Source: an uncultured Pelagibacteraceae bacterium (GTDB taxonomy: Bacteria; Pseudomonadota; Alphaproteobacteria; Pelagibacterales; Pelagibacteraceae). Taken from it: a DNA stretch of 64,000 bases. The position numbers and the translations under genes are program-made. The notes below the pieces were generated by a model. It had not been told where the DNA came from. It made no database searches and saw only the letters and a list, made by a program, of their open reading frames with translations. The stretch's first letter is position 1, and each line of letters opens with the position of its first letter. Shown here one piece after another: positions 1 through 64,000 of this stretch. The stretch lies in contig CACESO010000002.1 in assembly GCA_902562205.1 (NCBI GenBank), positions 62,001-126,000 of the forward strand, in the 5' to 3' direction.

Positions 1-1017
1 ATAATTTTTTAATTTTTCATGGAACCATTTTAAATTTTTTGTTTGTAACTCTAAGTGTTCAGGAGCATAATCGTCACTAACTTTGACCATTTCTTCATTA
101 GTATCACACAAAATAACTTCTCCATAATCTCTCCACGCTGCTTCAGCACTTAATCTTGGAACCTCTGGCAATTCTTCAATTAATTCAGGAACTCTTTTCA
201 TAACTGCATCAGCTAACTTTTGACTTGTTGTATATAACCAAGCAGGTGAATTATAACCGTGTTCAGCTTGTCCTACTAAGTCAACTGCAACAATTTCAGG
301 ATCTGCAGTTTCATCAGCAATAATTCCAATTTCTGTTGGTCCCGCGAATAAATCTATACCAACTTTACCAAACAAAATTCTTTTAGCTTCAGCAACAAAT
401 TGATTTCCGGGTCCAACTAAAATATCTGCAGGAGCATTACCAAATAAACCATAAGTCATTGCTGCTATCGCTGGTACACCACCTAAATTTAAAATTACAT
501 CTGCACCACATAAGTCTGCTGTATAAATTATGGAAGGGTGGGCACCTATATTCTCTTTTGGAGGACTGCATGCGATAATGTTTTTGACCCCAGCAACTTT
601 TGCAGTTGTTACACTCATAACAGCTGAAGCTATATGCGCATATCTACCGCCTGGTATATAACACCCAGCTGTATTTACTGGCACTAGTTTTTGTCCTGCA
701 TACAATCCATTTGAAAGTTCTACCTCAAAGTCTTGTCCATAGTTTTTTAATTGGGCTTCAGCAAATTTTTTAACTCTATCGTAAGAAAATTTAATGTCAT
801 CCTTAGTTTTTTGATCTAATTTCTTTTTAATATCCTCAATTTTTTCTTTAGAGACAATTATTTCACCATCATATTTATCAAACTTTTTTGTTAATTCTTT
901 ACAGCCTTCTTCTTTTGATTTTTCAAGTTCTTTTAAAAGATTTTGAACAATCTCTTTAGTTTTAGTGTCATCTGTTGAAGCTGTTTTGGTTGCCTTTTTT
1001 AAATATTTAATTGTCAT
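1..1017 (-). CDS. HisD-family dehydrogenase, HpsN-like (3' end cut by window edge)
   Basis: NAD-dependent dehydrogenase of the histidinol dehydrogenase fold; 339 codons are visible from the ATG at 1017, and roughly 90 C-terminal residues should lie beyond the left edge. Family motifs are clear: GPGNQFVAEAK, FAGPTE and QAEHG, which carries the catalytic Glu-His pair. GQAEHGYNSP and the N-terminal stretch PVNTAGCYIPGGRYAH resemble sulfopropanediol 3-dehydrogenase (HpsN), which oxidises 2,3-dihydroxypropane-1-sulfonate to sulfolactate, more than true HisD, which usually has QAEHD. The neighbourhood (phosphate acyltransferase, ComC-type dehydrogenase, tauABC) supports a sulfonate role and no his gene is nearby. 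The HpsN assignment is inference; a plain histidinol dehydrogenase remains possible. Confidence 0.72.
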   Translation of the reverse strand, partial: MTIKYLKKATKTASTDDTKTKEIVQNLLKELEKSKEEGCKELTKKFDKYDGEIIVSKEKIEDIKKKLDQKTKDDIKFSYDRVKKFAEAQLKNYGQDFEVELSNGLYAGQKLVPVNTAGCYIPGGRYAHIASAVMSVTTAKVAGVKNIIACSPPKENIGAHPSIIYTADLCGADVILNLGGVPAIAAMTYGLFGNAPADILVGPGNQFVAEAKRILFGKVGIDLFAGPTEIGIIADETADPEIVAVDLVGQAEHGYNSPAWLYTTSQKLADAVMKRVPELIEELPEVPRLSAEAAWRDYGEVILCDTNEEMVKVSDDYAPEHLELQTKNLKWFHEKLKNY

Positions 1018-1040
1018 TTATATAAATTTATATTTCATTC

Positions 1041-1952
1041 TTAATCTAATGCAACAACTGCTGCTGCTATTGAAGCTAATCTTGCAACTGCCTCATCTGA
1101 TCTACTTGTTATTACTACAGGAACCTTTCCACCAACCACAACCCCTGCTGCACACGCTCCCATAAAATAAATCATCATTTTAACTAATGCATTACCAGTT
1201 TCAACACTTGGTACTAATAGAATATCTGCATCTCCTGCAACAATATTTTTTATTCCCTTTATGTTAGCTGATTTTTTAGAAATACAATTATCAAAGGCTA
1301 AAGGTCCAAAAACATCAGCATCTAATTTTTCTTTCTTTGATAATTCAGTAATTTCTTTTGCTTCTATTGAACTTTGTATACTATCTAAAACTTCTTCTGT
1401 GGCGGATAAGACTGCAACTTTAGGTCTGTTGTTTCCTATTCTTTTTGAAAAGCCAATAACATTTTTTAAAATATGCATCTTAGTTTTAACATTTGGCAAA
1501 ACATTTAAAGCACCATCAGTTATAATTAGTGGTTTATCCTCTTTATCTAATGTCATATGCCATATATGACTTAGTCTAGTTTTTCCTAGAAGCTGATATT
1601 CTCTTTTTAAAACTTCTTTCATTAATATATCTGTATGAATATGACCTTTAACAATAATTTTGATCTTTCCAGCTTTTGCTAATTTAGTGGCTACAATTGC
1701 AGTATTATTTTCTACTGGCTCATGAATAATTTCATACTGAGAAATATCAAATTTAATTTCTTCAGCACATTTAAGAATTTCTTGTTTATCTCCAATAAAA
1801 ATTGGTTTAATCAAATTTTCTTTAACAGCGTCCATGACTGAAAGCATAGGCAAGGGCTTTCCAGCGTTTACAATCGCTGCACTCACTCCCTTCTTTTTGC
1901 TAGCTGCATCCAAAAGATTGTTAGGACACACTATTTGCTTATCTGAAATCAT
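1041..1952 (-). CDS. Phosphate acetyl/butyryltransferase family protein
   Basis: A 303-residue protein of the Pta/Ptb fold, which exchanges phosphate and CoA on a short acyl group (for example acetyl-phosphate + CoA to acetyl-CoA + phosphate). It matches the short, single-domain form and lacks the N-terminal regulatory domain of long enterobacterial Pta. Visible family features are the central DGALNV-like segment, the KKSANIKGIKNIVAGDADILLV-type region near residues 225-245 and the glycine-rich C-terminal stretch. It sits 23 bases upstream of the HpsN-like gene on the same strand. In sulfonate-degrading bacteria a Pta converts the acetyl-phosphate made by sulfoacetaldehyde acetyltransferase; that role here is inferred from context. 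Phosphate butyryltransferase is the alternative. Confidence 0.8.
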   Translation of the reverse strand: MISDKQIVCPNNLLDAASKKKGVSAAIVNAGKPLPMLSVMDAVKENLIKPIFIGDKQEILKCAEEIKFDISQYEIIHEPVENNTAIVATKLAKAGKIKIIVKGHIHTDILMKEVLKREYQLLGKTRLSHIWHMTLDKEDKPLIITDGALNVLPNVKTKMHILKNVIGFSKRIGNNRPKVAVLSATEEVLDSIQSSIEAKEITELSKKEKLDADVFGPLAFDNCISKKSANIKGIKNIVAGDADILLVPSVETGNALVKMMIYFMGACAAGVVVGGKVPVVITSRSDEAVARLASIAAAVVALD

Positions 1953-2020
1953 TTAAAATCTTATATTTGTTTTTATAATGAGTATAAAGGAATTTGAGCA
2001 TATTTGTGATAATATAAAGA

Positions 2021-2875
2021 GTGGAAATCGTAACAAAAATAACACCGATAATCCTTGCATTAATAATGCTTGGTTTAGGATTAGGTTTAAAACTCGAAGA
2101 TTTTACTAGAGTATTAAAAACACCTAAAGATTTTATTGTTGGTTTTATTTCTCAATTAATAATTCTTCCGCTCGTTGCTTATTTATTAATTATAATTTTA
2201 AAAACACCTCCTGAAATTGCAATTGGTGTAATGATTATTGCTGCTGCACCGGGAGGAGTTACTTCAAACATTATGACTAAATTTGCTGACGGAGATGTAG
2301 CATTATCAATTTCATTAACAGCGATAATAAGTTTATTAAGTATTATTACAGTCCCTTTTATAATTTTTACATCTGCAGATTTGTTTGGAATTACAAATAT
2401 TGCAGAAAACATATCAATGATTGGTATCGCATTTAAGATGTTTTTGGTCGTTACTGTGCCAGTTATATTAGGAATGATTATAAGAAAATTTGCAGAAAAT
2501 TTTGTGGCGTCAAAAGTAGAAATATTTAATAAACTCAACATTGTATTGTTTGCAATTTTTTTCTTTGCTGCGTTTTATGAAGAAAGAGAAAACTTAATAA
2601 ATTTATTGAAACAAGCAGGTCTTATTGCTTTACTTTTAAATGTTACCATGATGATAATTGCATTTTATCTTGGTAAAATTTTTGCATCAGGCATTAAACA
2701 ACTTAAGTGTATTGCTTTAGAGTGTGGCTTACAAAATGGAACTTTAGCACTGTTTGTTTCTACACAAATTTTTGGCTCTGATATATTATATGCAATACCA
2801 ACTGGTGCTTATGCTCTTATAATGTATGTAACTGGATTTACTTTTGTTTTTTTATTAAGAAGAAACGCTAATTAA
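2021..2875 (+). CDS. BASS-family (bile acid:Na+ symporter-type) transporter
   Basis: A 284-residue, almost wholly hydrophobic protein with about nine membrane spans. The segment GGVTSNIMTKFADGDVALS and the later LECGLQNGTLAL are hallmarks of the SBF/BASS fold, whose members carry organic anions with sodium. The start is GTG at 2021; no ATG fits the N-terminus. It runs against the flow of its neighbours, and its last 21 bases overlap the 3' end of the convergent ComC-like dehydrogenase. A second, divergent copy of the family lies at 15135, so the block is framed by two such carriers. The substrate cannot be read from sequence; a carboxylate or sulfonate is plausible from context. Confidence 0.82.
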   Translation: MEIVTKITPIILALIMLGLGLGLKLEDFTRVLKTPKDFIVGFISQLIILPLVAYLLIIILKTPPEIAIGVMIIAAAPGGVTSNIMTKFADGDVALSISLTAIISLLSIITVPFIIFTSADLFGITNIAENISMIGIAFKMFLVVTVPVILGMIIRKFAENFVASKVEIFNKLNIVLFAIFFFAAFYEERENLINLLKQAGLIALLLNVTMMIIAFYLGKIFASGIKQLKCIALECGLQNGTLALFVSTQIFGSDILYAIPTGAYALIMYVTGFTFVFLLRRNAN

Positions 2876-3874
2876 TTTATCTAAATCTTTTTTTATTTCT
2901 TTCGGCAAATTAATTTTTTTTTTAGAATTTTTTGAAAATCTTTTTGCTTTATTTTCTCCAGGATAAGAAATTGAGGCAAAACCTTTAGCTCGTGGGAGCT
3001 TTTTTATAATCCTTATATTTTCTTTTATTCTTTTGATATAGTTTTTCCCAATAAAGATATTAGGCTTAATAGCTAAAAATAAATGTCCGACATTTTGCGG
3101 CCCTCTAAAATCATCAAATGGGTCTCTAACCTTTCCGCCGTGAGCAGCTCCTGTAATCACTCCGCTTAAAATATCAACCATCCATGCTAGACCCGATCCT
3201 CTAAAACCTGCAATTGGAAGCTGAACTCCTTTTAAAGCTTTTTTAGCATCTGTGGTGGGGTTTCCACTTTTATCTAAGGCAACACCAGCTGGAATTTTTT
3301 TACCAAGTCTAGCAGCAACTCTTATAATACCTCTGTTAATCATTGAAACAGATGAGTCTAAAATAAATGGAACCTTTCCTCCTGATGGTGTTCCAAAACA
3401 AATTGGGTTAGTTCCAAACAAAGTTTTTTTCGCCCCGAAAGGTGCGATTGCAGGTGGTGCATTAGTAAAACACCAAACCATTAAATTTTTTTTAACTGCT
3501 TGTTCAACGTAATAACCTGACAAACCATAATGACCTGAATTTTTAACTCCAACTAATCCAATACCTGTTTTTTTTGCACTCTTTATTAAAGTTTTAATAG
3601 CTGTATCTGCTGCAACAAATCCAATGGAGTTATTTGCATCAATAAAAGATATGGAGTTTGATATTTTCTTTATCTTAATTTTTGGTTTTGGATTGATAAC
3701 TTTTTTTTTAATTCTTTCACAATACATCTTAAGCCTTGATACTCCATGACCATATGCACCGACATACTCAGCATTAATTAAAGCATTAGCACTTATTGTT
3801 GCATGAGAAAGACTCATGCCTCTTTTTTTAAAAATTTGGATAACAATTTTTTTTAGTTTTTTTCCATCAACCAT
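2855..3874 (-). CDS. Malate/L-lactate dehydrogenase family oxidoreductase (ComC-like)
   Basis: NAD(P)-dependent 2-hydroxyacid dehydrogenase of the Ldh_2 family (339 residues, normal length). Family landmarks include YGHGVSRL near residue 42 with the catalytic His, NSGHYGLSGYY, and FGTNPICFGTP in the nucleotide-binding part. The family includes malate, ureidoglycolate and (R)-sulfolactate dehydrogenases (ComC). Its start overlaps the end of the upstream PQQ-type dehydrogenase by 22 bases, so it is probably the last gene of the tauABC operon. Beside tauABC and an HpsN-like gene, a sulfolactate dehydrogenase role is attractive, but motifs alone do not separate it from malate or lactate enzymes. 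Confidence 0.8.
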   Translation of the reverse strand: MVDGKKLKKIVIQIFKKRGMSLSHATISANALINAEYVGAYGHGVSRLKMYCERIKKKVINPKPKIKIKKISNSISFIDANNSIGFVAADTAIKTLIKSAKKTGIGLVGVKNSGHYGLSGYYVEQAVKKNLMVWCFTNAPPAIAPFGAKKTLFGTNPICFGTPSGGKVPFILDSSVSMINRGIIRVAARLGKKIPAGVALDKSGNPTTDAKKALKGVQLPIAGFRGSGLAWMVDILSGVITGAAHGGKVRDPFDDFRGPQNVGHLFLAIKPNIFIGKNYIKRIKENIRIIKKLPRAKGFASISYPGENKAKRFSKNSKKKINLPKEIKKDLDKLISVSS

Positions 3875-4914
3875 AGACCGTCCTGACCAAGAAAATAAAT
3901 CTTTCCATTGACGGGATGAACCTGAATATCTCTAATTCTTCCAATTTGATTTTGAAATATAATTTCTTCTCGCACATTTTTTGTGTCAGAAAAATCAAGC
4001 TTTCTTAAAGACATATCTTTTAAAGATGTTACTAATGCTTGACCATTCCATTCTTTAAATTCATTACCTTTATAAATTGTTATTGCACTTGTTGCAATTG
4101 AAGGAACCCAATATTTAATAGCTTTTGTGTAACCAGGCATCCATTTTGGTCCTATCTTAGTTCCACTATAATTTGTTCCACCCCAACCTAATATTTTCCA
4201 TCCATAATTTTCACTCTTCTTTATTTCTCCAAACCAATCACCGCCTTTAGCTCCATGATTACTTGCATAAACTTTTTTATCAAAAGGAGAAACTGTTAAA
4301 CCTTGTGGGTTTCTTACACCAATTTGAAATATTTCAGGTAACCAATCTTTTTTATCCACAAATTTAGGATTATCTTTTGGAATACTTCCATCCAATTTTA
4401 TTCTTATAATGCTGCCGGGATGTTGAGTTGGATCTTGTGCTATCATTCCTTGTCCTCTTTCACCCACAGATGCAAAAAGAAATTCATCTTTAACTGCTAG
4501 TCTAGAGCCAAAATGATAACCTGAGTTAATAGGTGGTTGAGCAACAAATATATTGTCAAATTTTAATTCACCTCTATCTAAATTTGCCCTTGCAATAGAG
4601 GTAGTAGATTTAAATTTTCCGTGATCCTCTGAATAGCTAACAAAAACAATATCATCTTTATATAAAATATCTAATAAACCTCCTTGGCCATCTTCTAATA
4701 TTTTAAGATTATGAGTTACCTCAGAAACATTCCCAGCGCTTAATTCTATTAATTTAATTTTTCCTGACTTCTCAGTAATCAATAATTCTTTATCAGATAT
4801 GAAAGTTGAGCCCCAAGGGGAATCTAAATCTGTAATTTTATTTATTTTAAATTCTGAAGCTTCAGCTGATACTGAAAATATAAATAAAAATAGAATTAAC
4901 CTTTTCCACGCCAT
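3853..4914 (-). CDS. PQQ-dependent soluble sugar dehydrogenase (YliI-like beta-propeller)
   Basis: Predicted periplasmic six-bladed beta-propeller of the GSDH/aldose sugar dehydrogenase family, 353 residues. An N-terminal signal peptide (cleavage near SAEAS) precedes DSPWGSTFI, and the catalytic-type segment NSGYHFGSRLA with its His lies near residue 133; FQIGVRNPQGL and NHGAKGGDW are typical PQQ and calcium-site regions. Such enzymes oxidise the C1 of aldoses, passing electrons to the periplasmic chain. The gene overlaps the end of tauC by 19 bases and the next dehydrogenase by 22, so it is embedded in the transporter operon. Why a sugar dehydrogenase should travel with a sulfonate importer is not evident. 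Confidence 0.82.
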   Translation of the reverse strand: MAWKRLILFLFIFSVSAEASEFKINKITDLDSPWGSTFISDKELLITEKSGKIKLIELSAGNVSEVTHNLKILEDGQGGLLDILYKDDIVFVSYSEDHGKFKSTTSIARANLDRGELKFDNIFVAQPPINSGYHFGSRLAVKDEFLFASVGERGQGMIAQDPTQHPGSIIRIKLDGSIPKDNPKFVDKKDWLPEIFQIGVRNPQGLTVSPFDKKVYASNHGAKGGDWFGEIKKSENYGWKILGWGGTNYSGTKIGPKWMPGYTKAIKYWVPSIATSAITIYKGNEFKEWNGQALVTSLKDMSLRKLDFSDTKNVREEIIFQNQIGRIRDIQVHPVNGKIYFLGQDGLWLMEKN

Positions 4915-6821
4915 GGAATAGTTTTATCTATTATTTTTCTTAATGTAACGTCGAATAATAGTCCCAGCATACCCATAATGAAAATAGTTATCCAAATAAC
5001 TTCATATTGGAAATATTTTTTTGCGACATTTTCAACAAATCCAATTCCTGTAGTTCCTGCTAAAAATTCTGCAGCAACAAGTGTCCCCCAACACATTCCA
5101 ACCGCAACTCTAATTCCTGTTAGAATTTCCGGTAAAGAATTAGGAAAGATTACGTATCTTAAAATTTGTTTTTTGGATGCACCTAGCGAATGAGCTGCAT
5201 GAATTTTTGATAATTGAGTTCCAGATGCACCAGCCCGTGCAGAGATAATCATGATTGATAATGAGACCATAAATAACAAGAATACTTTTCCAGTATTATC
5301 GATACCTAAAACTGAAATGATTAAAGGAGCCCATGCTAATGGTGGCACAGGTCTATAAAGCTCAATTAAAGGATCAAAGAATCCTTTAGCAAATCTATTT
5401 AAACCCATAAATAATCCAAGCGGAACTCCAATTAAAATCCCAAAGATAAGTCCTAAAAATACTCTTAAAAATGAATCCCAAATGTGTCCATAAGGAACAG
5501 GAATTTTAAATAATTTAAAATCTCCTGTAACAACTTTTAGAACTCTACCTTTAAAGTTTTGTTCAACTACACCGTCTTTGGTATGAATAGGGTATTCCCC
5601 TGGAAGAACGTCAGCAATCCAATCTGGTAAAATAAATCCAATTATTTTACTTACATCCATCATATCAATCCAAAGTAAAGGTATATTTTTGTAACCGACG
5701 CTTGGTTTTGACATTAAGATAAATTTATTAAGAGTATCTGATGGTTTAGGTAACCATCTTCCAGAACCTTGTTCAGAACAACTTGTTCCACTTGATACTA
5801 TTGTTCCCGCAGGGAATAAAAACATATCTACAAATCTTAATCCACCTTGTTCAGATTTTTGAACATTGTCGAATTCAACAATTGCATTTTGCATTTCATT
5901 TAATGCATTTGGTGGATAGATACTTGCATACTCTATTCTTCTTGCAATTTTGACAATATTTTTGGCAAATGTAGAAGCTACTTCTTCTGTATCATCTAAG
6001 TCACCTCTGTAATCTTTGATTTTATCCTTTAAACCTTTAATAGAATTTTTAAACTGAGGGTTATGATTTCTTAACTTAAAGAATTTATCGTTTATTATCT
6101 CAAGTTCTTTTGCAGCAGCATCAAATTTAAGACCTTTATTAGTGGCTGGGACTAAAGGAACTTCAATTGTGTTTTCTATTGAACCTGTACCAGATTGAAT
6201 TTTTGTAATACCCCAACCACCTTCTTCAGATACTGCTCTTAGTCTTTCATTTTTCTGCTCATCAGTTTCAAACGGGTAATCATTCTTTTTAAAATTTGAT
6301 GTTAAAAGTCTTATTTCCTCAGTCATCTCTTTAATCTGAATTTTTGTATCTGTTTCCATTAAATTTTCGTTTGTAAGTAATGGAATTAACTGTCTCGTCT
6401 CGTTGATAAATCCAACTAAAGTTGTTTTCTGTGGACTACTTAAATCTGGAGAGCTTTGTATTTCGTTAGTGATTATTTGAAGGTTTTTATTTTCAATTTT
6501 AATTATTGAAGTACTTTTAAATTCTCTTTCTTCTATTGGAAACTGATACTTTAAACCTAAAAGAGATTCATTTACTTTTGCAACTTGGCACAATTCATTA
6601 GCAGATTTAGGATAAAAACCTTTGGCTATATCCCAAGAATAGTATAACCAAATTAAAAGTATCGCACTACTTCCAACAATAATCCAATGCGTCCCACCTT
6701 TTGCTCTCTCAGGGTTACCAAATACAGCATCAACTTTTTCTGTTCGAATTAATCTTCTTCCGTAAAGAATACATCCAACAATCGATACTAATATTAATAT
6801 TGTAATAAATTGGGTAAACAT
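4896..6821 (-). CDS. tauC: ABC transporter permease, TauC type, with a large N-terminal extension
   Basis: Membrane permease of a taurine/sulfonate ABC importer. The C-terminal ~196 residues (from about 446) form a classic binding-protein-dependent permease domain with several spans and an EAA loop at AHSLGASKKQILRYVIFP, which docks to the ATPase. Ordinary TauC is about 270 residues; this protein has 641. The extra N-terminus has two spans (about 1-20 and 46-66), then a ~300-residue charged, partly coiled-coil region that should face the periplasm. The gene begins one base after tauB ends, and its 3' end overlaps the PQQ-type dehydrogenase. The permease call is firm; the job of the extension is unknown. 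Confidence 0.88.
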   Translation of the reverse strand: MFTQFITILILVSIVGCILYGRRLIRTEKVDAVFGNPERAKGGTHWIIVGSSAILLIWLYYSWDIAKGFYPKSANELCQVAKVNESLLGLKYQFPIEEREFKSTSIIKIENKNLQIITNEIQSSPDLSSPQKTTLVGFINETRQLIPLLTNENLMETDTKIQIKEMTEEIRLLTSNFKKNDYPFETDEQKNERLRAVSEEGGWGITKIQSGTGSIENTIEVPLVPATNKGLKFDAAAKELEIINDKFFKLRNHNPQFKNSIKGLKDKIKDYRGDLDDTEEVASTFAKNIVKIARRIEYASIYPPNALNEMQNAIVEFDNVQKSEQGGLRFVDMFLFPAGTIVSSGTSCSEQGSGRWLPKPSDTLNKFILMSKPSVGYKNIPLLWIDMMDVSKIIGFILPDWIADVLPGEYPIHTKDGVVEQNFKGRVLKVVTGDFKLFKIPVPYGHIWDSFLRVFLGLIFGILIGVPLGLFMGLNRFAKGFFDPLIELYRPVPPLAWAPLIISVLGIDNTGKVFLLFMVSLSIMIISARAGASGTQLSKIHAAHSLGASKKQILRYVIFPNSLPEILTGIRVAVGMCWGTLVAAEFLAGTTGIGFVENVAKKYFQYEVIWITIFIMGMLGLLFDVTLRKIIDKTIPWRGKG

Positions 6822-7619
6822 TTAATTATCTTTCCCCATTATTTCTTCTTCCATGTTCCATATCATGGACAATATTTCTTCTCGTTTTGATGAAAATTCT
6901 TTATTTTTTTTAATTTCTCTTAAATCTTCTTTTAAACCCATTTCTGCAAATGGAAGTTTGTATTCTTTATGAATTCTTCCTGGTCTTGGTGCCATCACAT
7001 ATAATCTTTCGCCCAATAACAAAGCTTCTTCAACGGAGTGGGTAATTAAGATAATTGTTTTTCCAGTTTCTTTCCAAATTTTTAAAACAAGTGATTGCAT
7101 TTTTTCTCTAGTTAAAGCATCTAGTGCTCCCAAAGGTTCATCCATTAGAATTAAATCAGGATCATTAATTAAACATCTTGCAAGCGCCACTCTTTGCTGC
7201 ATACCACCTGATAATTGATAAGTAGGAGTATTTCCAAAACCTTTTAGACCAACTATATCTAACCACTCATCAACTTTTTTTTGAGTTTCATCTGGATCTT
7301 TTTTCTTCATTCTTAATCCAAAGTTGACATTTTCAGAAACAGTTAACCATTCAAACAAAGCGCCTTGTTGAAATACCATCCCTCTATCAACTCCAGGACC
7401 ATTAATTTCATTTGATCCTAAAGTAATTGTTCCTGATGTAGGTCTAATAAAACCAGCTGCAATATTTAGTAAAGTTGTTTTTCCACATCCTGACGGACCA
7501 AGCACTGTTAATAGCTCACCTTTTTTGATAGTGAAATTTAAATCTTTTAATGCATGAACAGTTTCTCCTTTTGGAGATTTAAAGATCATATTTAGATTTT
7601 GAGAAACTAAATCACTCAT
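6822..7619 (-). CDS. tauB: Taurine/sulfonate ABC transporter ATP-binding protein
   Basis: Cytoplasmic ATPase powering the importer, 265 residues. All nucleotide-binding motifs are present: Walker A GPSGCGKTT at 41-49, signature LSGGMQQR at 136-143, Walker B LILMDEP at about 156-162, then the D-loop ALDAL and the switch His in ILITHSVEE. The family is the nitrate/sulfonate/taurine branch (TauB, SsuB, NrtD). It is directly followed by tauC with no gap, and a strong hairpin separates it from tauA upstream, so its expression may be set below that of the binding protein. Taurine specificity is inferred from the tauA partner and the neighbouring aminotransferase. Confidence 0.92.
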   Translation of the reverse strand: MSDLVSQNLNMIFKSPKGETVHALKDLNFTIKKGELLTVLGPSGCGKTTLLNIAAGFIRPTSGTITLGSNEINGPGVDRGMVFQQGALFEWLTVSENVNFGLRMKKKDPDETQKKVDEWLDIVGLKGFGNTPTYQLSGGMQQRVALARCLINDPDLILMDEPLGALDALTREKMQSLVLKIWKETGKTIILITHSVEEALLLGERLYVMAPRPGRIHKEYKLPFAEMGLKEDLREIKKNKEFSSKREEILSMIWNMEEEIMGKDN

Positions 7620-7646
7620 AACAAGACCTTACATTAAAATTAGTAT

Positions 7647-7684
7647 AAAAAAAATAGGCACCAATTAAAAAATTGGCGCCTATT
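7647..7684 (-). terminator. Hairpin plus U-tract between tauA and tauB (attenuator)
   Basis: On the minus strand a 14-bp stem (arms 7671-7684 and 7653-7666, a single G-U wobble, 4-base loop) is followed directly by six or more U residues. This is a textbook intrinsic terminator placed just after the tauA stop and before the tauB start. It probably lets most transcripts end after the binding-protein gene and a minority read into tauBC. Confidence 0.85.
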
Positions 7685-7705
7685 TAATTCTGTTTTACCT
7701 TCAGA

Positions 7706-8647
7706 TTATAAAGGTAAGAAACTAGTGTCTACGTTTCCTCTTGGTGTTCCCATTCCTTTTAAGAATGCATCAAGATTTCCTTTTGTCATAGATTGCTTAG
7801 TCTCTTCTGGTGTTAAAAATTTGAAACCGCTTAAAGTTTCTTTCATATCACCAACTTTCATTTCAGAAGCTTTAGACATTGCGTTCATGTCGCTTTTGCC
7901 AGCTCTATATCTGTCATTAGCTTCATGAGTAACTTCTATAAAAGTTCTTAGCATTCCAGGATTTTCCTTCATGAACTTAGTAGTCACTGAAGTAATATCT
8001 ATTCCTAAGATACCAGCGTCTCTTGCTTCTTGAACTGTAAGTAATCTTGTTCCAACAGCTGTAGCAGCTTTAATTGAATTACCACCAAATAAACATGCCA
8101 TTACAACATCACCGCTTACTAAAGCAGCAGCACCTTCTTCAGGGTCCATTTGAATGATATCCATTTTTTTTCTGTCTGCGCCAACAACTTTCATACTTTC
8201 ATCAAAAACGTATTCAGCCATTGTTCCTAGCGGTACAGCAACTTTTTTACCTTCAAGTTCAGTAGCATTAGCTTTCGTAATACCTGAAGCATTTGAAGTT
8301 ACACAAGTTGTTCCTCCCATTCCATATTCCATAGCTATATCTACAAGCTTAATAGGTGCTTTAGATTTAACTGCGTTAATGAAAGGTACTAAACCTTGTG
8401 AGTAAGAAATATCGATGTCTCCCGCTAACATAGCGTCAGTCATTGCTCCACCGTTTGTGAAGTTAGTCCATTTAACCGGTACACCTAAAGCTTTAGCAAA
8501 ATTTTTCTTCTGCATATCTTCTAGGTTTGGACTAGGCCATTCTAAAAAGTAAGCAACTCTAACTTCTTTTGCAGCTGAATTCGCAACTGAAATAGTTAAG
8601 TTAAGAGCTAAGATACTTCCAAGAATAAAACTTAGTATTTTTCTCAT
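7706..8647 (-). CDS. tauA: Taurine ABC transporter periplasmic binding protein
   Basis: Solute-binding protein of the importer, 313 residues, with a signal peptide of about 24 residues (hydrophobic core LSFILGSILALNLTISV). The mature protein starts KEVRVAYFLEWPSP and has the NMT1/TauA-like layout, including GDIDISYSQGLVPF and LEGKKVAVPLGTMAEY. It is the first gene of the operon, preceded by a strong Shine-Dalgarno (AAGGAGAGG on the minus strand, 8651-8660) and followed by a terminator-like hairpin, consistent with high expression of the binding protein relative to the permease. The aminotransferase gene is divergent, across 180 bases. Taurine is the best guess for ligand; another sulfonate or a related small acid cannot be excluded. 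Confidence 0.88.
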   Translation of the reverse strand: MRKILSFILGSILALNLTISVANSAAKEVRVAYFLEWPSPNLEDMQKKNFAKALGVPVKWTNFTNGGAMTDAMLAGDIDISYSQGLVPFINAVKSKAPIKLVDIAMEYGMGGTTCVTSNASGITKANATELEGKKVAVPLGTMAEYVFDESMKVVGADRKKMDIIQMDPEEGAAALVSGDVVMACLFGGNSIKAATAVGTRLLTVQEARDAGILGIDITSVTTKFMKENPGMLRTFIEVTHEANDRYRAGKSDMNAMSKASEMKVGDMKETLSGFKFLTPEETKQSMTKGNLDAFLKGMGTPRGNVDTSFLPL

Positions 8648-8764
8648 TTATTCCTCTCCTTATTTAAATTTATAAGCGGTATTTAAGTTGAAAATAGACC
8701 AGAAGTAAATGAAGTTGTTAACAGGAATGGGTGTCAAAATAGACTATTCAATTTTTGGTTGTAC

Positions 8765-8773
8765 TGGTATAAT
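8765..8773 (+). promoter_or_regulatory. Extended -10 promoter for the aminotransferase gene
   Basis: TGGTATAAT is a perfect extended -10 element (TG, one base, TATAAT) 55 bases upstream of the ATG at 8828. No good -35 is visible at the usual spacing, which fits an extended -10 promoter. It lies in the divergent region between tauA and the aminotransferase gene. Confidence 0.5.
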
Positions 8774-8786
8774 AGATTTTTATAGT

Positions 8787-8802
8787 TAATTAATATTAAT
8801 TA
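8787..8802. promoter_or_regulatory. 16-bp perfect palindrome, possible operator
   Basis: TAATTAATATTAATTA reads the same on both strands and sits 14 bases downstream of the extended -10, around the expected early transcribed region. That is a usual place for a repressor site. It is made only of A and T in an AT-rich genome, so chance is a real alternative. Confidence 0.3.
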
Positions 8803-8827
8803 GTCTAAAGATTAGGAATAAAAAAAA

Positions 8828-10168
8828 ATGAGTCAAAAACCTTCAATACCAAATTCGCTTAATGAACATTGGATGCCGTTTACATCCAATAAAGACTTTA
8901 AAGAAAGACCAAGATTAATTACAGAAGCAAAAGGTGTTTATTTAAAAAATCATGAAGGCAATACACAAATAGATGCAAGCTCTGGACTTTTTTGTAATCC
9001 ACTTGGCCATGGTCGAAAGGAAATTATAGATGCAATTACAAATCAATTAAAAACATTAGACTACGCACAACCCTTTCAACAAGGTTTTGGTGGATCTTTT
9101 GAATTAGCTACTAGAATTTCAAAACATACTCCAGGAAACTTAAATAGAATTTTTTATACAATTTGTGGATCAACTGCTGTTGAAACTGCAATTAAAATTA
9201 GTATTGCATATCATAAAGCAAGAGGTGAAGGACAGAGATTTAGATTTGTAGGAAGAGAAAGAGCTTACCATGGTATGAATATTGGAGCAACTTCTGTTGG
9301 TGGTATGATCAATAATGTTAAAGCATATGCAAGTGTTTTGATGCCAGGTGTAGTTCATATGAGACATACTCATTTAGATGAACATAAATTTGTTTCTGGT
9401 CAACCTGAAACAGGGGCAGAAATTGCAAATGACTTAGAGAGAATTTGTACAAACTTTGGTGCTGAAAATATTGCAGCATGTATCGTAGAGCCAATTGCTG
9501 GATCTACAGGAACACTTGTTCCACCAGTTGGATATTTACAAAGATTAAGAGAACTATGTGACAAACATAATATTCTTTTAATTTTTGATGAAGTAATTAC
9601 TGGATGGGGTAGAACAGGTTCGACTTTCGGTGCCCAAGAGTTCGGTGTTACTCCAGACATTATGACAATGGCAAAAGCTACAACAAATGGAATTGTTCCT
9701 TTTGGTGTAGTTGCATGTAAAGAAGAAATTTATGATGCAGTAATGGATAATTCTCCTAAAGGAGTTATCGAACTTTTCCATGGATATACTTATTCTGGAA
9801 TTCCAATATCTGTTGCAGCAGCTTTAGCAGTACAAGATATATTTGAAAAAGAAGATATTTTTAAAAGAGCAAAAGAATTAGCTCCTTATTTCCAAGAAGG
9901 TTTATTCTCATTAAAAGATATTGATGTTGTAGAAAACATAAGAGGATATGGAATGATGGGTGGTATCGACATTAAAATGGATACAAAACCAGGCAGAGCA
10001 GGACTTGCAACATTTAAACATTGTTACGATGCAGGTGTAAATTTCAAAGCTACTGGTGACTGTTTAATTATTGCACCAATGTTTATTTGTGAGAAAAAAC
10101 ATATTGATGAAATAATTGAGAAACTAAGAACTGGAATTACTAACTATAGTAAAAGTAAAAAGAATTAA
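8828..10168 (+). CDS. Omega-amino acid:pyruvate aminotransferase (taurine or beta-alanine)
   Basis: PLP-dependent class III aminotransferase, 446 residues, normal length. The N-terminus NEHWMPFTSNKDFK is typical of the beta-alanine/omega-amino acid:pyruvate branch. FDEVITGWGRTG holds the PLP-binding Asp and Lys283, in MAKATTNG, is the expected Schiff-base lysine. It would transfer an amino group from taurine or beta-alanine to pyruvate, giving alanine and sulfoacetaldehyde or malonate semialdehyde. Alanine dehydrogenase begins 8 bases downstream and would regenerate pyruvate and release ammonium; tauABC is divergent. That context favours taurine-pyruvate aminotransferase (Tpa), but sequence alone does not settle the substrate. 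Confidence 0.88.
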   Translation: MSQKPSIPNSLNEHWMPFTSNKDFKERPRLITEAKGVYLKNHEGNTQIDASSGLFCNPLGHGRKEIIDAITNQLKTLDYAQPFQQGFGGSFELATRISKHTPGNLNRIFYTICGSTAVETAIKISIAYHKARGEGQRFRFVGRERAYHGMNIGATSVGGMINNVKAYASVLMPGVVHMRHTHLDEHKFVSGQPETGAEIANDLERICTNFGAENIAACIVEPIAGSTGTLVPPVGYLQRLRELCDKHNILLIFDEVITGWGRTGSTFGAQEFGVTPDIMTMAKATTNGIVPFGVVACKEEIYDAVMDNSPKGVIELFHGYTYSGIPISVAAALAVQDIFEKEDIFKRAKELAPYFQEGLFSLKDIDVVENIRGYGMMGGIDIKMDTKPGRAGLATFKHCYDAGVNFKATGDCLIIAPMFICEKKHIDEIIEKLRTGITNYSKSKKN

Positions 10169-10176
10169 TTTTCTCT

Positions 10177-11295
10177 ATGAAAATTGGTGTTCCCAAAGAG
10201 ATAAAGCCTCAAGAAAATAGAATTGGATTAACTCCTGAAAGTGTAAAAACTTTAGTAGGTGAAGGCCATGAAGTTTTAGTTGAAAACAATGGTGGATTTG
10301 AAGCTGGTTTTGATAATGATCAATATACTAAAGCGGGTGCAAAAATTGCTAAGAAAGCTGGTGATATTTTTAATGATGCAGACATTATAGTTAAAGTTAA
10401 AGAGCCTCAAAAAGTTGAGGTAGATATGTTAAGAGAAAATCAAATTCTCTATACTTATCTTCATTTAGCTGCTGCAAAAGAACTTACTGAAGGATTGATT
10501 AAATCAAAAAGCATTAATATTGCTTACGAAACAGTTACAGATGATAATGGCAGACTTCCGTTACTTGCTCCAATGAGTGCGGTTGCTGGTCGTATGTCAG
10601 TTCAAGCTGGCGCACATTGTTTAGAAAAAAATCAAAAAGGTAGAGGTATTTTATTAGGTGGAGCACCAGGCGGTGAGCCAGCAAATGTATTAATTCTTGG
10701 TGGTGGAGTAGTAGGAGAAAACGCTGCAATTATTGCTACAGGCATGAGAGCTAAAGTTCACATAGTCGATAAGTCTGAAGAAAGATTAAAACAATTAGTT
10801 AAAATGTTTGGTGATAAAATTATTCCAGAACAAAGTGATAAAGTTGATTTAAATAAACTAGTTTCCGAAGCAGATTTATTAGTTGGAGGTGTTTTAATCC
10901 CTGGTGCAGAAGCTCCAAAATTAGTTACCAAAGATATGCTTAAATTGATGAAAAGAGGTTCAGTAATAGTGGATGTTGCAATTGATCAAGGAGGGTGCGT
11001 TGAAACAAGTAAACCAACTACTCATGGAGATCCAACATACATAGTAAATGATGTTGTTCATTATTGCGTTGCTAATATGCCTGGTGGAGTGCCTAGAACT
11101 TCTACATTTGCATTAAACAAAGCAACTCTCCCATACTTAGTGAAATTAGCAAATAAAGGTTATCAAAAAGCCTTAGGTGAAGATAAGAACTTTTTAGCAG
11201 GACTAAATGTTCATAAAGGACATGTGACTTATAAAGCTGTTGCAGATGTTTTTGGTCACGAATATGTTAGTGCAGGAGAAGCAATCAAAAATTAA
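10177..11295 (+). CDS. ald: Alanine dehydrogenase
   Basis: NAD-dependent oxidative deamination of L-alanine to pyruvate and ammonium; 372 residues, the usual size. The N-terminus MKIGVPKEIKPQENRIGLTP, the catalytic region AYETVTDDNGRLPLL, the Rossmann fingerprint LGGGVVGENAA near 173-183 and the closing VAYKA-type segment (VTYKAVADVFG) are all typical. It follows the omega-aminotransferase by 8 bases and precedes the flavoprotein by 4, so the three are one operon. The pairing with an alanine-forming transaminase is a known design for taurine breakdown: alanine is recycled to pyruvate while nitrogen is released. Confidence 0.95.
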   Translation: MKIGVPKEIKPQENRIGLTPESVKTLVGEGHEVLVENNGGFEAGFDNDQYTKAGAKIAKKAGDIFNDADIIVKVKEPQKVEVDMLRENQILYTYLHLAAAKELTEGLIKSKSINIAYETVTDDNGRLPLLAPMSAVAGRMSVQAGAHCLEKNQKGRGILLGGAPGGEPANVLILGGGVVGENAAIIATGMRAKVHIVDKSEERLKQLVKMFGDKIIPEQSDKVDLNKLVSEADLLVGGVLIPGAEAPKLVTKDMLKLMKRGSVIVDVAIDQGGCVETSKPTTHGDPTYIVNDVVHYCVANMPGGVPRTSTFALNKATLPYLVKLANKGYQKALGEDKNFLAGLNVHKGHVTYKAVADVFGHEYVSAGEAIKN

Positions 11296-11299
11296 TTAG

Positions 11300-13744
11300 A
11301 TGAGTAAAAAAATACCTAGTAGCACAAAAGTTGTTGTTATTGGTGGTGGGGTTGTAGGATGCTCTTGTGCTTATCATTTAGTAAAGTTTGGATGGAAAGA
11401 TGTTATCCTTTTAGAAAGAGACAAACTAACTTCAGGAACTACTTGGCATGCTGCAGGATTAGTCAGTCAACTAGGACCCTCTGCAACAATTACAAAAATT
11501 AGAAAATACTCTTTAGATTTATATAAAGAACTTGAAAAGAAAGTAGATCATTCTGCAGGACTTCGTCTAAATGGCGCAATGTCAATTGCTCAAGAACAGG
11601 GAAGATGGCAAGAATTAAAAAGACAAGCAACAACTGCTCAACTTTTTGATGTTGATGTACAAATTTTAAATAAAGATCAAATCAAAGAAAAAGTTCCATT
11701 AATAAAAAATGATGATTTACTTGGAGGTATTTTAATGCCAGGTGATGGTTCAGGAGATCCATCTGGAATTACTCAATTACTTGCTAAAGCTGCAAGAGCA
11801 GAAGGTGCAAAAATTTTTGAAGACTCGCCTGTTGAAGATATTTTAGTTAAAAATAAAAGAATAGAAGGTGTAGTTGTTAATGGAGAAAAAATCGAATGTG
11901 AATATATTGTTTTAGCAACAGGAATGTGGTCAAGACAAATTGGTGAAAAATTAGGTGTAAGTATTCCATTATATCCAGCTGAACATTTTTATGTAATTAC
12001 TGAACCAATAAAAGAAGTCCCAAAAGATTTACCGGTAATAAGAGATTTTGATAGTAGAACTTATTTCAAAGAAGATGCTGGAAAATTACTTTTGGGAATA
12101 TTTGAAGGAAAATCTATTCCAGCATTTGATAAAACTAATAAAGTGCCTGAAGATTTTTCTTTTGGTGAATTTCCAGAAAATCTTGAACATTTTGAACCTT
12201 ATTTAAATGCATGCATGAAAAGATTTCCTATTTTAGAAAAAACAGGAATAAGAAAGTTTTTTGCAGGACCAGAATCTTTTACACCTGATACAAATACTTT
12301 ATTAGGTGAAGTACCTGAAGTTAAAAACTTTTTTGTTTGTTGTGGTTTAAATAGTATTGGAATAGCAAGTGCTGGAGGTGTTGGTAAAGTTACAGCTGAA
12401 TGGATGATGAACGGTCATATTAATGAAGATATTTTTAGTTATGACATTAAAAGATTTCAAAAATTTCACTCTGGTATTAATTTTATTAAAGAAAGAGTTA
12501 CAGAAACACTTGGTGATTTATATGGAATGCACTGGCCGTATAAACAACATAAAACTTCAAGAAATGTAATTACACTTCCTTATCATGATAGATTAAAAGA
12601 TCATGGCGCATGTTTTGGAGTTTCTGGTGGCTATGAAAGACCTATGTGGTTTTCAAAAGATGAAAAAAATAAAGATTACAAATATAGTTATAATTACCAA
12701 AACTGGTATCCAAATGCAGAGTTTGAAACAAAAAATGCAAGATCAAATGTAGGTTTATTTGAACTATCTCCATTTTCAAAATTTGATTTAATAGGAGAAA
12801 AAGTTCATGAAGAGCTTCAAATTTTATGTACAGCTAATATTCCAAACGAACCTGGTAAAATTAAATATACACAAATGTTAAATTCAGATGGCGGAATTGA
12901 GACTGATTTAACTGTTATTTGTATTGATAAGAATTATTTTAGAATTGTTTCTTCAGCTGCAAATAGAGAACACGATAAATTTCATATTTTAAAGCATATT
13001 TCTAAAGATGTGAAATTAACTGATGTAACAGAGGATTATTGTTGTCTTGGTTTATTTGGACCAAAAAGTAGAGATATGATTTCTTCAATAAGTTCTGACG
13101 ATTTCTCAAATGAAAACTTTAAATTTGCTACAGCTAAATTTGTTAAAATAAATGATGTAGAAGTATGGGCTCAAAGAATTTCATATGTAGGAGAATTAGG
13201 CTTTGAACTTTATGTAAAAAAAGAAAATGCTTTAAAACTTTTTGATATTTTAATGGATAAAGGAAAAACTTATAAAATTTCCCTTTGTGGAATGCATGCA
13301 ATGGATATTATGAGGATGGAAAGTGGTTATTTACATTGGGGCCATGATATTTCACCTGAAGAAAACCAATTTGAGGCAGGTTTAAACTTTGCTGTTAGTT
13401 TTAAAAAGAATATAAATTTCATTGGAAGAGCTGCTTTGGAAAAAAAACGTGACAAAAAGGACCATAAGAAATTTAAAATGCTCATTTTGAACCATTCTAA
13501 AGAAGGAGCACCTCTTCTGCTTCACGACGAGCCGATCTATTTAAAAGATAAGATTGTGGGTCGTACAACTTCTGGCTGTTACTCTTTTAATTACAACAAA
13601 AATTTAGCATTTGGCTACATTAATTCAGGCTTAACAAGCGACCAGATAGACAAAGAAGCCTTTGAGATAGAGGTTGAGAAAAAAAAATACCCAGCATCTG
13701 TGATCACCCGACCGCTTAATGATAAAAAACTCAGCTCTTTGTAG
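11300..13744 (+). CDS. FAD-dependent oxidoreductase with GcvT domain (dimethylglycine dehydrogenase-like)
   Basis: An 814-residue two-part enzyme. Residues ~1-400 form a DAO-type flavin domain with the dinucleotide motif VVVIGGGVVGCSCAYHL and the covalent-flavin-type segment TSGTTWHAAGLV, whose His is the usual FAD attachment residue. Residues ~430-800 are a GcvT-like folate-binding domain with GYLHWGHDISPEENQFEAGL. Members oxidatively remove a methyl group from dimethylglycine, sarcosine or related N-methyl compounds and pass the carbon to tetrahydrofolate. It follows ald by 4 bases and is the last gene of that operon. The precise substrate is unknown. Confidence 0.85.
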   Translation: MSKKIPSSTKVVVIGGGVVGCSCAYHLVKFGWKDVILLERDKLTSGTTWHAAGLVSQLGPSATITKIRKYSLDLYKELEKKVDHSAGLRLNGAMSIAQEQGRWQELKRQATTAQLFDVDVQILNKDQIKEKVPLIKNDDLLGGILMPGDGSGDPSGITQLLAKAARAEGAKIFEDSPVEDILVKNKRIEGVVVNGEKIECEYIVLATGMWSRQIGEKLGVSIPLYPAEHFYVITEPIKEVPKDLPVIRDFDSRTYFKEDAGKLLLGIFEGKSIPAFDKTNKVPEDFSFGEFPENLEHFEPYLNACMKRFPILEKTGIRKFFAGPESFTPDTNTLLGEVPEVKNFFVCCGLNSIGIASAGGVGKVTAEWMMNGHINEDIFSYDIKRFQKFHSGINFIKERVTETLGDLYGMHWPYKQHKTSRNVITLPYHDRLKDHGACFGVSGGYERPMWFSKDEKNKDYKYSYNYQNWYPNAEFETKNARSNVGLFELSPFSKFDLIGEKVHEELQILCTANIPNEPGKIKYTQMLNSDGGIETDLTVICIDKNYFRIVSSAANREHDKFHILKHISKDVKLTDVTEDYCCLGLFGPKSRDMISSISSDDFSNENFKFATAKFVKINDVEVWAQRISYVGELGFELYVKKENALKLFDILMDKGKTYKISLCGMHAMDIMRMESGYLHWGHDISPEENQFEAGLNFAVSFKKNINFIGRAALEKKRDKKDHKKFKMLILNHSKEGAPLLLHDEPIYLKDKIVGRTTSGCYSFNYNKNLAFGYINSGLTSDQIDKEAFEIEVEKKKYPASVITRPLNDKKLSSL

Positions 13745-13747
13745 GAC

Positions 13748-13788
13748 CATTTTGAACGGGGCCTGAAAATTTGTAACTCATTTTGAAC
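13748..13788. repeat. Direct repeat CATTTTGAAC, 31 bp apart
   Basis: CATTTTGAAC occurs at 13748-13757 and 13779-13788, exactly 31 bp start to start, in the 90-base gap before the small gene at 13835. A third copy is inside the end of the upstream gene at 13483-13492. The spacing of about three helical turns would suit a protein binding one face of the DNA, but function is unproven. Confidence 0.4.
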
Positions 13789-13834
13789 AACACTTTTCTT
13801 GAAAAACCGAATCGGGTGGTGTTAAATACAATCT

Positions 13835-14023
13835 ATGAGTGGGGAAACATCAAGTTACGATCAACAAGTAGAGCTTAAAAAAACGCCAAATATTAAAGTT
13901 GATATCAATGATTTACTATCAAGAGTAAGAGACGAGAAGAAAAAAGAAAGAAAAGAAAATCTTTTATTTCTAGGTTTAATTGGTTCAGTGATAGTGATAA
14001 CTGGTATTATTGCGTCTCTTTAA
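13835..14023 (+). CDS. Small single-span membrane protein, unknown function
   Basis: A 62-residue protein that I do not recognise. The first ~45 residues are polar and charged (DINDLLSRVRDEKKKERKEN), and the last ~18 are a hydrophobic span (LLFLGLIGSVIVITGIIASL), so it should be a tail-anchored inner-membrane protein with a cytoplasmic head. The ATG at 13835 has no strong Shine-Dalgarno. It converges on the dual-HTH regulator, with which it shares 4 bases at the 3' ends. The amphipathic charged segment followed by a clean span makes a real gene likely. Confidence 0.6.
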   Translation: MSGETSSYDQQVELKKTPNIKVDINDLLSRVRDEKKKERKENLLFLGLIGSVIVITGIIASL

Positions 14024-15042
14024 TTAAATACGATAGTATTCAATATTTTTGTTAACATTCTAATAAATCTTTCTTCATTTATTTTATTAATATCGCGAAC
14101 TGTTTTTAAAGTTACATCTTTTTCAATAGTATTTGTATCCAATTTTGGCAACCCAAATAAAAGATAAAGATTATTTTTATCTTTTTTAAGCAATTTTCTT
14201 TTAATCAAGGTATTTAATTTTCTGAGAGCTGTAGGTCTTGGTATTCCTGATAACTCAGATATGGTCATTGCATTTAAACCTTGGTTTCCCCAATTGTTAA
14301 GTTTTTCAATAAAATTATCTGCTGTTAATTCTGGACTTATATTTTCTTTAAAACCTTTATTCATTACAAGATTTTGATTATAAGCACATTGAGCCCAGAT
14401 AGCCCAAGTCTCTATATCTCCAAAAAATTTTTTCCAACCTACAATAGTTGGTATTTGAAATTCAAAAAAGATAGTCCAAATTTGTGTAAAATTATCTCTT
14501 ATTTTTTTATCTAAAACAGAGTTATCAACTTTTTTGTCTAAATAACCTGCTTGACTTAAAAAATCTGTAAATCTTGAAAGTAATCTTGCCATGTTTCGTA
14601 TTGAATCTTTTGGTTTTTGGTACTCTTGGCCTTTACGATTTATCATTATTTTTTTTTTATCTTTTTTAATAGCCCCATCTCTTTCCATTTCTAAAATTTT
14701 TCTTCTAGTTGTTTCTTTAGAAATTAGTAATTCTCTTGATAAATCAATTACATTTATTTTTTGTATTTCGTAAGTCTCTTTTGCATAAAACTCATCAAAT
14801 GAATTTTTGATTTGATAGTCCCTATATGCTTTAAAAGTTTTTTGTACTAAATGAATTAAGATTAAATACTTATCAAAGTCTTTAAATCTATTATAAGCAG
14901 CAAGAAGCCATTGCTGTTGGAAATAAAATCTTTCTGTAACGATATAATTAAAATTTTTGTGATAGACGGATTTAACTTGTTCTTCTTGAATTTGATCTGA
15001 AAATTTTAACTCCCTTAAAGACATTTTATATAGTTTACGCAA
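14020..15042 (-). CDS. Putative transcriptional regulator with two winged-helix domains
   Basis: A 340-residue protein with no family name I can give. Two helix-turn-helix-like regions stand out: residues ~97-138 (VIDLSRELLISKETTRRKIL, then a basic wing) and ~258-297 (TISELSGIPRPTALRKLNTL, then RKLLKKDKNNLYLL). Both have the MarR/Rrf2-like pattern of a recognition helix followed by a basic beta wing. The region between and before them is helical and aromatic-rich. It lies between the amine/sulfonate genes and the second BASS transporter, which it faces divergently across 92 bases, so it may regulate that transporter or the cluster. MSLREL at 15024 is an alternative start. Confidence 0.6.
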   Translation of the reverse strand: MRKLYKMSLRELKFSDQIQEEQVKSVYHKNFNYIVTERFYFQQQWLLAAYNRFKDFDKYLILIHLVQKTFKAYRDYQIKNSFDEFYAKETYEIQKINVIDLSRELLISKETTRRKILEMERDGAIKKDKKKIMINRKGQEYQKPKDSIRNMARLLSRFTDFLSQAGYLDKKVDNSVLDKKIRDNFTQIWTIFFEFQIPTIVGWKKFFGDIETWAIWAQCAYNQNLVMNKGFKENISPELTADNFIEKLNNWGNQGLNAMTISELSGIPRPTALRKLNTLIKRKLLKKDKNNLYLLFGLPKLDTNTIEKDVTLKTVRDINKINEERFIRMLTKILNTIVFN

Positions 15043-15134
15043 ATAATCTTAAATTTTATGATTTAGCAACCCCAAAATGAACAAAAATGCCTTGAATTTT
15101 ATTTTTTTTCCTTCATAAAGCTCATGAGGGAATT

Positions 15135-15989
15135 GTGGAATTTGTAAAAACCGTTGGACCACTTGGCATGATTTTTATCATGTTTTCTTTGGGTCTTAAT
15201 TTATCTTATAAAGATTTCTTTGAGGTATTAAAAAAACCGAGAAATCTAATTATTGCACTTATATGTCAAATGATAATGCTGCCATTAATTGGAATTATCA
15301 TTATTTCCTTTTTTCCAATGCAGGCTGAGTTTCAACTTGGGGTATTCTTGTTATTAATCTTACCTTCTGCAGTAATGTCAAATTATGCAACAAAACTTGT
15401 TAAAGGAAATGTAGCTTTATCAATAACCATTACCTCAATTTGTGGATTAATATCATTCATAACTATCCCGATGTTTTTGAAGATATATGCTGCATTCTTT
15501 TCATCAGTAGAATTTGATCTGAATCTTTTAAAATTTTCTGTTAGAATGTTTTTATTTATAGCTTTACCAACATTTGTCGGAATTCTTGTTAGGGGAAATT
15601 TTAAAAGATTTTCTGAGCAAAACAATTTAAAATTTGATAGAGCAGCTTTAGCATTATTTATTATCATCTTGTTAGTTGCAATATTTACTGAACAAGGAAA
15701 TTTAGGTGGTTATTTTGCGGACGCAGGAGCAATTGCTTTTGTAGTAATTATTTCAGTTTTGACATCTGTTTATATAATAACAAGTTACACTTTGAGGGAT
15801 GTAAAGGTAAAAAGAACTATTATGATTGAAGCTATGTTGCAAAATGGTGCAATGGGCTTTATCGTTGGAGCTCAATTATTTCATGAGATTGAATATATTA
15901 CACCGATAGCAATTTATGCTTTGATACAATACGTTGCTTTAATGTTTTATATTGGTAATATAAACATTAATAAAATCACTTCGAAATAA
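15135..15989 (+). CDS. BASS-family (bile acid:Na+ symporter-type) transporter, second copy
   Basis: A 284-residue membrane carrier with about nine spans, the same length as the copy at 2021 and clearly related (both carry FIMFSLGLNL/IMLGLGLGLKL-type openings, P-S/G-x-x-x-SNxxTK in the third to fourth span region, and an LQNGxxxF motif near the C-terminus). The start is GTG at 15135 with GAGG 7 bases upstream. It is divergent from the dual-HTH regulator. Family members are sodium-coupled organic anion carriers; here the substrate is unknown. The two copies have diverged widely, so distinct substrates are likely. Confidence 0.82.
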   Translation: MEFVKTVGPLGMIFIMFSLGLNLSYKDFFEVLKKPRNLIIALICQMIMLPLIGIIIISFFPMQAEFQLGVFLLLILPSAVMSNYATKLVKGNVALSITITSICGLISFITIPMFLKIYAAFFSSVEFDLNLLKFSVRMFLFIALPTFVGILVRGNFKRFSEQNNLKFDRAALALFIIILLVAIFTEQGNLGGYFADAGAIAFVVIISVLTSVYIITSYTLRDVKVKRTIMIEAMLQNGAMGFIVGAQLFHEIEYITPIAIYALIQYVALMFYIGNININKITSK

Positions 15990-16030
15990 TTTAATTTTAC
16001 TATTAAATATTAAAATTCCTGATAAATTTA

Positions 16031-16069
16031 AATAATCAAAATATGTAGCTGTTTTTTACTTTGATTATT
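16031..16069. terminator. Hairpin between convergent genes
   Basis: A perfect 10-bp inverted repeat (AATAATCAAA at 16031-16040 and its complement at 16060-16069, 19-base loop) lies just after the BASS gene and overlaps the stop region of the convergent methyltransferase. The T-rich run after it on the plus strand suggests a bidirectional stop signal, but the stem is AT-rich and weak. Confidence 0.35.
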
Positions 16070-17171
16070 CTTTTATCTTAAAACCTAGAGCTAACATATT
16101 AGAAGGAAATATAATTTTTTCTTTGAATATATTTTCCCAATTATTTGGTATCTTATAATCTCCATTATTATAATTAAGTGTATTTTTTTTCATAAAAACA
16201 TTTCTACTATAAGGAACGTGAGTTTTATTCCAGATACTAAAATAAAAATTTTTTGAAATATTATTAAATAATTTGAAGTAATATTGTATAGTAGATTTAT
16301 CCATTTCATGCATACAATCTATTGCCAAAATCAGGTCTAAGCTTTTCTTATTTAATATTTCTAACTGATGTGGAAAAATAAAAGCAATATCACTATTTTC
16401 AATTTTTTCCTCTAATTTGGTTTTATCGTTTTCATCAATCAATAAAGAAATCTTTTTATTAGGGAATGCCAATTTAAGTCTTTTGTAGGAAATATATATT
16501 GCTGGAGCTATATCACAAATAATAAATTTTAAATTCTTTTCTATTGAAAGGATAGCTTCACACGTTCTTCCTGAGCCAGCACCAATTTCAAGTATCTTAT
16601 TTAATTTTGTAATATCAAATGCTTTACGTATTTTTCCATAATCCATTAAAGAAACAATCTTATCTGTAGTTACATTAATATCTTCTATTTTAATGTGAGG
16701 ATCATTAAACTCCAAATATGTATTGTCCTTTAGTTTGTTTAAATATTGAAAATTATTAGTTTTTTTAAGATTATAAAAAAGTAAATAACAAAGGTAGTTA
16801 TAACTTATGCTCTCCTCAAGAGTAAATCCATCTTGTTTTTTAAACATTTCTATGCTGTCGATCTTAAAAGGGGTGTCTTTTAAATTATTAATAGTTTCAT
16901 CGAACCACTCATCATGAAAAATTTTTGTAAAAGTGTAATAGTTTCTTGCTATCGTAGAACCGTATTTTTTTATTCCAAACATAGAAAGAGATTTATAGTT
17001 ATTTATATTTAGAACATGCCAATAATTAGAAACAAGTTTGTACGATTTAGATTTAATAAAATTATTAGTAATATATCGAAGATCATCATCTATGTCTTTT
17101 GAATTTTCTATTTTTTTCCAATACTTATCAAATCTTTTTGGAAAAAGTCTATTTATGAATTTAATTTTCAT
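16065..17171 (-). CDS. Putative sugar O-methyltransferase
   Basis: A 368-residue protein with a class I SAM-dependent methyltransferase core: ILEIGAGSGRTCEAIL near 196-211 is motif I, and ICDIAPAIYISYKRL and LDLILAIDCMHEMD follow in the right order. The N-terminal ~130 residues match the layout of the putative sugar O-methyltransferase family found in surface-polysaccharide loci. It is very rich in Lys, Asn and Ile, as is the rest of the island. It stands alone, before a tRNA-Met and the deoxysugar genes, which suggests it methylates a glycan residue. The acceptor is unknown. Confidence 0.65.
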   Translation of the reverse strand: MKIKFINRLFPKRFDKYWKKIENSKDIDDDLRYITNNFIKSKSYKLVSNYWHVLNINNYKSLSMFGIKKYGSTIARNYYTFTKIFHDEWFDETINNLKDTPFKIDSIEMFKKQDGFTLEESISYNYLCYLLFYNLKKTNNFQYLNKLKDNTYLEFNDPHIKIEDINVTTDKIVSLMDYGKIRKAFDITKLNKILEIGAGSGRTCEAILSIEKNLKFIICDIAPAIYISYKRLKLAFPNKKISLLIDENDKTKLEEKIENSDIAFIFPHQLEILNKKSLDLILAIDCMHEMDKSTIQYYFKLFNNISKNFYFSIWNKTHVPYSRNVFMKKNTLNYNNGDYKIPNNWENIFKEKIIFPSNMLALGFKIKE

Positions 17172-17308
17172 ATCTTAACGTATTTATAAATCTTGACTCA
17201 CTAAAAATATATATATTTTAACTCACATATGACACAATAAAAGGAAAAAGCAGACAAATTCTTGATTGCACAAAAATAAAAAGTATTATAGATCAACAAA
17301 AACTTTGT

Positions 17309-17385
17309 GGCGGGGTAGCTCAGTTGGTTAGAGCGCGGGACTCATAAGCCCGAGGTCAGTGGTTCGATCCCACTTCCCGCTACCA
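17309..17385 (+). tRNA. tRNA-Met (anticodon CAT)
   Basis: A 77-base cloverleaf with encoded CCA. The acceptor arm GGCGGGG pairs with TCCCGCT (G-U at the first and last pairs); the D arm is GCTC/GAGC; the anticodon loop is CTCATAA with CAT; the T arm is AGTGG/CCACT around TTCGATC. The last anticodon-stem pair is an A-G mismatch rather than the usual A-T. Sequence style fits elongator methionine tRNA; an isoleucine-CAT tRNA is less likely. It sits inside the hypervariable sugar island and may be its anchor. Confidence 0.93.
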
Positions 17386-17399
17386 TAATGTTTGCTTTG

Positions 17400-18107
17400 T
17401 TAATTTAAAATCTTTTTTAGTTTTGTCAAATTCATCGATGGATTTGGTGGAAAGATTTTTTTTCCAGACTTTTTTTTAATCTTTTTATTATACTTTTTAG
17501 CAAAATTATAAACAGACTGTGTTTTACCTCCAATGTTTATAATTCCTTTTTTATTTAGTAGTTTTGGTATCATCTTCGCAACATCTTCCTGGAAAATAAA
17601 ATTAGTTTTAACATCATAAAAAGCTGATTTATGGATAAATGGTTTTTCACACATCATAATTCTCAAGATTAATGAATTATCATACATTTTAACAGCACAC
17701 TCACCACCAAGTTTAGAAACTGCATATTTATTAATAGGATTTACAGAGTCCTCCTCTGTATAATTCCCTTTAATTCCTGGATACACATAACCAGTCGAGA
17801 AATAGATGAGCTTTATCTTAAGTCTTTCACAGATTTTAACAACGTTACATGTGCCAATTATATTCATATCAATACTCTTAGAAATTATTTTATCATGAAT
17901 GTTCATAGGTCTTGATAATCCAGCTACATGTATAAAATATTTTGGTTTTTTCAATTTAAGGTATTTTTCTAAGGATCCAAGATTTAGAATATTCATTTGA
18001 GATTTACTAGGAAAGTAGTAATTTTTTGAATCAACAGTCTTTTTTAATACAGTTGCAAATCTTCCATTTCCGCCACTTACAACAATTTTATTTATATTTT
18101 TTTTCAA
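17400..18107 (-). CDS. RmlD-like NAD(P)-dependent sugar reductase/epimerase
   Basis: A 235-residue short-chain (extended SDR) protein. VSGGNGRFATVLKK is a variant Rossmann motif, STGYVYPG carries the catalytic Ser/Thr, and YAVSK at about 133-137 gives the Tyr-Lys pair. It most resembles dTDP-4-dehydrorhamnose reductases (RmlD), which reduce the 4-keto group, but is about 50 residues shorter than usual at the C-terminus. It faces the C-methyltransferase operon divergently across 54 bases. In a deoxysugar pathway it would be the last, 4-keto-reducing step. An epimerase role is the alternative. Confidence 0.7.
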   Translation of the reverse strand: MKKNINKIVVSGGNGRFATVLKKTVDSKNYYFPSKSQMNILNLGSLEKYLKLKKPKYFIHVAGLSRPMNIHDKIISKSIDMNIIGTCNVVKICERLKIKLIYFSTGYVYPGIKGNYTEEDSVNPINKYAVSKLGGECAVKMYDNSLILRIMMCEKPFIHKSAFYDVKTNFIFQEDVAKMIPKLLNKKGIINIGGKTQSVYNFAKKYNKKIKKKSGKKIFPPNPSMNLTKLKKILN

Positions 18108-18161
18108 TTTTATTTAGATTAAATTATTTTATATATATATAAGCATATTATCAAAAGCACA

Positions 18162-19355
18162 ATGAATAAAGTATTTCTAAACTTAGGTCGTCAACCACTC
18201 GCAAATTCTTTTTTAAAAGATATTGGTAAAAACACTTTGCGTAATGAATTTTTCTACAATTTAAAAATATGCTTCAACACGAAAAATTATTTAGTTTCAA
18301 TAGATAAACCTGTTAATCCAAAAAAACAATATACTGATAAATATGCTCACAGAGCTTCCGAGTCAAAAACTATGAGATCAGCTTTTAAAAAGGTTGCAAA
18401 AAAACTTATCAAAAGATTCAGGCCAAAAAAAATTATGGAGATAGGAAGTAATGATGGTGTTTTTTTAAAAAATTTTAATAAAAAATCTGTTATAGCTGTG
18501 GAGCCGTGTAAAAATCTTGCGAGATTAACAAAAAAATTATTTAAAACATATGATGAATTTTGGAATTTAAAACTTGCTAAAAAACTAGTAAAACAAAAAA
18601 AAGGAGAAATTGATTTGATTTTCTCCGCAAATACAATCTCCCACATCCCAAATCTAAAAGAAACTTTCGAAGGGATCTTTAATATTTTATCTGATGATGG
18701 TGTTCTTGTAATAGAGGACCCTTCTTTGTTAAAAGTTCTTCAAAATAATAGCTATGACCAATTTTATGATGAGCATGTTTATGTTTTTTCTACTATATCT
18801 GTAAACAATATAGTTAAAGATTGTGGATTAAGACTTTTTGATGTTGAAAATTTACCTACTCATGGTGGATCTAATAGATATTATATTTGTAAAGAAAATG
18901 GAAAATATAAAGATACATCAAGATTAAAAAAAATTATAAAAAGCGAGATTTCTTACAAGCTTCATAAAATAAAAAGTTATTTAGAATTTTCAAAACGAGT
19001 TAATATATCAAAAAGAAAATTATTTAATTTAATAAAAAAATTAAAAAAAAAGAATAAGAAAATTATAAGCTATGGGGCGACATATAAATCTACAACAGTT
19101 TTCAATTATTGTAATTTTAATTCAAAGATGATTGACTATGTTACTGACACTACACATAATAAACAAGGGAAGTATACACCAGGGACACATATTAAAATAA
19201 TTTCACCAGAATATGGAATGAATGATACTGTGGATTATGCTTTTTTGGGTGCTTGGAATTTTAAAAAAGAAATTTTTAAAAAAGAAAAAAATTTTTTAAA
19301 AAGAGGTGGAAAGTTTATTACACATGTTCCAAGAGTAAAGACTCTCACTAAATGA
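18162..19355 (+). CDS. Sugar C-methyltransferase (TylCIII/KijD1/TcaB9-like), degraded zinc domain
   Basis: SAM-dependent enzyme that adds a methyl to carbon 3 of a dTDP-4-keto-2,6-dideoxysugar. It has 397 residues: LNLGRQPLANSFL at the N-terminus, SAM motif MEIGSNDG at 92-99, catalytic YDEHVY at 202-207 (the Tyr, Glu and His known in TcaB9), LPTHGGSNRY at 231-240, and a complete C-terminal Rossmann half (SYGATYKSTTVFNY). The family's N-terminal zinc site needs four cysteines; the first CxxC is absent and the second is reduced to one Cys (C37), with no cysteine encoded in frame upstream. It overlaps the next gene by 4 bases. Confidence 0.85.
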   Translation: MNKVFLNLGRQPLANSFLKDIGKNTLRNEFFYNLKICFNTKNYLVSIDKPVNPKKQYTDKYAHRASESKTMRSAFKKVAKKLIKRFRPKKIMEIGSNDGVFLKNFNKKSVIAVEPCKNLARLTKKLFKTYDEFWNLKLAKKLVKQKKGEIDLIFSANTISHIPNLKETFEGIFNILSDDGVLVIEDPSLLKVLQNNSYDQFYDEHVYVFSTISVNNIVKDCGLRLFDVENLPTHGGSNRYYICKENGKYKDTSRLKKIIKSEISYKLHKIKSYLEFSKRVNISKRKLFNLIKKLKKKNKKIISYGATYKSTTVFNYCNFNSKMIDYVTDTTHNKQGKYTPGTHIKIISPEYGMNDTVDYAFLGAWNFKKEIFKKEKNFLKRGGKFITHVPRVKTLTK

Positions 19356-20122
19356 TAAATAAAAATGTAATAAAATGGCTAAGTAATCAGAGAAGAAAAC
19401 AACTTTTGAGTGTTAAAAAAAAAGATTTATCAAAATTAACTAAGTGGGTTTATGGAAAAAATGAAATTTATCACAAAAGTAAAAAATTTTTTAAAATAGT
19501 TGGTATAAGAATTAACTCAAATTTTTATAGTAAAAAAAGATGGGATCAACCAATAATAGTTCAAAATGAAATTGGTATTTTGGGAATTATCAAAAATATC
19601 AAAACTAAGAAATATTTACTCCAAGCAAAAGTAGAACCAGGAAATATTAACAAAATTCAAATCTCACCCACAGTTCAAGCAACAAGAAGTAATTATTCAA
19701 GAATTCATGGAGGAAAAACAATTCCATTTCTAAATCATTTTAAAAAGAAAAATAAACATTTCTCACTTCAAACTGAACAAGCTTTTAGGTATTATAATAA
19801 AAAAAATTCAAATATCGTTTCCTATGTTTCAAAAAAAATTGATTTAAAACCAAAATTTAGATGGTTTTCTAAAATTGAAATTTTGAATTTATTAAAAAAA
19901 AAAAATCTAATTAACATGGATACATTATCTGTTTTTTCATCCTTTATAAAAAAGAGAAAAACTGATTTTCCATTAAATAACAAAAAAGCAATAACTAAGT
20001 GGAAAAATTCCCTAAATAAAAAATATTTCCTTAAAAATAAAATTATAAATCTTAATTTGATTAAGGATTGGAATTTTACTAAAAAAAAATTTCTCATAAA
20101 ACAAATAATTATTTTTCAGTAA
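19352..20122 (+). CDS. NDP-hexose 2,3-dehydratase, N-terminal half (frame broken)
   Basis: First repeat of an EvaA/TylX3/SpnO-type enzyme, which removes the C2 hydroxyl of a dTDP-4-keto-6-deoxyhexose, the committing step to 2,6-dideoxysugars. Highly specific motifs are present: WDQP at 64-67, QAKVEPGN at 91-98, SPTVQATRSNY at 105-115 and NLINMDT at 185-191. This family has two such repeats (about 450-490 residues), but this frame stops at 20122 after a run of nine A (20081-20089). The second repeat continues in another frame, so the gene is split by an apparent single-base indel. The stop here is not a natural end. Confidence 0.82.
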   Translation: MINKNVIKWLSNQRRKQLLSVKKKDLSKLTKWVYGKNEIYHKSKKFFKIVGIRINSNFYSKKRWDQPIIVQNEIGILGIIKNIKTKKYLLQAKVEPGNINKIQISPTVQATRSNYSRIHGGKTIPFLNHFKKKNKHFSLQTEQAFRYYNKKNSNIVSYVSKKIDLKPKFRWFSKIEILNLLKKKNLINMDTLSVFSSFIKKRKTDFPLNNKKAITKWKNSLNKKYFLKNKIINLNLIKDWNFTKKKFLIKQIIIFQ

Positions 20123-20193
20123 TTGGAATAAAAGTTAAGACTAACAAAAGAGAAATAACCAATTGGTGTCAGCCAATTATTGAAGGATCAAAA

Positions 20194-20613
20194 ATGTCCT
20201 TTGTTGGGTATTTGATTAAAAAATTTAGAAATACAAATCATTATTTATGCAGATATATTCTAAAGCCAGGTTCAAAAGCAGGTACATACACTTGCTCAGT
20301 CAATACCTCCCAATTTATCGGTTATAAAAAAAGTAAAGATTTAACAAATTTTCAAAAAAAATTGATTTCTAAATTTTTTATAAATTCAAAAGATAAAATT
20401 TACGACAATATTTTATCCAACGAAGGAGGAAGATTTTATCATTCACAAATTAAATATATGGCATGTAAATTGAATAAAGATCAAGAAGTTGAGTTACCAG
20501 AATCATATATATGGTTATCTCAAAATCAAATAATTGATTTAATTCATAAGCAAAAAATTGACATAGAAGCAAGATTGCTTTTTGGTATTATAAACTTTAA
20601 GGAAACAATTTAA
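20194..20613 (+). CDS. NDP-hexose 2,3-dehydratase, C-terminal half (frame broken)
   Basis: Second repeat of the same 2,3-dehydratase. The first in-frame ATG is at 20194, but the homologous reading begins further upstream: from about 20090 this frame gives FSVIGIKVKTN and NWCQPIIEGS, the start of repeat two, which is out of frame with the N-terminal part. LSNEGGRFYHSQIKYMA near the end matches the family's SEEGGRFYHARNRY signature. One extra A in the run at 20081-20089 would join both halves into about 420 residues. The next gene starts at the base after its stop, as expected for an intact operon. As a free fragment it is unlikely to be active. Confidence 0.72.
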   Translation: MSFVGYLIKKFRNTNHYLCRYILKPGSKAGTYTCSVNTSQFIGYKKSKDLTNFQKKLISKFFINSKDKIYDNILSNEGGRFYHSQIKYMACKLNKDQEVELPESYIWLSQNQIIDLIHKQKIDIEARLLFGIINFKETI

Positions 20614-21525
20614 TTGAAAATTTTAATTTTAGGTTACTCAAATATTATAAAAAAAAGAGTTTTAAGTGTTTTAAAAGAAAAAAAAATTAAAATATTTATA
20701 GCCTCAAAATCATATAAAAAAAAAATTCCTGGTATTAGAGGACAATTTCAATCTTATGAACAAGCATTAAAAGAATGTAAACCCAATATTGTTTATATTT
20801 CTCTGCCTAATTCAAAACATTACGAATGGGCCAAAAAATCTTTAAATTGTAAATACAATACTATAGTCGACAAACCTATCACCTCTAATATGAAACAGTT
20901 GGATGAATTAATAAAGCTATCAAAAAAAAATAAGAAGCTTTTAGTTGAGTCCACTTTTTTTAATTATCACATTCAAATAAAAAAAATAATCAGAATGTAT
21001 AAAAATGATGCATATAAAAAAATTAATGCAAAATTTGTAATTCCGAAACCAGATAAAAAAAGTATCTTAATGTCTAAAAAACTTCAAGGTGGTGTCTTAA
21101 TGGATATGGGACCTTATATTTCATCAATACCAAGATTATTTAATTTAAAAGAATTAATAAAAAAAAAAATATTAGTAAAAAAAAATAAAGATAAACTAAT
21201 TATGTCGATCAAATTTTCAATGAATTTTAAAGAAGGGGATTATTATGGTTTCTTTAAATTCGGTGGGAAATATAAAAATCAAATCATAATAACCAATAAA
21301 AAAACAAAAAGTTATATAACAAGAGTCTTTTCACCCCCCTATGATGAAAACTTAATTTTAAAGTCAATTTCAAAAAAAAAAGAAAAAATCATTAAATTTA
21401 AAAAAGATAATTCCTTTAGAAATTTTTTTGCAGAGGTTTTAAAAATTACAATAGGAAAAAAATTTGATTTTTATTATAAAAGAATGAGACATGACTCAGT
21501 TTTTAGAACCAACTTAACAAAATAA
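20614..21525 (+). CDS. Gfo/Idh/MocA oxidoreductase, candidate dTDP-sugar 3-ketoreductase
   Basis: A 303-residue NAD(P)-dependent oxidoreductase. The N-terminus MKILILGYSNIIKKRVL is the Rossmann opening; VDKPIT carries the Lys-Pro catalytic motif of the family, and LQGGVLMDMGPY is the usual second-domain signature. The start is TTG at 20614, directly after the 2,3-dehydratase stop. In known 2,6-dideoxysugar pathways the 3,4-diketo product of a 2,3-dehydratase is unstable and must be reduced at C3 by such an enzyme (KijD10, SpnN type), so its position fits exactly. It is slightly shorter than typical members (about 330). Confidence 0.78.
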   Translation: MKILILGYSNIIKKRVLSVLKEKKIKIFIASKSYKKKIPGIRGQFQSYEQALKECKPNIVYISLPNSKHYEWAKKSLNCKYNTIVDKPITSNMKQLDELIKLSKKNKKLLVESTFFNYHIQIKKIIRMYKNDAYKKINAKFVIPKPDKKSILMSKKLQGGVLMDMGPYISSIPRLFNLKELIKKKILVKKNKDKLIMSIKFSMNFKEGDYYGFFKFGGKYKNQIIITNKKTKSYITRVFSPPYDENLILKSISKKKEKIIKFKKDNSFRNFFAEVLKITIGKKFDFYYKRMRHDSVFRTNLTK

Positions 21526-21526
21526 A

Positions 21527-22045
21527 TTATTTAAATAGCATATCTAAACTTTTTGCGTTTTTATCTTTTATACTTATATTTAGTATTTTAGCTGGCCATT
21601 TTATCTTTATTTTTGGATCGTTATATAGAAGTGATCTCTCATCTTTCGGTGATCTGTATTCAGTACAACTATAACAAATAATATTTTCCTTTTTAAGTGT
21701 TAGAAAGCCATGAGCAAATCCTGGTGGTATAAAAACCGATCTACAATTTTTTTCACTCAGTTTTATTGAAAAATATTTTCTGTAAGTTTTTGATTTTTTT
21801 CGCAAGTCTACCGCTACATCAAATATTTCTCCTTTTAAAACTGAAATTAATTTTCCTTGAGGTTTTTTAACTTGAAAATGCAAACCTCTTAAAACATTTT
21901 TTTTTGAAACAGATAATATTTGAAATTTAAATTTTTTTTTTATTAATTTTTCTAAAACTAATTCCCTTAAATATCCTCTTTTATCTTGGTGTTTAATACC
22001 ATTTAAAATTAAAAGACCTTTGAATTTTGTTTTTTTTATTTTCAT
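21527..22045 (-). CDS. rmlC: dTDP-4-dehydrorhamnose 3,5-epimerase family protein
   Basis: Cupin-fold epimerase, 172 residues. The catalytic His is in VLRGLHFQ, followed by KPQGKLISVLKGEIFDVAVDLR, the second motif IPPGFAHGFLTL, and the Tyr-bearing ICYSCTEYRSP; all are standard for RmlC. It epimerises C3 and C5 of dTDP-4-keto-6-deoxyglucose, or only C5 in dideoxysugar variants such as TylK and EvaD, changing a D- into an L-sugar. The gene is last of a tight rmlB-rmlA-rmlC operon (gaps of 0 to -4 bases) and converges with the ketoreductase at a 1-base gap. Confidence 0.92.
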   Translation of the reverse strand: MKIKKTKFKGLLILNGIKHQDKRGYLRELVLEKLIKKKFKFQILSVSKKNVLRGLHFQVKKPQGKLISVLKGEIFDVAVDLRKKSKTYRKYFSIKLSEKNCRSVFIPPGFAHGFLTLKKENIICYSCTEYRSPKDERSLLYNDPKIKIKWPAKILNISIKDKNAKSLDMLFK

Positions 22046-22915
22046 TTAAGAAATTAATTTTTTCAGGTAATTTGAATAATCACACTTTCCATAAAATTGA
22101 ATTGCATTCAAAATTTCTTTTTTTCCAATCCATCTATTATTAAGAGCTATTTCCTCAAGGCAAGCAATTTTAAAACCTTGTCTATTTTCTATCGCAGAAA
22201 CAAAAGCGCTGGTTTTATAAAAGTCCTCTATAGAACCAGTATCCAGCCATGCACCACCTCTTCCCAAAATATCGGATGTAAGTTTTTTTTTATTTAAATA
22301 AATTTTTAACAAATCAGTAATTTCTAATTCATTTCTCAAAGATGGTTTAAGTTTTTTTGTATATTCAATTACTTTTTTATCAAAAAAATACAAACCCGTT
22401 ATTGCGAGATCAGAAATATATTTTTTGGGTTTTTCTTTTAAAGAAAGAATTTTACCAGTTTTAGATATTTTTGCTACACCAAACAATTCAGGTTTAATAA
22501 CCTTATGAAGAATTACTTTTGCACCATTTTTAAGTTTTGTACAATTGATTAATTTTGAAGTTAAATTCTGACCATAAAAAAAATTATCTCCCAATATTAA
22601 TGCGACGTTTTTATTGTTTATAAATTTTTCTCCTAGCAAAAACGCATCAGGTAAACCTTTAGGAGAGCTTTGCTCTTTATATGATATATTAATACCAAGT
22701 CGCTTCCCATCCGGTAAAATTTTTTTATATTGGTTTAATTGTCCTTTGTTAACTATTATCAAAATATCTCTTATTTTTGCCAACATTAAAATTGACAATG
22801 GATAAAAAATTAAGGGTTTATCGTATATAGGTAGCAATTGCTTATTTACTGCTTTTGTTAATGGACTCATTCGAGTTCCCATTCCCCCAGCTAAAATAAT
22901 TGCCTTTTTAATCAT
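22046..22915 (-). CDS. rmlA: Glucose-1-phosphate thymidylyltransferase
   Basis: Makes dTDP-glucose from dTTP and glucose-1-phosphate, the first step of dTDP-deoxysugar synthesis; 289 residues, normal. The nucleotide-binding loop is AGGMGTRMSPLTKAVNKQLL (family usual GGSGTRLxPLT), with the metal-binding Asp in LILGDNFFYG and EKPKKYISDLAITGLYFFD in the sugar-binding region. Its ATG overlaps the rmlB stop by 4 bases and rmlC follows at once, so the three are co-transcribed. Together with the 2,3-dehydratase operon it supplies the precursor of the predicted sugar. Confidence 0.95.
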   Translation of the reverse strand: MIKKAIILAGGMGTRMSPLTKAVNKQLLPIYDKPLIFYPLSILMLAKIRDILIIVNKGQLNQYKKILPDGKRLGINISYKEQSSPKGLPDAFLLGEKFINNKNVALILGDNFFYGQNLTSKLINCTKLKNGAKVILHKVIKPELFGVAKISKTGKILSLKEKPKKYISDLAITGLYFFDKKVIEYTKKLKPSLRNELEITDLLKIYLNKKKLTSDILGRGGAWLDTGSIEDFYKTSAFVSAIENRQGFKIACLEEIALNNRWIGKKEILNAIQFYGKCDYSNYLKKLIS

Positions 22916-23934
22916 TTTATTATTCCAAGTCTCTTTGTGATATCCTTTTTTTTTAATGTTGTATAGTATTTCATATTTTCAAAGTACCAATTAAATGTAT
23001 TTTCTAAACCTTTTTTTAAATTGACTTTAGATTTCCATTTAAGTTTGCTTAATATTTTTTTACTGTCTAAAGCATAGCGTAAGTCATGCCCTGGTCTATC
23101 TCTGACAAATTTAATTTTTACATTTTTACCTATTTTAAATTTTTTTTTTGCAATATTGATTAATTGATTTGCAATGTCCAAGTTGCTGCTATTTATATTA
23201 GATCCAATATTGTAAAAATCTCCTTTTATTCCATTTTGTAAAACTTTAAATAAGGCTGCACAATGATCATCTACAAATATCCATTCTCTTGAATTTTCTC
23301 CGTTTCCGTAGAGTGGAATGGGTTTATTATTTATAATATTATAAATTAGTTTTGGAATTAGTTTTTCTGGGTGCTGATGAGGACCATAATTATTTGAGCA
23401 ATTTGTTATAACAGCGTTAAGATTGTATGTTCTTATATAAGAATATACCAAGTGATCAGATGAAGCCTTTGAGGCTGCATAAGGAGAGCTAGGTTTGTAA
23501 GGATCAGTTTCTTTGCTCCGACCTTTTAATACATCTCCATAAACCTCATCAGTCGAAATATGGATTAGTTTAGCTTTCTTATTTTTTTTTGAGTATTCTT
23601 TAAATAACTCTAACAAATTAAACACACCAACTATATTGCTTTTTATAAATTCAGCAGGACCATCAATTGATCTATCAACATGCGTTTCTGCTGCTAGATT
23701 AAATATGGCAAAGGGTTTATGTAAGTTCAAAATTTTTTTAAACTTGGATCTATTATTTATGTCTAATTTAATAAATTTATAATTTTTTTTATTAGAAAAA
23801 TCTCTTGTATTATAAAAGTTTGAGGCATAGCTAACTTTATCAATATTAACAACAAAATAATTTTTCTTTATTAGTAGTTTTATTAAATTACTACCAATAA
23901 ATCCTAAACCACCAGTTACAATTATTTTTTTCAT
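22912..23934 (-). CDS. rmlB: dTDP-glucose 4,6-dehydratase
   Basis: Converts dTDP-glucose to dTDP-4-keto-6-deoxyglucose with bound NAD; 340 residues, normal. Extended SDR fold: IIVTGGLGFIGSNLI at the N-terminus, NLAAETHVDRSIDGP, STDEVYGD with the catalytic Thr-Asp-Glu, and YAASKASSDHLV with Tyr and Lys; all active-site residues are present. It is first of the rmlBAC operon and is divergent from the glycosyltransferase at 23984, with a T-rich 49-base gap between them. Its product is the branch point to rhamnose or to the 2,6-dideoxysugar predicted from the neighbours. Confidence 0.95.
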   Translation of the reverse strand: MKKIIVTGGLGFIGSNLIKLLIKKNYFVVNIDKVSYASNFYNTRDFSNKKNYKFIKLDINNRSKFKKILNLHKPFAIFNLAAETHVDRSIDGPAEFIKSNIVGVFNLLELFKEYSKKNKKAKLIHISTDEVYGDVLKGRSKETDPYKPSSPYAASKASSDHLVYSYIRTYNLNAVITNCSNNYGPHQHPEKLIPKLIYNIINNKPIPLYGNGENSREWIFVDDHCAALFKVLQNGIKGDFYNIGSNINSSNLDIANQLINIAKKKFKIGKNVKIKFVRDRPGHDLRYALDSKKILSKLKWKSKVNLKKGLENTFNWYFENMKYYTTLKKKDITKRLGIIK

Positions 23935-23983
23935 TACTTTTTTTTTTACAATAATAGTTATTTTAAGTATACTTCATTCTCAC

Positions 23984-24850
23984 ATGGAATTTACAAGTAA
24001 TAATCTAACCTTCGTAATAGTTACATTTAATAGTAGAAAAGTAATCTATGATTGCTTAAATTCTCTACCAAAGGATTTTAATAAATTAATAGTTGAAAAT
24101 TCATCTGACGAAGAATTAAAAAAAGAATTAGAGCAAAATTATGATAAAACTGAGGTGATTTTGTCAGAGAATGTAGGTATGGGGGCTGGAAATAATCTTG
24201 GCATTATTAAATCAAATACAAAATACGTTTATGTGTTAAATCCAGATGTTTTGTTGAAACATGACACTATACAAAATATAAATAATTCAATTTCTAAATT
24301 AGAAAACTTTGCGATATTATCACCTTTGTCAGATAATCCGCAATTTCCAAATTATAGATTAAATTTTGATAAAACACAGAAAAGTAATGACAAAATAATT
24401 TATGAGGTTGAAGAAATTGATGGCTATTCGATGATAATTAACAAAGATTATTTTAATAATAGCGTTTTCTTTGATGAAAAATTTTTTATGTACTTAGAAA
24501 ATGTTGACTTATGTTTAAGAACAAAAAAAAAAGGTGGGAAACTATTTATTATTACTAATTCCAAGGTTCATCATCTCGGAGCTCGGGCTGTTGATGACAA
24601 ACACAGTGAAGAGATAGAACTTTCAAGAAACTGGCATTGGATGTGGTCAAAACTTTATTTTAATAAAAAACATAAGGGAATTTTCGTTTCATCATTACTA
24701 GGATTAACTAGTTTAGTAGGAAATTTTCTAAAATATTCTATCTGCTTTATCACTTTTAACAAAAAAAAAAATATTTATAGGACTAGAATGTCAGGCATTA
24801 TTAATGCTTTTTTAGGTAGGCAATCTTGGTATAGACCAAAAATAAATTAG
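23984..24850 (+). CDS. Glycosyltransferase family 2, rhamnosyltransferase-like
   Basis: A 288-residue GT-A glycosyltransferase. VIVTFNSRKVIYDCLNSL, ENVGMGAGNNLGI and VLNPDVLL are the nucleotide-sugar binding motifs; FFMYLENVDLCLR and VHHLGARA are typical of rhamnosyl- and deoxysugar transferases such as WbbL. Position beside rmlBAC suggests it attaches the dTDP-deoxysugar to a lipopolysaccharide or other surface glycan. Its C-terminus holds a hydrophobic stretch (VSSLLGLTSLVGNFL) that may bind the membrane. It overlaps the convergent apt gene by 4 bases. Donor and acceptor are not proven. Confidence 0.82.
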   Translation: MEFTSNNLTFVIVTFNSRKVIYDCLNSLPKDFNKLIVENSSDEELKKELEQNYDKTEVILSENVGMGAGNNLGIIKSNTKYVYVLNPDVLLKHDTIQNINNSISKLENFAILSPLSDNPQFPNYRLNFDKTQKSNDKIIYEVEEIDGYSMIINKDYFNNSVFFDEKFFMYLENVDLCLRTKKKGGKLFIITNSKVHHLGARAVDDKHSEEIELSRNWHWMWSKLYFNKKHKGIFVSSLLGLTSLVGNFLKYSICFITFNKKKNIYRTRMSGIINAFLGRQSWYRPKIN

Positions 24851-25374
24851 TGACCCGGAAATTCAATTAAGTTTTCTACTTTAAAACCTTTTTTTATTAA
24901 TCTATCAGATCCACCTAAATCAAATAAGTTTATCACAAAAATAAATGCTCCAACCTTTCCCTTTGAAATTTCAATTAATTTTGAAGCTGCTTCAGCTGTT
25001 CCACCAGTAGCAATTAAATCATCAATAATTAAAACTGTATCGTCTTTGTTTATAGAGTCTTTATGCACTTCAATAGTCGCAGTTCCATACTCTAACTCAA
25101 AATCAATAGAGTGAGTTTCTGCAGGCAATTTATTTTTTTTTCTTAACATTATAAACGGTTTTTTGAGAATATATGAAACAGCGGATGCAAATACAAAACC
25201 TCTTGATTCGATAGCTGCTATTTTATTAAATTTAAACTTTTTAGATCTTTCAACTATTTGATTAATTGTCTCTTCGAAAGCTTTTTCATTTTTTATCAAA
25301 GTGGTAATGTCTCTAAATAAAATACCCTTCTTTGGATAATTAGGTATAGATCTAATAAATTTTTTTAAGTCCAT
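24847..25374 (-). CDS. apt: Adenine phosphoribosyltransferase
   Basis: Salvages adenine with PRPP to AMP; 175 residues, normal. The PRPP loop VLIIDDLIATGGTAEA is diagnostic, with the N-terminal IRSIPNYPKKGILFRDIT and ESRGFVFA also typical. It is divergent from mtnP across about 40 bases. MtnP releases adenine from methylthioadenosine, so the two products form a natural pair and probably share a regulatory region. The closest source of that methylthioadenosine, the SpeD-SpeE fusion, is 4.4 kb away in the same direction as mtnP. Confidence 0.96.
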   Translation of the reverse strand: MDLKKFIRSIPNYPKKGILFRDITTLIKNEKAFEETINQIVERSKKFKFNKIAAIESRGFVFASAVSYILKKPFIMLRKKNKLPAETHSIDFELEYGTATIEVHKDSINKDDTVLIIDDLIATGGTAEAASKLIEISKGKVGAFIFVINLFDLGGSDRLIKKGFKVENLIEFPGH

Positions 25375-25415
25375 TTAAATTTGTGTTATATTATTTAATA
25401 AACTATCTTTTTAAT

Positions 25416-26288
25416 ATGGCAAACAATAAATTAGCAATAATTGGTGGGAGTGGACTTTATGATGTTGAAGAATTCAAAGATAGAGAGTTATTAGATATTA
25501 ATACTCCTTGGGGAAAACCCTCAGACAAAATTTTAAAAACGAATTACAAAAGTAAAGAAGTCTATTTTTTGCCAAGACACGGAAGAGGGCACTTTATCAA
25601 TCCATCTAATATAAATTTCAGAGCGAACATCGATGCACTTAAACAACTTGGAGTTACAGATGTTGTTTCAATTTCAGCAGTAGGGTCTCTTAAAGAAAAT
25701 TTGCCCCCAGGAAAGTTTGTTATTATCGATCAATTTATTGATAGAACTTTTGCAAGAAATAAAACTTTTTTTGAAGATGAAATTGTAGCCCATGTATCAA
25801 TGGCACATCCTACTTCAATTGGACTTATGAACGCTTGTGAAGATGCCATCAAAAAAGAAAAAATAGATTATCAAAGAGGTGGTACTTACGTTGTAATGGA
25901 AGGACCGCAGTTTTCTACATTGGCAGAATCAAATTTATATAGATCCTGGAAAGCTGATGTAATTGGAATGACTAATATGCCTGAGGCAAAATTAGCTAGG
26001 GAAGCCGAGATAAGATATGCATCTGTTTCAATGGTTACAGATTATGATTGTTGGCATCCAGATCATGAAAATGTTGATGTCCAACAAGTTATTAAAGTTC
26101 TCTTAGGAAACGCTGCAAAAGCAAAAAATATGATTAAAAATCTTATTGAAAATTTTGAAAAATATATAGACCTAAAAGATCCAACTAATAATTGTTTGGA
26201 TTTAGCAATTATAACAGCACCTGAAAAAAGAACAAAAAAAACAAAAGATAAACTTAAAACTGTTGCTGGCAGGGTTTTAAATAAATAA
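25416..26288 (+). CDS. mtnP: S-methyl-5'-thioadenosine phosphorylase
   Basis: Phosphorolysis of methylthioadenosine to adenine and 5-methylthioribose-1-phosphate; about 290 residues from the ATG at 25416. Motifs: GGSGLYD, PRHGRGH, EGPQFSTLAES and the substrate-defining GMTNMPEAKLAREAEI. An upstream in-frame GTG at 25383 would add 11 unrelated residues, while the family begins just before the glycine-rich loop, so the ATG is preferred. Apt is divergent, and mtnA follows about 1.4 kb downstream after an outer-membrane gene on the other strand. A strong terminator follows the stop. Confidence 0.94.
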   Translation: MANNKLAIIGGSGLYDVEEFKDRELLDINTPWGKPSDKILKTNYKSKEVYFLPRHGRGHFINPSNINFRANIDALKQLGVTDVVSISAVGSLKENLPPGKFVIIDQFIDRTFARNKTFFEDEIVAHVSMAHPTSIGLMNACEDAIKKEKIDYQRGGTYVVMEGPQFSTLAESNLYRSWKADVIGMTNMPEAKLAREAEIRYASVSMVTDYDCWHPDHENVDVQQVIKVLLGNAAKAKNMIKNLIENFEKYIDLKDPTNNCLDLAIITAPEKRTKKTKDKLKTVAGRVLNK

Positions 26289-26289
26289 A

Positions 26290-26322
26290 AAAAAACCCTC
26301 CACCAGAGGAAGAGGGTTTTTT
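26290..26322. terminator. Bidirectional intrinsic terminator
   Basis: AAAAAACCCTC (26290-26300) and GAGGGTTTTTT (26312-26322) form an 11-bp stem with an 11-base loop, with A- and T-tracts at both ends. It would stop both mtnP on the plus strand and the convergent outer-membrane protein gene on the minus strand. Confidence 0.88.
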
Positions 26323-26343
26323 TAATTTTTCTACGATTAGTAC

Positions 26344-27003
26344 TTAAAACGATTTAGCAACAGATAAAGCTAAAATATCTGTATCTATATCTGCTGTAAC
26401 TTTCGTGCTGTTTGTTGTTGTAGCCGAAATATCATCATAGTCTGTTTCACTGTACTCTAATTTTATAAAACCAAAACCTGTTTCTTTTTTAAGACCTAGG
26501 CCTAATTTTACTCCATCTAAAGTTTGAGAAACATCTTTATCTGTTGATGAAATTGATACTACTCTTGTTTCAACATCAGCTTTTATTAATCCAACTGTTC
26601 CAAAAACTTTAAGGCCACCTGTGATTTCTTTTTGAGGCTGTACGTAAAATGTTAAATGTCTGCTAACATCTGCGTTACCTTTGTTAGTTCCTGTCGTTGT
26701 TGAGCTTCCCTTTTGTTTTATTGAGCTTTGTGAAGTCGATCTGCTTTCAAATTCTGCTGTGCCAGGTATTAAATCAACACCGACACTGATGTTGTCATTA
26801 ATAGCTTTTTCGAAGAAAATAGAAGCAAATGTAACATCATTGCTTAGGTTTTTAGTAGTATCAGTAGAACCGTTGTTGTCGATATCATCTTTTACAGTTG
26901 ATTTAACATCAGCGGAACTTACAGTAAATCCTACCGAACCAGTAGCATATGAGTTAGTAACAAAGCCAAGTAATAAAAGGATGCTAAAAACTAGTTTTTT
27001 CAT
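26344..27003 (-). CDS. Outer-membrane beta-barrel protein
   Basis: A 219-residue secreted protein. The signal peptide (LVFSILLLLGFVTNSYA) is followed by alternating polar/hydrophobic strands rich in Thr, Ser, Asp and Gly, such as GSVGFTVSSADVKST and FGTVGLIKADVETRV, and the protein ends in the aromatic-terminal strand LALSVAKSF, the outer-membrane insertion signal. I cannot name a substrate; porin-like or structural roles are possible. It is monocistronic, between a strong terminator and a 249-base AT-rich divergent region with no recognisable sites beyond an AT palindrome-like tract near 27020-27040. Confidence 0.8.
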   Translation of the reverse strand: MKKLVFSILLLLGFVTNSYATGSVGFTVSSADVKSTVKDDIDNNGSTDTTKNLSNDVTFASIFFEKAINDNISVGVDLIPGTAEFESRSTSQSSIKQKGSSTTTGTNKGNADVSRHLTFYVQPQKEITGGLKVFGTVGLIKADVETRVVSISSTDKDVSQTLDGVKLGLGLKKETGFGFIKLEYSETDYDDISATTTNSTKVTADIDTDILALSVAKSF

Positions 27004-27252
27004 GTTGTACTCTCTTTTATTATTAATTAATTAATATTAAGCTGACTCTTTAACAAAATAATTCTTAAAAGTATAGAAAAGTGAGCCTGAAATTTATGGC
27101 TCTAAAGTTGAATTTATAAAAAACCCTATAAAAACAAGCATTATTTGTTGCATAAATATCACATTATATAAATTTTTTTCAGACTATTCATATTACCTAT
27201 TAATAGCATGCAAAGCTATAAATTTTGCTGAATCAGAGTAAATTATCAATAA

Positions 27253-27711
27253 ATGAGAAATAATCTATTTTTGATTTTTTTTTTTATTTTTTCTTGCGCT
27301 AAACCTTTTGTGGTAGAGACAACTCAGCCAGGTGATGAGCTTCTAAATTGCAAGGAATTAAAACTAGAGATTGAGGAAACAAATAAAATTAAACAAGAGG
27401 CTGAATTTTCAAAAACATCAGGTGGTAATTTTGCAAGAGCTATCTTATTCTGGCCAGCATGGGCTCAATCATTAAATAATGCAGATGACGCAATACTTGC
27501 AGCTAATAATAGATCATTTCATTTGATTAAAGTGATGAGAAAAAAAAAATGTCCTGGTGCAGAAAATTTAGAAGCAAATATAATAGACAAACCTAAAAAT
27601 GTAGTTGAGACGAATTTAGCTGAACAACTTAAATCTTTAAAAGATTTATATGAGGATGGACATCTTTCTGAAGAAGAATACACTAAAGCAAAAAAGAAGT
27701 TAATAGACTAA
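27253..27711 (+). CDS. Small lipoprotein with C-terminal SHOCT domain
   Basis: A 152-residue predicted lipoprotein: a hydrophobic leader ends in the lipobox-like FIFSC, with the lipidated Cys at about 15. The middle has no recognised fold but includes NFARAILFWPAWAQSLNNADDA, a run often seen in membrane-adjacent proteins. The last ~28 residues (LKSLKDLYEDGHLSEEEYTK) are a SHOCT domain, a short helical hairpin found at the ends of many envelope proteins and probably used in oligomerisation. Its stop shares one base with the mtnA start, so the two are co-translated, though a link to methylthioadenosine salvage is not obvious. Confidence 0.75.
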   Translation: MRNNLFLIFFFIFSCAKPFVVETTQPGDELLNCKELKLEIEETNKIKQEAEFSKTSGGNFARAILFWPAWAQSLNNADDAILAANNRSFHLIKVMRKKKCPGAENLEANIIDKPKNVVETNLAEQLKSLKDLYEDGHLSEEEYTKAKKKLID

Positions 27712-28781
27712 TGAAAATTGAGGGTAAAGAACACCGCACAATCTGGTTTGAAAATAACGTTGTAAAAATAATTGATCAAACAAAACTCCCCCATAAATTT
27801 ACCATTAAAGACTTAAAAAAAGTCAAAGATGCAATTAATGCTATCAAGGCTATGGAAGTAAGAGGTGCCCCATTAATAGGTGCAACTGCCGCATATGGTT
27901 TAGTTTTAGCAATATTGGAAACTAATGATCAATCTTTTTTGAAAAAATCAGCAACAGAACTAATTAATTCAAGACCAACAGCTATTAATTTAAAATGGGC
28001 AGTAGATAGAATGATGAACAAAATTTCAGGTCTGAATAGTGATAAAATTTTAGATATCGCAATAAATGAAGCAAAAGAAATTTGTGAAGAAGATATTAAA
28101 TTTTGTAAAAATATTGGTTTGAATGGTCTCAAGATAATTGAGGAAATTTATAATAAAAAAAAGGATACTGTAAATATTCTTACTCATTGCAATGCAGGAT
28201 GGTTGGCGACAATAAACTGGGGTACTGCTACTTCTCCAATATATCATGCGCATAAGAAAGGTATTCCAGTTCATGTTTGGGCAGATGAAACCAGGCCCAG
28301 GAACCAAGGTGCAAATTTAACTTCATATGAATTAAATGAAGAAGGTATTAAAAATACAATTATTGCCGATAATACAGGTGGAATTTTAATGCAAAGGGGG
28401 CAAGTTGATATGTGTATTGTGGGAACTGATCGAACATTATCAAATGGCGATGTATGTAATAAAGTCGGAACCTATTTAAAAGCACTTGCTGCAAAAGACA
28501 ATAATGTGCCTTTTTATGTAGCATTACCAAGCTCAACTATTGATTGGAAAATTAAAAATTCTAAAGATATTCCAATTGAAGAAAGAAGTTCAGAGGAGTT
28601 ATCAAAAATTGAAGGGGTTGATGAAAATGGAAAAGTAAAAAAAGTACAGATATACCCAAATAAAAGTAAGGCTATGAATTTAGCATTTGATGTTACACCA
28701 GCAAAATATATAACTGGCTTAATAACAGAAAAAGGTATTTGCGAAGCATCAGAAAAAGGATTAAAAAATTTATTTAAATGA
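27711..28781 (+). CDS. mtnA: S-methyl-5-thioribose-1-phosphate isomerase
   Basis: Isomerises 5-methylthioribose-1-phosphate to methylthioribulose-1-phosphate; 356 residues, normal. Conserved stretches: MEVRGAPLIGATAAYG, the active-site Cys in NILTHCNAGWLATINWGTA, and the catalytic Asp in VGTDRTLSNGDVCNKVGT. It overlaps the upstream lipoprotein gene (TAATG) and the following membrane-protein gene by 4 bases, so it lies in a five-gene operon ending with speD-speE. MtnP makes its substrate and the class II aldolase two genes on should consume its product. Confidence 0.95.
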   Translation: MKIEGKEHRTIWFENNVVKIIDQTKLPHKFTIKDLKKVKDAINAIKAMEVRGAPLIGATAAYGLVLAILETNDQSFLKKSATELINSRPTAINLKWAVDRMMNKISGLNSDKILDIAINEAKEICEEDIKFCKNIGLNGLKIIEEIYNKKKDTVNILTHCNAGWLATINWGTATSPIYHAHKKGIPVHVWADETRPRNQGANLTSYELNEEGIKNTIIADNTGGILMQRGQVDMCIVGTDRTLSNGDVCNKVGTYLKALAAKDNNVPFYVALPSSTIDWKIKNSKDIPIEERSSEELSKIEGVDENGKVKKVQIYPNKSKAMNLAFDVTPAKYITGLITEKGICEASEKGLKNLFK

Positions 28782-29101
28782 ACCCGCTTATTTTATCACT
28801 TGTTTGTCTTTTATTAGTTGGAGTTTCAGCTAATTGGCTCAGTATTGTTAAAAATAATAAGACATTAATTTATCTTTCATTAGCACCATGTGTTTATATA
28901 GCAATTTATGGAATTTATTTAGTTATTGGTCCTGTTGATTTGTATGAAGACGGTTCAAAAAACTTTTTTATGCAGAACCCTTATGAAAGTGAACTTCCAC
29001 CACAGTTTTTATTATTAAAGCTTTACCAGTATATTTTAATAGGCGTAGGTCTAATTTTTGGGTATTTATTTTTAAAATATTTAAAAAATTATGGACGTTA
29101 A
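28778..29101 (+). CDS. Small membrane protein, three spans, unknown function
   Basis: A 107-residue protein with three likely spans (about 3-23, 30-51 and 82-104) and a short polar loop (GPVDLYEDGSKNFFMQNPYE) between the second and third. I do not recognise the family. It overlaps mtnA by 4 bases and the class II aldolase by 11, so it is translationally coupled to the methylthioadenosine salvage genes. A transport or regulatory role for a small thioribose or polyamine product is conceivable but only by association. Confidence 0.7.
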   Translation: MNPLILSLVCLLLVGVSANWLSIVKNNKTLIYLSLAPCVYIAIYGIYLVIGPVDLYEDGSKNFFMQNPYESELPPQFLLLKLYQYILIGVGLIFGYLFLKYLKNYGR

Positions 29102-29738
29102 GAGTAGAGAAGAAATAATAGAATTTGCACAAAAACTAAATAGTACAAATTTATCTCCGTTAAGATCAGGAAATATTTCACTTAAAGCTCAGAACAATAA
29201 TGAAGAGGGGTTTTTAATTACTCCATCAGGCAAAAAATATGACAGTTTAAAAGCTGATGATATCGTTTTTGTATCTTTAGAGGGGAGATATGATGAAAAA
29301 GGTTTGCAACCTTCTTCGGAATGGAGATTTCATAAAGATATTTATTTAAAGAAGGCTGATGCAAAAGCCATCGTTCATGCTCATTCACCACACGCAACAG
29401 CTGTATCTGCACATAACAAAGACATTCCAGCTTTTCATTACATGATAGCGTTGGCTGGAGGAGACAATATAAAGTGTGCAAAGTATGCAACTTTTGGAAC
29501 ACAAGAACTATCTGACAATATTATTGAAGCATTAGAAAATAGAAAAGCATGCTTAATGTCTAATCACGGTCAAGTTGCTTATGGGGATAACTTGAACTCA
29601 GCTTTCGAACTTGCAGAAGAAGTTGAAAACATTTGCCATCAATACATAAATGCAATAAAGTTAGGAGAACCTAAAATTCTTTCATCAAGTGAGATGGATG
29701 TAATATTAGAAAAAGTTAAAAACTATAAAAAAGGATAA
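29091..29738 (+). CDS. Class II aldolase, candidate methylthioribulose-1-phosphate aldolase
   Basis: A zinc-dependent class II (FucA-type) aldolase/adducin fold protein, 215 residues. Metal ligands are the pair of His in VHAHSPHAT and the later His in SNHGQV; the catalytic-type Glu is in PSSEWRFHKD, and GNISLK with PSGKKY form the phosphate site. It lies between mtnA and speD-speE in one operon. Two related enzymes act on methylthioribulose-1-phosphate: MtnB (dehydratase) and Ald2 (aldolase of the dihydroxyacetone-phosphate shunt). No other methionine-salvage gene (mtnC, mtnD, mtnX) is present in the window, so the aldolase reading is favoured, not proven. Confidence 0.8.
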   Translation: MDVKSREEIIEFAQKLNSTNLSPLRSGNISLKAQNNNEEGFLITPSGKKYDSLKADDIVFVSLEGRYDEKGLQPSSEWRFHKDIYLKKADAKAIVHAHSPHATAVSAHNKDIPAFHYMIALAGGDNIKCAKYATFGTQELSDNIIEALENRKACLMSNHGQVAYGDNLNSAFELAEEVENICHQYINAIKLGEPKILSSSEMDVILEKVKNYKKG

Positions 29739-29744
29739 CTTTTA

Positions 29745-30785
29745 ATGACGAAGGTTGGGGAGCATGTCACTTTAGATATTATAGGTACTGAAAAAGAGTA
29801 CGAACCTAAGTTTTTTGAAAAACTAGTCTACAAGATATCAAAGAAGGCAAAAGTAACTGTTTTAGAGATTTCAAAATATAAGTTCGAACCACAAGGCTTT
29901 ACTCTTGTTGCATTATTAGCCGAAAGCCATATCAGTTTTCATACTTTTCCAGAAAGAGGAATTATAAGTTTTGATTTTTTTACGTGTGGAAAAGTAAATC
30001 CTAATGTCGCTTACGATATTTTAAAAAAAGAAATCAAACATAAAAGAATTGTTAAAAAAGAGTTTAATAGAGACACTATAAGTTATTATGATGATATTTA
30101 TAGCTCACCAGGGTTAAAAAAATATTATATGGTCAAAGATGTTTTGGAAAACTTTACCTCAAAAGTGGGTCAAAATATTGAAATTTTAGATTTAGAACAA
30201 TTTGGCAAATCTCTTTTTATAGATGGTGAACTTCAAGTGGCAGAAAATGATGAGCATTTATATAGCTCAACATTTGTAAATTCTGGTTTAAAACTTAATC
30301 CATCAAATGATAAAACCGCAATCATTGGTGGAGGGGATGGAGGAGTAGCAAGAGAATGTATCTCTAAAGGTTTTAAATTAATTGATTGGTATGAATTAGA
30401 CCCTGAAGTTGTAACAATGTGTGAAAAATATTTATCTAAAGTAGGTAAGAAAGCAACGACAAAAAATCATGTGCAATGTGTATGGGGAGATGCATTTGAA
30501 AGTATTAAATCAGTTGAAGATAACAAATATGATAAAATTTATGTAGACCTAAACGATGATCAATATTGTATTGATTTAGCCGCAAAAAATATCAAATCTT
30601 TAAAAAGAATTCTAAAACCAAATGGAACTATAACCGCCCAAGTTGGAAGCCAGGATAAAAAACCTAAGCAAGTTGATAAATGGTTAAATCTTTTTGAAAA
30701 AAGTTTTGGTAATACGTCACTAGACAGAGTTTATATACCAAGCTTTGATTGTTCTTGGAACTTTGCTTCTTCTTTAAATAAATAA
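29745..30785 (+). CDS. Fused S-adenosylmethionine decarboxylase / aminopropyltransferase (SpeD-SpeE)
   Basis: A 346-residue fusion of two polyamine enzymes. Residues ~1-110 are a bacterial AdoMet decarboxylase: LLAESHISFHTFPE holds the self-cleavage site before Ser61, the future pyruvoyl group, with His66 and Cys81 (FTCG) in the expected processing positions. Residues ~110-346 are a spermidine-synthase fold with GGGDGG at 195-200 and WYELDPEVV. The decarboxylated AdoMet made by the first half is used by the second, releasing methylthioadenosine for the preceding mtn genes. The usual DExxYHE motif reads DEHLYSS, so the amine acceptor may differ from putrescine. Confidence 0.9.
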   Translation: MTKVGEHVTLDIIGTEKEYEPKFFEKLVYKISKKAKVTVLEISKYKFEPQGFTLVALLAESHISFHTFPERGIISFDFFTCGKVNPNVAYDILKKEIKHKRIVKKEFNRDTISYYDDIYSSPGLKKYYMVKDVLENFTSKVGQNIEILDLEQFGKSLFIDGELQVAENDEHLYSSTFVNSGLKLNPSNDKTAIIGGGDGGVARECISKGFKLIDWYELDPEVVTMCEKYLSKVGKKATTKNHVQCVWGDAFESIKSVEDNKYDKIYVDLNDDQYCIDLAAKNIKSLKRILKPNGTITAQVGSQDKKPKQVDKWLNLFEKSFGNTSLDRVYIPSFDCSWNFASSLNK

Positions 30786-31175
30786 TTAATATTTCGTATA
30801 TTCCTTAATCTCTTTGATTTTAGACCCTGTGTGATTGTTTATTTCCAGTTTAATGCTTGCCCGTTTGTCGTTTAAGAAGTGGATCTCTCTTGATAACAAA
30901 ATGAAATGATCATCAAACTTTGAGTCTTTTTCACATTGTCTTTTATTATCCTCAATATCCCACAAATTAGCATTTATTTCTTTTAATTCAGAGAAAAGAC
31001 TCTTAATCTTTTCATCAACTTTCACATTTTTATCATATTGTTCCTTTAAAGAATCATATTCTAAATTTATGAATTTTAATTTTTCTGTGTCTTTGATTTT
31101 GTCTTTTTTGATTTCAAGGATAGTTAATTTATCTAATAACTCACCAACAGATACTTCAACTAATATTTTATTCAT
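30786..31175 (-). CDS. DUF6165-type small helical protein
   Basis: A 129-residue, charged, mostly helical protein of unknown function. The opening ILVEVSVGELLDKLTILEIK matches the DUF6165 family, found near lipopolysaccharide glycosyltransferase genes, as here, where two follow immediately. The body looks coiled-coil (LKEQYDKNVKVDEKIKSL, then a second helix ending in a Lys-rich tail). It is convergent with speD-speE at a 0-base gap and divergent from the GT9 gene. Its biochemical role is not known. Confidence 0.65.
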   Translation of the reverse strand: MNKILVEVSVGELLDKLTILEIKKDKIKDTEKLKFINLEYDSLKEQYDKNVKVDEKIKSLFSELKEINANLWDIEDNKRQCEKDSKFDDHFILLSREIHFLNDKRASIKLEINNHTGSKIKEIKEYTKY

Positions 31176-31207
31176 AAAATTTTATAGTGTGATAAATTGT
31201 TAAAAAT

Positions 31208-32137
31208 ATGTCTAATATATTAATCATAAAGCATGGATCACTAGGAGATATAGCTCAAGCGAGTGGGGCAATTCAAGATATTTATGACAACCATAAAGAT
31301 GATTTTATTTATTTATTAACATCTCACGTATATTCAGATCTTTTTAAAAAAAATCCCAATATAAAAGAAGTAATTGTCGATAAAAGATTGTCTAGGTTTA
31401 ATTTGATCTATCTTTTTTCTTTAATGAAAAAACTTAAACAACATAAGTTTACAAAGGTCTACGATCTACAGAATTCCTCAAGGACTTCATTTTATAAAAG
31501 AATTTTATTTCCTAATTTAGGATCTTATAAATGGTCTTCTTCTGAAACTACTCTTCCAGCAAATGAAACTAAAAAAGAATTTGATAAAAAACCAGTGTTA
31601 GAAAGGTTTGATCATCAATTAAAGATATCTGGTTTAAAAACATCCCATACTTTAAAGCCAGATTTTTCTTGGGGTTGTTCTAATATCGATAAACTTATTT
31701 CTAAATATAACTTATCTGATTATATATTGTTATTTCCTTTCTGCTCTGAACACTTAGATCAAAAGAGATGGCCGTATTACGATAAACTAATTAAAATCAT
31801 AAAACAAAATCATCCTAATATTAAAATTGTTATAGCGCCTGGACCTAGTGAAATAGAAAAAGCAAAAAAGCTAGATGCTATTTCTATTTTAAATGAGGAT
31901 AAAGCTATTTCTATCTCAGAGCTTGCAGGCCTAATAAAGAAGAGCAAGTTTGTTGTTGCTAATGATACTGGTCCCGCACATATAGCGGCACACTTAAATG
32001 TAAATGGTTTATCGTTGTTTGGAAGCCACACAACAGCTCACAAAGTTAGTATTGAGAGGGAAAACTTTAAAGCAATTCAAGTAAGTGATTTAAAAAATTT
32101 AAGTGCAGAGAAAGTTTTCGAAAGATTAGTTCTTTAG
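31208..32137 (+). CDS. Glycosyltransferase family 9 (heptosyltransferase-like)
   Basis: A 309-residue GT-B enzyme of the ADP-heptose:LPS heptosyltransferase family. The N-terminus ILIIKHGSLGDIAQASGA and the C-terminal VVANDTGPAHIAAHLNVNGLSLFGS are its two diagnostic blocks. Such enzymes build the lipopolysaccharide inner core; the true donor here is uncertain because the same family carries other sugars. It overlaps the convergent GT4 gene by 12 bases at the 3' end. Confidence 0.87.
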   Translation: MSNILIIKHGSLGDIAQASGAIQDIYDNHKDDFIYLLTSHVYSDLFKKNPNIKEVIVDKRLSRFNLIYLFSLMKKLKQHKFTKVYDLQNSSRTSFYKRILFPNLGSYKWSSSETTLPANETKKEFDKKPVLERFDHQLKISGLKTSHTLKPDFSWGCSNIDKLISKYNLSDYILLFPFCSEHLDQKRWPYYDKLIKIIKQNHPNIKIVIAPGPSEIEKAKKLDAISILNEDKAISISELAGLIKKSKFVVANDTGPAHIAAHLNVNGLSLFGSHTTAHKVSIERENFKAIQVSDLKNLSAEKVFERLVL

Positions 32138-33214
32138 TATAAGTAAATAACTTTTTATGATTTCTTGCCAAAGAAATTTTTTTGCATTTTCTTCTGCATT
32201 TTTTCCTAAAACTTTAAATTTATTATTCTGCAATATATCGACTAAACTTTGATAGATTTCATCTAAATTGTTTCCATCACAAAGTAGGCCAGTTTCATTA
32301 TTGACAATTGCGTCAGACGCACCACCAATTTTTCCACCTATAGATGGAACTCCATATTGAGCAGCCTCAACGTAGACAATTCCAAATCCTTCTACAGATT
32401 TTTTATAAGATATTGATGGCATTACAAAAACATTTGAATTTTTTAAATAAGAGTTTTTTTCATCTTTAGATAAATTTTTCAGAAATAAAACATTTCTTTC
32501 AAGTTTTAATTCTTTGATAAGTTTTTCTTGAGACACCAAAGTGTCACCTTGTCCTATACAAATGTAAATGATGTTTGGATATATTTCCTTTAAATTTCTT
32601 AAAGACATTATTATTTTCTCGTGATTTTTTCTCTTATCAAATCTAGCAACAGTAATTAGTCTTGGTTCCTTTCCCTTAAGTTTTTTTAATATTTTTTCCT
32701 CTATTTTTGGATTTACATCTTCTTTTGGAAAAACCCCCGGGTTAATAACCTTTATTTTTTCTTCATTTACACCAATTTCAATACCAAGACTTTTAGTGAA
32801 ATTTGAATTTGCAATGACATGATCGCAATTATTTAATACTCTAACAACTCTTTTATTTAAAAAAGAATTTTTTTTATGATTAATCTCTTTGGAGTGAATA
32901 AGACATATTTTTCTAATTTTAGTATTAATATTTTCTAAACTTTTCCAGTGGTCGGAGATGATATTTTTAACTTTAGTATTCCTCTGTAAGTAATTATTAA
33001 TTAATGAAGCTTTTCTAAATTTTCTAAAGATTTTTGGCCCTCCAACTCTTTCAATTGAAAATGATAAGTCTTCATCAAATTTTTCCTGTTGATAGTGCTC
33101 ATCAGCAAATACTTTAACCATCATGTGTTCCGATAATGATTTTGTAAGCCCAAACATAAGATTTTGCATACCCCCAACATCAGGTGGAAAATTTCTTGTG
33201 ATAATTAAATTCAT
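32126..33214 (-). CDS. Glycosyltransferase family 4
   Basis: A 362-residue GT-B retaining glycosyltransferase. TVARFDKRKNHEKII is the usual donor-side entry, and SVEGFGIVYVEAAQYGVPSIGG carries the E-x7-E motif that binds the nucleotide-sugar phosphate. The N-terminus MNLIITRNFPPDVGGMQN is the family's acceptor-side opening. It shares 1 base with the thioredoxin-like gene upstream (stop and start overlap), so they form a small operon. It probably works on lipopolysaccharide or another envelope glycan with the neighbouring GT9. The sugars are unknown. Confidence 0.86.
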   Translation of the reverse strand: MNLIITRNFPPDVGGMQNLMFGLTKSLSEHMMVKVFADEHYQQEKFDEDLSFSIERVGGPKIFRKFRKASLINNYLQRNTKVKNIISDHWKSLENINTKIRKICLIHSKEINHKKNSFLNKRVVRVLNNCDHVIANSNFTKSLGIEIGVNEEKIKVINPGVFPKEDVNPKIEEKILKKLKGKEPRLITVARFDKRKNHEKIIMSLRNLKEIYPNIIYICIGQGDTLVSQEKLIKELKLERNVLFLKNLSKDEKNSYLKNSNVFVMPSISYKKSVEGFGIVYVEAAQYGVPSIGGKIGGASDAIVNNETGLLCDGNNLDEIYQSLVDILQNNKFKVLGKNAEENAKKFLWQEIIKSYLLILKN

Positions 33215-33768
33215 TATTTAAACCATTTAATACTGCATCCCATACTAGGATATTGTTCTTTTGGACCTTTTTGAGTTTCGGCAATTAACTTCATTGATTT
33301 AAGCAACTCACTTTCACCCGAACCGACAGGTTTTAAATCATTTAATTCTCTTATTCGTCCTCTATAATTGAGCTCAAGGTTTTTGTTGTAGCCAAAGAAG
33401 TCTGGAGTACAAACTGCGTCGTATTTTTTTGCGATTTCTTGTGTTTCATCAATTAAATAAGGAAATGAAAAGTTATATCTATCAGAAAACTTTTTCATAT
33501 TTTCAAAAGAGTCTTCTGGATAATTTTTTGTATCATTCGACATAATTGCGACTGAGTTTATGCCTTCGTCTTTAAGTTTAGCACAATCATCTGCTAGCTC
33601 TCTTATTATTGCTTTTACATAAGGACAATGATTGCAAATAAACATTATTAAGGTGCCATTATCGCCTTTGATATCATTCAATGTTAATAATTCACCATTA
33701 ATTGATTTAAGCTTGAAATCTATAGCATTAAGACCGAAATCACATATTGGAGTTTTTAAAAGTGCCAT
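33214..33768 (-). CDS. Thioredoxin-family protein (redoxin, CxxC)
   Basis: A 184-residue thioredoxin-fold protein of the AhpC/TSA-Redoxin branch, with the redox-active motif CNHCPYVK near residue 45. NDIKGDNGTLIMFICNHC and YDAVCTPDFFGYN are the standard beta-strands and the cis-Pro segment of this group, often annotated peroxiredoxin or thioredoxin-like. It lacks a signal peptide and is therefore cytoplasmic. It is divergent from the gamma-carbonic-anhydrase gene by 17 bases. Its target is unknown. Confidence 0.82.
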   Translation of the reverse strand: MALLKTPICDFGLNAIDFKLKSINGELLTLNDIKGDNGTLIMFICNHCPYVKAIIRELADDCAKLKDEGINSVAIMSNDTKNYPEDSFENMKKFSDRYNFSFPYLIDETQEIAKKYDAVCTPDFFGYNKNLELNYRGRIRELNDLKPVGSGESELLKSMKLIAETQKGPKEQYPSMGCSIKWFK

Positions 33769-33785
33769 GTTAGAATATATAAATT

Positions 33786-34298
33786 ATGTTTTACGATTTG
33801 GAAAATAAAAAACCAAAAAACTCTGGCGAAAATTGGGTAGCTCCCAATGCTGTTATTATTGGTGATGTAACATTAGATAAAAATACAAGTGTTTGGTTTA
33901 ATGCAACCTTAAGAGGTGACATTGAAAATATTCATATAGGTGAGGGTTCAAACGTTCAGGATGGCTGTGTGTTACACACTGATCCAGGTTGTCCTTTAAA
34001 GGTCGGAAAAAATGTAACCATTGGACATTTAGTAATGCTTCATGGATGTACAATAGGGGACAATAGTTTAATTGGAATTGGTGCAGTGATCCTCAATAAA
34101 GCAAAGATAGGAAAAAACTGTATAATAGGCGCCAAGGCTTTGATCACTGAAAATAAAGAGATTCCGGATAACTCTTTAGTTGTTGGATCTCCAGGAAAAA
34201 TTATAAGACAAGTGACAGAAGAAGAAAAAAAGGCAGTTTTTGAAAACACTAAACACTATCAAGATAATTGGAAAAAATATTCTAAATCTATTTTTTAA
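33786..34298 (+). CDS. Gamma carbonic anhydrase family protein
   Basis: A 170-residue left-handed beta-helix protein. The three metal-binding histidines of the family appear in GCVLHTDPG and IGHLVMLHGC, with hexapeptide repeats (VGKNVTIGH, IGDNSLIGIGAVI, IGKNCIIGAKALI) before and after. Members (YrdA, CaiE, Cam-like) may have carbonic anhydrase activity or none. Its last ~18 codons are repeated, with mostly synonymous changes, 200 bases downstream (34442-34496), pointing to recombination at this gene's end. Confidence 0.88.
   Translation: MFYDLENKKPKNSGENWVAPNAVIIGDVTLDKNTSVWFNATLRGDIENIHIGEGSNVQDGCVLHTDPGCPLKVGKNVTIGHLVMLHGCTIGDNSLIGIGAVILNKAKIGKNCIIGAKALITENKEIPDNSLVVGSPGKIIRQVTEEEKKAVFENTKHYQDNWKKYSKSIF
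34242..34296 (+). repeat. Direct repeat, copy 1: 3' end of gamma carbonic anhydrase gene
   Basis: The last ~18 codons plus stop of the gene (ENTKHYQDNWKKYSKSIF). A near-identical copy starts exactly 200 bases on, at 34442. I count about 4-5 differing bases over 55. Confidence 0.85.
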
Positions 34299-34354
34299 TA
34301 AAAAATTAAAGTAACTATTAAATTTATTTTATACTTCTAAAATAAATTTAAGTT

Positions 34355-34429
34355 ATGGCATCATATTTATTTATATTTATATCCTTACTAATGGCTAGCT
34401 ATTTTTTAAATTTCCTTTGGTTGAATTAA
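34355..34429 (+). CDS. Possible 24-residue membrane peptide
   Basis: ATG to TAA encoding a 24-residue hydrophobic peptide (MASYLFIFISLLMASYFLNF, then LWLN), enough for one membrane span. It lies between the two copies of the carbonic anhydrase 3' end. No Shine-Dalgarno is evident, and such peptides arise easily by chance in T-rich DNA. Confidence 0.25.
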   Translation: MASYLFIFISLLMASYFLNFLWLN

Positions 34430-34441
34430 TTGAAAACTAAG

Positions 34442-34496
34442 GAAAATACTAAACATTATCAAGATAATTGGAAAAGGTATTCTAAATCTATTTTTT
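34442..34496 (+). repeat. Direct repeat, copy 2: remnant 3' end of a diverged carbonic anhydrase gene
   Basis: This copy still reads ENTKHYQDNWKRYSKSIF and a stop. Its differences from copy 1 are silent (Asn AAC/AAT, His CAC/CAT) or conservative (Lys to Arg), so it looks like the tail of a once-functional allele from another lineage rather than a random duplication. It overlaps the last codons of the next gene on the minus strand by about 9 bases. Confidence 0.8.
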
Positions 34497-35165
34497 AACA
34501 ATAAAATTAAAACCACTACATTGTTTAAAATGAATTTTATTGCTTGAAAGTTTATCTAATAGAATATTTATCTTTGTTTTTTCAATATATTTTTTCCATT
34601 TCTCACCAAATAAAATACTTAAAGGTGCGGAAATTCTTCCCCGTACAGGAAATAATTCAACATAACTAAAGTCTTTAAACAAATATGCTAACGCATCTTT
34701 TGAAAATCTAAAGTAATCCTGATATTTTAAATCATGAGGAGCATGGTACTGAAATAAATATGGCACGTAACCATATAATATACCACCATTTTTGAGCATC
34801 TTATTTAAGTTAGCTATGGCAGAAGTTGGATCGTAGACATGCTCTAAAACAGCGATACAGATAATTTTATCGTACTTACTTTCCAAACCACTGATATCAG
34901 AACAAATGTCACATATTATATCAGGATAATCACCAAAATCATTAACATCTAAAGTTTCTAAATTTTTGGACTTTATTTTTTTATATTTATCCCTCATAGC
35001 CATCCCTAAGTCTAAAATACGATCAGATTGGCTTATCTCTTCCAATATTCTATCTCTAAAATCTTTTTGATTGTTTAAATAAAAATCATTAATTTTTGTT
35101 TTATTAATTATATCTATTAATTTTTTGTTGGTTTGGTTTGGATTTCCAAGAATTTTTTTCATCAA
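34488..35165 (-). CDS. Class I SAM-dependent methyltransferase
   Basis: A 225-residue methyltransferase. ILDLGMAMRDKYKKIK is a variant of motif I, DVNDFGDYPDIICDIC follows, and IICIAVLEHVYDPTSAIANL is the Methyltransf_11-type motif with the conserved His. LKNGGILYGYVPYLFQYH gives the late strand. The small-molecule or glycan acceptor is unknown. Its stop codon lies inside the second copy of the duplicated carbonic anhydrase tail, so this gene probably arrived in the same recombination event. It has no operon partner. Confidence 0.78.
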   Translation of the reverse strand: MMKKILGNPNQTNKKLIDIINKTKINDFYLNNQKDFRDRILEEISQSDRILDLGMAMRDKYKKIKSKNLETLDVNDFGDYPDIICDICSDISGLESKYDKIICIAVLEHVYDPTSAIANLNKMLKNGGILYGYVPYLFQYHAPHDLKYQDYFRFSKDALAYLFKDFSYVELFPVRGRISAPLSILFGEKWKKYIEKTKINILLDKLSSNKIHFKQCSGFNFIVKK

Positions 35166-35203
35166 TAATCATATTAATTTTATATTAAGAAATAAAGATC
35201 TAT

Positions 35204-35803
35204 TTAGGGAACTAACCATGTATCATTATTTTTCTCTAAATCAAATTTTGCTCTACGATGTCCCTTTGCAGCAAGATACAACCATTCTATACTCTTGATT
35301 TTACACTGTATAACTGTGAAATTTTTATAACCTTTTTCACTTTGTTCTTTTGTATATTCAAAATTATCTAACTCTGGTTTTAAACCTGATGTAGGAACAT
35401 CAGATTTTGTTCCCGGACCATTATCTACCAAATAACACTTACGGCTTATATGTTGAGTTTTTTCCCAAGAATTCTTCGTAATATCATTTTTGTGATTAAT
35501 AATACAGTTTACCTTAAGTCTAACTTGAATTTTTTCATCCTTATCATAAAACAAAAGAGCAGCATTAGGATTATTTTTAAGTAATTCAATTTTATCTGAT
35601 CTAATATCACTATGGAATTGAACCAAATTGTTTTGTTGATCTGACTTTCTTAAAACAACAATTCTTCCATCTATATCGTTATTATGACCACATATAAAAG
35701 TTGGAATTCTAAATTGGGAATTTCTATTAGTAACTGCATCATCAAGCATTGACCAGATTTTCTTCTTAATCTCTGTGAAGTCTTCATAGTACGTTGGCTG
35801 CAT
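35204..35803 (-). CDS. Pyridoxamine 5'-phosphate oxidase-like flavoprotein
   Basis: A 199-residue split-barrel FMN-binding protein of the PNPOx-like group. RIVVLRKSDQQNNLVQFHSD and NPNAALLFYDKDEKIQVRLK form the FMN-binding strands, and SIEWLYLAAKGHRRAKF is the family's C-terminal signature. It lacks the substrate-recognition tail of true PdxH (RLxxR), so vitamin B6 synthesis is not assured; it is closer to the Alr4036 subgroup of unknown function. It is 4 bases downstream of the dehydrogenase on the same strand. Confidence 0.72.
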   Translation of the reverse strand: MQPTYYEDFTEIKKKIWSMLDDAVTNRNSQFRIPTFICGHNNDIDGRIVVLRKSDQQNNLVQFHSDIRSDKIELLKNNPNAALLFYDKDEKIQVRLKVNCIINHKNDITKNSWEKTQHISRKCYLVDNGPGTKSDVPTSGLKPELDNFEYTKEQSEKGYKNFTVIQCKIKSIEWLYLAAKGHRRAKFDLEKNNDTWLVP

Positions 35804-35807
35804 ACTT

Positions 35808-36677
35808 TTACTTTCTAAATCTTTTAATTAAGCTTGAGGTATCCCATCTTTTACCACCCATGTCTTGAACTTCAGCATAATACTTATCAATTATTTCTGT
35901 GATAGGTAACAGAGATCCATTATTCTTTGCCTCTTCCATTGCAATTTTAAGATCTTTTCTCATCCAATCCACTGCAAATCCAAAATCAAATTTATCTTCT
36001 AACATTGTTTTATATCGGTTCTCCATTTGCCAAGATTGAGCAGCGCCTTTTGAAATAACTTCAATAACATCTTCCATATTTAATCCAGCTTTTTGACCAA
36101 AGTTTATTGCTTCAGATAATCCTTGCACTAATCCTGCAATACAAATTTGATTAACCATCTTTGCTAATTGACCTGAACCAGATTTACCTAATAACTTTAC
36201 TTTTTTGCTATAACAATCAATTTTATCTAATGCTTTATCAAAATCTTCTTGATCTCCACCTACCATTACAGTTAACGCACCATTCTCAGCACCTGCTTGA
36301 CCACCAGATACGGGTGCATCTAAAAAACCAAAACCATTTTTTTTTGCATGTGAATAAATTTCTCTTGCTATTGTTGCAGAGGCAGTAGTGTTATCAATGT
36401 ATACAGCTCCTTTTTTTATTGATTTGAATATTCCATTGTCCCCAAATGTAACTTCTTTTAAATCATCATCGTTTCCTACACATGTGAAAATATAATCGGC
36501 ATCTTTAGCAGCATCTTTTGGAGTGTCAGCTTTTTTTCCTTTAAATTCTTTTAGCCATTTATCAGCTTTAGCTCCTGTTCTATTATAAACAGTTACATTG
36601 TGTCCGCCTTTTGATATATAACCAGCCATGGGATATCCCATTACACCAAGACCAATGAAAGCAACGTTACAAGACAT
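35808..36677 (-). CDS. 3-hydroxyisobutyrate dehydrogenase family NAD(P)-dependent oxidoreductase
   Basis: A 289-residue beta-hydroxyacid dehydrogenase. NAD-binding VAFIGLGVMGYPMA, substrate-binding LDAPVSGGQAGAENGALTVM, and the catalytic Lys in GQLAKMVNQICIAG are present. The family covers 3-hydroxyisobutyrate, tartronate semialdehyde and glyoxylate reductases (GlxR, GarR, YihU); YihU reduces sulfolactaldehyde, but motifs do not single it out. It is divergent from the MFS transporter by 6 bases. Substrate undecided. Confidence 0.83.
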   Translation of the reverse strand: MSCNVAFIGLGVMGYPMAGYISKGGHNVTVYNRTGAKADKWLKEFKGKKADTPKDAAKDADYIFTCVGNDDDLKEVTFGDNGIFKSIKKGAVYIDNTTASATIAREIYSHAKKNGFGFLDAPVSGGQAGAENGALTVMVGGDQEDFDKALDKIDCYSKKVKLLGKSGSGQLAKMVNQICIAGLVQGLSEAINFGQKAGLNMEDVIEVISKGAAQSWQMENRYKTMLEDKFDFGFAVDWMRKDLKIAMEEAKNNGSLLPITEIIDKYYAEVQDMGGKRWDTSSLIKRFRK

Positions 36678-36683
36678 AATTTA

Positions 36684-37886
36684 ATGTTAAAAAATTTAAA
36701 TATTAAAGTAATTATTTTTGGATTTATATTTACATTTTTTTCAAGCTTTGGACAGAGTTTTTTTCTAGGATTGTTCAATGAAAGTATTAGAAATGAATTA
36801 GATATTACTCATGGACAATTTGGCTCAATTTATGCATCAGCCACCTTACTGAGCAGTATAATTCTTATTTGGGTCGGAAAAAAAATTGATGACTTTGATG
36901 TCTTAAAATTTTCTTTTTTTGTTATTTCATTGCTTGCAATCTCAACATTTATTTTTTCAAAAATAAACTCAATTGCATTTCTTTTTATTGCAATATTGCT
37001 AATGAGATTTTCAGGTCAAGGAATGATGTCTCACACTGCATCTACTACAATATCCAGATACTTTACTAACACCCGGGGCAAGGCTCTTAGCACTGGGTGG
37101 TTTGGCTTATCTACTGCAGAATTTTTAATGCCAGTTACAATCATTTATGCTCTTACAATAATGGATTGGAGAAATATATGGATTATTATTTCAGTCGCTA
37201 TAATTTTGTTTCTCCCTTTAGTATCTTACTTTTTAGTCAAAGAAGTTAAACTTTCATCGAGAGAGGATAACACTGAAATTTCCAAAGAAAATATAAAACA
37301 ATGGAAAAGATCTGAGGTTATAAAGGATTATAGATTTATTATTATAGCATTAAATATGCTAGCAATGCCCTGGATAGCTACAGGCATATTTGTTTATCAA
37401 TCATTTATTTTGTCTGCGAAAAACTGGGGGGAATATACTATTGCTCAATCATTTATGGTTTATTCAATAGCATCAGTGTTAACTTTGTTCGTAGCAGGCT
37501 ATTTAATTGATAAATTTACAAGTAGAAAACTACTTATATATATGAATATTCCTTTTTTAATTTCTTTATTAATTTTAATTTACTTTCAATCACCAGTTTC
37601 CTCATTCTTCTTTCTAGGACTTATCGGTGTATCAAATGGATTTGCTAACGTTTTAGGTTCATCAACATGGGCTGAATTATATGGTGTTAAGTTTATAGGA
37701 TCTATTAAAGCATTAACCACTGCATTAATGGTATTTTCAACTGCGTTTGGAACTGCTCTTTTTGGTTTAATGATAGACTTTGACTTTTCTATAGAACAGA
37801 TATCTATGATTTCCGGAGGCTATATTTTAATTTCCTTAATTTTGCTGTTATTAATTAAAAACAAACTAAATCCTACGATTTTATAA
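36684..37886 (+). CDS. MFS transporter
   Basis: A 400-residue major facilitator with 12 predicted spans. The first cytoplasmic loop WVGKKIDDFDVLKFSFF is a variant of the G-x-x-x-D-R/K-x-G motif, and the opening FFSSFGQSFFLGLFNESI and SGQGMMSHTASTT are typical of the OFA/monocarboxylate-like section. It starts 6 bases from the divergent dehydrogenase and ends 42 bases before rpoZ. Substrate and direction of transport are not evident from sequence. Confidence 0.85.
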   Translation: MLKNLNIKVIIFGFIFTFFSSFGQSFFLGLFNESIRNELDITHGQFGSIYASATLLSSIILIWVGKKIDDFDVLKFSFFVISLLAISTFIFSKINSIAFLFIAILLMRFSGQGMMSHTASTTISRYFTNTRGKALSTGWFGLSTAEFLMPVTIIYALTIMDWRNIWIIISVAIILFLPLVSYFLVKEVKLSSREDNTEISKENIKQWKRSEVIKDYRFIIIALNMLAMPWIATGIFVYQSFILSAKNWGEYTIAQSFMVYSIASVLTLFVAGYLIDKFTSRKLLIYMNIPFLISLLILIYFQSPVSSFFFLGLIGVSNGFANVLGSSTWAELYGVKFIGSIKALTTALMVFSTAFGTALFGLMIDFDFSIEQISMISGGYILISLILLLLIKNKLNPTIL

Positions 37887-37928
37887 AAACACCTTGATTT
37901 TATAGACCTCAGAGTATAAATACTCCGC

Positions 37929-38456
37929 ATGGCTAGAGTAACTGTAGAAGATTGTATCGATAAAGTAGACAGCCCTTACGAATTAGTTTTAGTTGCAAAG
38001 GAAAGAGCTACTCAATTAAATTCTGGAATTGAACCGAGTGTAGAAAAAGATAACGACAAAAATACCGTTATTGCACTAAGAGAAATTGCAAATGAAAATG
38101 TCAAAACAAGTGAATTAACAGATAGCGCTGTTTATAAACTAAGAAAACATATCGAGCAAGTTGATGATTTAAATGAGGAAGATGAAGATATAGGAGATGA
38201 TTTTGAGAACTTGTACAAAGGTGAAATCTCAAAAAGTGGAACACCTATTTTACCTTCTAAAAGAGCAAGAAAAGTTCCAGAAAAAATTCAAGTTTCAAAA
38301 GAAGACCTAGCTGAGTTACAAAATGCAGACGCGCCCCAATCAAATGATGCTACAGCTGAAGGGGGTGGAGTTGAGGAAAGCAACGAAGTTTCTCTCGATG
38401 AAATAGCTGAAAACGATCAGCAAGAAGCTGATAACTCAGAAAATTCAGAACAATAA
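37929..38456 (+). CDS. rpoZ: RNA polymerase omega subunit, with long acidic tail
   Basis: A 175-residue omega subunit, which helps the beta-prime subunit fold and assemble. The conserved N-terminal part ([20 protein letters not shown], then [11 protein letters not shown] and [12 protein letters not shown]) is complete within about 60 residues. The rest is low-complexity: a Lys/Arg-rich patch ([20 protein letters not shown]) followed by an acidic Glu/Asp/Asn-rich tail. Omega is usually 90-140 residues, so the tail is long. A -10-like TATAAAT lies 20 bases upstream of the ATG. Confidence 0.92.
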
Positions 38457-38503
38457 TATTTCAATAATAATCAAAATAAGTTATTTAATTAAACATAGTT
38501 TTA

Positions 38504-39145
38504 ATGAATAAGTCTTTAAGAATTGCATGTGATGGAGAAGCTGCTAGCGGCAAAAGCACAGGTGCAAAATTAGTTTCAAAAAAATATAAACTTTTTCTTA
38601 TTAATTCTGGATTATTGTACAGATATGCAAGTAAAATTATTATTAAGCATAAGCCAAAAAAAATAGTTCCTTTTTTAAAGAGGAAATTTAAGAATATCTC
38701 TTACAATAAAATAAAAAGACAATCTCTTCACTCACAGGAAATTAGCAATCATGTTGGCTATTTAGCTAAAAATAAAGGCGTTAGAGAGATAATGAAAAAA
38801 TTTCAAAAAAAGATTATTCAAAAGAATAAAAGAATATGTGTTGAGGGCAGAGACATAGCTAGCACTATCCTAAAAAAAAACCCCCGTTATGACTTAGCTT
38901 TTTACTTTACTTGTAACTTAAACGAAGCCTCTATCAGAAGATGGAAAGATTTAAAGAAGAAAGTTCCTCTCAAAGATGTTAAAAAAAGCTTAAGTATTAG
39001 AACTAGACTTGATAAAAAAAGAAAACATTCACCACTAAAAAAAATGAGAGATGCTGTTTTAATTAGAACAGATAAACTAAATAAAAAAAAAGTATTACTT
39101 AAAATGTCTCAGGAGATAGAAAAAATTAATTACAAAACTCTTTAA
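38504..39145 (+). CDS. cmk: Cytidylate kinase
   Basis: Phosphorylates CMP and dCMP with ATP; 213 residues. The P-loop GEAASGKST lies at 8-16, followed by the NMP-binding region (NSGLLYRYASK, the short form of the usual DTGAMYR) and the specific VEGRDIASTI motif, with the LID region RIRTRLDKKRKHSPL. The family's common DTGA is changed to NSGL, which is notable. It follows rpoZ after 47 bases and converges with the CoA-transferase gene, sharing 20 bases at the 3' ends. Confidence 0.87.
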   Translation: MNKSLRIACDGEAASGKSTGAKLVSKKYKLFLINSGLLYRYASKIIIKHKPKKIVPFLKRKFKNISYNKIKRQSLHSQEISNHVGYLAKNKGVREIMKKFQKKIIQKNKRICVEGRDIASTILKKNPRYDLAFYFTCNLNEASIRRWKDLKKKVPLKDVKKSLSIRTRLDKKRKHSPLKKMRDAVLIRTDKLNKKKVLLKMSQEIEKINYKTL

Positions 39146-40271
39146 TAATTTTTTCTCTATGTTCATCTAAATCTGGTATATCTCCTCTTTTTTCCTCATC
39201 TTTGTAATTTGACATCTTAATTGGGTTACCAGCAGTTTTAAACTCACCAATTTTTTTATGATATGAATTTACAATCATATTTCTTGCTTTGATTTGAGGA
39301 TTTTCAACAGCCTGTTTAATATTAAAGATTGGACCACAAGGAATTTTTTCTTTTTCCATCAATGAGACCCAGTCACTTGTATTTTTGCTTGAAAGCTCTT
39401 TTTCTAAAATTTTTTTTAGTTCATCCATATTTTGAGCTCTAGATGAATTTGTTTTAAATTTTTCATCTTTTAAAATATTATTGATATTTAAAACTTGGCA
39501 AAGTTTTTCAAAAAGCTTATCGTTACCCGCTGCTATTATAATGTGACTATCTTTTGTTTTAAAGGCTTCAAAAGGTGCTATTGATGGATGACGTGATCCC
39601 ATTGGTTTAGGTATTTCATTCTTTGCCAAGTATCTTGCAATTGCATTTTCTAAAATTGCAATTTGGCAATCAAGCATTGAAACATCTATGTAAGTTCCTT
39701 TACCTGTTTTCTTCCTGTCATATAGTGCTGCATTAACACCTATTGCCGTAAACAAACCAGCAGTAATATCACCAATTGATGTTCCAACTCTTGTAGGTTC
39801 AGAATTTGGTTGACCAGTTACACTCATAAGTCCACCCATTCCTTGAACAACCATATCATATGCAGGTAATTCTCTTAATGGACCTGTTTGACCAAAACCT
39901 GATGCAGAAGCATAAATTAATTTTGGATATTTTTTATATAAATCTTTCCAACCAAATCCCCATTTCTCTAATGTTCCAGGTTTAAAATTTTCAACTAACA
40001 CATCTGCTTTTTTAAGTATTTGTTCAAAAATTTTTTTGTCTTCTGAATTTTTTAAATTTAGAGCTATACTTTCTTTTCCTCTATTAAGAGACATAAAGTA
40101 TGCAGACTGATCATCAATAAAAGGTCCAAATTTTCTAGAGTCATCTCCAATTTCAGGTGCTTCAACTTTAATCACTCTCGCCCCCAAATCTGACAAAATC
40201 ATAGTGCAATAAGGACCAACCAGCACTCGAGTTAGGTCTAAAACTAATATATCTTTTAAGGGTCCATTCAT
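39126..40271 (-). CDS. CaiB/BaiF-family (class III) CoA-transferase
   Basis: Transfers CoA between organic acids; about 381 residues from the ATG at 40271. LKDILVLDLTRVLVGPYC is the family's N-terminus, SLNRGKESIALNLK and ASASGFGQTGPL are standard, and the catalytic Asp lies in YIDVSMLDCQ. A TTG 12 bases further up would add four residues, but the ATG fits the family. It is divergent from dctP across about 90 bases, so the imported TRAP substrate may be its acid partner. The CoA donor and acceptor cannot be told from sequence. Confidence 0.88.
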   Translation of the reverse strand: MNGPLKDILVLDLTRVLVGPYCTMILSDLGARVIKVEAPEIGDDSRKFGPFIDDQSAYFMSLNRGKESIALNLKNSEDKKIFEQILKKADVLVENFKPGTLEKWGFGWKDLYKKYPKLIYASASGFGQTGPLRELPAYDMVVQGMGGLMSVTGQPNSEPTRVGTSIGDITAGLFTAIGVNAALYDRKKTGKGTYIDVSMLDCQIAILENAIARYLAKNEIPKPMGSRHPSIAPFEAFKTKDSHIIIAAGNDKLFEKLCQVLNINNILKDEKFKTNSSRAQNMDELKKILEKELSSKNTSDWVSLMEKEKIPCGPIFNIKQAVENPQIKARNMIVNSYHKKIGEFKTAGNPIKMSNYKDEEKRGDIPDLDEHREKIIKEFCN

Positions 40272-40362
40272 AATTAGCGTCAATTGTATTTTAAAGTATA
40301 TTGACTCTTATCAAGAAGTTACATTTAATACATCAATAAAATAATAATAGAGAGGAATAATA

Positions 40363-41373
40363 ATGTTAAAAAAAATATCTTTATATTTTCTTTCATTAGT
40401 TTTCGTAACTACAACTATTGGATCAGCTTTTGCAGTAACTTTAAAAGCTAGTCACCAATGGCCAGGTACGCCAAGAGCCGATGGGTCTTTCGACGTAAGA
40501 CACGAAATGGTTCAAATTATTGCTGATGAAATGAAGAAAGCTAATGTAGGAGTAGATATTAGAATTTACCCTGCAAAATCACTTTACAAACCAAAAGAAC
40601 AATGGAAGCCGATGACAACTGGTCAGTTGGATATTTCAGCTTTCCCATTAGCATATGCTGCTAAGTTCCATCCAGAGTTTGACATTACTTTAATGCCTGG
40701 AATGGTTAAAAACCACAAACACGCATTAAGAGTTAATGCTTCTCCAATGATGACAGAAATTAAAAAGATCATCAATGATGCTGGAGTAGTTGTTTTGTCT
40801 GATGCTTGGCTTGCAGGTGGATTTGTTTCAAAGAAAAATTGTATTTCAAGTCCAGAGTCTGTAAAAGGTCAAACGTTTAGAGCTGCAGGTAAAGCATTTA
40901 ACCAAATGTTAGAAGCAGCAGGAGCAGGTATTCAATCAATGCCATCTTCTGAAATCTATAATGGTTTGCAAACAGGTGTTTTAGATGGTGCTAATACTAG
41001 TTCAGGAAGTTTTGTTTCATACAGAATTTATGAGCAAGTAAAATGTGCAACACCTCCAGGAAAATTTGGTCTATGGTTTATGTATGAGCCAATTTTAATG
41101 TCAAAAAAATCTTTTGATGCCCTAGATAGCAAACAACAAAAAGCTTTGATGAAAGCTGGAAAAAAAGCAGAGAAGTATATGACTAAAGAAGCTGCTGGTT
41201 TAGATACGACAATGGAAAAAGCTTATAAAAAAGCTGGAGTAGAGTTGTCTTATATGACTAAAGCAGACTTTGAAGCTTGGTTAGCTATTGCTAAAAAATC
41301 ATCATACAAAAACTTTGCAGAAAAAGTGCCAAACGGTCAAAAATTGATTGATATGGCTCTTGCTGTAAAATAA
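40363..41373 (+). CDS. dctP: TRAP transporter substrate-binding protein DctP
   Basis: Periplasmic receptor for an organic acid, 336 residues, with a 23-residue signal peptide ending at AFAVTLKAS. The TRAP-specific Arg appears in RAAGKAFNQML and the P/Q-rich clamp is formed by IQSMPSSEIYNGLQTGVLDG. A good Shine-Dalgarno (AGAGAGG, 40351-40357) precedes the ATG. A strong hairpin follows, separating it from the permease genes, which would keep the receptor in excess over them. The ligand is unknown; the CoA-transferase upstream hints at a carboxylic acid. Confidence 0.92.
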   Translation: MLKKISLYFLSLVFVTTTIGSAFAVTLKASHQWPGTPRADGSFDVRHEMVQIIADEMKKANVGVDIRIYPAKSLYKPKEQWKPMTTGQLDISAFPLAYAAKFHPEFDITLMPGMVKNHKHALRVNASPMMTEIKKIINDAGVVVLSDAWLAGGFVSKKNCISSPESVKGQTFRAAGKAFNQMLEAAGAGIQSMPSSEIYNGLQTGVLDGANTSSGSFVSYRIYEQVKCATPPGKFGLWFMYEPILMSKKSFDALDSKQQKALMKAGKKAEKYMTKEAAGLDTTMEKAYKKAGVELSYMTKADFEAWLAIAKKSSYKNFAEKVPNGQKLIDMALAVK

Positions 41374-41386
41374 TTAAATTAAAATT

Positions 41387-41417
41387 ATACCCCTGCTTTT
41401 TCGGCAGGGGTATTTTT
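41387..41417 (+). terminator. Hairpin plus T-tract between dctP and dctQ (attenuator)
   Basis: ATACCCCTGC (41387-41396) pairs perfectly with GCAGGGGTAT (41404-41413), a 10-bp GC-rich stem with a 7-base loop, followed by TTTT and then the dctQ ATG at 41419. It should terminate most transcripts after dctP and also partly hide the dctQ ribosome-binding site. Confidence 0.85.
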
Positions 41418-41418
41418 C

Positions 41419-41916
41419 ATGACTGATAAATTTATTAAATTGACAAACTGGCTAGCGAAAGCTTGTGGAATTTTTGCAGCTGGCTGTCTATTTCTTTCCA
41501 TCGTTATTATTACAGAATTAGTTTTCGAGAGATACTTATTTAAGAACGCTATTACATGGCAAACAGAGCTTGTTACAATGTTATTAGTTGCTTCTACATT
41601 TATAGGCGCTGCATATGTTTTAAGTGAAAAAGGCCACGTAAATATGGAGTATCTATATACTTTTTTAAGTGAAAAGAATGTCACTAAACTTAAAATTTTT
41701 ACTGACAGTCTTTGTTTAATTTTTTTTCTTATTTTATTTTACGTAAGTTATGAAATTACTTACGAAGCATTTATAAAGAATTACAATACGGGAACAGTAT
41801 GGGGTCCTCCACTATGGATACCTTATTCATCAATGCTAATCGGCGCAATTCTTATGACAATGTCATACATATCTGAATTAATTTTACATGTGAGAAAATT
41901 AAAGGAGTTTGAATAA
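41419..41916 (+). CDS. dctQ: TRAP transporter small permease DctQ
   Basis: A 165-residue inner-membrane protein with four spans, the small permease of a TRAP transporter. FERYLFKNAITWQTELVTML and ASTFIGAAYVLSEKGHVNME are the family's usual motifs. The start codon lies 6 bases after a strong hairpin, so translation may depend on read-through and on hairpin opening. The stop shares 1 base with the dctM start, so the two membrane subunits are made in step. Confidence 0.9.
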   Translation: MTDKFIKLTNWLAKACGIFAAGCLFLSIVIITELVFERYLFKNAITWQTELVTMLLVASTFIGAAYVLSEKGHVNMEYLYTFLSEKNVTKLKIFTDSLCLIFFLILFYVSYEITYEAFIKNYNTGTVWGPPLWIPYSSMLIGAILMTMSYISELILHVRKLKEFE

Positions 41917-43247
41917 TGGATCCTTTATTATTAGGTTTAGTAGTCGGGATAGCAACTGTTGTAATGTTGTTCTCAGGAATACCAATAGCTTTTGGTTTAT
42001 GTTTTATTTCAGTAATTTTTTTAGTTATTGCTGAAGGTTTTTCAATTTTAAATGTTTTTGCTGAAACATTTTATGCAGGTTTAAATTCATTTGTCTTATT
42101 GTCTATACCAATGTTTATTTTGATGGGTATGGCTGTTGCAAATTCACCAGCTGGAAAAGATTTGTATACAGGTTTAGACAGGTGGCTATGGAGATTGCCT
42201 GGTGGTCTTGTTGTCTCAAATATTGGAGCTTGCTCTATTTTTGCAGCCTTAAGTGGATCAAGTCCTGCAACATGTGCAGCAATAGGAACAATGGGAATTC
42301 CAGAAATGAGAAAAAGAGGATACTCAGCGAGGTTAGCAACTGGATGTATAGCAGCAGGGGGAACTCTAGGTGTTTTAATACCGCCTAGCATTGTTTTAAT
42401 TGTTTATGGATTAGCAACTGGTACTTCGATTGGAAGATTATTTTTATGTGGTGTCATACCTGGTTTACTTTTAGCTGGATTATTTATGTTATGGGCTTAC
42501 ATCTATTCTTACTTTATTGACAAACAATCTGCAGAAATTTTAAGAAATAGAACACCCCCAACACTCAAAGAAAAATTAGAAGTCATCCCAAGAGTACTTC
42601 CATTTTTATTAATAGTAGTTGGAGTTTTATATGTTTTATACGGTGGGGTAGCAACTCCTTCAGAAGCATCCGGGGTAGGTGCATTTCTTGTATTTGTCAT
42701 GATTGCAATTGTTTACAAAATTTACCAACCAAAAAAAATATGGGACATCGTAAAAGTTTCTATGAAAGAAAGCGTAATGATAATGTTTATCATTGCAGGT
42801 TCTTATATATTCGCTTTTAGCTTATCTACGCTTTATGTAACACAATCAATTGCTCAAACCATTGTAGAGATGGGATTGAATAAATGGGTCTTATTTTTCT
42901 ACATTAATATATTTTTGTTGATTGCTGGTTTCTTTTTACCACCTGTTGCAGTTATAGTTATGACATCTGCAATATTATTGCCAATTATTACGCAGTTCGG
43001 CTTTGATCCTTATTGGTTTGCAATAGTCTTTACTATCAATATGGAGATAGGATTGATCACACCACCTGTTGGATTAAACTTATATATTATAAAAGGAATT
43101 ACACCCGACGTAAGTCTTTCTGAAATATTAAAAGGATCTATTCCTTTTATGGCAATGATGGTCATTTGTATTATAATATTGTGTATTTTCCCAGAAATAG
43201 TAACTTGGTTACCTGACAAATTAATGGGTAAACCAATTGGATTTTAA
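41916..43247 (+). CDS. dctM: TRAP transporter large permease DctM
   Basis: A 443-residue membrane protein with about 12 spans, the ion-coupled transport subunit. SGSSPATCAAIGTMGIPEMRKR and AAGGTLGVLIPPSIVLIVYG are the diagnostic DctM motifs, and IGLITPPVGLNLYIIKGI closes the second half. Its end overlaps the TTG start of dusA by 11 bases. Together with dctP and dctQ it forms a sodium-coupled importer for an unidentified organic anion. Confidence 0.93.
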   Translation: MDPLLLGLVVGIATVVMLFSGIPIAFGLCFISVIFLVIAEGFSILNVFAETFYAGLNSFVLLSIPMFILMGMAVANSPAGKDLYTGLDRWLWRLPGGLVVSNIGACSIFAALSGSSPATCAAIGTMGIPEMRKRGYSARLATGCIAAGGTLGVLIPPSIVLIVYGLATGTSIGRLFLCGVIPGLLLAGLFMLWAYIYSYFIDKQSAEILRNRTPPTLKEKLEVIPRVLPFLLIVVGVLYVLYGGVATPSEASGVGAFLVFVMIAIVYKIYQPKKIWDIVKVSMKESVMIMFIIAGSYIFAFSLSTLYVTQSIAQTIVEMGLNKWVLFFYINIFLLIAGFFLPPVAVIVMTSAILLPIITQFGFDPYWFAIVFTINMEIGLITPPVGLNLYIIKGITPDVSLSEILKGSIPFMAMMVICIIILCIFPEIVTWLPDKLMGKPIGF

Positions 43248-44244
43248 AAACAAAAAAATCAATAGAAAAATATCGGTTGCACCAATGATGGATTGCACTG
43301 ATAGGCATGATAGATATTTCTTAAGACTTATAAGCAAAAATGTAATGTTGTACTCTGAGATGGTTGCAACGAAATCAGCAATTCATGGTGATAGAAAAAG
43401 AATACTTGGTTTTAGAGAAGAAGAGAAGCCAGTTGCTCTTCAAGTAGGAGGCTCAGACAAAAATGAACTAGCGGAAGTTGCTAAACTAGCAGAACAATTT
43501 GGTTATGATGAAATTAATATTAATTTAGGTTGTCCAAGTAAAAAGGTGCAAAAAAATTCATTTGGAGCATGTTTGATGAAAGAACCTGATTTAGTTGCAG
43601 AATGTATTAGTAACATGGTTAATTCATGCAAAATTCCGGTTACAGCTAAAACTAGGATTGGAGTTGATGAAATTGAGGACTTTGAATATTTAAATAATTT
43701 CATTAACAAAATAAAACAATCTGGATGTAAAACTGTCATACTTCATGCAAGAAAGGCTTTATTAAAAGGTCTTACTCCTAAGCAAAATTTAAATATACCA
43801 AAACTAAATTACAAAATGGTTTACGAAATTAAGAAAGCAAACCCAGAGCTTGAAATAATAATTAATGGAGGAGTCTCACAAACTGAAGAAATTAAAAAAC
43901 ATTTAGAACATTGTGATGGCGTGATGATTGGAAGAGCAATTTATCAAAATCCTTACTTTTTGACTGATATTGAGAAAGAAATATTTAATACAAATGAAGT
44001 GCCATCAAGGGAACAAATTGCAAAACAGATTATTAGTTATTTAGAGGAAGAAGTAAAACTTGGTACAAAAGTAAATCACATAATGCGACACACAGTTGGT
44101 CTTTATCATGGTCAACCTGGCTCTAAAGATTGGAAAAGATATTTAAGTGACAATATGATGGCTAGAGACTCAGATTTTCAAAAAGCAAAACACATAATGA
44201 CAATTGTGCAAAACAATGAGAAAGCAAATCAATTAAATTCCTAA
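43237..44244 (+). CDS. dusA: tRNA dihydrouridine synthase A
   Basis: FMN-dependent reduction of uridine in the tRNA D-loop; 335 residues. VAPMMDCTDRHDRYFLR, the catalytic Cys in NLGCPSKKVQKNSFGACLM, and INGGVSQTEEIKKHL place it in DusA. The start is TTG at 43237 inside the end of dctM; no closer ATG keeps the VAPMMD opening. It is followed by a TauE gene at a 1-base overlap, so a housekeeping RNA-modification gene sits in the transport operon. Confidence 0.93.
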   Translation: MDFKNKKINRKISVAPMMDCTDRHDRYFLRLISKNVMLYSEMVATKSAIHGDRKRILGFREEEKPVALQVGGSDKNELAEVAKLAEQFGYDEININLGCPSKKVQKNSFGACLMKEPDLVAECISNMVNSCKIPVTAKTRIGVDEIEDFEYLNNFINKIKQSGCKTVILHARKALLKGLTPKQNLNIPKLNYKMVYEIKKANPELEIIINGGVSQTEEIKKHLEHCDGVMIGRAIYQNPYFLTDIEKEIFNTNEVPSREQIAKQIISYLEEEVKLGTKVNHIMRHTVGLYHGQPGSKDWKRYLSDNMMARDSDFQKAKHIMTIVQNNEKANQLNS

Positions 44245-45080
44245 TGGAAAATTTAAATATCAATGAAATTTTTTATCTTTTAAACGTTTTAGCTATTGCT
44301 GCAGCAGTTGCAGGATTTATGGCTGGTTTACTCGGAGTAGGTGGGGGCATAATCATGGTTCCCGCTCTTTATTACGCATTTACAGTTTTAGATTTTGACA
44401 TTGTAACAAGGATGCATTTAGCTGTTGGTACATCTTTAGCAATAATAATTCCAACCTCAATTATATCTACTTTAACACATAGAGAACATGATGCAGTAGA
44501 TTTTAATATGGTAAAATCATTCGGAATTTTTATTTTAATTGGAGTTTTTTTTGGAACTTTCTTGGCAGTTAATTTGAAAACACCTGCACTTGTATTATTT
44601 TTTTCTATATTTGCTTTTATGGTTGGACTTTTTTTTATTTTTTTGAGAGAAAAATTAGTTGATAACCCAAAACAAATATCAAATTTAGTTAAAAATATTT
44701 CTGGTATATTAATTGGATTTATTTCTATTCCTTTAGGAATTGGAGGTGGATCATTAATGGTGCCTTTCATGAGAACATTTGGTTACGATATTAGAAAATC
44801 AATTGGAACAGCTGCAGCAGTAGGTTTCCTTATTGCTGTTACTGGAACAATTACAATGATCACTGGTGGAAAAATTATTGATAATGTCAATACACCGTTC
44901 AGTTTGGGATATATAAATTTACTCGGCTTCATAGTATTTGTCCCAGTTACTATGATAATGGCTAGGTTAGGTGCAAAAGCAGTCTACAAAATCGATAAAA
45001 AAATACTTAGCAAAATATTTGGAACTTTTTTAATTTTGGTATCAATTAGATCATTTTTAGAATATCTAAGTATCAATTAA
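44244..45080 (+). CDS. TauE/SafE family sulfite/organosulfonate exporter, copy 1
   Basis: A 278-residue membrane protein with about eight spans. Two repeated motifs mark the family: GLLGVGGGIIMVPALYY near residues 28-45 and IPLGIGGGSLMVPFMRTFG near 160-180. Members export sulfite, sulfoacetate or other anions. It overlaps dusA by 1 base and precedes a second copy by 9 bases. In a genome with tauABC and a Tpa-like enzyme, sulfite export after sulfonate breakdown is plausible, though the link is by family only. Confidence 0.86.
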   Translation: MENLNINEIFYLLNVLAIAAAVAGFMAGLLGVGGGIIMVPALYYAFTVLDFDIVTRMHLAVGTSLAIIIPTSIISTLTHREHDAVDFNMVKSFGIFILIGVFFGTFLAVNLKTPALVLFFSIFAFMVGLFFIFLREKLVDNPKQISNLVKNISGILIGFISIPLGIGGGSLMVPFMRTFGYDIRKSIGTAAAVGFLIAVTGTITMITGGKIIDNVNTPFSLGYINLLGFIVFVPVTMIMARLGAKAVYKIDKKILSKIFGTFLILVSIRSFLEYLSIN

Positions 45081-45089
45081 ATTAAAATT

Positions 45090-45920
45090 GTGGACCAGAT
45101 TATTTTCAACGAATACATATTTTTCATTTTATTAATGATTGCTGCAGCTATTCCTGTTGGTTTTTTTGCGGGACTATTTGGAATTGGTGGTGGATTAATT
45201 TCTGTGCCATTTCTTTTTTTTATTTTTGAAACTTTTGGAATAGATAGAAATTATCTAATGCATCTTACAGTTGGGACTGCATTTACAATAACAATATTAA
45301 CTTCATTCTCATCAGTACTAGCTCACAGAAAACATGGTGCTGTTGATTTAAGTATAATAAAAACTTTTGGAACGTTTGTTGTTTTTGGTGTCGTAACTGG
45401 GACTATAATTGCTTCTATGATGAATACTAAATCATTGGTTCTTTTTTTTTCAATCATGGTCTATTTTTTAGGTGCTTATCTACTCCTTGCAAAAAACAAA
45501 AATAAAAAAGTTTATCCATCATTTAATTTGCTGCCTCGTCTTTCCTTTGGATTTATTTCTGGCTTAATTTCAGCTCCAATGGGCATTACCGGGGCTATGA
45601 TTAATGTCCCTGTTTTAAGATACTTTGGCTACTCGATAAATAGAGCAATAGGGAGTGCCGCAGCCATTGGATTTATAATTTCATTGTTTGGTGCAATTGG
45701 TTTTTTCTTGTCCGGATTATTTAAGAATGTTGATATTCCCCTTAGCATTGGTTTTGTAAATATACCTGCCTTTCTAATATTCGTACCTATCACAACAATA
45801 ATGGCTAGAATTGGGGCTAATACAGTGCATAAACTTGATAGGGCAAAAGTGCAAGTTCTTTTTGGAATATTTTTATATGTGGTTGCCACAATATTTCTTT
45901 ACAGATATTTTAATATTTGA
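45090..45920 (+). CDS. TauE/SafE family exporter, copy 2
   Basis: A 276-residue paralogue of the preceding gene. The repeats read GLFGIGGGLISVPFLFF and APMGITGAMINVPVLRYFG, so the second glycine-rich repeat differs from copy 1 (GITGAM versus GIGGGS). The start is GTG at 45090. The order copy 1, copy 2 with similar lengths suggests tandem duplication followed by divergence. Some TauE-like proteins may work as pairs, so a heteromeric pump is possible. The substrate is unproven. Confidence 0.85.
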   Translation: MDQIIFNEYIFFILLMIAAAIPVGFFAGLFGIGGGLISVPFLFFIFETFGIDRNYLMHLTVGTAFTITILTSFSSVLAHRKHGAVDLSIIKTFGTFVVFGVVTGTIIASMMNTKSLVLFFSIMVYFLGAYLLLAKNKNKKVYPSFNLLPRLSFGFISGLISAPMGITGAMINVPVLRYFGYSINRAIGSAAAIGFIISLFGAIGFFLSGLFKNVDIPLSIGFVNIPAFLIFVPITTIMARIGANTVHKLDRAKVQVLFGIFLYVVATIFLYRYFNI

Positions 45921-45978
45921 TGGTGATAATTCAAAAACTTATCTTGAACTTAAATATAAATTATTTAAATTTTAAATA

Positions 45979-46380
45979 ATGGTTTCTAAATTAAAAAACT
46001 TTTTACTTAACTTTGAGGCTCTGGCTTCTCTGTTGTTAAGATTTGGTATTGGAATAGCTTTTATCATTCACGGATACGCCAAATTTCCTTTGCCACCCGC
46101 AGGTTTAGTTGAATATTTTGGTTTACCTCCAGTGCTTGCATCATTTGTTGCATTAAGTGAACTTTTATCTGGAATAATTTTAATTGTTAGTGGTTTTTTG
46201 AAAAATCCCATAGGAGATACGCTTACGAGATTTGCGGGACTTGTAATTGTAATACTCATGACAAATATATTTATAATTGCTCACCCAGATTGGTTTATTA
46301 CCCAAAAATTATTTACTAGTGAGCAAATTTTTCTTTTTATTGGCGGCTTTTATTTTTTAATTAAAGGAAATAAAGTTTAA
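45979..46380 (+). CDS. DoxX family membrane protein
   Basis: A 133-residue protein with four spans. LLLRFGIGIAFIIHGYAKFP is the DoxX opening with the conserved HGYxK-F, and GLVEYFGLPPVLASFVALSE and SGIILIVSGF follow in the usual order. DoxX-like proteins are linked to quinone or thiosulfate redox systems and detoxification, but this subgroup has no firm function. It is in the same direction as the two exporters, 58 bases downstream. Confidence 0.82.
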   Translation: MVSKLKNFLLNFEALASLLLRFGIGIAFIIHGYAKFPLPPAGLVEYFGLPPVLASFVALSELLSGIILIVSGFLKNPIGDTLTRFAGLVIVILMTNIFIIAHPDWFITQKLFTSEQIFLFIGGFYFLIKGNKV

Positions 46381-46382
46381 AA

Positions 46383-47828
46383 CTATATCTTTTGATCGTA
46401 TTCACCTATCTTTCCAGTTTTTTGAAGTAGATCATCAATAAATCTAAAGATATCGATTTTTATTTTATCTGATACCGGACTTTCTGTAACAACAACAAGT
46501 GATGGTTTGTTTGAAGATGCTCTTACAAGACCCCAAGATCCATCAGCAAGAGTAAATCTCACACCATTGACTGTAAGTATGTCAGTTATTTCCTGATTAC
46601 ATATTTTTTGTTTATCAGTCTGAAGTTTTTTTATATTAGAGATAATTTCGTCTATAACTTTATATTTTTCTTCATCTTTACAAAATGGTCCCATAGTTGG
46701 GCTTTGAAAAGTTTTTGGCAAATCACTTATCAAAACATCCAATTTTTTATTTTGATTATCAATTAAATGACAAATTTGAATTGCAGAATTAATTCCATCG
46801 TCAAAGCCAAATCCCAATGGTTTATTAAAAAAAAAGTGGCCACTTTTTTCAAATCCAGCAATAGCATTATCTTCTTTTACTTTTCTCTTAATATACGAAT
46901 GTCCTGTTTTCCAATACAGAGTTTTACAATTATTTTTTTTTAAAATTTCATCTTTGCTAAACAATCCTGTAGATTTTACATCTACAATAAATTTATTATT
47001 TGGATGCAACTCTGAAATATTTCTAGCAATTAACAAACCAATTTTGTCTGCAAATATTTCATTCCCTTTATTATCAATAACTCCAACTCTATCTCCATCA
47101 CCATCAAAACCAAAACCTGCATCTGCGTTATTTTCTTTTACACATTTTGAAATTTCATGTAACATTTTCATATCTTCTGGATTTGGGTTATATCTAGGGA
47201 AATTATAATCTAAGTTACAATCAAGCTCTATTACTTCACACCCAATATTTCTAAGAATTTCAGGCGCGAATATTCCAGCAGTGCCGTTACCGCATGCAGC
47301 TACAACTTTTAACTTTTTCTTAATTTTATTTTTTGATAACTCATCAATATATATTTTATTAAAATCTTCTACTTTTTCGTATTTGCCCGAACCCTGTTTA
47401 AACGTTTCATTCATTACTATAGATTTAAGTTCTGACATTTCTTCTTTGCAATGAGTTAGACCTTTTTCAATTCCCATCTTTATTCCTGTCCAACCATTTT
47501 CATTGTGGCTTGCTGTTATCATTGCAACAGCATTTGATTTTATTTTAAATTGGGAAAAATAAACTGTGGGTGATAAACATAAACCTATATCTTTTACATT
47601 ACAGCCAGTTGATAATAGTCCTTTTATAAAATTATTTTTAACTTCTTCGCTATAAGATCTGTAGTCATTCCCTACAATCACGGTAGGATTCTTTTCAGAG
47701 TTAATAACCTGTGTCCCGAATCCTTTTCCTACGGCCTCGATTCCCTTCGAGTTGATGCTTTTTGGGTATAACCACCTAGCGTCATATTCTCTAAATCCTA
47801 ATGGGTCGATTTTTTTTTCCACTTCCAT
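46383..47828 (-). CDS. Phosphomannomutase/phosphoglucomutase
   Basis: Interconverts the 1- and 6-phosphates of mannose or glucose for nucleotide-sugar synthesis; 481 residues from the ATG at 47828. The active-site phosphoserine is in MITASHNENGW, the metal loop is FGFDGDGDRVG, the sugar loop is GFEKSGHFFF and the phosphate loop is near RASSNKPSLVV. An in-frame ATG at 47942 would add 38 residues unlike the family and would cover the nrdA control sites, so it is rejected. It would supply glucose-1-phosphate for rmlA and precursors for the envelope glycans. Confidence 0.9.
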   Translation of the reverse strand: MEVEKKIDPLGFREYDARWLYPKSINSKGIEAVGKGFGTQVINSEKNPTVIVGNDYRSYSEEVKNNFIKGLLSTGCNVKDIGLCLSPTVYFSQFKIKSNAVAMITASHNENGWTGIKMGIEKGLTHCKEEMSELKSIVMNETFKQGSGKYEKVEDFNKIYIDELSKNKIKKKLKVVAACGNGTAGIFAPEILRNIGCEVIELDCNLDYNFPRYNPNPEDMKMLHEISKCVKENNADAGFGFDGDGDRVGVIDNKGNEIFADKIGLLIARNISELHPNNKFIVDVKSTGLFSKDEILKKNNCKTLYWKTGHSYIKRKVKEDNAIAGFEKSGHFFFNKPLGFGFDDGINSAIQICHLIDNQNKKLDVLISDLPKTFQSPTMGPFCKDEEKYKVIDEIISNIKKLQTDKQKICNQEITDILTVNGVRFTLADGSWGLVRASSNKPSLVVVTESPVSDKIKIDIFRFIDDLLQKTGKIGEYDQKI

Positions 47829-47902
47829 GTTGATATATGTACATTTTTTTGATTTTTTTATTGAACTATTTTTTTTATGTTCTATAAATGTTCTGTTGAT
47901 TT

Positions 47903-47949
47903 TTAATTTATATAGTGTATTGAAGAAATCTGCACACAACATATAGTTG
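47903..47949 (+). promoter_or_regulatory. Two candidate NrdR boxes upstream of nrdA
   Basis: Two 16-mers resemble the NrdR consensus acaCwAtATaTwGtgt: 47903-47918 (TTAATTTATATAGTGT, 12 of 16 matches by my count) and 47934-47949 (ACACAACATATAGTTG, 13 of 16). Their starts are 31 bp apart, three helical turns, the spacing known for paired NrdR sites. They end 36 bases before the nrdA ATG, where a repressor would block transcription when dATP is high. Confidence 0.65.
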
Positions 47950-47984
47950 TTTTAGTAATAAATAGTATTAAAATAGGGAGTATA

Positions 47985-49922
47985 ATGAACAAAGTCTTGT
48001 CTCAGGCAATAAAGAAAGCTGTCTCTGAATTTAAACCTCAGGTTGATCAGAAAAACAAGACTAAAGGTCCAGATTTATTCTCCTTAAACAACAACACAGA
48101 GCTATTTCAAAACTCTAGAGGTATCACAATAAAGATTGATAGAAGTAGAGATGAAAATCTAACAGATTTCGGAAAAGCAACACTTAGCGATAGATATTTA
48201 GGAGAGAATGAGTCTTTCCAAGACTTGTTTGCGAGAGTAGCAAGTCATTATGCCGATGATAATTTACACGCACAAAGATTATATAATTATATTAGTAATC
48301 TTTGGTTCATGCCTGCAACACCAGTTCTGTCTAATGGTGGAACTACAAGAGGTTTACCAATATCATGTTTCTTAAATGAAGCGAGTGATAGTTTAAATGG
48401 TATCTTAGGTCTTTGGAGTGAGAATGTTTGGTTAGCTGCAAGAGGTGGTGGTATTGGAAGCTACTGGGGTAATCTAAGATCTATTGGTGAAAAAATTGGA
48501 AGAGTTGGAAAAACATCTGGAATAATTCCTTTCATAAAAGTTATGGATTCTTTAACGATGGCAATCAGTCAAGGCTCATTAAGAAGAGGATCTGCTGCTT
48601 GTTATTTACCAATTGACCATCCAGAGATTGAAGAATTTATTGAGATGAGAAGACCTACAGGCGGAGACCCAAATAGAAAAGCTCTTAACCTACATCACGG
48701 TGTTCTTGTTTCAGATGCTTTTATGAGAGCTGTTGAACTTGATGAACAGTGGGCACTTAAGAGCCCGAAAAACGGATCTGTGCAATCAACTGTTTCAGCT
48801 AGAAATTTATGGATCAGATTATTAACTGCAAGAGTTGAAACTGGCGAGCCTTATATAATTTTTATTGATACGGTTAATAGACAAATACCTCAGCATCATA
48901 AGTTAGCTGGTTTAACAGTAAAGACTTCTAATTTGTGTAGCGAGATTACTCTTCCAACAGGCATTGATAAAGAGGGTAGAGATAGAACGGCTGTTTGTTG
49001 TTTGTCCTCACTAAACATTGAAAAATATGATGAGTGGAAAGATGATGAAAACTTTATCGATGATGTAATGAGATTTCTGGATAATGTCTTAACTGACTTC
49101 ATTAATAACGCTCCAGAAGAATTTAGTGATGCAACATATTCAGCGGCAAAAGAAAGAAGTGTTGGCTTAGGAGTTATGGGGCTTCACTCATATTATCAAA
49201 AAAAAATGATACCTCTCGAGTCAGTAATGAGCAAAGTTTGGAATAAAAAGATTTTTGAAAATATCCAAAAGAAAGTTGATAAATCCTCAAAAGATTTAGC
49301 TGAAGAAAGAGGAGCATGTCCTGATGCAGCTGAATACGGTTTTAAAGAAAGATTTTCAAATAAAACCGCGATTGCTCCAACTGCTTCCATTTCAATTATT
49401 TGTGGCGGAACTTCTCCCGGAGTTGAGCCAATTGCAGCTAACAGTTATACTCATAAAACTCTTTCAGGATCTTTCAATGTTAGAAATAAATATTTAAGAA
49501 AATTATTAGAAAAACATGGAAAGGATACAGATGAAACATGGTCTACAATTACCACTAACCAAGGTTCTGTATCACATTTAGATTTTTTAACTCAAGAAGA
49601 AAAAGATGTTTTTAAAACAGCTTTTGAATTAGACCAAAGATGGCTTGTTGATTTAAGTGCAGACAGAACTCCACATATTTCGCAAGCACAATCTATTAAC
49701 TTATTTTTACCTGCGGATGTTCATAAAAGAGATCTTCATCAAATCCATTTCCAAGCTTGGAAAAAAGGATTGAAGAGCCTTTACTATTGCAGGTCTAAAT
49801 CAATACAAAGAGCAGAAAATGTCAATGATGCAAAATCAACTGACATTACTGCGAATGTTTATAAATCAAAACAACAAGAAAGTGACGAAAACAAATACGA
49901 GGAGTGTCTATCATGTCAGTAG
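47985..49922 (+). CDS. nrdA: Class I ribonucleotide reductase, large subunit (no ATP-cone)
   Basis: Reduces ribonucleotides with NrdB; 645 residues. Catalytic residues are all present: Cys128 (LPISCFLNE), Asn316/Cys318/Glu320 (NLCSE), Cys338 (AVCCLSSLN), the tyrosine pair at ~600 (LYYCRS), and a C-terminal CLSC electron-transfer pair. Typical NrdA is about 760 residues; this one lacks an N-terminal ATP-cone, so it should not be switched off by dATP through that domain. Upstream NrdR-like boxes suggest transcriptional control instead. A GGGAG ribosome site precedes the ATG, and nrdB starts inside its last codons. Confidence 0.95.
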   Translation: MNKVLSQAIKKAVSEFKPQVDQKNKTKGPDLFSLNNNTELFQNSRGITIKIDRSRDENLTDFGKATLSDRYLGENESFQDLFARVASHYADDNLHAQRLYNYISNLWFMPATPVLSNGGTTRGLPISCFLNEASDSLNGILGLWSENVWLAARGGGIGSYWGNLRSIGEKIGRVGKTSGIIPFIKVMDSLTMAISQGSLRRGSAACYLPIDHPEIEEFIEMRRPTGGDPNRKALNLHHGVLVSDAFMRAVELDEQWALKSPKNGSVQSTVSARNLWIRLLTARVETGEPYIIFIDTVNRQIPQHHKLAGLTVKTSNLCSEITLPTGIDKEGRDRTAVCCLSSLNIEKYDEWKDDENFIDDVMRFLDNVLTDFINNAPEEFSDATYSAAKERSVGLGVMGLHSYYQKKMIPLESVMSKVWNKKIFENIQKKVDKSSKDLAEERGACPDAAEYGFKERFSNKTAIAPTASISIICGGTSPGVEPIAANSYTHKTLSGSFNVRNKYLRKLLEKHGKDTDETWSTITTNQGSVSHLDFLTQEEKDVFKTAFELDQRWLVDLSADRTPHISQAQSINLFLPADVHKRDLHQIHFQAWKKGLKSLYYCRSKSIQRAENVNDAKSTDITANVYKSKQQESDENKYEECLSCQ

Positions 49923-50923
49923 TAAAAAAAGAGGAAAAAGGAAAAATCATTCAACCAAAAAAAATGGGACTATTAGTAGAAAACCCTGTCTATAAACCAT
50001 TCAGATATCCGTGGTGTTATGATGCTTGGTTAACTCAGCAAAGAATACACTGGTTACCAGAAGAGGTACCATTAGGAGATGATGTTAGAGATTGGCAGAA
50101 AAATTTATCAGAGCCAGAGAAAAATTTAGTAACACAAATCTTTAGATTTTTTACTCAGGCAGATGTTGAAGTTAACAATTGTTATTTAAGACACTACACT
50201 ACAGTATTTAAACCAACAGAAGTTTTAATGATGATGACGGCTTTTGCTGCAATGGAAACAGTTCATGTGGCTGCTTATTCACATCTATTAGATACAATAG
50301 GTATGCCTGAATCTGAGTATTCAGCTTTCATGAAGTATAAAGAGATGAAAGATAAGTACGATTATATGCAAGGTTTTAACGTAAATTCAAAAGAAGATAT
50401 TGCAAAAACAGTTGCTGTGTTTAGTGCTTTTACGGAAGGACTACAATTATTTGCAAGTTTTGCAATTTTATTAAACTTTCCAAGACACAATAAACTTAAG
50501 GGTATGGGACAGATAGTTACTTGGTCAGTAAGAGATGAAACTCTTCACTGCAATTCAATGATCAGAATTTTCAAAGAGTTTATAAAAGAAAATCCTGAAA
50601 TCTGGACACCGAAACTTAAAAAAGAAATCTATGATGCATGCAGAACAATTGTAGAGCATGAAGATGCATTTATAGATTTAGCTTTTGAAATGGGACCAAT
50701 GAAAGGTCTTACAGCTCAGGAGGTTAAGGATTACATTAGATTTATTGGAAACAGAAGATTGGTTCAGTTAGGTCTTGAGCCGATTTATGATGTAGAAAAA
50801 AATCCACTTACTTGGCTTGATACTATGTTGAATGCTGTTGAGCATATGAACTTCTTTGAAGGAAGGGCTACAGAATATTCAAAAGCATCAACACAAGGTA
50901 ACTGGACTGAAGCTTTTTCATAA
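49913..50923 (+). CDS. nrdB: Class I ribonucleotide reductase, small subunit
   Basis: Holds the dimetal site and tyrosyl radical for NrdA; about 336 residues from the ATG at 49913 (a GTG 9 bases further up is possible). Ligands line up with the known enzyme: Asp84, Glu115, His118, the radical Tyr122 (in METVHVAAYSH), Glu175 (FTEG), Glu209 and His212 (RDETLH). No key residue is missing, so it should be a normal metal-dependent subunit rather than a metal-free variant. Its start overlaps the end of nrdA by 10 bases. Confidence 0.96.
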   Translation: MSVVKKEEKGKIIQPKKMGLLVENPVYKPFRYPWCYDAWLTQQRIHWLPEEVPLGDDVRDWQKNLSEPEKNLVTQIFRFFTQADVEVNNCYLRHYTTVFKPTEVLMMMTAFAAMETVHVAAYSHLLDTIGMPESEYSAFMKYKEMKDKYDYMQGFNVNSKEDIAKTVAVFSAFTEGLQLFASFAILLNFPRHNKLKGMGQIVTWSVRDETLHCNSMIRIFKEFIKENPEIWTPKLKKEIYDACRTIVEHEDAFIDLAFEMGPMKGLTAQEVKDYIRFIGNRRLVQLGLEPIYDVEKNPLTWLDTMLNAVEHMNFFEGRATEYSKASTQGNWTEAFS

Positions 50924-50925
50924 AA

Positions 50926-51552
50926 TTGAAATATAAAAAATATTTTAGAAAAACAAGCCTTAAACAGAAAAATATTGGGGATCTCTTCTTAGAAGAGATC
51001 CAAAAATATAATCCAAAAACTTTTTTGGAAATTGGAATATTTCATGGTGTTACTGCCAGGAATATTTGCGAATTAATGTACAAAAATCACGGAGAAAGTT
51101 TTAGTTATATAGGTATAGATATTTTTGATGAAGGAGATAAATACAAAAACGAGGTTACTCCAGAAAAAACTTTTAATAATCCTCTTAAAAACTTTTTTTT
51201 TAAATATATAAAAAGACAAAACCCTTATAGTTTGGAAGCTGTGGAAGACTTATTATCTAAATTTAAAAAAAACATAACTTTACTTAAAGGAAACTCAAAC
51301 GAAATACTAAAAAACATTGAACTAGAAAAAGTTGATTTTATATTTATTGACGGTGGTCATGAATATAACACTGTTAAAAATGATTTATTCCATAGTCATA
51401 GGTTATTGAGAAATAAAGGAACTATACTTTGTGACGATTTAAACTTGAGTCAGGCTTTAGGAGTTAGACAAGCAATAAATGAATTTTCTAACGAAAATAA
51501 AATAAAATATGAAATCGTTCATGAGCGATTTGCAAAATTTGACTTTAATTAG
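50926..51552 (+). CDS. SAM-dependent methyltransferase (Methyltransf_24 type)
   Basis: A 208-residue methyltransferase. FLEIGIFHGVTARNICEL is motif I and KVDFIFIDGGHEYNTVKNDL the Asp-Gly-Gly-His motif shared with TylF-like and cephalosporin hydroxylase-like enzymes, which methylate sugars or small molecules. The start is TTG at 50926, two bases after the nrdB stop; it may be cotranscribed with nrdAB although the function looks unrelated. It meets the convergent prpC gene with no gap. Acceptor unknown. Confidence 0.75.
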   Translation: MKYKKYFRKTSLKQKNIGDLFLEEIQKYNPKTFLEIGIFHGVTARNICELMYKNHGESFSYIGIDIFDEGDKYKNEVTPEKTFNNPLKNFFFKYIKRQNPYSLEAVEDLLSKFKKNITLLKGNSNEILKNIELEKVDFIFIDGGHEYNTVKNDLFHSHRLLRNKGTILCDDLNLSQALGVRQAINEFSNENKIKYEIVHERFAKFDFN

Positions 51553-52677
51553 TTATCTTTGATTTATAGGGACAACTTTACGATAGCTGCTTCCTTTATA
51601 GCTAGCAAGTGGTCTTATTAATTTATTTGCAGCATGTTGTTCAAGAATATGTGCAGACCATCCAGTTATCCTAGAAATTACAAAGATTGGTGTAAAGAAA
51701 TCAGTATCAAATCCCATTAAATGATAAGTCGGTCCAGTAGGATAATCTACATTAGGATGAATATTTTTTCTTTCAATCATCACTTTTTCAACAATGTCGT
51801 AAATTTTTTCAAACTTTTTATCTTTTTTTACTTTTGCAACTTTAGAAAAATACTCTCTCATAGTAGGAACTCTAGAGTCCCCACTTTTATAAACCCTATG
51901 ACCAAAGCCCATTACAACAGCTTTTTGATCTAAAGCATTATTTATCCAATTTAATGCATTTTCTGGCTTTTTAATTTTATTCATCATATGCATTACTTCC
52001 TCATTGGCACCACCGTGTAACGGTCCTTTTAAACTCGCAATAGCACCAGTAATTGCACCATGAATATCTGACAAGCTACTAGTGATTGTTCTTGCAGTAA
52101 ATGTAGAAACATTAAAACTATGTTCAGCATATAATATTAAAGATACATCAAATGCTTTTACAATTTCTTTTTCTGGAACTTTACCAAAACACATATAAAA
52201 AAAATTTTCAGAAAAAGACAAATTAGTCTTTGGTTTTATAATTTTTTTTCCTTTTCTAACTCTATAGAAGGCTGCTAAAGCAACAGGTGTTTTTGCAAAA
52301 ATTCTCATTACCTTTCTTAAGTTTGCTTCTCGAGAATTATCTTTTGTCTCTTTATCTTCTAGCCCCATTATACTTACTGCTGTTCTAGCCACATCCATAG
52401 GATGTGATTTTTTAGGAAAATTCTTAATACTTTCTAATAATGTTTTTGATAAGTTTCGCTCTTTTCTCTCAACTTTTTCAAAATTTTTTAACTGTTTTTC
52501 AGAGGGCAACTCTCCATTTAGAATAAGATATGCGACTTCTTCAAACTTACATTTTGCACAAAGATCTTGTGCAGCATATCCTCTGTAAGTCAGAGAATTT
52601 ATTTCCGGCATTACTTTTGAAACTTCAGTTTCATCAACCACAATCCCAAGTAAACCTTTTTTAATATCTTCAGTCAT
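51553..52677 (-). CDS. prpC: 2-Methylcitrate synthase
   Basis: Condenses propionyl-CoA with oxaloacetate; 374 residues. Citrate-synthase-fold motifs: GPLHGGANEEVM (active-site His), FGHRVYKSGDSR (second His), and GFDTDFFTPIFVISRITGWSA with the catalytic Asp. The short length and N-terminus GLLGIVVDETEVSKV fit the methylcitrate branch, as does linkage to prpB and prpD. The start overlaps the prpB stop (TAATG). It is last of the prpD-prpB-prpC operon. Confidence 0.93.
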   Translation of the reverse strand: MTEDIKKGLLGIVVDETEVSKVMPEINSLTYRGYAAQDLCAKCKFEEVAYLILNGELPSEKQLKNFEKVERKERNLSKTLLESIKNFPKKSHPMDVARTAVSIMGLEDKETKDNSREANLRKVMRIFAKTPVALAAFYRVRKGKKIIKPKTNLSFSENFFYMCFGKVPEKEIVKAFDVSLILYAEHSFNVSTFTARTITSSLSDIHGAITGAIASLKGPLHGGANEEVMHMMNKIKKPENALNWINNALDQKAVVMGFGHRVYKSGDSRVPTMREYFSKVAKVKKDKKFEKIYDIVEKVMIERKNIHPNVDYPTGPTYHLMGFDTDFFTPIFVISRITGWSAHILEQHAANKLIRPLASYKGSSYRKVVPINQR

Positions 52678-53573
52678 TAATCATGTCCATCTGTGCTAAA
52701 ATTATATATTTTTTTATCGAGAGCATTATATTTTTCATAATCTACCAAGTCATACAATCTACTTCTAGTTTGCATTTTATCAATAAGGTTTTTTTGATGT
52801 CCTTCTTCAAAAATTTTCTTCAAACCTTCTTCCACACTTTTCATTGCCAATCTTTGAGTTGTTACGGGATAAATAACGATATTATAACCCAAATTTTCCA
52901 ATTCTTTATAATCTAAAAGATCTGATTTTCCAAATTCTGTCATGTTTGCAAGTAAATAAGAACTTAGACTTTTCCTCACTTTTTCAAATTCAGCTTTATC
53001 TTTTAAAGCTTCAGGAAAAACTATTTCAGCCCCTGCGTCGATATATGCTTTACATCTATCAATCATCTTATCTATTCCCTCTACACTTTTTGCGTCTGAT
53101 CTGGCAATTATCTTAAAATTTTTATCTTTCCTTGCTTTGACACACTCTTCAATTTTTTTTACCATTTTTTTAACAGAAATAAGTTCTTTGTTATCAAGAT
53201 GACCACACCTTTTTCTCTCAACCTGATCTTCTATATGTACTGCTGTAACACCAAATTTTTCGAAAGTTTTAATAGTTTTTTTGCAAGACTTAAAACCCGT
53301 ATCAATATCAACAATTGTAGGTAGGTTTGTAACTCTTGCTATTTGTTTTGATCTATTACTTACATCTTCAAGTGTAGTAAGGCCTATATCTGGGTAACCA
53401 AGGTCATTAGACATAACACCACCCGAAACATAAACAGCATCATAGCCAATTTCTTCAATTACTTTAGCAGTTAATGGATTATATGCACCAGGAACTCTTA
53501 AAATTTTTCCACTTTTTAATTTATCAACAAAATCTTTTCTTTTTTCTTTTATTTTTTTTTTAATAAAGTGCAT
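52677..53573 (-). CDS. prpB: Methylisocitrate lyase
   Basis: Splits 2-methylisocitrate into pyruvate and succinate; 298 residues, normal. The active-site Cys is in the signature KRCGH (ERKRCGHLDN), the metal-binding DIDTGF precedes it, and RSDAKSVEGIDKMI follows. It is the middle gene of the propionate operon, overlapping its partners at both ends. The 2-methylcitrate cycle lets the cell use propionyl-CoA from odd-chain acids, branched amino acids or dimethylsulfoniopropionate-related compounds. Confidence 0.94.
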   Translation of the reverse strand: MHFIKKKIKEKRKDFVDKLKSGKILRVPGAYNPLTAKVIEEIGYDAVYVSGGVMSNDLGYPDIGLTTLEDVSNRSKQIARVTNLPTIVDIDTGFKSCKKTIKTFEKFGVTAVHIEDQVERKRCGHLDNKELISVKKMVKKIEECVKARKDKNFKIIARSDAKSVEGIDKMIDRCKAYIDAGAEIVFPEALKDKAEFEKVRKSLSSYLLANMTEFGKSDLLDYKELENLGYNIVIYPVTTQRLAMKSVEEGLKKIFEEGHQKNLIDKMQTRSRLYDLVDYEKYNALDKKIYNFSTDGHD

Positions 53574-55075
53574 TAAAAAATACCAATTTTTTTATTTTTT
53601 TTTATATTTCTACTATTAATTTCAATATTTAATTTGTGTAACTGATTTGACTTTAACTTTCTTAAGTTTTGAATATCTCTAAGAAATCTATCCGACTCCT
53701 TTTTGGGTATAATATCTTTTGTAAGTGTTAAAAATTTTTTAATATAATTAGTTCTTTTAAATGGCCTTAAGCCATAAGGATGAGCATCTGCTACACCTTG
53801 TTCTTCAACAATTTTTTTATTATTTTTTAATGTGACTATAACTTTAGCCCCAAAAGCTTTGTTTTTCGGGTTTGGATCATGATAACGTTTTGTCCATTTT
53901 TTATCCTCATGAGTTTTAATTGATCTCCATATCTTAATGGTACTTTTTTTTCTTGCTCTTGATTTGCTATATGATTTCACGTGGTGCCAGTCAGCGTCCT
54001 CTAAAGCAACAGCGAATATATACATTATTGAGTGATCCAAAGTTTCTCTACTTGCATTGGGATCCATCTTTTGTGGATCGTTTGCTCCTGTTCCAATTAC
54101 ATAATGAGTATGATGACTTGTATATATATCTATTTTTTTAATTTCATTTAAATTGTCGATTTTTTTATTTAATTTTTTTGCAAGGTCTATAAGCGCTTGT
54201 GCTTGATATTCTGCTGAATATTCTTTTGTGTAAGTTTCAAGAATAGCTTTTTTTTCCTGATTTTTTTTCGGAAGAGGAACTTTATATAATGCTTTTTTTC
54301 CATCGAGTATTCTTGCAATCACACTATCTTCACCTTCATAAATCGGACTTGGTGCTCCTTCACCTCTCATTGCTCTATCGACAGCTTCTATACCGAGTTT
54401 TCCAGCATGCGCGGGAGCAAAAGCTTTCCAACTGGAAATTTCTCCTTTTCTAGATTGTCTTGTAGAAACAGTAACGTGTAATGCTTGTTGAACAGCTTGA
54501 TAAATGGTTTCAGTTTTTAAATTAAGCATTGTTCCTAAACCTGCTGCAACACTTGGTCCTAAATGAGCTATATGATCTACTTTATGTTTATGAAGACAAA
54601 TACCTTTTACAAGGTTTACTTGCACCTCATAAGCAGTAATTATTCCTTTAATAAGGTTTAAACCAGAAACTTTCTTTTGTTGCGCAACAGCCATTAATGC
54701 AGGAATATTATCTCCCGGATGACTATAGTCTGCTGCTAAAAAGGTATCGTGAAAATCTAATTCTCTTACAGCAGTTCCATTGGACCAAGCAGCCCATTCA
54801 CAATCAAATTTCTTTTTTGAATTAATTCCAAATAAAGTAGCACCATTGGATCTTGGATGTTTCATTGCCATTTCTCTTGAGGTAATTACAGCTTTTCTAT
54901 TTAATGAAGCGATAGCTACAGATGCGTTATCAATCATCCTATTTATCACCATATCAACTGAATCTTTATTTAGTTTAGCACTGTCACTTGCAATTTCTGC
55001 AATTTTCCAGGCAAGTTGATTTTTTTTACTTAATTTATCTTTTGATGCGAAAACTTTTACTTTATGTATTTTCAA
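53573..55075 (-). CDS. prpD: 2-Methylcitrate dehydratase
   Basis: Dehydrates 2-methylcitrate towards 2-methylisocitrate; 500 residues, MmgE/PrpD family. WSNGTAVRELDFHDTFLA, SHPGDNIPALMAVAQ and GPSVAAGLGTMLNL are the family landmarks; the C-terminal part ends HPYGLRPFKRTNYIKKF. It is cofactor-free, unlike the iron-sulfur enzyme AcnD, and no acnD or prpF gene is near. The overlap TAATG ties it to prpB. The upstream gap to gph is 34 bases, so gph may be read first from a shared promoter. Confidence 0.93.
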   Translation of the reverse strand: MKIHKVKVFASKDKLSKKNQLAWKIAEIASDSAKLNKDSVDMVINRMIDNASVAIASLNRKAVITSREMAMKHPRSNGATLFGINSKKKFDCEWAAWSNGTAVRELDFHDTFLAADYSHPGDNIPALMAVAQQKKVSGLNLIKGIITAYEVQVNLVKGICLHKHKVDHIAHLGPSVAAGLGTMLNLKTETIYQAVQQALHVTVSTRQSRKGEISSWKAFAPAHAGKLGIEAVDRAMRGEGAPSPIYEGEDSVIARILDGKKALYKVPLPKKNQEKKAILETYTKEYSAEYQAQALIDLAKKLNKKIDNLNEIKKIDIYTSHHTHYVIGTGANDPQKMDPNASRETLDHSIMYIFAVALEDADWHHVKSYSKSRARKKSTIKIWRSIKTHEDKKWTKRYHDPNPKNKAFGAKVIVTLKNNKKIVEEQGVADAHPYGLRPFKRTNYIKKFLTLTKDIIPKKESDRFLRDIQNLRKLKSNQLHKLNIEINSRNIKKNKKIGIF

Positions 55076-55109
55076 TTTATTCCTTTTTGAATTTAGTACT
55101 TCATTTATG

Positions 55110-55799
55110 TTAAGTATTCAAATATTTTGAAACTATTTTCTCAATACCCTGAAAGTTTGTTATCAAGTGATCATGAGGTATTTCATTTACTTTTTTATCA
55201 GTATATCCGTCCTCGAGCAATATAAATGGTAAGTTTGCAGAATTAGCTGCAGCTGAGTCTGTTTCACTATCACCAATCATTAAAGATTTTTTTATATCTC
55301 CTTGAAGAATTTCAATCACAGAAGTTAAATGTCTAGGATCAGGTTTGCAATAATCAAAAGTATTGCTACCAGCAACATATTCAAAATAATCGAAAATTTT
55401 TATTTTTTTTAACAAATCAATTGCTAAATGTTCTTGTTTGTTAGTGCAAACTGCTAGTGAAATATCATTTTGTTTTGACCACTCCAAAAATTCTAAAACA
55501 CCATCTATAATCTTACTTTCATTAACAATATTCTTTCCATAATAATCTATAAAATCCTTAACCATTTCATCTTTAATTTTTTTATCTGAAATTTTTCCAA
55601 ACTCTTTTTTGGCTGTTCCCCAAATAGATCTTCCAATCAAAGCACCAGCACCTTTACCAACAAGGTTTCTAATTTCTTCTGTTGTCTTTGTTTCGTACCC
55701 AAATTTTTTCATTACATAATTGTGAGCATTCATTAGATCTGGAGCTGTATCCACTATGGTTCCATCTAAATCTACCAAAACTGTGAATTTTTGACTCAT
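55110..55799 (-). CDS. gph: HAD-family phosphatase, phosphoglycolate phosphatase-like
   Basis: A 229-residue haloacid-dehalogenase phosphatase. The nucleophile motif VDLDGTIVDTAPDL, motif II VCTNKQ, Lys-bearing YCKPDPRHL and motif IV MIGDSETDSAAA are complete, with a helical cap domain between the first two. The form is that of Gph, which clears 2-phosphoglycolate, but HAD substrates are hard to predict. It is divergent from the GlmU-like gene across 70 bases and lies 34 bases before prpD. Confidence 0.82.
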   Translation of the reverse strand: MSQKFTVLVDLDGTIVDTAPDLMNAHNYVMKKFGYETKTTEEIRNLVGKGAGALIGRSIWGTAKKEFGKISDKKIKDEMVKDFIDYYGKNIVNESKIIDGVLEFLEWSKQNDISLAVCTNKQEHLAIDLLKKIKIFDYFEYVAGSNTFDYCKPDPRHLTSVIEILQGDIKKSLMIGDSETDSAAANSANLPFILLEDGYTDKKVNEIPHDHLITNFQGIEKIVSKYLNT

Positions 55800-55870
55800 T
55801 TTTAAAAAGTATTATTAAGAAATATTTTGTGAATTCTTTATCATAAATACTTATCTATAAGAAAAAATCA

Positions 55871-56482
55871 ATGAAACAAACTGATATTCAAAATAAATTT
55901 AGAAAAAAATTTTTAAATCAGGGTGTAAAAATGACTGCGCCTGAGACTGTTTTTTTTTCAAATGATACTAAAATTGGAAAAAATGTAACAATCGAACCAT
56001 ATGTTGTTTTTGGATCAAAGGTAAAAATCAAAAACAATGTAAAGATATTAGCATTTTCACACCTTGAAGGTGTAAGTGTTGATAATAATGTTTCAATTGG
56101 TCCATACGCACGTTTAAGACCAGGAACTGTCTTGGAAGAAGGTTCAAAAGTCGGAAACTTTGTTGAAATTAAAAAATCTCGATTAAAAAAAAATTCAAAA
56201 GCAAATCATCTTACTTATATTGGAGATGCAACAGTAGGTAAAAAATCTAATATTGGTGCAGGTACAATCACTTGTAATTATGATGGAGTTAAAAAAAGCA
56301 AAACAATAATTGAGGATGGTGCTTTTATAGGATCAAACACATCATTAGTTGCCCCTGTTAAAATTGGAAAAAAAGCGATTGTTGGCGCTAGTTCTGTAAT
56401 AACTCAAAATGTAAAAAGTGGTTCTTTAGCGTTAACAAGAGCAAAACAAACTGAAGTAAAAAACTATAAAAGAAAAAAATAA
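55871..56482 (+). CDS. Stand-alone acetyltransferase half of GlmU
   Basis: A 203-residue left-handed beta-helix protein equal to the C-terminal domain of Glm[42 protein letters not shown] and [12 protein letters not shown] are the hallmarks of its glucosamine-1-phosphate acetyltransferase site, including the catalytic His in NHLTY. The N-terminal uridylyltransferase domain of ordinary GlmU (about 450 residues in all) is missing, with no remnant in the 70 bases upstream. GlmS begins 3 bases downstream, so the pathway pairing remains. A separate uridylyltransferase must be encoded elsewhere. Confidence 0.88.
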
Positions 56483-56485
56483 ATT

Positions 56486-58306
56486 ATGTGTGGAATTATT
56501 GGAATAACAAGTAACAAATTAGTTTCGTCTCCAATTATTAATTCATTAAAAAAATTGGAATACAGAGGTTACGACTCTGCAGGAATAGCAACGATTGACT
56601 CTGGCTTCATTAAAGAAGTAAAATGTGAGGGTAGAGTTGAAAGTTTAGAGAAAGCCGTTTCAAAATCAAAGTTAACAGGAAATGTTGGTATTGGACATGT
56701 ACGATGGGCAACCCACGGTATTCCAAACACAATTAACGCTCATCCACATTCATCAGAAAATGTATCTGTAGTTCATAATGGAATAATTGAAAATTCAACA
56801 TTGCTAAAAAAGTTTTTAATAAATAAAGGACATAAGTTTAAGTCCCAAACAGATACTGAAGTTATTGTTCACCTTATTACTGAATATTTAAAAAAAGATA
56901 ATCTCAAAGATGCAATTATTAAAGTTTTAAAAAAACTTCATGGAAGTTTTGCTTTAGGTATAATTTTTAAAGACAATCCTAATTTAATAATTGGCGCTAG
57001 AAGGGGCTCACCTTTAGCTGTTGGTTATGGTCCTGGTGAAAATTATTTAGGATCAGATTCTTATGCTTTAAAATCTATGACAAATAAAATTTCATATCTT
57101 AACGATGGAGAGTTTTGTATAATTAAAAAAGATAACGTTGAGTTTTTTAATCAGAGCGGAAAAAAAATAAATAAAAAAGTATTACATTTATCATCAAATG
57201 AACAAAATTATGAAAAGGGTGACTACAAACATTTTATGGCTAAAGAAATTGACGAACAGCCAAATACTATCAAAAATTGTGTTAATGAATATATAGACAA
57301 AATCAATAATGATATAAATATTTTTAATTTTCCATTTAAAGAAAAAGAAATAAACTCTATAACACTGATAGGATGTGGCACAGCCTATCACTCTTGTCTT
57401 ATTGCAAAATATTGGTTTGAACAATTAACATCATTCGATGTTAGTATCGATATTGCTTCAGAGTTTCGTTATAGAAAAAATAAATTTAAGAAAGATTGTC
57501 TTTATATTTTTGTTTCTCAGTCAGGTGAAACTGCTGATACTTATGCAGCTTTAGATCTTTGTAACAAAAATAAAATGAAAACATGCTCAGTTGTAAATGT
57601 TATTGAAAGCTCAATAGCAAGAGATTCCAAATTTGTTTTACCTATTCATTGTGGTCCAGAAATCGGTGTTGCATCTACTAAAGCTTTCTTAGGACAAATG
57701 CTTGTTTTATATATACTTTGCTTAAAATTGGCTCAAAAAAGGAAAGATATAAGTAAAAAAGATTATTTAAAGAAGATCAAAAATTTATTTAATCTCGCAA
57801 AATTAGTTAAACATTCCTTAGAAACTGAAAACAAAATTCAATCAATATGCAGTTCATTTGTTGATGCAAAAGGTTCAATGTTTTTAGGTAGAGGATATTC
57901 ATTTCCAATAGCATTAGAAGGAGCTTTAAAATTGAAAGAATTAGCTTATGTACATGCAGAGGGTTATCCCGCAGGTGAAATGAAACATGGACCATTAGCT
58001 CTTATAGAAGATGGAATGCCAGTAGTAGTGATTGCCCCAAGGGACCAACACTATAAAAAAACTATTTCAAACATGCAAGAAGTCATAGCGCGAGGTGCGA
58101 AAGTTTTGCTTATTACAAATAAAAGCAAAAATGAAGTTTATTCTGAAAATATCTGGGAGACTATTGAAGTTGAAAATACTGAAGATGATTTGTTTCCATT
58201 TTTAGTAACAATTCCATTGCAAAAGCTTGCGTATTATTCTGCACTTAAAAAAGGTTATGACATTGATAAACCAAGAAATTTAGCTAAATCAGTAACAGTA
58301 GAATAA
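56486..58306 (+). CDS. glmS: Glucosamine-6-phosphate synthase
   Basis: Makes glucosamine-6-phosphate from fructose-6-phosphate and glutamine; 606 residues, normal. The N-terminal glutaminase has Cys at position 2 (MCGIIGI), VRWATHG and HNGIIEN; two SIS sugar-isomerase domains follow with SQSGETADT and VASTKAF, ending in the usual DKPRNLAKSVTVE. It is coupled to the GlmU-type acetyltransferase (3-base gap), so both steps of amino-sugar synthesis for cell wall and lipopolysaccharide are made together. No glmS riboswitch-like structure is seen. Confidence 0.96.
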   Translation: MCGIIGITSNKLVSSPIINSLKKLEYRGYDSAGIATIDSGFIKEVKCEGRVESLEKAVSKSKLTGNVGIGHVRWATHGIPNTINAHPHSSENVSVVHNGIIENSTLLKKFLINKGHKFKSQTDTEVIVHLITEYLKKDNLKDAIIKVLKKLHGSFALGIIFKDNPNLIIGARRGSPLAVGYGPGENYLGSDSYALKSMTNKISYLNDGEFCIIKKDNVEFFNQSGKKINKKVLHLSSNEQNYEKGDYKHFMAKEIDEQPNTIKNCVNEYIDKINNDINIFNFPFKEKEINSITLIGCGTAYHSCLIAKYWFEQLTSFDVSIDIASEFRYRKNKFKKDCLYIFVSQSGETADTYAALDLCNKNKMKTCSVVNVIESSIARDSKFVLPIHCGPEIGVASTKAFLGQMLVLYILCLKLAQKRKDISKKDYLKKIKNLFNLAKLVKHSLETENKIQSICSSFVDAKGSMFLGRGYSFPIALEGALKLKELAYVHAEGYPAGEMKHGPLALIEDGMPVVVIAPRDQHYKKTISNMQEVIARGAKVLLITNKSKNEVYSENIWETIEVENTEDDLFPFLVTIPLQKLAYYSALKKGYDIDKPRNLAKSVTVE

Positions 58307-58365
58307 TTAAAATAACTATTCTCTTTTGTCATAATTTCGTTATATATTCATCTTAAGGTTGAACT

Positions 58366-59745
58366 ATGAAAAATTGGAAACCAAACAGTTGGAGAAAATA
58401 TCCTGTCAAACATGTTCCTTCTTATGAAAGTGAAAAGGAACTTAATCAGGTATTAAATAAGATTAAATCTTTTCCTCCACTAGTATTCGCTGGCGAGACA
58501 AGACATCTTAAAGATCAACTTTCACAAGTTGTTGATGGAAAAGCTTTTCTTTTACAGGGAGGAGACTGCGCGGAAAGTTTTGCTGAGTTTAATCCTGACA
58601 ATATAAGAGATACATTTAAAGTTATTCTTCAAATGTCATTGGTTCTTACATACTCAGCTTCGCTTCCAATTATAAAACTTGGAAGGATAGCTGGACAGTT
58701 TGCAAAACCCAGAAGTGCACCAACTGAAAAACAAGGTGATAAAGAATTACCAAGTTACTTAGGTGACAACGTAAACGGAATAGATTTTACTGAAAAAGCT
58801 AGAAGACATGACCCAAAAAGATTATTTAAGGCATACTCTCAGTCTGCTTCAACATTAAATCTTTTAAGAGCATTTTCAAATGGAGGTTTTGCCGATTTAA
58901 AAAACGTACACTTGTGGAATTTAGGTTACATTAAAAAAAGTCCTCAAGCTAAAAAATTTAAAGAGGTTGAAGATAAAATTGCAGATGCACTAGCATTTAT
59001 GGATGCTTGTGGAATAAATTCAGATTTCAATAGAAGATTAAAAACAGTAAATTTCTGGACATCTCATGAGGCTTTACACTTACCATTTGAAGAAAGTATG
59101 GCTAGAGTTGACTCAACTACAGGGGAATACCATGCAACGTCAGCACACTTTGTCTGGATTGGTGATAGAACAAGACAATTAGATGGAGGACATGTTGAAT
59201 TTTGTAAAGGTATTGAAAACCCAATTGGTATAAAATGTGGACCGACATCTAAACCAGAAGAGATTGCAAAAATTTGTGAAGTAATTAACCCAAAAAATGA
59301 TAAAGGTAAAATTACTTTAATATCTAGGTTTGGTCACGATCAAGTTGAAAAATTCTTACCTAAGTTGATAAGAAGAATTAAAAAAGAAGGTTTAAATGTA
59401 ATTTGGTCATGTGATCCAATGCATGGAAATACAATCAAATCAACAACAGGTTTTAAAACAAGACCGTTTAATAAAGTATTAAATGAAGTTAAGAATGTTT
59501 TTGCAGTACATCAAAGTGAAAGCTCTTATGCTGGTGGGTTGCATATTGAAATGACTGGTCAGAATGTGACAGAATGTACAGGTGGTGCAAAAAATATATC
59601 TGAACAAGATTTATCAAGTAGATACCACACTCATTGTGACCCTAGATTGAATGCAGATCAAGCTTTAGAATTGGCTTTCTTAATCTCAGATGAGATCAAA
59701 AAGAATTCCAACTATGCAAGAAATGCAATTAAAGCGGCATCTTAG
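58366..59745 (+). CDS. 3-Deoxy-7-phosphoheptulonate synthase, class II
   Basis: First step of aromatic amino-acid synthesis; 459 residues of the plant-like (type II) DAHP synthase family. LQGGDCAESFAEF, GRIAGQFAKPRS, WIGDRTRQLDGGHVEFCKGI and the closing GGLHIEMTGQNVTECTGG are diagnostic. It stands alone, 59 bases after glmS, with no visible attenuator or leader peptide. Feedback regulation by aromatic amino acids cannot be judged from the sequence. Confidence 0.95.
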   Translation: MKNWKPNSWRKYPVKHVPSYESEKELNQVLNKIKSFPPLVFAGETRHLKDQLSQVVDGKAFLLQGGDCAESFAEFNPDNIRDTFKVILQMSLVLTYSASLPIIKLGRIAGQFAKPRSAPTEKQGDKELPSYLGDNVNGIDFTEKARRHDPKRLFKAYSQSASTLNLLRAFSNGGFADLKNVHLWNLGYIKKSPQAKKFKEVEDKIADALAFMDACGINSDFNRRLKTVNFWTSHEALHLPFEESMARVDSTTGEYHATSAHFVWIGDRTRQLDGGHVEFCKGIENPIGIKCGPTSKPEEIAKICEVINPKNDKGKITLISRFGHDQVEKFLPKLIRRIKKEGLNVIWSCDPMHGNTIKSTTGFKTRPFNKVLNEVKNVFAVHQSESSYAGGLHIEMTGQNVTECTGGAKNISEQDLSSRYHTHCDPRLNADQALELAFLISDEIKKNSNYARNAIKAAS

Positions 59746-59782
59746 ACATTTAAAAATTTAAATTTTGTCTTATATTTGAATC

Positions 59783-60520
59783 ATGGAACCTTCTAAAAAA
59801 GTAATATTTATTAAAGATTGGATTTTAAATTACGTAAATTCAATGCCAGTAAAGGCTAAATCATTAGTTATTGGTATATCAGGAGGAATTGATTCTTCAG
59901 TTTCAAGTACACTCAGTGCCATGACTGGATTAAGAACAATCGTATTATCGATGCCAATAAAACAAAATGGTTCCCAACACGATTTAAGCTTAAGGCATCA
60001 AGAATGGTTAAAGAAAAATTTTAAAAATGTTGAAGGGCATACAGTTGAACTAGACAGTTTATTTAAAACATTCGAAAGTACGCTAAAAGATTTTACTAGC
60101 GAACATGGTATGGCTAATTCAAGAGCAAGATTAAGAATGTCAACACTTTATCAAGTTGCTGCCGCTAACAATGGTATAGTTGTTGGAACAGGAAATAAAG
60201 TCGAAGACTTTGGAGTTGGTTTTTATACAAAATATGGTGATGGTGGTGTTGATATATCTCCTATAGCTGATTGTAATAAAACTGAAGTTTGGGAACTTGG
60301 AAGAGAACTAAAAATACTTGATGATATTATTAAAGCAGCTCCAACAGATGGTCTTTGGGATGATGGTCGAACTGACGAGGGTCAACTAGGGTTATCATAC
60401 AAAGAAATAGAAGAAGCTATGGATAACGAGAATTCAAAAAATCGAGATAAATATATTCAAATCAGAAAAGCAAATTTGCATAAAATGGAGCCAATTCCAA
60501 TATGCAAGATTCCCAATTAA
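59783..60520 (+). CDS. nadE: NAD+ synthase (ammonia-dependent)
   Basis: Amidates deamido-NAD; 245 residues, the short ammonia-dependent form without a glutaminase domain. The PP-loop GISGGIDSSVSST binds ATP, and RARLRMSTLYQVAA and GTGNKVEDFGVGFYTKYGDGGVD are the deamido-NAD and ATP contacts. The C-terminal TDGLWDDGRTDEGQLGLSY completes the family pattern. A 37-base gap separates it from the DAHP synthase gene and 45 bases from cysS. Confidence 0.94.
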   Translation: MEPSKKVIFIKDWILNYVNSMPVKAKSLVIGISGGIDSSVSSTLSAMTGLRTIVLSMPIKQNGSQHDLSLRHQEWLKKNFKNVEGHTVELDSLFKTFESTLKDFTSEHGMANSRARLRMSTLYQVAAANNGIVVGTGNKVEDFGVGFYTKYGDGGVDISPIADCNKTEVWELGRELKILDDIIKAAPTDGLWDDGRTDEGQLGLSYKEIEEAMDNENSKNRDKYIQIRKANLHKMEPIPICKIPN

Positions 60521-60565
60521 TCAAATAGATTCACAAATCTAAATTAAAGGTATATTCCTAATATA

Positions 60566-61927
60566 ATGAAGAAAGATATATATTTAACTAATAGTCTTGG
60601 CGGTAAAAAAGAAATATTTAAACCGATAGATCCAAAGAAGGTGAGAATGTATGTATGTGGACCAACTGTATATGATGATCCACATATTGGTAACGCAAGA
60701 CCTTTAGTGGTTTTCGATATTCTTTTTAAGGTTCTCAAATGTAAATATGGAAACTCTTCAGTTTTATATGCAAGAAATATTACTGATGTTGATGATAAAA
60801 TTATAGATGGTGCAAAAAATAAAAATATAACAATAAATAAACTTACTGAAGACACTACAAAACGCTTTAATGAGGATTGCAATTATTTAAAGTGTGAAAA
60901 ACCTTCTTTTGAACCAAAAGCAACTGAGAACATTCCTTTAATGATCGACATGATAAATATTCTCATAAAAAAGAATAATGCATATGAAAATAAATCACAT
61001 GTTTATTTTAACGTGTCGAGTTTTAAAGACTATGGAAAACTATCAAATAAAAATGTTGATGAACTTTTTGCAGGGGCCCGAGTTGAGGTATCAGAAAATA
61101 AAAAAAGACCTGAAGATTTTGTTTTATGGAAACCATCTACAAAAGATGAACCCGGATGGGACTCTCCTTGGGGAAGAGGTAGACCAGGTTGGCATATAGA
61201 ATGTTCAGCAATGTCAAAAAAATTTCTTGGAGATACATTTGATATACACGGAGGTGGACGTGATTTATTATTTCCGCACCACGAAAATGAAATAGCTCAG
61301 TCAAGATGTGCAAATGAAAATAAATCATTATCAAATTATTGGATACACAATGGCTTTATTACTGTTTCAAACGAGAAAATGGCAAAGTCTCAAGGAAATG
61401 TTTTTAAAATAAAAGATTTTTATGAAAGGTATAATGGTCAAGTATTAAGATTAGCATTAATGTCAACTCATTATAGGCAAGCAATGGATTGGAATGAAAA
61501 TCTATTAACACAGTCAAAAAAAACTTTGGATAAATGGTATGAGTGCCAAAAAAAACCAGAAGGTAAAGTATTGATACCAGATGATGATTTAGTTCCTCTT
61601 TACGATGATTTAAATACACCTGGGTATATAAGTAATATTCATAAATTATATGACAAAGCTGCCAAAGGATCTGACAAAGATAAAGAAATTTTTACAACAG
61701 CATGTAATTTTATTGGTCTGTTAACTGAGCCAAAATCAAAATGGCAAGAGTTTAAAAAGAATATTTTAGAAATTTCAGAGGAAGAGATTTTGCAAAAGAT
61801 AAAAGACAGGAACACAGCTAGAGACAATAAAAATTACCAATTAGCCGATGAAATCAGAAATGAACTTTTAGATAAAGGTATTTTAATTGAAGATAAAGAT
61901 GATAAAACAACTTGGAAAATAAAATGA
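60566..61927 (+). CDS. cysS: Cysteinyl-tRNA synthetase
   Basis: Charges tRNA-Cys; 453 residues, normal. The zinc and HIGH region reads YVCGPTVYDDPHIGNARP, the second zinc block is HIECSAMSKKFLG, and HGGGRDLLFPHHENEIAQ and the KMSK motif (EKMAKSQGN) follow. The anticodon-binding end holds ADEIRNELLDKGI, the usual C-terminus. The stop overlaps the cimA ATG by 4 bases, linking it to isoleucine synthesis for expression. Confidence 0.97.
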   Translation: MKKDIYLTNSLGGKKEIFKPIDPKKVRMYVCGPTVYDDPHIGNARPLVVFDILFKVLKCKYGNSSVLYARNITDVDDKIIDGAKNKNITINKLTEDTTKRFNEDCNYLKCEKPSFEPKATENIPLMIDMINILIKKNNAYENKSHVYFNVSSFKDYGKLSNKNVDELFAGARVEVSENKKRPEDFVLWKPSTKDEPGWDSPWGRGRPGWHIECSAMSKKFLGDTFDIHGGGRDLLFPHHENEIAQSRCANENKSLSNYWIHNGFITVSNEKMAKSQGNVFKIKDFYERYNGQVLRLALMSTHYRQAMDWNENLLTQSKKTLDKWYECQKKPEGKVLIPDDDLVPLYDDLNTPGYISNIHKLYDKAAKGSDKDKEIFTTACNFIGLLTEPKSKWQEFKKNILEISEEEILQKIKDRNTARDNKNYQLADEIRNELLDKGILIEDKDDKTTWKIK

Positions 61928-63525
61928 GTAAAGAACGATTATACATATTTGATACAACATTGAGAGATGGGGCCCAAACCCAAGGTGTGCATTTTTCAAT
62001 TGATGAAAAAACAAAAATTGCGCATGCTTTAGATGATCTTGGTGTAGATTATATAGAAGGAGGTTGGCCAGGTGCTAATCCATCTGATACAGAATTTTTT
62101 CAGAAAGATTTAGATTTAAAAAACTCCACCTTCACTGCTTTTGGAATGACAAAGAAAGCTGGACGAAGTGCAGAAAATGATCCAGGTTTGTCAGCGATTT
62201 TAAATTCAAATACTAAATCTGTTTGTTTAGTAGGAAAATCATGGGATTTTCATGTTGATGTTGCATTAGGAATAACTAATGAGGAAAATTTAGAAAATAT
62301 TAAAGAGACAACAAAACATTTTGTAAAAAACAACAAAGAGTTCATGTTTGATGCAGAACACTTTTTTGATGGTTACAAAGCAAATCCAAAATATGCTTTA
62401 GCTTGCATTAAAGCTGCTTATGATAATGGTGCTAAATGGATAGTTCTTTGTGATACTAATGGCGGAACACTTCCTCACGAAGTTACAAAAATAGTTAAAG
62501 AAGTTTCAGAACACATACCTGGTGAAAATTTAGGTATTCATGCACACAATGATACTGGTAATGCTGTTGCAAATTCAATTGCAGCTGTTTTATCAGGAGC
62601 AAGACAAATACAAGGTACTATAAATGGCTTGGGTGAAAGATGTGGTAACGCTAACTTAATGTCAATTATCCCAACTTTTCATCTTAAAAAAGAATTATCA
62701 GATAAATTCGAAATAAGTATTAAAGAAAAAAATATTAAACATATTACACAATGTTCAAGATTACTTGATGAGATACTTAATAGAAAACCCAATAAACATT
62801 TGCCATATGTAGGTGCTGCAGCATTTTCACACAAAGGTGGTTTACATGTATCTGCTGTTCAAAAAGATCCTAAAACTTATGAGCATATAAATCCAGAAGA
62901 CGTTGGCAACAACAGAAATATAGTTGTTTCTGATCAGTCAGGTAAATCAAATATTTTATCTAGACTCAAAACAATTGGAATAGAAATTGAAGAAAACGAT
63001 CCAAAAGTAAAAAAACTTCTGGAAGAGGTAAAAGACAGAGAATTTATTGGTTACAGTTATGATGGAGCTGATGCTTCTTTTGAATTGCTAGCAAGAAGAG
63101 TAATGGGAGAAATTCCAAGATATATATCAATTAAAGAATATGATGTTTCAGTTTCAAAAAATGATCAGGATAAAATTGTTTCTAGAGCAAAAGCAAAATT
63201 AGAAGTTGATGGTGAACAAATAGTATGTGAAGGTGAGGGTAACGGACCTGTTCATGCTCTAGATAACGCTATAAGAAAAAATGTTACTAAGTTAGAAAAA
63301 TATTCTGAATATTTAAAAGATTTAAAACTAGTTGACTATAAGGTTAGAATTTTAAATACAGGAACAGAGGCGACCACAAGAGTATCGATTGAAAGTACAG
63401 ACTCTCAAGGAAAAAATTGGTTTACAATTGGTGTCTCACCAAACATAATTGATGCATCATTTAAAGCTCTCATTGATAGTTTAGATTTTAAATTATTTAA
63501 GGATAAAGCTCCTGCAAGTAAATAA
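61924..63525 (+). CDS. cimA: (R)-Citramalate synthase
   Basis: Condenses pyruvate with acetyl-CoA to citramalate, the entry to isoleucine synthesis without threonine; about 533 residues from the ATG at 61924, which overlaps the cysS stop. An upstream ATG at 61912 would add four residues and is not needed. FDTTLRDGAQTQGVHFS is the metal and catalytic site, GIHAHNDTGNAVANS and GLGERCGNANLMS follow, and the C-terminal ~130 residues are a LeuA-type regulatory domain. The length and the C-terminus ending near TTRVSIESTDSQG fit CimA rather than isopropylmalate synthase. Confidence 0.93.
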   Translation: MSKERLYIFDTTLRDGAQTQGVHFSIDEKTKIAHALDDLGVDYIEGGWPGANPSDTEFFQKDLDLKNSTFTAFGMTKKAGRSAENDPGLSAILNSNTKSVCLVGKSWDFHVDVALGITNEENLENIKETTKHFVKNNKEFMFDAEHFFDGYKANPKYALACIKAAYDNGAKWIVLCDTNGGTLPHEVTKIVKEVSEHIPGENLGIHAHNDTGNAVANSIAAVLSGARQIQGTINGLGERCGNANLMSIIPTFHLKKELSDKFEISIKEKNIKHITQCSRLLDEILNRKPNKHLPYVGAAAFSHKGGLHVSAVQKDPKTYEHINPEDVGNNRNIVVSDQSGKSNILSRLKTIGIEIEENDPKVKKLLEEVKDREFIGYSYDGADASFELLARRVMGEIPRYISIKEYDVSVSKNDQDKIVSRAKAKLEVDGEQIVCEGEGNGPVHALDNAIRKNVTKLEKYSEYLKDLKLVDYKVRILNTGTEATTRVSIESTDSQGKNWFTIGVSPNIIDASFKALIDSLDFKLFKDKAPASK

Positions 63526-64000
63526 ATGAAAATAAAGAAGTTTTCTGAGAAACCTACAGATATTGAAAGCAGGGTAGGAGCAGATCCTGTTGTCTGTTAT
63601 CCAAATGATACAATAAATAATAATCTTGAAATATTACATGAAGCTAGAAGACACATCAAACAAGTTGATGAAGTCATTGTACCTCCAAGAGATGCTAAAA
63701 CTTTTAATGTTAAGTTAGGTAATTTTTTTAGAATAGAAAGTGTTGAAGGACCACAAGTTGGGGATTTAAATTTATTTCAAGCTAATAATTTAGAGGAAAA
63801 GTTTTATTCTGGAAAAACTAGAGCTCTCTACGGAACACATATTTCAGTTGGAGATAAAATGTTTAGTAGTTTTCCTTTTTTAAGATCATTAGCTACAATT
63901 ACGTGGGATACATTAGATTGGTATGGTTATGACAAAGATGGAGGCTCGGTCCACGATGTTATTGGTACCAGATGTGATCCTTACACATATAAATTAACAT
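63526..64000 (+). CDS. DUF1989 (urea carboxylase-associated type) protein, cut by window edge
   Basis: About 158 codons from the ATG at 63526 to the right edge without a stop. VGDLNLFQANNLEEKFYSGK, ALYGTHISVGDKM, PFLRSLATITWDTLDWYG and VHDVIGTRCDPYTYKL match the DUF1989 family, known in urea carboxylase and aminomethyltransferase gene neighbourhoods. The fold is cupin-like; the biochemical role is not settled. It starts at the base after the cimA stop, so it is co-transcribed. No urea carboxylase gene is in view. Confidence 0.85.
   Translation, partial: MKIKKFSEKPTDIESRVGADPVVCYPNDTINNNLEILHEARRHIKQVDEVIVPPRDAKTFNVKLGNFFRIESVEGPQVGDLNLFQANNLEEKFYSGKTRALYGTHISVGDKMFSSFPFLRSLATITWDTLDWYGYDKDGGSVHDVIGTRCDPYTYKLT

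Follow-up and report, generated by a model that had tools for sequence, protein, structure and literature searches.

Pathways for dTDP-activated 2,6-dideoxy-3-C-methyl sugars of the L-mycarose type are those of actinomycetes (tylosin, erythromycin, mithramycin), and in pathways of the dTDP-vancosamine, epivancosamine and kijanose type EvaA acts together with an aminotransferase and a C-methyltransferase; mycarose- and vancosamine-type sugars are so far known from actinomycete antibiotics. SAR11 bacteria are among the most abundant cell types of the sea, and little is known about their surface sugars. The Coxiella LPS contains virenose, a 6-deoxy-3-C-methyl-gulose, the C-3 methyl group of which is said to be added by a C-methyltransferase of this kind within a pathway proposed in silico (PMC3539893). 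SAR11 and Prochlorococcus carry phosphonate clusters with capsule genes, proposed to affect phages and grazers (PMC8931226). A SAR11 paper on the sugars discussed here was not found among the open-licence papers listed, a weak negative.

The window is a stretch of 64,000 nucleotides from an uncultured Pelagibacteraceae bacterium, and its segment from tRNA-Met to apt is probably a cassette open to exchange, whose enzymes would make a dTDP-activated branched deoxysugar destined for a surface glycan. Like the actinomycete mycarose-type pathways, it has homologues for the RmlA/RmlB start and the EvaA-type 2,3-dehydratase as well as for 3-ketoreduction, C-3 methylation, 5-epimerisation and 4-ketoreduction; unlike them, it belongs to a streamlined marine alphaproteobacterium, occupies an exchangeable tRNA-Met/apt site without an antibiotic assembly line and encodes a C-methyltransferase (CMT) without zinc cysteines and a short RmlD-like protein. 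The vancosamine and kijanose type is resembled by sister SAR11 cassettes, which place a putative sugar aminotransferase of the DegT family directly after the two-domain dehydratase, whereas the window's own version has no aminotransferase. As a Gram-negative LPS sugar, virenose has its likeness in SAR11 cassettes without the dehydratase; in contrast to the window's cassette, its pathway involves no 2-deoxygenation (PMC3539893). The phosphonate clusters are likewise surface-glycan gene sets in abundant plankton, but differ in chemistry, and the word 'dideoxy' does not occur in the main text (PMC8931226).

Gene content between tRNA-Met and apt

Profile searches (Pfam, NCBIfam) recovered every enzyme family that a first-pass annotation had assigned to the segment (Table 1), and the two facing operons it described are present, 18162-21525 on the plus strand meeting 21527-23934 on the minus strand. 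The very high AT content also holds, as the four 2-kb bins of 16001-24000 have a G+C of 0.229-0.263, the lowest of the window, but the several glycosyltransferases come down to a single one (GT2) within 17400-24850. Of the 38 named loci with a dehydratase, 22 show a match to this GT2, several loci being cut by contig ends. As to the borders, a scan of 20 related loci detected tRNA-Met (CAT) in 18, and the gene which we take, by our own reading of the sequence, to be apt has an identity of 80-98% in those six retrieved relatives that show it (L032, L036-L040).

Table 1. Features of the tRNA-Met/apt segment (window positions)
Feature	Position	Strand	Evidence
tRNA-Met (CAT)	17309..17385	+	ARAGORN; one border of exchanged segment
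RmlD-like short SDR, presumed 4-ketoreductase, 235 aa, TTG start	17400..18107	-	PF04321 1.8e-23; YxxxK in sequence
C-3 methyltransferase (CMT), KijD1/TcaB9/MtmC type, 397 aa	18162..19355	+	PF08484 1.6e-48
First ORF of the 2,3-dehydratase (256 aa), whole of domain A	19352..20122	+	PF03559 7.4e-53
A run where dehydratase frame is lost	20081..20089	+	one-base length difference vs relatives
2,3-dehydratase second part, domain B, other frame	20090..20613	+	ORF list: 20194-20613, PF03559 8.4e-15
Gfo/Idh/MocA 3-ketoreductase, KijD10-like, 303 aa, TTG start	20614..21525	+	KijD10 is best PDB match
RmlC-type epimerase, 172 aa	21527..22045	-	TIGR01221 169.6 bits, cut-off 155.75
RmlA, glucose-1-phosphate thymidylyltransferase	22046..22915	-	TIGR01207 356.6 bits, cut-off 360.65
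RmlB, dTDP-glucose 4,6-dehydratase	22912..23934	-	TIGR01181 410 bits, cut-off 365
Family 2 glycosyltransferase (GT2), candidate sugar transferase	23984..24850	+	PF00535 1e-10
apt, conserved, other border of exchanged segment	24847..25374	-	80-98% identity in relatives

The CMT, annotated as a KijD1/TcaB9-type enzyme with a YDEH motif, which is indeed present, is placed among dideoxysugar C-3 methyltransferases, and not with unrelated methyltransferases only, by sequence (KijD1 9e-69, TcaB9 1.4e-65 and MtmC 2.4e-56 in the PDB) and by predicted fold alike, with query-length TM scores of 0.91-0.95 against these three (0.95 at an rmsd of 1.6 for KijD1) and 0.35 for the next fold listed. By alignment, TcaB9 Tyr76, His181, Tyr222, Glu224 and His225, mutated residues whose numbers were taken from PDB titles, correspond to Y61, H161, Y202, E204 and H205 of the window, numbered by hand, which are invariant in 15 SAR11 CMTs. 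The zinc domain of C-3 sugar methyltransferases has four cysteines as paired CxxC ligands; in the window CMT this N-terminal domain (PF08421) scores 28 bits, below the cut-off of 31.3, and none of the 37 CMTs linked to a dehydratase has a CxxC among its first 80 residues, while KijD1 shows one CxxC pair in the alignment with the window CMT. Residue 63, two positions past Tyr61, is His in every one of these 37; of the 41 others, 40 have Tyr or Phe and one has a gap, and Tyr is found in six of six viral CMTs. The association of His with the dehydratase is not a general rule, since KijD1, which acts on a 2-deoxy sugar, has Tyr at this position.

The Gfo/Idh protein is a putative KijD10-type 3-ketoreductase, KijD10 (3rbv) being its top PDB match, weak at 1.6e-12; the Lys of the KP motif and the Tyr of the DxGxY motif align, presumably the catalytic K102/Y186 of KijD10. 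Of the RmlD-like 4-ketoreductase in the first-pass annotation, the PF04321 SDR stands, but the protein is short (234-257 aa across 12 relatives) and reaches 79 bits against the RmlD equivalog cut-off of 224 (TIGR01214), and we class it as an RmlD-like SDR with a presumed 4-ketoreductase role. It is the top PF04321 match genome-wide at 82 bits, all others scoring around 60 bits or lower, and by this profile search none of the genome's proteins is clearly a canonical RmlD.

On the best reading, these enzymes would make a dTDP-2,6-dideoxy-3-C-methylhexose that goes to a surface glycan. RmlA and RmlB would form dTDP-4-keto-6-deoxyglucose, and loss of its C-2 oxygen through the 2,3-dehydratase would leave a 3,4-diketo-2,6-dideoxy sugar. 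C-3 would next be reduced by the KijD10-like enzyme and receive its methyl group, adjoining the 4-keto group, from the CMT. The RmlC-type enzyme would then invert C-5, acting only as a 5-epimerase because C-3 is already quaternary at that step. Reduction at C-4 by the RmlD-like enzyme would complete a 2,6-dideoxy-3-C-methyl-L-hexose of mycarose, axenose or olivomycose type, to be transferred by GT2. The order of reactions, the stereochemistry and the transfer to a surface glycan are what we infer from these assignments. The pathway is supported in that the PDB and fold matches of the CMT and the dehydratase are specific to dideoxysugar enzymes and KijD10 is the best match for the Gfo/Idh protein; the weak KijD10 match, the short RmlD-like protein and the missing zinc cysteines count against it, as do the frame-shifted dehydratase and a split ketoreductase in the relative L064.

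A plain rhamnose pathway was rejected in view of the lack of a clear canonical RmlD, the single RmlC (the sole PF00908 match in the genome) and the conserved EvaA/KijD1/KijD10 unit. A rhamnose pathway with accessory enzymes, leading to L-rhamnose or a similar sugar that has not been 2-deoxygenated, would agree with RmlB and RmlC lying over and RmlA nearly at the curated cut-offs for rhamnose enzymes, but is extremely improbable: besides the RmlD result, the EvaA-, KijD1- and KijD10-type genes are kept as one unit, and in a sample of the phylum all 397 other genomes lack the dehydratase.

The interrupted 2,3-dehydratase

The dehydratase had been read as one ORF at 19352-20613, which is incorrect, as the first ORF and the frame ending at 20613 differ and switch at the A run. 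Strong homology to 2,3-dehydratases is nevertheless evident across the two ORFs, so that both PF03559 domains of the EvaA type are present; the protein of an intact relative matches only EvaA in the PDB (1.3e-62). Aligned via this relative, the equivalents of EvaA E139 and E190, pocket A residues according to PMC8987622, both lie within the first ORF. All 21 related loci of the ketoreductase type have the gene at full length (412-422 aa), whereas the window's frame is broken. Thus, each family of the pathway is represented, as annotated, but an intact copy of every step is lacking in the sequence as read, and the genome as assembled may be unable to complete the pathway.

That the one-base break is an error of amplification, sequencing or assembly and the pathway of the cell is intact stands, in our estimate, at even chances. 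The break falls in an A run, and the alignment to L061 over 3,601 bases has no other gap. Read in its own frame, the domain B part still resembles its relatives: the 173 codons after the break show 11 silent differences and 11 that change the amino acid, similar on this crude count to 17 and 23 in the 304 codons of the Gfo/Idh gene next door. A generally error-ridden sequence, as distinct from a single error, was rejected as the cause, since the nearest genome differs by only 14 gaps over approximately 63 kb aligned. Against an error speak this otherwise clean window, in which the dehydratase break is the sole uncompensated frame break found against that genome (ORFs of at least 100 aa, 61 of 65 fully aligned, gaps up to 30 bases from ORF ends left out), and two A runs of equal or greater length in the same gene, 19415-19423 and 19894-19905, which are in frame.

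A real break, with 2-deoxygenation being lost or switched by slippage at the A run and a 6-deoxy-3-C-methyl sugar or nothing as product, is conceivable at a chance somewhat below even. In L064, among the three nearest CMT relatives of the window, the ketoreductase is split into parts of 183 and 105 aa, here too through a single base in an A run, and relatives live with cassettes at the same site that have neither dehydratase nor ketoreductase; moreover, a proportion of transcripts or ribosomes could regain the frame through slippage on A runs. However, L061 and L062, the closest relatives, keep both genes intact, and because the CMTs of the two pathway types form separate lineages, the window CMT may be unable to use a substrate with a 2-hydroxyl.

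Cassette types in SAR11 relatives

The gene set recurs in other Pelagibacteraceae, syntenic at the same tRNA-Met/apt site, where other relatives carry a cassette without the dehydratase or one in which an aminotransferase stands where the ketoreductase would be; a third type, with a half-size, one-domain dehydratase, is located elsewhere. Seven single-contig genomes that were listed individually had no dehydratase. Cassettes skipping 2-deoxygenation would yield a 6-deoxy-3-C-methyl sugar. For those with the aminotransferase (top PDB match 7b0d at 3e-98, QdtB 3.5e-71, transaminase 2oga 2e-61), a 3-amino-2,3,6-trideoxy-3-C-methyl sugar of the vancosamine type is predicted. Exactly one of the two enzymes adjoins the dehydratase in 37 of the 38 dehydratase-bearing named loci (ketoreductase 28, aminotransferase 9), the exception being cut by a contig end, and none of 42 loci without dehydratase has a Gfo/Idh match within 6 kb (BLAST at 1e-8).

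In the CMT tree, the lineages with dehydratase and ketoreductase, dehydratase and aminotransferase, and one-domain dehydratase and ketoreductase stand apart, with one change each, while the tree of the flanking genes mtnP and apt requires at least three changes for the ketoreductase type. As CMT lineages follow the cassette type and the flanking genes partly mix the types, cassettes appear to have been exchanged between SAR11 relatives. Part of the pattern is plain descent, since the types are more clustered on the flank tree than expected by chance (5 changes against a shuffled mean of 8.5, as low in 2 of 200 shuffles).

No source for a phage origin of the window's cassette was found in INPHARED or IMG/VR: INPHARED gave weak CMT matches in six records (24-30% identity) and no one-domain dehydratase, and IMG/VR contained six CMT and nine one-domain dehydratase loci, but not the two-domain dehydratase.

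Use of the sugar and its meaning for SAR11

Decoration of the surface and escape from phages, as already suggested in the first-pass annotation, are indirectly suggested by the general setting: outside the cassette the genome encodes LpxC and a Wzy_C protein, and the cassette has its GT2. Against this, the Wzx flippase family PF01943 was not found in this genome, which is 89% complete. Attachment to a small secreted metabolite, as in actinomycetes, would fit the nearest characterised enzymes, which stem from antibiotic clusters, and the plasmid records with a dehydratase match, 83 of 85 being actinomycete, but is very unlikely. The only ORFs listed for the 7.4-kb island besides the sugar genes and GT2 overlap these on the opposite strand, hence no polyketide or peptide assembly genes, and the swapping of cassettes resembles the pattern of surface antigens.

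Beyond the first-pass annotation, the exchange site, the amino-sugar alternatives, the one-domain-dehydratase version elsewhere and the split dehydratase have come to light. With a nearly even chance, SAR11 alters its surface antigens via cassette swaps at one site among three C-3-methylated sugars, including the mycarose and vancosamine types, and the one-domain dehydratase of a further lineage is a homodimer with both catalytic glutamates, a living state from before the EvaA duplication. One-domain dehydratases could reveal how the two-domain EvaA fold arose, and the natural swaps, with or without dehydratase and with ketoreductase or aminotransferase, define enzyme pairs for direct tests of specificity. 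For phage resistance at the level of strains, a recurrent site which swaps rare-sugar gene sets is a concrete candidate that can be put to the test.

Enzymes of the cassette and the broken dehydratase gene

The segment between tRNA-Met and apt, situated in a genome of 1.03 Mb (26 contigs, 89% complete; the window corresponds to G000:C2:62001-126000), is AT-rich, with a G+C content of 0.229-0.263 in 2-kb bins, the lowest of the window. It encodes eight predicted functions, namely an RmlD-like SDR (-), a C-3 sugar methyltransferase (CMT, +), a 2,3-dehydratase (+), a Gfo/Idh protein (+), RmlC (-), RmlA (-), RmlB (-) and a GT2 glycosyltransferase (+).

Features of the cassette and its flanks, and relative loci (L-numbers) with variant cassettes
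Feature	Position or loci	Placement	Remark
tRNA-Met	17309-17385	one edge of segment	
CMT	18162-19355 (+)	within segment	
2,3-dehydratase	19352-20613 (+)	within segment	not an open frame
apt	24847-25374	other edge of segment	name by reading only
NanM-type putative sugar O-methyltransferase	16065-17171	outside segment, beside tRNA-Met	2.3e-25
Transporter-like gene (BASS) and regulator-like gene (HTH)		outside segment	both labels by reading only
mtnP, mtnA		outside segment, with apt	names by reading only
One-domain (235 aa) dehydratase in otherwise similar cassettes	L089, L090, L092, L095-L097, L106	other sites	
Aminotransferase directly after two-domain dehydratase	L083, L085-L088, L091, L119, L124, L128		e.g. 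L119:10464-11627

In the PDB, the CMT matches KijD1 (9e-69), TcaB9 (1.4e-65) and the D-mycarose 3-C-methyltransferase MtmC (2.4e-56), and all 10 distinct PDB sequences matched are one of these enzymes. Its predicted structure (pLDDT 93.6) resembles KijD1 (TM up to 0.95, rmsd 1.6), TcaB9 (0.94) and MtmC (0.95), with other folds at a query-length TM of 0.35 or below among the 50 matches listed of 942 (E up to 0.001). The intact dehydratase of the relative locus L037 has EvaA as its sole PDB match (1.3e-62), and E139 and E190 of EvaA, catalytic according to PMC8987622, align with E95 and E142, both inside the first dehydratase ORF of the window. Nearest to the Gfo/Idh protein is the 3-ketoreductase KijD10 (1.6e-12). 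RmlC, which alone in the genome matches PF00908, belongs to the ordinary RmlC type (2e-41, compared with 1e-13 for the EvaD entry PCZA361.16), and the short RmlD-like protein is the top PF04321 match of the genome (82 bits), ten others, likely other SDRs, scoring about 60 bits or less. The gene identifications of the first-pass annotation hold; its claim that every step of a dTDP-2,6-dideoxy-3-C-methylhexose pathway is present stands for the enzyme families, which are all encoded, but not for the dehydratase gene, which as assembled is broken. The NanM-type enzyme beside tRNA-Met could O-methylate the same sugar to a cladinose-like product; among the 80 named loci it is matched in L061, L062 and L125 only, and L049 shows a distant match to such an enzyme.

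The dehydratase frame shifts at a run of A (20081-20089). Alignment of 18001-21600 with the relative locus L061 (AG-430-J04) covers 3,601 bases at 96.0% identity with a lone one-base gap, in this A run, and the dehydratase is full-length (412-422 aa) in all 21 related ketoreductase-type loci. Over the whole window, comparison with the nearest genome compared (G223) gave 14 gaps in about 63 kb, with 61 of 65 predicted ORFs of at least 100 aa fully aligned. Leaving aside gaps 30 bases or less from the end of an ORF, and 34244-35202, for which there was no alignment, the dehydratase break is the one frame change in these ORFs that is left uncompensated; two further ones, at 32668 and 32677, cancel out. 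By a crude count, 11 silent and 11 changing differences fall in the 173 codons after the break; the 241 codons ahead of it have 11 and 9, the 304 codons of the next gene 17 and 23. Since the sequence 3' of the break is without decay, the break is either recent or an error. L064, whose CMT is among the three nearest to that of the window, likewise has a split ketoreductase (L064:7376-8300), divided into ORFs of 183 and 105 aa by a one-base difference in a run of A, so that the same module is damaged in two of four (window, L061, L062 and L064).

Four cassette types

Among the best 80 of 187 loci from a genome scan by CMT alignment, 73 with titles naming Pelagibacteraceae, Pelagibacterales or Pelagibacter, a dehydratase is near the CMT in 38 but not in the other 42. 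Next to the dehydratase, 28 loci have a Gfo/Idh ketoreductase (split in L064 and truncated by the end of the contig in L063 and L073) and nine an aminotransferase of the DegT family; L081 ends inside the dehydratase. The aminotransferase cassettes predict, from gene content, a vancosamine-type 3-amino-3-C-methyl sugar. The best PDB relatives of the aminotransferase are 7b0d (3e-98), 7n63, QdtB (3.5e-71) and, lower down, the transaminase 2oga (2e-61), presumably DesV; three aminotransferases scored below every curated NCBIfam cut-off, and the amino position is therefore not fixed by family models. L091, counted in this group, has an extra weak Gfo/Idh match, located beyond the CMT. No Gfo/Idh match was found within 6 kb in any of the 42 dehydratase-less loci (BLAST, 1e-8), and seven of them hold weaker aminotransferase-family matches, of 77-317 bits versus 592-801 in the true group.

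In seven cassettes at other sites, a one-domain dehydratase of 235 aa adjoins a Gfo/Idh enzyme, which in L089, the one examined, matches KijD10 best (8.6e-20). A profile of 12 one-domain proteins (seven SAR11, five viral) matches EvaA alone in the PDB, its first domain with 165 and its second with 115 bits, and both catalytic glutamates are kept (E124, E177). Structure prediction gave a model of moderate confidence (pLDDT 74.5), whose top fold match is EvaA (query-length TM 0.56-0.60, rmsd 13), with Nudix hydrolases next. PMC8987622 treats pocket B of EvaA as the inactive remnant of a gene duplication, and a putatively active enzyme with one domain, in a pathway that otherwise looks alike, would be expected on that view. 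In L041 and L047-L051, dehydratases with one domain (235-253 aa) lie no more than about 4 kb from a Gfo/Idh gene; the 20-kb stretch gives no CMT match, which points to a further putative pathway. Putatively viral IMG/VR contigs (L147-L155) encode one-domain 2,3-dehydratases of 245-276 aa.

CMT lineages and apparent cassette exchange

On a CMT tree of 86 rows, a single change each accounts for the two-domain ketoreductase (22 rows with the window; support 80/92), two-domain aminotransferase (8; 98/91) and one-domain ketoreductase groups (7; 100/100), while the 41 dehydratase-less rows need three and the six viral rows two. Jointly, the five groups require 5 changes (minimum 4; shuffled mean 38.5). 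L128, with too short a CMT, and L080 and L081, at contig ends, were left out or ungrouped, and the long branches flagged (L140, L143, L111) all lie outside the SAR11 groups. Types are intermingled on a tree of mtnP and apt built from the 21 loci that have the two genes: well-supported branches force three changes for the ketoreductase group, and a clade of six (100/100) unites four dehydratase-less cassettes with two that carry a dehydratase. Even there, the types cluster beyond chance (5 changes, against a shuffled mean of 8.5 and a value this low in 2 of 200 shuffles), and close relatives thus often carry the same type. The site, as judged by at least one common flank gene, is shared by 16 of the 22 ketoreductase-type rows, 3 of the 8 of aminotransferase type and 10 of the 41 without a dehydratase, and by none of the seven one-domain or six viral rows; of 20 loci scanned, 18 have a tRNA-Met, the remaining two being one-domain loci. 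Because of the mixing on the flank tree and the common site across types, whole cassettes appear to be passed from one genome to another and to insert at the tRNA-Met/apt site. As CMT lineage tracks the predicted substrate more closely than host background, the pathway reading is supported, and these swaps in relatives strengthen the main inference of the first-pass annotation, a dideoxy C-methyl sugar.

At residue 63 of the window CMT, two positions after the equivalent of TcaB9 Tyr76, 37 of 37 dehydratase-linked CMTs have His, 40 of the 41 others have Tyr or Phe (one gap) and all six viral ones have Tyr. The dehydratase-linked CMTs fall into two distinct lineages, so no more than two or three independent events lie behind the pattern. 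The Asp of the YDEH motif is invariant in the 37, replaced by Asn (28) or Cys (8) or kept (5) in the 41 others, and present in all six viral proteins.

Distribution and probable surface role

Of 397 Pelagibacterales genomes, 26 carry PF03559 (10 with the two-domain form, the window counted, and 16 with the one-domain form, by open-frame length); in a 398-genome phylum sample it is confined to the window's own genome. PF08484, the CMT family, is by contrast widespread, with matches in 229 of 397 genomes of the order and 98 of 398 of the phylum sample (both counts include the window). Plasmid records with a dehydratase match are actinomycete in 83 of 85 cases, the other two being Serratia and Hoeflea. 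CMTs of the same family, 38-44% identical, lie amid several RmlB-like genes in Pacearchaeota and Omnitrophota MAGs (L135, L137, L138, L140). L088, a contig binned as Chloroflexi with an aminotransferase-type cassette, is probably misbinned; its CMT groups inside the SAR11 ones.

The cassette holds one glycosyltransferase, and elsewhere the genome encodes LpxC and one Wzy_C protein; a PF01943 flippase was not found in this genome, of which about 11% may be missing. We infer that the sugar is most likely used on the cell surface, where phage escape would, by analogy, be a plausible role. The enzyme families of the cassette are all already known. What sets the system apart is its host, the apparent exchange of the cassette for one of vancosamine type, and the existence of a version with a one-domain dehydratase.
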